The position numbers and the translations under genes were made by a program. Below, piece after piece: positions 1 to 14,042 of a DNA stretch of 14,042 nucleotides (position 1 is its first letter; each line of letters begins with the position of its first letter). A model generated the notes under the pieces. That model was given only the letters and a program-made list of their open reading frames with translations, was not told the DNA's origin and made no database searches. Where the stretch lies: NCBI GenBank assembly GCA_003456855.1, contig DMOO01000236.1:1-14042 (forward strand), in the 5' to 3' direction. This DNA is from Sphaerochaeta sp. Its GTDB lineage: Bacteria > Spirochaetota > Spirochaetia > Sphaerochaetales > Sphaerochaetaceae.

Positions 1-509
1 GCCATGTGAACAACACCGGTCTTGTCTGAACGGAACTCGGTTCTTCCCTTGCGGAGTTCTGCAAGAGCGCCCTTGATGTCCATTGTGACGGTCTGTGTCT
101 TTGGGTTAGGCATAAGGCCTCTTCTACCAAGGATAGGACCGAGACGACCAACGTCCTTCATCATGTCTGGGGTTGCGACTGCTACATCGAAGTCCATCCA
201 TCCACCACGAATCTTCTCGATCAGATCTGCATCACCAACGTATGCTGCGCCGTTGTCCAAAGCTTCCTGAGCCTTGTCGCCCTTTGCGAATACGAGGATC
301 TTCTTCTCTGCTGAGAACTGATTTGGGAGAACTACCGTGTCTCTGACACTCTGGCTCTTCTTGAGCATAAGCTTGATGTGAAGCTCAACTGTCTCATCGA
401 ACTTTGCGAATGAAAGCTCCTTGACCAGTCCGGCAGCTTCAGAAATGGAGTAGACCTTAGCCTTGTCGTACTTCTTGATTGCTTCCTGATACTTCTTGCC
501 GTGCTTCAT
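1..509 (-). CDS. rplA: Ribosomal protein L1, 3' part missing
   Basis: Large-subunit protein that forms the mobile L1 stalk beside the E site and, in many bacteria, represses its own operon by binding the L11-L1 mRNA. Reading leftward from the ATG at 509 gives 169 codons beginning [10 protein letters not shown]; the frame runs off the window edge, so about 60 residues of a usual ~230 are missing. The family signature is clear: [10 protein letters not shown], then TVT, and near the edge DKTGVVHM, where L1 proteins normally continue into the conserved IGK. The start is fixed by an ATGA overlap: the rplA ATG (509-507) shares bases with the rplK TGA (508-506). The Shine-Dalgarno GGAGG lies inside the last codons of rplK, so translation is probably coupled to L11. 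Identification is close to certain. Confidence 0.97.
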
Positions 510-937
510 TTCTCTACCTCCACGCCCATTGATCTTGCTGTTCCAGCGACGATGCGCTTTGCAGCTTCGAGGTCATTTGCGTTCAGATCAGGCATCTTGG
601 TCTTGGCGATCTCTTCAAGCTGAGCCTGAGTGAGAGTACCGACCTTCTGCTTGTTTGGAACACCACTTGCAGTCTCAAGACCCAAAGCCTTCTTGATGAG
701 AACGGCTGCTGGAGGAGTCTTCAGAATGAAAGAGAATGATCTGTCAGCATAGACTGTGATGACTACTGGGATTGTCAAGCCTGCTTCAAACTGTCTTGTC
801 TTCTCGTTGAACTGCTGGACAAACTGAGGTGCGCTTACACCATGAGGGCCAAGAGCCGGACCGATTGGTGGGGCTGGTGTAGCCTTCTGGGCCGGACACT
901 GCAACTTGATTATTGCAGTAACCTTTTTCTTTGCCAT
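506..937 (-). CDS. rplK: Ribosomal protein L11
   Basis: Large-subunit protein at the base of the GTPase-associated stalk, binding the 1070 region of 23S rRNA. The 143 residues match the normal L11 length (~141). Near the N terminus is the proline-rich segment [15 protein letters not shown], the conserved L11 linker and thiostrepton-contact region, followed by the C-terminal RNA-binding half containing [17 protein letters not shown] and ending in [17 protein letters not shown]. The start at 937 has a strong ribosome binding site (AAGGAG, about 7 bases upstream). The gene overlaps rplA by an ATGA junction. The 239-base gap on its 5' side, towards nusG, carries a candidate L1 operator, so feedback control by L1 is likely. 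Confidence 0.98.
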
Positions 938-997
938 ATTTCTCTCCTTACGTGTGAAGCCTTGCCTGGGTTGGCGGAATGTTCAGACTTCCACGCT

Positions 998-1032
998 GGT
1001 ATTAACGCCTGTCATACGATCAGGCTCCCACC
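998..1032 (-). promoter_or_regulatory. Candidate L1-binding autoregulatory stem-loop in the rplKA leader
   Basis: On the transcribed (minus) strand the RNA reads GGUGGGAG, then a helix GCCUG/CAGGC closing a 9-base loop AUCGUAUGA, then GUUAAUACC. GGU at 1032-1030 can pair with ACC at 1000-998, leaving an asymmetric internal loop of GGGA against GUUAAU. From memory of the family, L11-L1 leaders in several phyla share a GUGGGAG...UACCA arrangement that mimics the L1 site on 23S rRNA. The position, about 60 bases before the L11 start and between nusG and rplK, is right. Sequence and fold are seen directly; L1 binding is inferred. Confidence 0.6.
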
Positions 1033-1052
1033 TTTCCGAATCCGTTTCTGCA

Positions 1053-1074
1053 GCCCTGTCCCGTGGAACAGGAC
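1053..1074 (-). promoter_or_regulatory. Hairpin in the nusG-rplK spacer
   Basis: The minus-strand RNA can form GUCCUGUUC, tetraloop CACG, GGACAGGGC: nine pairs including two G-U. No U-tract follows, so it is not an intrinsic terminator. It lies about 20 bases upstream of the L1-site candidate and could be a processing site or another part of the same leader. Function is unassigned. Confidence 0.35.
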
Positions 1075-1176
1075 CAGTGCATCCGCATCTCCGGAGAGGA
1101 GTTTTTCAAATGCAAATGGACGTATGTAACACAGATCCGACCAGCAACATCCGGTACTGGGCGGCGATGTCTTCCG

Positions 1177-1737
1177 TCAGATCTTCTCGACCTGGGAGAA
1201 TTCGATCTCAACAGGAGTCGGGCGACCGAAGATCTCGACTGAGACTCTGATTCTACCCTTCTCGTTGTTGATCTCCTCGATGACACCGGAGAATCCGGAG
1301 AACGGACCATCTGTAACCTTGACGGTCTCGCCCTCGTTGAAGCTCTGCTTGGGCCTGAATGCCTTTTCTGCCTTGATCTCACCAGTCTTCTGGAGGATGT
1401 TGTTCATCTCATCCTTGGTGAGAGGAAGCGGCTTGGCCGATCTTGATGAGGCGAGGAACCCGGTAACGCCCTGGATCTTCTTGATCTGGGAGCAATATCC
1501 CTTCCAGGAGTCGTCTTCAGGCATGTCGAGCTCGACGAGAATGTAACCAGGGAGAACCTTGTGCTTGACTTCCTTCTTCACTCCATCCTTGTTCTCGATG
1601 ACGGTCTCGAACGGGACCTTGACATCAAGGCAGACGGACGCGAAGTTGGAATCGGTCTCCATCATCCTGCGGATGAGTTTCTCGATCTTCTGCTCATAAC
1701 CTGAATATGTATGTACCGTGTACCAGCCTCTTGCCAT
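1177..1737 (-). CDS. nusG: Transcription elongation/antitermination factor NusG
   Basis: General elongation factor that binds RNA polymerase through its N-terminal NGN domain and couples it to Rho or ribosomal protein S10 through a C-terminal KOW domain. The 186 residues fit the usual ~180. The N terminus MARGWYTVHTYSGYEQKIEK is the classic NGN opening (WY.V.TYSGYE), and VLPGYILVEL is the conserved core strand. The C-terminal KOW segment reads FNEGETVKVTDGPFSGFSGV, and FGRPTPVEIEFSQVEKI is the usual C terminus. The start is preceded by AAGGAAGG, which lies in the 11 bases separating it from secE and overlaps the end of that gene. The order secE-nusG-rplK-rplA is conserved across bacteria. Confidence 0.98.
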   Translation of the reverse strand: MARGWYTVHTYSGYEQKIEKLIRRMMETDSNFASVCLDVKVPFETVIENKDGVKKEVKHKVLPGYILVELDMPEDDSWKGYCSQIKKIQGVTGFLASSRSAKPLPLTKDEMNNILQKTGEIKAEKAFRPKQSFNEGETVKVTDGPFSGFSGVIEEINNEKGRIRVSVEIFGRPTPVEIEFSQVEKI

Positions 1738-1748
1738 TGTTACCTTCC

Positions 1749-1928
1749 TTAGAAAATCAGATAAACCAACTTCAGCAGGACAAAGTCAACAAGACCAAGA
1801 AGTACGGCGAAGATGATGGTCGTGATGATGACGATCTTTGTTGAAGAGATGATTGTAGCCTTGTTCGGCCATGCAACCTTCTTCATCTCCAGACGGCATT
1901 CTTTGAAATATTTGAAAAGCTTCTTCAT
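1749..1928 (-). CDS. secE: Preprotein translocase subunit SecE
   Basis: Small single-span subunit of the SecYEG protein-conducting channel, clamping the two halves of SecY. The 59-residue product begins MKKLFKYFKECRLEMKKVAW. It carries the SecE amphipathic-helix motif E-M-K-K-V-A-W-P (residues 14-21), then PNKAT, then one hydrophobic transmembrane helix (about residues 32-57) rich in I, V and L. Short single-helix SecE proteins of about 60 residues are normal outside the gamma-proteobacteria. The ATG at 1928 has GGGAG seven bases upstream, just beyond the 3' end of tRNA-Trp, so processing of the tRNA would leave a short secE leader. It stops 11 bases before nusG. Confidence 0.95.
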   Translation of the reverse strand: MKKLFKYFKECRLEMKKVAWPNKATIISSTKIVIITTIIFAVLLGLVDFVLLKLVYLIF

Positions 1929-1953
1929 CTCAATCTCCCAAACAGAGGTTCTA

Positions 1954-2027
1954 CAGGCCAGGAGGGATTCGAACCCCCAACACCCGGTTTTGGAGACCAG
2001 TGCTCTAACCGTTGGAGCTACTGGCCT
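1954..2027 (-). tRNA. tRNA-Trp (anticodon CCA)
   Basis: A complete 74-base cloverleaf: acceptor AGGCCAG/CTGGCCT, D stem GCTC/GAGC, anticodon stem CTGGT/ACCGG around loop CTCCAAA (anticodon CCA), and T arm GGGGG-TTCGAAT-CCCTC with one G-U pair. Discriminator base is G. The 3' CCA is not encoded (TAG follows). A tRNA-Trp between rpmG and secE is a familiar bacterial arrangement; it must be cut from the mRNA. Confidence 0.96.
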
Positions 2028-2056
2028 ATATTCCTCTATTTCTTAAACCTTACGGC

Positions 2057-2233
2057 TTATTTTACCTTTGTCTCACGATGGAGTGTGTGCTTTCTCTCGA
2101 ACGGGCAGTACTTCATCAGCTCGAGCTTGTTAGGATTGTTACGGCGGTTCTTCTCTGTTGTGTAGTTCTTTCTCTTGCACTCTGTGCACTGGAGAGCGAT
2201 CTTTTCAACAGGACTCTTTTTCTTGTCTGCCAT
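2057..2233 (-). CDS. rpmG: Ribosomal protein L33
   Basis: Small large-subunit protein near the E-site tRNA. The 58 residues contain the family core: [20 protein letters not shown], then [14 protein letters not shown], and the end TLHRETKVK. Zinc-binding L33 has two CxxC pairs. Here the first pair is present (Cys16, Cys19) and Cys43 is present, but the fourth ligand position is Glu46, so the zinc ribbon looks half lost. A paralogue of the complementary type might exist elsewhere. The start at 2233 is set by a strong AAGGAG about 8 bases upstream. It lies between tRNA-Thr and tRNA-Trp in one transcription unit. Confidence 0.95.
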
Positions 2234-2245
2234 ATCTATATCTCC

Positions 2246-2266
2246 TTACGGCCCCACGGCCTGTAA
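2246..2266 (-). promoter_or_regulatory. Hairpin abutting the rpmG ribosome binding site
   Basis: The minus-strand RNA TTACAGGCC-GTGG-GGCCGTAA folds into an eight-pair stem (TTAC/GTAA and GGCC/GGCC, with one bulged A). The last stem bases GTAA run directly into the Shine-Dalgarno GGAG of rpmG. It could be a tRNA/mRNA processing signal or mild translational control. The fold is seen; the role is inferred. Confidence 0.35.
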
Positions 2267-2298
2267 TATCCATTTCACGTCATTCCCGGCCCCATTTA

Positions 2299-2371
2299 AG
2301 CCCCCGAGCGGATTTGAACCGCTGACCCCCACCTTACCATGGTGGTGCTCTACCGACTGAGCTACAAGGGC
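2299..2371 (-). tRNA. tRNA-Thr (anticodon GGT)
   Basis: A 73-base cloverleaf: acceptor GCCCTTG/CGGGGGC (two G-U pairs), D stem GCTC/GAGC, anticodon stem CCACC/GGTGG around loop ATGGTAA (anticodon GGT, reading ACC and ACU), T arm AGCGG-TTCAAAT-CCGCT, discriminator T. The CCA end is not encoded. It is the first product of the unit that continues into rpmG, tRNA-Trp, secE and nusG. Confidence 0.96.
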
Positions 2372-2401
2372 ATAGTACCAGTACGTAAACGTGCAGAATG
2401 T

Positions 2402-2431
2402 AACTTAGCAAAAAGCAATCAAGTTTGTCAA
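2402..2431 (-). promoter_or_regulatory. Promoter of the tRNA-Thr/rpmG/secE/nusG unit
   Basis: On the minus strand a perfect -35 TTGACA (2431-2426) is followed, after 18 bases, by TAAGTT (2407-2402) as a weak -10. Transcription would start about 24 bases before tRNA-Thr. An AT-rich stretch lies upstream of the -35. The pyrophosphatase gene ends about 100 bases further upstream on the same strand, and I see no clear intrinsic terminator between, so some read-through is possible. Confidence 0.6.
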
Positions 2432-2534
2432 TAACCTATCTTCTTTTTCACTTACAAGATGCATCGACCAGGAAACCGCTTTTCGCCTCCCATTTTCTAT
2501 ATTGATAAGATTAAACGCCTGTTTTCCCCGTTTT

Positions 2535-4148
2535 TCAACCCATGGCATGGAGAATTTCAGGAAGAAGCTGCTTTTTCCTCGAAAGAACCCCAGGCATGTC
2601 GAAAACATGGTCCATTATCTGCACATAGGAGAGTTTGCCCTCGAACTTACTCGGGCTTGTAAGCAGGATGCTGTTCCCGTGGAGCACGTCGGTGACCATC
2701 AGTAGAATCCATGCATAGCCTCCGGCCTTGCTCATCTCGGCAAGCTTTCCAAGGTATTTCTCCCTGTAGTCCTCAAGGTCCTTGAGGGTCGGGACCTCGC
2801 ACTGCCCCACTCCGATCTTCATGCCGTTCTCGGTATAGTTCTTGAAGTCAGAGCTTATCACAGCCTCGGCATCGCGGGTCGAAAGCGACACGCTCTTGCT
2901 GAAGAGGTCCTTCCCGAAGGCCTGGAGGTCCTCCACCCCGCACATCGAGGCAAGCTGCTCTGCACTTGTCACGTCAATGGCCGTTGTGGTCGGGGACTTC
3001 AGGACCAGCGTGTCGCAGATGACACCGGTAAGCAGGACCTTTGCAGTAAGAGAATCAGGGATAAGGCCGTTCCTCAGGAACAGCTGATGGACTATCGTGC
3101 AGGTGCTTCCAAGGGGCTCGACATCGAAGAGAATCGGAGTGTTTGTCTTTGGCGCATCCACTCTATGATGGTCAATAACCTCAACAATGTTCGATTCTTC
3201 AACGCCTCTGATGCTCTGTGAGGCCTCGTTATGGTCTACAAGGATGACATTGTACTGTGGCTTGCTCAAAAAGCAGCGCCTTGTAACGTAGCCAACCCAG
3301 CTGTCACCGTCAAAGACTGCAAGTCCACGGAGCGAAGAGGAGGCGAGCATCTCCTTCGCATCGTCGAAGAGGTCTGTTATCTGCAGCCTTCCACCCTGCT
3401 TCCCCATTATGCGGCGAACAGGCTCGGCCATTCTGAGCCTTCTCATGGCCTCCGCGGTTCCAAGCTTTGTGGTGTAGACCAGACCGTTGTAGCCCGAGAA
3501 GTCCACATCCTCCACGGATTCCGTCGCTGTGATGATTATGGCTGGGATCTGCATCTTCATCGCATGTTCCAGGTGGTCCCTTCTGAGACCCATGACAAGC
3601 ATGCTCTGCTGATTCGGCCTGACGAAGTTCTTGAAGTTCTCTATGTCGGCTGCACCTGCAATAAGATTGGCCCTGAAGGAGTCAAAGGAGCTCTTCTTAA
3701 GAACCCTTCCTGGAATCACCGATGCGATGTTCTTTATCGAGAAGTCATAGACCGGGACCGTTGCGGCGTTGTCCTTCAGAAACCATGCTGTTATGTCGTC
3801 TACGCTGAGAAGCCCGTAGAATTGCCCCTTCTCCGTCACAGGGATGACAGACGGCTGCTTCATGCTGTAGACGTTGACCAGGTTGTAGATCGGAGAGTCC
3901 GCATCAAGCACGATGTCCGGCTTGAGCATTATGTCCGACACCTTCGGATGCACATCCCTCATGTAGGGCTGCGGCTCGAAGCCTATGTAGGAGAGCTGCT
4001 TCTTGACGCTGTCTGACAGATGTCCGCATCTGACGGGTATGTATTCGCTGGACGGATCCAGGATCTTCTTCAGCTGGGCATAGGCATAGGCTGAGCAGAC
4101 GCTGTCTATGTCCGGGTTTCTATGGCCTGTAATGTATACTTTCTTCAT
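2535..4148 (-). CDS. ppaC: Mn-dependent family II inorganic pyrophosphatase with CBS and DRTGG domains
   Basis: Cytoplasmic enzyme hydrolysing pyrophosphate to two phosphates, pulling biosynthetic reactions forward. The 537 residues are much longer than the ~310 of simple family II enzymes because a regulatory insert splits the catalytic DHH domain. Metal ligands of the N-terminal part are in TGHRNPDIDS (His9, Asp13, Asp15). Residues ~65-125 and ~245-295 are CBS halves and ~135-240 a DRTGG-type segment. The catalytic domain resumes with VDHNEAS (305-310), DHH (326-328) and CDT (378-380). The DHHA2 domain ends with the phosphate-binding SRKKQ (523-527). In this family CBS domains bind AMP/ADP (inhibitory) or ATP (activating), and DRTGG-bearing members respond to diadenosine polyphosphates. 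I chose the ATG at 4148 over a TTG 12 codons upstream: it gives the canonical N terminus and a well-placed promoter. Confidence 0.93.
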   Translation of the reverse strand: MKKVYITGHRNPDIDSVCSAYAYAQLKKILDPSSEYIPVRCGHLSDSVKKQLSYIGFEPQPYMRDVHPKVSDIMLKPDIVLDADSPIYNLVNVYSMKQPSVIPVTEKGQFYGLLSVDDITAWFLKDNAATVPVYDFSIKNIASVIPGRVLKKSSFDSFRANLIAGAADIENFKNFVRPNQQSMLVMGLRRDHLEHAMKMQIPAIIITATESVEDVDFSGYNGLVYTTKLGTAEAMRRLRMAEPVRRIMGKQGGRLQITDLFDDAKEMLASSSLRGLAVFDGDSWVGYVTRRCFLSKPQYNVILVDHNEASQSIRGVEESNIVEVIDHHRVDAPKTNTPILFDVEPLGSTCTIVHQLFLRNGLIPDSLTAKVLLTGVICDTLVLKSPTTTAIDVTSAEQLASMCGVEDLQAFGKDLFSKSVSLSTRDAEAVISSDFKNYTENGMKIGVGQCEVPTLKDLEDYREKYLGKLAEMSKAGGYAWILLMVTDVLHGNSILLTSPSKFEGKLSYVQIMDHVFDMPGVLSRKKQLLPEILHAMG

Positions 4149-4155
4149 CGGATTC

Positions 4156-4184
4156 AATCTACCCCCTGCAGCAGAGCAAGTCAA
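4156..4184 (-). promoter_or_regulatory. Promoter of the pyrophosphatase gene, predicted leaderless
   Basis: Minus strand: -35 TTGACT (4184-4179), 17-base spacer, -10 TAGATT (4161-4156), then 7 bases to the ATG at 4148. Expected transcription start therefore falls at or within a base of the ATG. A run of five G sits 13 bases before the ATG, too far for normal Shine-Dalgarno use and inside the promoter spacer. Confidence 0.55.
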
Positions 4185-4188
4185 TTAC

Positions 4189-4208
4189 ATATATAGTAAT
4201 ATATAGTA
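4189..4208. repeat. Tandem 10-base AT repeat upstream of the pyrophosphatase promoter
   Basis: Two perfect adjacent copies of ATATATAGTA (plus-strand reading) start four bases upstream of the pyrophosphatase -35 box. The AT-rich composition and position resemble an UP element, or a binding site in the divergent interval shared with glgP. Confidence 0.6.
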
Positions 4209-4236
4209 AAACTAAATAAAAGGGCCGCAATAACAA

Positions 4237-4266
4237 TTGCAACTTATTTCTTTTTTTTGATATACT
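4237..4266 (+). promoter_or_regulatory. Promoter of glgP
   Basis: -35 TTGCAA (4237-4242), an 18-base spacer including a run of eight T, and -10 TATACT (4261-4266). The predicted start near 4273 leaves a leader of about 70 bases. In that leader GGCATTG (4274-4280) can pair with CAGTGCC (4310-4316) over a long loop. The ribosome binding site is a modest AGGA before the ATG at 4343. Confidence 0.55.
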
Positions 4267-4342
4267 CACTCACGGCATTGGTAAGTTCTTTTAATTTTTA
4301 GAATAAACGCAGTGCCAATTTTTTCAAAAAACAGGAACTAGA

Positions 4343-6868
4343 ATGGCCACCAAAAAGACCGAGAAGCAGGAGAACACAAGAATCTCCCATACCGCAAGCG
4401 CAATCGAGCGCGATTTCGCAGAACACCTGAAATACACACAGGACGCAGATGTCTTCCACACAACCATGCAGGGCCGCTACAACGCCCTTGCCTATTCGAT
4501 CAGAGACAGGATCATCCACCAGTGGGACGTCTCCAGAAAGACACAGAGGGCAGCAAAGGCAAAGCGCGTCTACTACCTCTCCCTTGAGTTCCTCATGGGA
4601 AGGGCAATGACCAACAACATCACCAACATGGGCCTGAACGATGAGGTCGCAGAGGCTCTGAAGGACCTTGGATACAAGTACGAGGAGATTGCAGACGTTG
4701 AGCCGGATGCAGGACTCGGAAACGGAGGTCTCGGAAGACTCGCCGCTTGTTTCCTCGACTCGATGGCAACTCTGGACATCCCTTCCTTCGGCTACGGAAT
4801 CAGATACAACTACGGAATCTTCCGCCAGCAGATCAAGGACGGCTACCAGTTCGAGCAGCCGGACAACTGGCTCAGAGACGGAAACCCATGGGAGATTGCA
4901 AGACCGGACCTCAGATACACAGTCAACTTCGGCGGAAGGGTCGAGATGATCCATGAGAACGGACGCGACAACTACAAGTGGGTCGACACCGAGAAGATCG
5001 AGGGAATGGCCTACGACACACCGATAGTCGGTTACGGCGGAAAGACCATCAACACTCTCAGACTCTGGAGCGCAAAGGCCATCGAGGACTTCAGCTTCGC
5101 AGAGTTCAACGAAGGCGACTACACCAAGGCGGTTCGCGAGAAGGTCTCAGCGGAGAACATCTCACAGGTCCTCTACCCCAACGACACCCAGTACCTTGGA
5201 AAGGTCCTCAGACTGAAGCAGCAGTACTTCTTCGTGGCTTGCTCCCTTGCAGACATCATGAGAAGATTCAAGAGCATCAGCAACAACATCAACGAGCTCC
5301 CGAAGTACGCCGCAATCCAGATGAACGACACCCATCCTTCAATCGCGGTTGCAGAGCTGATGAGAATCCTGGTCGACCAGGAAGGTCTGGACTGGGACAA
5401 GGCCTGGGACATCACACGCCAGTGCATGGGTTACACGAACCACACCCTGATGCCTGAGGCACTCGAGAAGTGGCCTGTTCCAATGATGCAGCAGCTTCTT
5501 CCAAGACACATGCAGATCATCTTCGAGATCAACGCACGCTTCATCCCGAGGGCGGCAGCCTTCTTTCCGATGGACGGAAACGCAATCTCCAAAGTCAGCA
5601 TCATCGAGGAGACAAATCCCAAGAACGTCAGGATGGCGAACCTTGCAATCATCGGAAGCCATGCGGTCAACGGCGTCGCAGCCCTGCACACAGAGCTTCT
5701 GAAGAACTCCATGTTCCCAGAGTTCAACAAGATCTACCCAGAGAAGTTCCAGAACAAGACAAACGGAATCACTCCAAGACGCTGGCTGCTCTCAGCCAAC
5801 CCGGATCTTGCCTCCCTTATCACAGAGACAATCGGCGACGAGTGGATCACCAACGCCGAGAAGCTCTCCAACCTCAGACTCTATGCAGACGACAGGGCCT
5901 TTGCCCAGAAGTTCGCCAAGATCAAGGCCGCAAACAAGGTCCGTGCAGAGAAGTTCCTGAGGAGGGACTGTGGAATCATCCTGGATCCGAACACAATCTT
6001 CGATGTCCAGGTCAAGAGAATCCACGAGTACAAGAGACAGCTCCTGAACGCCTTCAACATCGTCATGATCTACCTGAGACTGAAGAACGACGAGGCCTAC
6101 AGGGCATCCTTCCCTCCAACGACCTTCCTCTTCGGTGGAAAGAGCGCGCCTGGCTACGTCAACGCCAAGCTCTCCATCAAGTTCATCAACTCCGTGGCTG
6201 CAATGATCAACGCAGACCCACAGGTCAACAAGGTCCTGAAGGTCTTCTTCATGCCTAACTACAGGGTCACCATGGCGGAGAACATCATCCCGGCAACGAA
6301 CCTCAGCGAGCAGATCTCAACTGCAGGCCTCGAGGCTTCAGGAACCGGAAACATGAAGTTCATGCTCAACGGAGCCCTGACAATCGGAACACTCGACGGT
6401 GCAAACGTGGAGATCGAGCAGGAGGCAGGAAAGGACAACGTCTTCATCTTCGGCCACACCGAGGACCAGATCGCAGCCCTTCGCGGAAACTACGACCCGT
6501 ACGACTTCATCCTGATGGACGACGAGATCAGAGCAGCTGTCGAGCTGATCAGATCCAACTTCTTCAACATCGGTGAGCCGCACGCCTTCGACCAGCTGTT
6601 CCACGACATCTTCGACAACAAGGACAAGTACTTCATCTTCGCAGACCTGAGAATGTACGCAGACAGACACCAGGAAGCCATGAACCTCTACAGGGACAAC
6701 TTCAAGGAATTCAACAGAAAGGCCATCCTGAACGTAGCATCAAGCGGAAAGTTCTCATCTGACAGAACCATCAGAGAGTACGCGACGCAGATCTGGAACG
6801 TGGGAAGCATCCCTGTTCCACTCAACACAGATGTCGACACCTCAATCGAGGATGCAAGAAGACACTGA
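4343..6868 (+). CDS. glgP: Glycogen/maltodextrin phosphorylase (GT35)
   Basis: PLP-dependent enzyme that releases glucose-1-phosphate from the non-reducing ends of alpha-1,4-glucans using phosphate; cytoplasmic, in glycogen or maltodextrin breakdown. The 841 residues match the family (about 800-850) and cover it end to end. Signature blocks include LGNGGLGRLAACFLDS (from residue 125), YGIRYNYGIFRQ, QMNDTHPSIAVAELMR, NGITPRRWL, and the cofactor motif EASGTGNMK with PLP lysine at 672, followed by FMLNGALTIGTLDGANVEI. Codon choice is very biased (Asn nearly always AAC, Lys AAG, Ile ATC), more so than in the single-gene units downstream, which suggests high expression. It stands alone, with its own promoter and terminator and no other glg gene in view. 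Preference for glycogen over maltodextrin cannot be read from sequence alone. Confidence 0.96.
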   Translation: MATKKTEKQENTRISHTASAIERDFAEHLKYTQDADVFHTTMQGRYNALAYSIRDRIIHQWDVSRKTQRAAKAKRVYYLSLEFLMGRAMTNNITNMGLNDEVAEALKDLGYKYEEIADVEPDAGLGNGGLGRLAACFLDSMATLDIPSFGYGIRYNYGIFRQQIKDGYQFEQPDNWLRDGNPWEIARPDLRYTVNFGGRVEMIHENGRDNYKWVDTEKIEGMAYDTPIVGYGGKTINTLRLWSAKAIEDFSFAEFNEGDYTKAVREKVSAENISQVLYPNDTQYLGKVLRLKQQYFFVACSLADIMRRFKSISNNINELPKYAAIQMNDTHPSIAVAELMRILVDQEGLDWDKAWDITRQCMGYTNHTLMPEALEKWPVPMMQQLLPRHMQIIFEINARFIPRAAAFFPMDGNAISKVSIIEETNPKNVRMANLAIIGSHAVNGVAALHTELLKNSMFPEFNKIYPEKFQNKTNGITPRRWLLSANPDLASLITETIGDEWITNAEKLSNLRLYADDRAFAQKFAKIKAANKVRAEKFLRRDCGIILDPNTIFDVQVKRIHEYKRQLLNAFNIVMIYLRLKNDEAYRASFPPTTFLFGGKSAPGYVNAKLSIKFINSVAAMINADPQVNKVLKVFFMPNYRVTMAENIIPATNLSEQISTAGLEASGTGNMKFMLNGALTIGTLDGANVEIEQEAGKDNVFIFGHTEDQIAALRGNYDPYDFILMDDEIRAAVELIRSNFFNIGEPHAFDQLFHDIFDNKDKYFIFADLRMYADRHQEAMNLYRDNFKEFNRKAILNVASSGKFSSDRTIREYATQIWNVGSIPVPLNTDVDTSIEDARRH

Positions 6869-6890
6869 GAAACAGAAATGCTTTGATACA

Positions 6891-6925
6891 GGCAGCCAGG
6901 ACGCAGGTTCTGGCTGTTTTTCTTT
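6891..6925 (+). terminator. Intrinsic terminator of glgP
   Basis: The stem CAGCCAG (6893-6899) pairs with CTGGCTG (6910-6916); G-U and A-U pairs inside extend it to nine pairs around a six-base loop. TTTTT-C-TTT follows. It sits 24 bases after the glgP stop. On the minus strand the hairpin is not followed by a T run, so it would not act as an intrinsic terminator for the convergent DUF554 gene, whose stop codon overlaps its T-tract. Confidence 0.85.
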
Positions 6926-7622
6926 ACAGGACCTTGTCCGCCAGGATTCCAAGGAACGGTGCGAAGATCAGTGCAGGGATGAAGTTCCCCGTCTTGAACT
7001 TGCGGATGTTCAGCAAGCCCAGGCCTATCATAAGAAGAAGCACACCACCCTCTGCCGAGAGCTCGTTGATGCCGATCTCACCGATACGTGGCTCGATCCA
7101 GCCTCCTGCCAAGGTGAAGAAACCCTGGTAGATGAAGACGCATATGAAGGAGAACATGACTCCCAGCCCATATATGGAGGCGAAGACCACCGCTATGCAG
7201 CCGTCCATGACGGACTTTATGAGGATTGTGGTCATGTCCCCTGTGGTTCCCGCCTGGATGGAACCTACAACGGCCATCGCCCCTGAGCAGAACAGAACCG
7301 ATGCCGTCAGGAAGCCCTGTGCAAAGCTCTGAGTACCGTTCTGCACGTCACTGTGTGTGGCCTTTCCAAGCTTGTCACCCAAGGACAGCACCCTATCCTC
7401 TATCTTGAGCAGATAGCCGATGGCTCCGCCAATCAGAAGGGCAAGCAGAAGCACCAGTGCGTTTGATGTTGCAATGGACATCTGGATCCCCATGACGATG
7501 GTGATAAGCCCGCAGCAGGCGAAGACTATCTCCTTGAAACCTTCCTTGACATGCTTCCCCACAAGAAGCCCGATGAGAGAACCGATGACTATCGCAATGC
7601 AGTTGATTAAAACGGCCAACAT
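6924..7622 (-). CDS. DUF554 integral membrane protein
   Basis: Multi-pass inner-membrane protein of the DUF554 family (YdfK of Bacillus, YqgA of E. coli); no activity has been established that I know of. From the ATG at 7622 it has 232 residues, normal for the family. It opens MLAVLINCIAIVIGSLIGLL, the usual first helix with its glycine-rich G-S-x-x-G turn. Six or seven hydrophobic segments follow, with the conserved CGLITIVMGIQM, LLIGGAIGYLL, FCSGAMAVVGSIQAG and GGVLLLMIGLGLLNI. A TTG eight codons upstream would add MHFSILRA, but the ATG matches the family start and lies 7 bases after a good -10 box. It converges on glgP and diverges from the nucleotidyltransferase, 68 bases away. Confidence 0.9.
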   Translation of the reverse strand: MLAVLINCIAIVIGSLIGLLVGKHVKEGFKEIVFACCGLITIVMGIQMSIATSNALVLLLALLIGGAIGYLLKIEDRVLSLGDKLGKATHSDVQNGTQSFAQGFLTASVLFCSGAMAVVGSIQAGTTGDMTTILIKSVMDGCIAVVFASIYGLGVMFSFICVFIYQGFFTLAGGWIEPRIGEIGINELSAEGGVLLLMIGLGLLNIRKFKTGNFIPALIFAPFLGILADKVL

Positions 7623-7629
7623 GGCTCGA

Positions 7630-7658
7630 AGTATAGAAAAATGCAAAAAAATGGTAAA
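7630..7658 (-). promoter_or_regulatory. Promoter of the DUF554 gene, predicted leaderless
   Basis: Minus strand: -35 TTTACC (7658-7653), 17-base AT-rich spacer, -10 TATACT (7635-7630), then 7 bases (TCGAGCC) to the ATG at 7622. No Shine-Dalgarno sequence is present, and the expected start site is at the ATG. Confidence 0.6.
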
Positions 7659-7665
7659 TAGATGG

Positions 7666-7671
7666 TATAGT
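7666..7671 (+). promoter_or_regulatory. Possible -10 box of the nucleotidyltransferase gene
   Basis: TATAGT lies 19 bases before the ATG at 7691, with a GGAG ribosome binding site between. No convincing -35 is visible at 16-18 bases upstream, where the DNA is A-rich and already occupied by the divergent DUF554 promoter. Confidence 0.3.
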
Positions 7672-7690
7672 TATTCACTGGAGATTGATT

Positions 7691-8326
7691 ATGGACATTG
7701 TCATGCTTGCAGCCGGTTCCTCGAGTAGGATGGGAGATACGAACAAGCTCCTTCTTACCTACAATGACCTTCCCATGGTGGCGTACAGCTGCCTTGAGGC
7801 CCTGAAGTTCCTAGCACAATATGCGGATAGGAATGATGAGAGCTGCAGGCTCATAGTGGTCACAGGCTACCGCAGGCAGTCCACTGAAAAGGCCCTCGAG
7901 ACCTGCAAAGCCTTCATGGAAGGCACCAATTCAAGGCTTGAGATGCTGATCGTGAACAATCCTGACTACAGAAACGGCCAGTTCAGCTCAACAAAGATCG
8001 GAGTGAGCCAAATCAATGACGGACCTTTCTTCATATCCCTTGCAGACATGCCGTTTATAACCGCCGCACACTATGAGAAGCTGGTTCCGATGCTTGAGAG
8101 CCACGATGCGGTGCGTCCTTTCAGCATAAAAGACAAGGACAGGGTGCCCGGACACCCTGTCCTGCATGCTTCAAGACTTAAGGAAATGATAACAAAATGT
8201 CCTGATGACTATTCAGTGAGCAAGATTCTAAAGTCATGTGATGTATATGAGCCATCATTTAATGATGATTCATGGTCAAAGGACATAGATTACGTCCAGG
8301 ACTACGAGAATCTGGACAGAAAATAG
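7691..8326 (+). CDS. MobA/MocA-like nucleotidyltransferase
   Basis: Rossmann-like NTP transferase of the NTP_transf_3 type, related to enzymes such as MocA and MobA that add CMP or GMP to the molybdenum cofactor. The 211 residues contain the nucleotide-binding loop LAAGSSSRMG (residues 6-15) with the following Lys19, the segment NPDYRNGQFSSTKIG, the metal-binding LADMPFIT (Asp in the LADMP motif), and PGHPVLH, in family order. It ends with DIDYVQDYENL, like the DIDTPEDY tail of MocA relatives. The ATG at 7691 has GGAG seven bases upstream and is preferred to a TTG two codons earlier. No molybdenum-cofactor or xanthine-dehydrogenase gene is nearby, so the substrate is unknown; CDP-sugar or other nucleotide transfer remains possible. 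It converges on the Fic gene with four bases between stops. Confidence 0.85.
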   Translation: MDIVMLAAGSSSRMGDTNKLLLTYNDLPMVAYSCLEALKFLAQYADRNDESCRLIVVTGYRRQSTEKALETCKAFMEGTNSRLEMLIVNNPDYRNGQFSSTKIGVSQINDGPFFISLADMPFITAAHYEKLVPMLESHDAVRPFSIKDKDRVPGHPVLHASRLKEMITKCPDDYSVSKILKSCDVYEPSFNDDSWSKDIDYVQDYENLDRK

Positions 8327-8330
8327 GGAA

Positions 8331-9194
8331 TCAATTCATCTCAAGACCTGAAATCGCATTGTTATAGAGGAAGTTCTTTATCCTTTCGGTCTTTCCAGTG
8401 CTGTACATCTCTGGAAGAAGCGTGTTGAACTCCTCCATGTCCCTATCCTTGATTGTAAGCATCCCTGCACCATGGGAAAGAAGCATCTTGTTGGCAGCCG
8501 TCATGGCTGTCCTCTTGTTCCCATCCCAGAAAAGCTGGTTGTAGGCTATGTAGCAGAAAAGGGACAGGGCCCTGTTGGTGGCTGATTCATAGGAAGTGAC
8601 TATTGAACGGATATCCTTCTCCACCTTCTCCCTGACAGGGATTGCAGGTTTGTAGTCGGTCCCGGAGATGGCAACGCTTCCTGTTCTCAGAACACCCCAC
8701 TCCAGGGCCTCGTTCCTTGCAATGAAGGAATTGAGACCACAGATGTAGTCAAGATCGAGCTTTTCATCCACTGTCTGCAGCAGGTGCCTCCAGACATCCC
8801 TCATGTTCAGGATCGCAGTGATGTCCTCAAGCTGGACACCAGGGACATTCACGCCCTCGAGTATCGTCTTCGTCTGCGGGAACGTGACATTGCGGTTCTC
8901 CATTCTCATGCCGCAATAGACGTTCTCGTCCCACAGCCTTTTGGCGACATAGACGCTCTGCTTCCGGTCCAAGGCGAAAAGATCCGGAAAAGCCCCATCA
9001 CCTTCAGACACAAGAAGACTCTCGACTGTAGTCCCAAGAGCCTGTGCAAGGCTGTAGACAGTGCCAGCACTGCATTTATGCAAAACCTTCTTGCCGTTCA
9101 CAAGCTCACTGACGGTTGTATAAGGGAGATTCGCTTCCCTGGCCAAAGAGGCGATGCTTTTGTTCTTCTCTGATATGTAGTCCTTGAACGTCAT
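8331..9194 (-). CDS. HTH-Fic protein with an altered catalytic motif
   Basis: A 287-residue fusion of an N-terminal XRE-like helix-turn-helix (about residues 1-62: SIASLAREANLPYTTVSELVNGKKV, then YSLAQALGTTVESLL) and a Fic domain. Fic enzymes usually transfer AMP to protein hydroxyls using the motif HPFx(D/E)GN(G/K)R. Here the motif is QLFWDGNKR (220-228): the metal and phosphate residues D, G, N and R remain, but the catalytic His is Gln. A flap-like strand precedes it (LRTGSVAISGTDYKPAIP, 169-186), and the C-terminal block from GMLTIKDRDMEEFNTLLPEM to IKNFLYNNAI is also typical of this subfamily. It may have lost AMPylation, use other chemistry, or act mainly as a regulator. The ATG at 9194 is preferred over a TTG 14 codons upstream because the HTH starts here and a promoter ends six bases before it. 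No antitoxin-like neighbour is seen. Confidence 0.88.
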   Translation of the reverse strand: MTFKDYISEKNKSIASLAREANLPYTTVSELVNGKKVLHKCSAGTVYSLAQALGTTVESLLVSEGDGAFPDLFALDRKQSVYVAKRLWDENVYCGMRMENRNVTFPQTKTILEGVNVPGVQLEDITAILNMRDVWRHLLQTVDEKLDLDYICGLNSFIARNEALEWGVLRTGSVAISGTDYKPAIPVREKVEKDIRSIVTSYESATNRALSLFCYIAYNQLFWDGNKRTAMTAANKMLLSHGAGMLTIKDRDMEEFNTLLPEMYSTGKTERIKNFLYNNAISGLEMN

Positions 9195-9200
9195 GACAAA

Positions 9201-9229
9201 ATAATAACTGAATCCAGTCAATGATGCAA
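9201..9229 (-). promoter_or_regulatory. Promoter of the HTH-Fic gene, predicted leaderless
   Basis: Minus strand: -35 TTGCAT (9229-9224, weak), 17-base spacer, -10 TATTAT (9206-9201, five of six consensus bases), then six bases to the ATG at 9194. No Shine-Dalgarno is present upstream of the ATG. Confidence 0.55.
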
Positions 9230-9249
9230 CTATCAACTGAATTCAGTTA
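9205..9249. repeat. Paired palindromes over the fic promoter (candidate operators)
   Basis: Site A (9235-9248) is the perfect palindrome AACTGAATTCAGTT. Site B (9206-9219) is the near copy AACTGAATCCAGTC. Their centres are 29 bases apart. Site B fills most of the -35/-10 spacer and touches the -10 box; site A lies just upstream of the -35. This is the geometry expected for a repressor binding as paired dimers, most simply the HTH domain of the Fic protein itself. Confidence 0.75.
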
Positions 9250-9260
9250 TCTTGTCATTC

Positions 9261-11858
9261 TCAGTCGGCAAGCTGCCCAGGGACAACCCTCTCGATCACA
9301 AGCTGGCCGTGCGGAGCGCTGATTGCTATGCCATCACCCTCGCTGAAGCGACCGTGCAGCATATCCACAGCAAGCGGGTTCTCGACCATGGTCTGGATTG
9401 CACGCTTTACAGGTCTTGCGCCGTAGTCTGGGTCGAAGCCTGCCTCGCTGATCATATCGACCACGCTGTCATCCCACTTGAGGTGCAGATTCCTGTTCTC
9501 AAGCCTTGCAGCAAGCTTCTTCAGCTGCAGGGAGACGATTCCCGCAATCTGTGCCTTGCCAAGCTGGTTGAAGATGATGATCTCATCGATTCTGTTGATG
9601 AACTCAGGCTTGAACGATGCCCTGATGACCTCCATCACAGCCTCGTGACCGGTCTTTATATCAGGAGCCTCCATCAGCTGACGGCTTCCCAGGTTGCTTG
9701 TCATGATTATGATCGTGTTGGTGAAGTCCACCAGCCTTCCCTGTCCATCGGTCAGACGACCATCGTCCAGAATCTGGAGAAGGACATTGAAGACATCAGG
9801 ATGGGCCTTCTCGATCTCATCGAAGAGAACAACCGAGTACGGGCGTCTTCTGACGACCTCGGTGAGCTGACCACCCTCGTCATAGCCCACGTATCCAGGA
9901 GGTGCTCCAATCAGACGCGACACGCTGAACTTCTCCATGTACTCCGACATGTCGATTCTGGTCAGCGCCTTCTCGTCATCGAAGAGGAACGAGGCCAGAA
10001 CCTTTGCAAGCTCCGTCTTACCTACACCCGTAGGACCTGCGAACAGGAAGGATCCAAGAGGTCTGTGCTCGTCGCCGATTCCGGTCTTGTTACGCCTGAT
10101 CGCGTTGGACACCGCTGCGATTGCCTCGTCCTGACCGATCACACGCTCGGAGAGCGTCTTCTCAAGGTTCAGGTACTTCTGCATCTCGGAGCCCTGCATC
10201 TTCGCTGCCGGGATTCCCGTCCAGGAGGCAACGATTCTGGCGATGTCGTCCTCATCGACCTCCTCACGCAGGAGCTTGTTATCTCCCTGGATGCTCTTCA
10301 GGTGCTCGCTCTCCTCCTCGATCTCGCGCTGGAGCTGTGGAATCTGTCCGTGGACGATCTCTGCGGCCTTGGCGAAGTCTCCGTTGCGCTCGGCGATGCT
10401 CTCCTGGGTTCTGAGGTTCTCAAGAGCGGACTTCTTGTCACGGATGCTCTCGATGGCGTTTCTCTCGTTCTCCCACCTAAGGTGCTTTGCATCGCGCTCG
10501 TTGTTCAGATCGGCAAGCTCTGCATTGATCTTCTCAAGCCTGCTCTTTGAGGATTCGTCATCCTCTTTGGACAGAGCCTGCTGCTCGATCTTGAGCTTCA
10601 GGATCTTACGCTCAAGCTTGTCCAGCTCCTCCGGCTGGCTCTCAATCTCGATCTTCAGCTGGCTGGCAGCCTCATCGATCAGATCGATGGCCTTATCAGG
10701 CAGGAACCTGTTGGTTATGTAGCGGTTTGAAAGCACTGCGGCTGCCACAAGGGCATCGTCCTTGATCCTTACACCATGGTGGACCTCATAGCGGTCCTTG
10801 ATTCCACGAAGGATTGCAATGGTGTCCTCAACGGACGGTTCTGTGGCATAAACAGGCTGGAAACGACGCTCCAGAGCCTTGTCCTTCTCGATGTACTTTC
10901 TGTACTCATCAAGTGTGGTTGCACCGATTGCGTGCAGCTCTCCTCTTGCCAAGGCAGGCTTGATCAGGTTGGAGGCATCGGTGGAGCCCTCTGCCGCACC
11001 TGCACCGACAATGGTGTGAAGCTCATCTATGAAGAGGATTATCGAGCCCTCGCTGCGGGTTATCTCATTTACAACGGCCTTCAGACGCTCCTCGAACTCT
11101 CCACGGAACTTGGCTCCTGCAACCAGGGCACCGACGTCCAGGGAGAGAAGCTTCTTGTCCTTAAGCGAATCAGGGACATCGCCGCTGACGATTCTCTGGG
11201 CAAGGCCCTCGACTATTGCGGTCTTTCCGACACCAGGCTCTCCGATGAGAACCGGGTTGTTCTTGGTCTTCCTGGACAGGACCTGCATGACACGCCTGAT
11301 CTCCTCGTCACGGCCGATGACAGGGTCCATCTTCCCCTGCCTTGCGGCACGCGTCATGTCACGGCAGTACTTCTCAAGAGCCTGATACTTGCTCTCTGCA
11401 TCCTGGTCCGTCACTCTCTGGCTTCCACGTATGCTCTGCAGAGCCTGCATGATTGCATCACGGGTTATTCCATAGCGCTTGAGAAGACGGCCGATCTGTC
11501 CGTCATCGTCCAGAAGGGCAAGGATCACGTGCTCTGTGCTGACATATTCGTCCTTGAACTTGTCAGCTTCCGTCTGTGAGGCATTGAGAGTCTGGAGAAG
11601 CTTCTGGGAGATTCCGATGTTGACAGCTCCGCCGTAAGCCTTCGGCAGGCGCTCGACAATGCCGTGCGTCTCGTTCAGAAGAGCCTGGAAGTCCACGCCC
11701 ACCTTTGCGAACAGAGGCTCGGCGATGCCGTCCTGCTGCTGCAGCATGGACAGGAACATGTGCTCGTTCCCGATCTCAGCGTTGTTGTACCTGGTTGCCA
11801 GGTTCTCGGCCCCCTGCAGGGCCTCCTTCATTTTTATGGTGAATTTGTCTATGTTCAT
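9261..11858 (-). CDS. clpB: ATP-dependent disaggregase ClpB
   Basis: Hexameric AAA+ chaperone that, with DnaK, threads aggregated proteins through its central pore; cytoplasmic. The 865 residues are full length (E. coli 857). Order: Clp N-terminal repeats (about 1-145); first ATPase domain with Walker A GEPGVGKT (206-213), Walker B LFIDE and pore region [10 protein letters not shown]; long coiled-coil middle domain (about 400-530, rich in E, K, L and R) that marks ClpB rather than ClpA/ClpC; second ATPase domain with Walker A GPTGVGKT (608-615), pore loop GYVG (655-658) and Walker B VLFDE (677-681). The start is ATG 11858 with a weak GGGG six bases upstream. No CIRCE element is present. A promoter candidate and an inverted repeat lie in the 150-base interval shared with the divergent TetR gene. 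Confidence 0.97.
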
Positions 11859-11874
11859 ATTTTGCCCCGGAAAT

Positions 11875-11899
11875 AGTGTGGAATGTTGTGGGCCACACT
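11875..11899. repeat. Inverted repeat in the clpB 5' leader
   Basis: AGTGTGG (11875-11881) and CCACACT (11893-11899) are perfect inverted arms separated by 11 bases. The repeat ends 17 bases before the clpB ATG. The overlapping TGTGG-C-CCACA on the minus strand gives an alternative short pairing. It could be an RNA hairpin in the clpB leader or a DNA site for a stress regulator. Confidence 0.55.
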
Positions 11900-11913
11900 C
11901 ATTTCACAGCACT

Positions 11914-11942
11914 AAATTACAAAAACATGGTCAAATCGGCAA
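11914..11942 (-). promoter_or_regulatory. Possible clpB promoter
   Basis: Minus strand: TTGCCG (11942-11937), 17-base spacer, TAATTT (11919-11914). The match to sigma-70 consensus is poor, especially at -10. A nearby TTGACC (11934-11929) is a better -35 but has no good -10 at standard spacing. A dedicated heat-shock sigma factor might be used. Confidence 0.3.
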
Positions 11943-11973
11943 ATAATTGGTGTTCTTATGAAAAAATACTTCT

Positions 11974-12002
11974 TTGACGTATTAGACAAACTGTCATATA
12001 CT
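11974..12002 (+). promoter_or_regulatory. Promoter of the tetR-type gene, predicted leaderless, inside a palindrome
   Basis: -35 TTGACG (11974-11979), exactly 17 bases, -10 TATACT (11997-12002), then six bases to ATG 12009, so the expected start site is the A of the start codon. The promoter is covered by an imperfect palindrome: outer arms TTGAC (11974-11978) and GTCAA (12003-12007), inner arms GACA (11985-11988) and TGTC (11992-11995) around AAC. A dimeric repressor bound here would block RNA polymerase. Confidence 0.65.
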
Positions 12003-12008
12003 GTCAAT

Positions 12009-12596
12009 ATGCCGAAAAAGATCGACCACGAAAAAAGGAAGATAGAGATAATGTATGCTGCTCTCGAGGTTTACGCACAAGAGGGCAAGAATGCAAATCT
12101 CAGCCTCATAGCTTCAAAGTGTGGTCTTTCCCGTACAACGATCTATCAGTACTTCAAGGATGAGTCCGAACTCTACCACTACGCCGTCAAGCACACCACC
12201 GATCTGGCCTTCGATGCCTTCAATTCAGAGAAGTGGCAGGCCATAACGGATCCGGTGGAGAAGCTGTTGAAGACAACCCAGAGCATAATGGACATGGCAG
12301 ACACCTACGAGAAGCAGGTGGGCAACTTCCTGAAGATGATAGACAAGATCGACGGCCTGACTGACATGATCAAGCACAGGACCGCAAAGCTCAACCTCTA
12401 CTTCTCCCGTCTTGTAAGACAGGCGATCAAGGAGGAGCGCATGAAGAAGTGCAGCGCAAAGGGTTTTGCAGACAAGCTTGAGGTCCTTCTCGAGTCCTAC
12501 CTCTTCCACATGGTCTACTTCCCTCAGAACAAGACCGAGATCCGTGAGATCATCGCCGACTTCATCAAGTCGAACTCTCTGCCGAAGGCAAAATAA
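12009..12596 (+). CDS. TetR/AcrR-family transcriptional regulator
   Basis: DNA-binding repressor of the TetR type; the ligand and targets are unknown. The 195 residues fit the family. The N-terminal three-helix domain spans about residues 8-55: IMYAALEVYAQEGKNANLSL, then IASKCGLSRTTIYQYFKDES, with the typical TIYxYFKxxxEL recognition-helix end. The remaining ~140 residues are helical and variable, as expected for the ligand-binding and dimer domain. An in-frame ATG at 11958 would add 17 residues, but the -35 box lies downstream of it and it has no ribosome binding site, so I chose 12009. The operator-like palindrome over its promoter suggests autorepression. It diverges from clpB, but nothing shows that it controls clpB, since the palindrome is about 30 bases from the clpB promoter candidate. 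It abuts the next gene tail to tail without a gap. Confidence 0.9.
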   Translation: MPKKIDHEKRKIEIMYAALEVYAQEGKNANLSLIASKCGLSRTTIYQYFKDESELYHYAVKHTTDLAFDAFNSEKWQAITDPVEKLLKTTQSIMDMADTYEKQVGNFLKMIDKIDGLTDMIKHRTAKLNLYFSRLVRQAIKEERMKKCSAKGFADKLEVLLESYLFHMVYFPQNKTEIREIIADFIKSNSLPKAK

Positions 12597-13946
12597 TCAC
12601 CTCACCAAAAGCCCCATAGGGACCGGTCTCTCTGCGTCCGTGTTGTCCAGATAGCGGTCTGACACGTGCAGGCAGAGCTTCCCGTCCAGAAAGATCTCCG
12701 CAGACCCTCCTCCGTCAAGGTTTATTGCGTTCACCATGCCGATGGATTTGCAGTATCTGGCCAGCTCCAGAAGCGAGGCCCCACAGCTCTCCTTGCCATG
12801 CTGGTAGTAGAGTTTCGATGCCCCTTCGGCCCAGATGATGACAGGGTCGTTATCCGCATCGGAGCAGATCGCCATCCTTGGAGCCCTTGCATTCTGATAG
12901 TCCTGAGGATACAGAGTCGGCGGGAACGGGATCGAATCCTTGCCGAGGCTGTAGAAAGGAGAGCCGTACTCCTCCATTGCCACCCCGTCCTTGACGGCTG
13001 ACGAGCCGACCTGGATTCCGAACATGCAGTCCTCAAAGCCATGGTAGACCACCGGAGACGGGCAGATCTCGAGGTCCTCTGTGGTATGGAGCACAAAGCC
13101 CGCCATAGGAACCATCACCTGGCCTCCCTGATGGATGGCGACAACCTCATCGCCGACGATTATCAGATCAAGACCATCCTCCTTTGGGGTCAACCTTGTC
13201 TTCGGACGTCTGTAGACCGTGCAGTTCTCGCCATGCTTGAAGGTCCTTCCCTGGATGTCCATGGGCATGTTCTCCAGAGCAGGTCTGACAATGCTTGCCT
13301 TCCCGTCCAGATCCACAACAAGGGCCTCCCTGTCATTGAGTGGCGGCTGGGAGACCATGCCATCCTTGACGATCATCCCGAACGGGGTTCCAAGAATGTC
13401 ATATGGAGAGTCATGGTCGGTCAGATCAAAGATGAAGAAATGGCTGTTGCAGATAAGCTTCGGCTGTGGCTTCACCCCGCTCAGGTAGCCCATGTCAGCA
13501 CCCACTGCAACAATGCTAACCTCGGTTCTGTCCCCGAAGCCCCTAATGACGAAACCCCTTTCCTCCAAAGAATTTATGAAAGCCTCAACCTCCGGGTCGT
13601 CGAAGACCAGGCTCTTGTTCTCGTTGCGGATACGGCCCTCTTTCACAAGCTTTCTCAACCCTATCGAGGCTGCAATGTGCTTGTCGAAGACATTTCCGAA
13701 CTCAGTTTCGGTTGAAAACGGTATTTCGATGTCCTCTGGAACATGAAAGGCCAACATTGCTCCATACAACTCTTTGTGTTGGGCTATCATAAACATCTTG
13801 AACATCCTGGCAAGCTCGTCAAAGCACTCCTTTGACGGCTCAGGCTGCACGAACTCGAGGTCCTTCCACGCGAAACCGGACACTATCTGGTAGCGCTGGA
13901 TCTCCCCGTTATCATATCTGACTGTCTGAATCCGCGATTCCACCAT
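12597..13946 (-). CDS. Protein with C-terminal phosphodiester-glycosidase-like (NAGPA) domain
   Basis: A 449-residue protein. The C-terminal ~200 residues resemble the phosphodiester glycosidase family (PF09992, related to the enzyme that uncovers mannose-6-phosphate): RMAICSDADNDPVIIWAEG, then SLLELARYCKSIGMVNAINL, DGGGSAEIFLDG (411-422) and the closing ERPVPMGLLV. The first ~200 residues match nothing I recognise. No signal peptide or membrane helix is visible, so it looks cytoplasmic, whereas many relatives act outside the membrane. The start at 13946 has GAGGAG seven bases upstream and lies inside the 3' end of an upstream gene (35-base overlap), pointing to an operon with coupled translation. 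Its stop is adjacent to the tetR stop. The substrate is unknown. Confidence 0.7.
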   Translation of the reverse strand: MVESRIQTVRYDNGEIQRYQIVSGFAWKDLEFVQPEPSKECFDELARMFKMFMIAQHKELYGAMLAFHVPEDIEIPFSTETEFGNVFDKHIAASIGLRKLVKEGRIRNENKSLVFDDPEVEAFINSLEERGFVIRGFGDRTEVSIVAVGADMGYLSGVKPQPKLICNSHFFIFDLTDHDSPYDILGTPFGMIVKDGMVSQPPLNDREALVVDLDGKASIVRPALENMPMDIQGRTFKHGENCTVYRRPKTRLTPKEDGLDLIIVGDEVVAIHQGGQVMVPMAGFVLHTTEDLEICPSPVVYHGFEDCMFGIQVGSSAVKDGVAMEEYGSPFYSLGKDSIPFPPTLYPQDYQNARAPRMAICSDADNDPVIIWAEGASKLYYQHGKESCGASLLELARYCKSIGMVNAINLDGGGSAEIFLDGKLCLHVSDRYLDNTDAERPVPMGLLVR

Positions 13947-14042
13947 CCTCGATCTCCTCTACAGCCTCAACTCCACGAAGCTTGCGCTCCATGGCTCTGT
14001 GCCTTGTGAATGCGTTGTCTATCTCGTTAGTGGCCAAGGTGA
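13912..14042 (-). CDS. C-terminal end of an unidentified upstream gene
   Basis: The only minus-strand frame open to the window edge gives 43 residues: TLATNEIDNAFTRHRAMERK, then LRGVEAVEEIEDGGIADSDSQI, ending in TGA at 13914-13912. It is charged and probably helical near its visible start. It overlaps the start of the glycosidase-like gene by 35 bases and contains that gene's Shine-Dalgarno, which supports a real upstream cistron. Too little is visible to name a family. Confidence 0.55.
   Translation of the reverse strand, partial: TLATNEIDNAFTRHRAMERKLRGVEAVEEIEDGGIADSDSQI

What the first reader, a model, noticed from the sequence alone, without database searches (positions are those of the whole stretch)
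4149..12008. Four unlinked genes share promoters that predict leaderless mRNAs
The pyrophosphatase, DUF554, HTH-Fic and TetR genes each have a -35/-10 pair with exactly 17 bases of spacer and a -10 box ending 7, 7, 6 and 6 bases before the ATG. The pairs are TTGACT/TAGATT, TTTACC/TATACT, TTGCAT/TATTAT and TTGACG/TATACT. None has a Shine-Dalgarno at usable spacing. Genes inside operons in the same window do have strong ones. So first genes of units appear to be translated from a 5' AUG, a genome-scale habit better known from Actinobacteria, Deinococcus and archaea. Sequence and spacing are seen directly; leaderless translation is inferred.
Basis: partly seen in the sequence, partly recalled or inferred. 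Interest (0 to 1): 0.75.

Follow-up and report, generated by a model that had tools for sequence, protein, structure and literature searches.

The report
Promoters abutting four start codons
In this stretch of bacterial DNA, four of nine genes that follow a gap or a divergent neighbour carry a promoter-like sequence pair placed 6 or 7 bases before the start codon, so their messages likely begin at the start codon itself, a mode of gene reading already known from other bacteria.

Summary
The sequence part of the finding is right: all four hexamer pairs are present, with 17-base spacers and 7, 7, 6 and 6 bases before the ATG. The placement exceeds chance: 4 of 9 first genes here, 3 of 82 in E. 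coli K-12, 2 of 527 non-start ATGs in the window; shuffles give about 3e-4, or about 0.004 after allowing for the choice of offset. Leaderless mRNA is therefore likely for DUF554, HTH-Fic and TetR. It is ambiguous for the pyrophosphatase, which has the strongest anti-SD match of the 13 starts scored (AGGGGGU, 12 bases from the ATG) and another promoter-like pair upstream. The wider claim is not supported as written: the other 5 of 9 first genes have SD-like sequences (two weak) and no such promoter. No genome is held for the window and no near relative was found, so genome-wide frequency could not be tested. Leaderless genes with a -10 box about 10 bases upstream are established in many bacterial groups. 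There are no transcript data for this locus. Ordinary in kind; worth a 5'-end map.

The parts
4156..4184 (-). promoter-like pair TTGACT-17-TAGATT, 7 bases before the ATG (4148) of the CBS/DHH-type pyrophosphatase
   Evidence: start codon supported by Met1 of solved pyrophosphatase 1k23 aligning to it; contains AGGGGGU, so the least certain of the four
2535..4148 (-). manganese-type pyrophosphatase with CBS domain (DHH, DHHA2; DRTGG match below cut-off)
   Evidence: Pfam; PDB
7630..7658 (-). promoter-like pair TTTACC-17-TATACT, 7 bases before the ATG (7622) of DUF554
   Evidence: no SD
6924..7622 (-). DUF554 protein
   Evidence: PF04474, 230 bits, profile position 2 at residue 3
9201..9229 (-). 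promoter-like pair TTGCAT-17-TATTAT, 6 bases before the ATG (9194) of HTH-Fic
   Evidence: weakest -35 (3 of 6); no SD
9199..9247 (-). two operator-like repeats (ACTGAATTCAGT type) 29 bases apart, one over the HTH-Fic -10 box, the other touching its -35
   Evidence: direct repeat 16 of 20, 0 of 500 shuffles
8331..9194 (-). Cro/C1-type HTH plus Fic protein
   Evidence: PF13443, PF02661
11974..12002 (+). promoter-like pair TTGACG-17-TATACT, 6 bases before the ATG (12009) of TetR
   Evidence: best of the four (10 of 12); no SD
12009..12596 (+). TetR-family regulator
   Evidence: PF00440 (searched from 12006); an in-frame ATG at 11958 is the rival start
7691..8326 (+). contrast case: MobA-like NTP transferase with TGGTATAGT extended -10 (by eye) and GGAG close to the ATG
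4343..6868 (+). contrast case: glycogen phosphorylase, first gene with weak SD (AGGA) and no abutting promoter

Best explanation
At least three of these four genes (DUF554, HTH-Fic, TetR), and possibly the pyrophosphatase, are likely transcribed from a sigma-70-type promoter whose predicted start point is the A of the ATG or the base before it, giving leaderless mRNAs that would be translated by ribosomes binding the 5' AUG directly. Shown: the hexamers, the spacing, the excess over chance, the lack of SD in three of four, and the SD-like matches of the other first genes. Inferred: that RNA polymerase uses these sites, that the 5' end is at the ATG, and that initiation does not need an SD. For HTH-Fic the promoter overlaps operator-like repeats, so autoregulation is predicted.
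For: Four exact geometries. 4 of 9 first genes against 3 of 82 E. coli first genes and 2 of 527 non-start ATGs; two hits in nine other 4-base offset bins of the window; holds at thresholds of 7, 8 and 9 of 12. No SD in three. The -10 part of the method shows the expected signal in a known leaderless organism: in D. deserti plasmid 1, -10 boxes at 5-8 bases in 15 of 59 first genes and 0 of 9 internal ones, against 6 of 82 and 2 of 69 in E. coli. Start codons fit the families: Met1 of 1k23, DUF554 profile position 2 at residue 3. Low GC3 (0.29-0.42) of the possible N-terminal extensions against 0.64-0.73 in the three genes they would extend.
Against: No transcript data. AGGGGGU (-11.9 kcal/mol) and another promoter-like pair (4327-4300, minus) make the pyrophosphatase ambiguous. 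TetR has an in-frame ATG at 11958 with a match of -5.4 kcal/mol at gap 4. HTH-Fic alone is not significant (P 0.058), the other three singly 0.002-0.021. At a threshold of 10 of 12 only 1 of 9 remains (P 0.099). Full -35/-10 scoring did not separate Deinococcus (2 of 82) from E. coli (3 of 82); only the -10 test did, and D. radiodurans MP1 gave only 3 of 23 by it. Thresholds were set after seeing the cases. A 2017 survey (PMC5397173, passages) warns that AT-rich bias at -20 to -10 cannot simply be put down to leaderless transcripts.
Confidence: 0.68

Rival explanations
1. The genes are transcribed from promoters further upstream and have ordinary leaders; the hexamers by the ATG are chance matches in AT-rich DNA or secondary promoters.
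For: The total of sigma-70-like sites in the window equals chance (11 against 8.8 +/- 3.4); the DNA upstream of the four genes is 67-71% AT; an alternative pair lies at 4327-4300 (-) for the pyrophosphatase, with an SD-like AGGGGGU.
Against: Dinucleotide-preserving shuffles of the same upstream DNA expect 0.4 of 9 hits and give 4 or more of 9 at about 3e-4; three of the four lack an SD that a leader would supply.
Confidence: 0.22
2. Some starts are wrong: TetR begins at ATG 11958 and the pair lies inside its coding sequence.
For: In-frame ATG with a GGUG-type match at gap 4, -5.4 kcal/mol.
Against: The 17-codon stretch has GC3 0.41 against 0.73 for the gene; the TetR_N domain starts at about residue 14 counted from ATG 12009.
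Confidence: 0.1

Closest known systems
Bacterial leaderless genes with a TA-like (-10) signal about 10 bases before the start (Zheng et al. 2011, PMC3160421; passages and sections 6-7 read)
   Same: TANNNT at the same distance (A at position 2 falls 11-12 bases before the start; their range is 8 to 14) and, in three of four, no SD; they find more leaderless genes in the transcription category, and two of the four here are regulators
   Different: Theirs is genome-wide; here only four genes can be seen
Leptospira interrogans leaderless transcripts by dRNA-seq (PMC5243855; abstract and passages read)
   Same: About 440 mRNAs with 5' UTR under 10 bases in a bacterium outside Actinobacteria and Deinococcus
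   Different: Mapped 5' ends there, none here; the taxon of this window is not established
Leaderless repressor mRNAs such as lambda cI and Tn1721 tetR (recalled; for cI only a reference-list entry in PMC9031893 was seen)
   Same: Regulator genes read from a promoter abutting the ATG
   Different: No homology tested; two of the four genes here are not regulators

Membership tests
bacterial leaderless gene | -10 box ending 5-8 bases before the start codon | tested here: met
   four genes
bacterial leaderless gene | no Shine-Dalgarno at usable spacing | tested here: inconclusive
   met for DUF554, HTH-Fic, TetR; pyrophosphatase has AGGGGGU 12 bases away
bacterial leaderless gene | AUG start codon | tested here: met
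   all four ATG
bacterial leaderless gene | mRNA 5' end within about 5 bases of the start | not testable with these tools
   needs RNA
bacterial leaderless gene | translation from the 5' AUG without leader | not testable with these tools
   needs reporter or ribosome profiling
genome with a leaderless habit | -10 enrichment at this offset over all first genes of the genome | not testable with these tools
   no genome held; within the window 4 of 9

The most novel reading that the evidence does not exclude
An uncultured bacterium without close relatives in the species-genome scan runs two translation modes side by side: leaderless messages for stand-alone genes and repressors, and strong SDs inside operons, at a rate near that of Deinococcus.
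Probability: 0.25. Interest if true: 0.5.

Novelty: new member of a known kind. Interest (0 to 1): 0.3.

Why it matters
If true for the whole genome, it would add a further lineage where start sites cannot be annotated by SD and where transcription and translation starts coincide. For these four genes it mainly settles the likely start codons and predicts translation behaviour. Leaderless genes are already reported in Spirochaetes, Firmicutes, Proteobacteria and others (PMC3160421), so the kind is not new.

Tried and rejected
Viral-contig scans gave four glgP-bearing contigs at 39-50% identity and nothing for HTH-Fic, pyrophosphatase or L11; these loci were not used. In the plasmid collection TetR had no match and HTH-Fic matched 451 records, all under 60% identity; these were not followed. 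The search for homologous proteins failed three times, so N-termini of close relatives were not compared. Taxon: L11 and L33 against the PDB did not single out a phylum; a likeness to Spirochaetales is my recollection only. A TetR operator palindrome that I saw by eye was dropped: the best palindrome in that region is another one, at shuffle P 0.29. The same test gave P 0.05 for HTH-Fic, 0.115 for the pyrophosphatase, 0.945 for DUF554 and 0.915 for clpB. Leptospira biflexa p74 (4 of 23 first genes by the -10 test, 1 of 23 by the full test) was too small to inform. Predicted folds of bases +1 to +60 were -4.6 to -9.8 kcal/mol for the four genes and -3.6 to -17.9 for the other eight; I did not test the difference. 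Rfam found only the two tRNAs. Paper searches for leaderless with Treponema plus 'transcription start' (0 papers) and with Borrelia plus dRNA-seq (2 papers, one of them the Leptospira paper) gave nothing nearer.

Full report
What is there. The four pairs exist as described, with 17-base spacers and -10 boxes ending 7, 7, 6 and 6 bases before ATG codons at 4148, 7622, 9194 (minus) and 12009 (plus). The genes are a DHH/DHHA2 pyrophosphatase with a CBS domain (and a DRTGG match below cut-off), DUF554, a Cro/C1-HTH plus Fic protein, and a TetR regulator. The pyrophosphatase start is well supported: Met1 of the solved enzyme 1k23 (from B. subtilis, recalled) aligns to this ATG when the longer frame is searched.

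Is it more than chance. I scored -35/-10 pairs (A2 and T6 required in the -10, spacer 16-18, at least 8 of 12 matches, at least 3 in the -35) ending 5-8 bases before the start. By a mechanical rule (divergent neighbour or gap of at least 40), nine window genes are first genes; 4 of 9 score, and two hits fall in the nine other 4-base offset bins together. In 150 kb of E. coli K-12 (G+C similar to the window's 52%, recalled), 3 of 82 first genes score and the offset profile is flat. Restricted to upstream DNA of at least 60% AT the numbers are 4 of 7 and 2 of 33 (P 0.005). Of 527 ATGs in the window that are not gene starts, 2 score. Shuffling each upstream region with dinucleotides kept expects 0.40 of 9 and gives 4 or more with probability 3e-4, or 0.004 if any of 11 offsets had been allowed. 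The result holds at thresholds 7, 8 and 9 but not 10 (1 of 9 against 0 of 82, P 0.099). These thresholds were chosen knowing the four cases, so the P values are optimistic.

Controls. A -10 box alone (at least 4 of 6) at this distance occurs in 15 of 59 first genes and 0 of 9 internal ones of Deinococcus deserti plasmid 1 (two stretches), 3 of 23 and 0 of 18 of D. radiodurans MP1, 6 of 82 and 2 of 69 of E. coli, 4 of 23 and 2 of 10 of Leptospira biflexa p74, and 4 of 9 and 0 of 3 of the window. The full -35/-10 score does not separate Deinococcus (2 of 82) from E. coli (3 of 82), so the strict 17-base pairs of the window are not the usual leaderless signature of that group.

Shine-Dalgarno. 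Duplex energies with a canonical 16S tail (assumed) are -2.2 (DUF554), -3.1 (HTH-Fic, 17 bases away) and +0.1 (TetR). The pyrophosphatase has AGGGGGU (-11.9), the strongest of the 13 starts scored. By eye it sits 12 bases from the ATG where the SDs of eight other genes sit at 3-6 in the same register; clpB was not counted. An alternative promoter-like pair lies further up at 4327-4300. Operon-internal rplA, nusG, secE and probably NAGPA have strong SDs, as stated. But five first genes (rplK, rpmG, glgP, NTP transferase, clpB) also have SD-like matches, weak for glgP (-4.3) and clpB (-5.0), and no abutting promoter, so leaderlessness is not a property of first genes as a class in this window. 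rplK and rpmG may really belong to a ribosomal operon; without them the count is 4 of 7.

Mechanism. [quoted passage not shown] The mRNA would then start at or one base before the AUG, and 70S ribosomes could bind it directly, as described for leaderless mRNAs (PMC9031893, abstract and passages). For HTH-Fic two operator-like repeats 29 bases apart lie over the -10 box and at the edge of the -35 (0 of 500 shuffles reach the direct-repeat score), so self-repression is predicted. A TetR palindrome seen by eye was not borne out.

What is known. Zheng et al. 2011 (PMC3160421; passages and sections 6-7) take a TA-like signal about 10 bases upstream as the mark of leaderless genes and report them in 207 of 953 bacterial genomes, among them 6 of 18 Spirochaetes (mean 3.9%) and 5 of 5 Deinococcus-Thermus (mean 39.4%). 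Leptospira interrogans has about 440 mRNAs with leaders under 10 bases by dRNA-seq (PMC5243855, passages). [quoted passage not shown] The finding is thus a new instance of a known kind.

Limits. No genome is held for the window, the one scan of species genomes found no near relative by the pyrophosphatase, and the protein database search failed three times. The taxon, the genome-wide rate and the conservation of these promoters remain untested.

Noticed in passing
window 9199-9247: Two operator-like copies (ACTGAATTCAGT type) 29 bases apart, one over the HTH-Fic -10 box and one touching its -35, suggesting self-repression.
   Followed up: yes
window 8331-9194: The Fic motif reads QLFWDGNKR where the usual motif (recalled) begins with His, so the Fic domain may not be catalytically typical.
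   Followed up: no
window 7623-7690: DUF554 and the NTP transferase diverge from 68 bases; the latter has an extended -10 (TGGTATAGT) and a very short predicted leader that still holds GGAG.
   Followed up: partly
window 11875-11899: An AGTGTGG / CCACACT inverted repeat with 11 bases between the arms lies before clpB; seen by eye, not tested at that gap length.
   Followed up: no
L023 (E. coli) 12803-13465: One of the three E. coli hits of the same test is envR, a repressor of the TetR family (family recalled).
   Followed up: no
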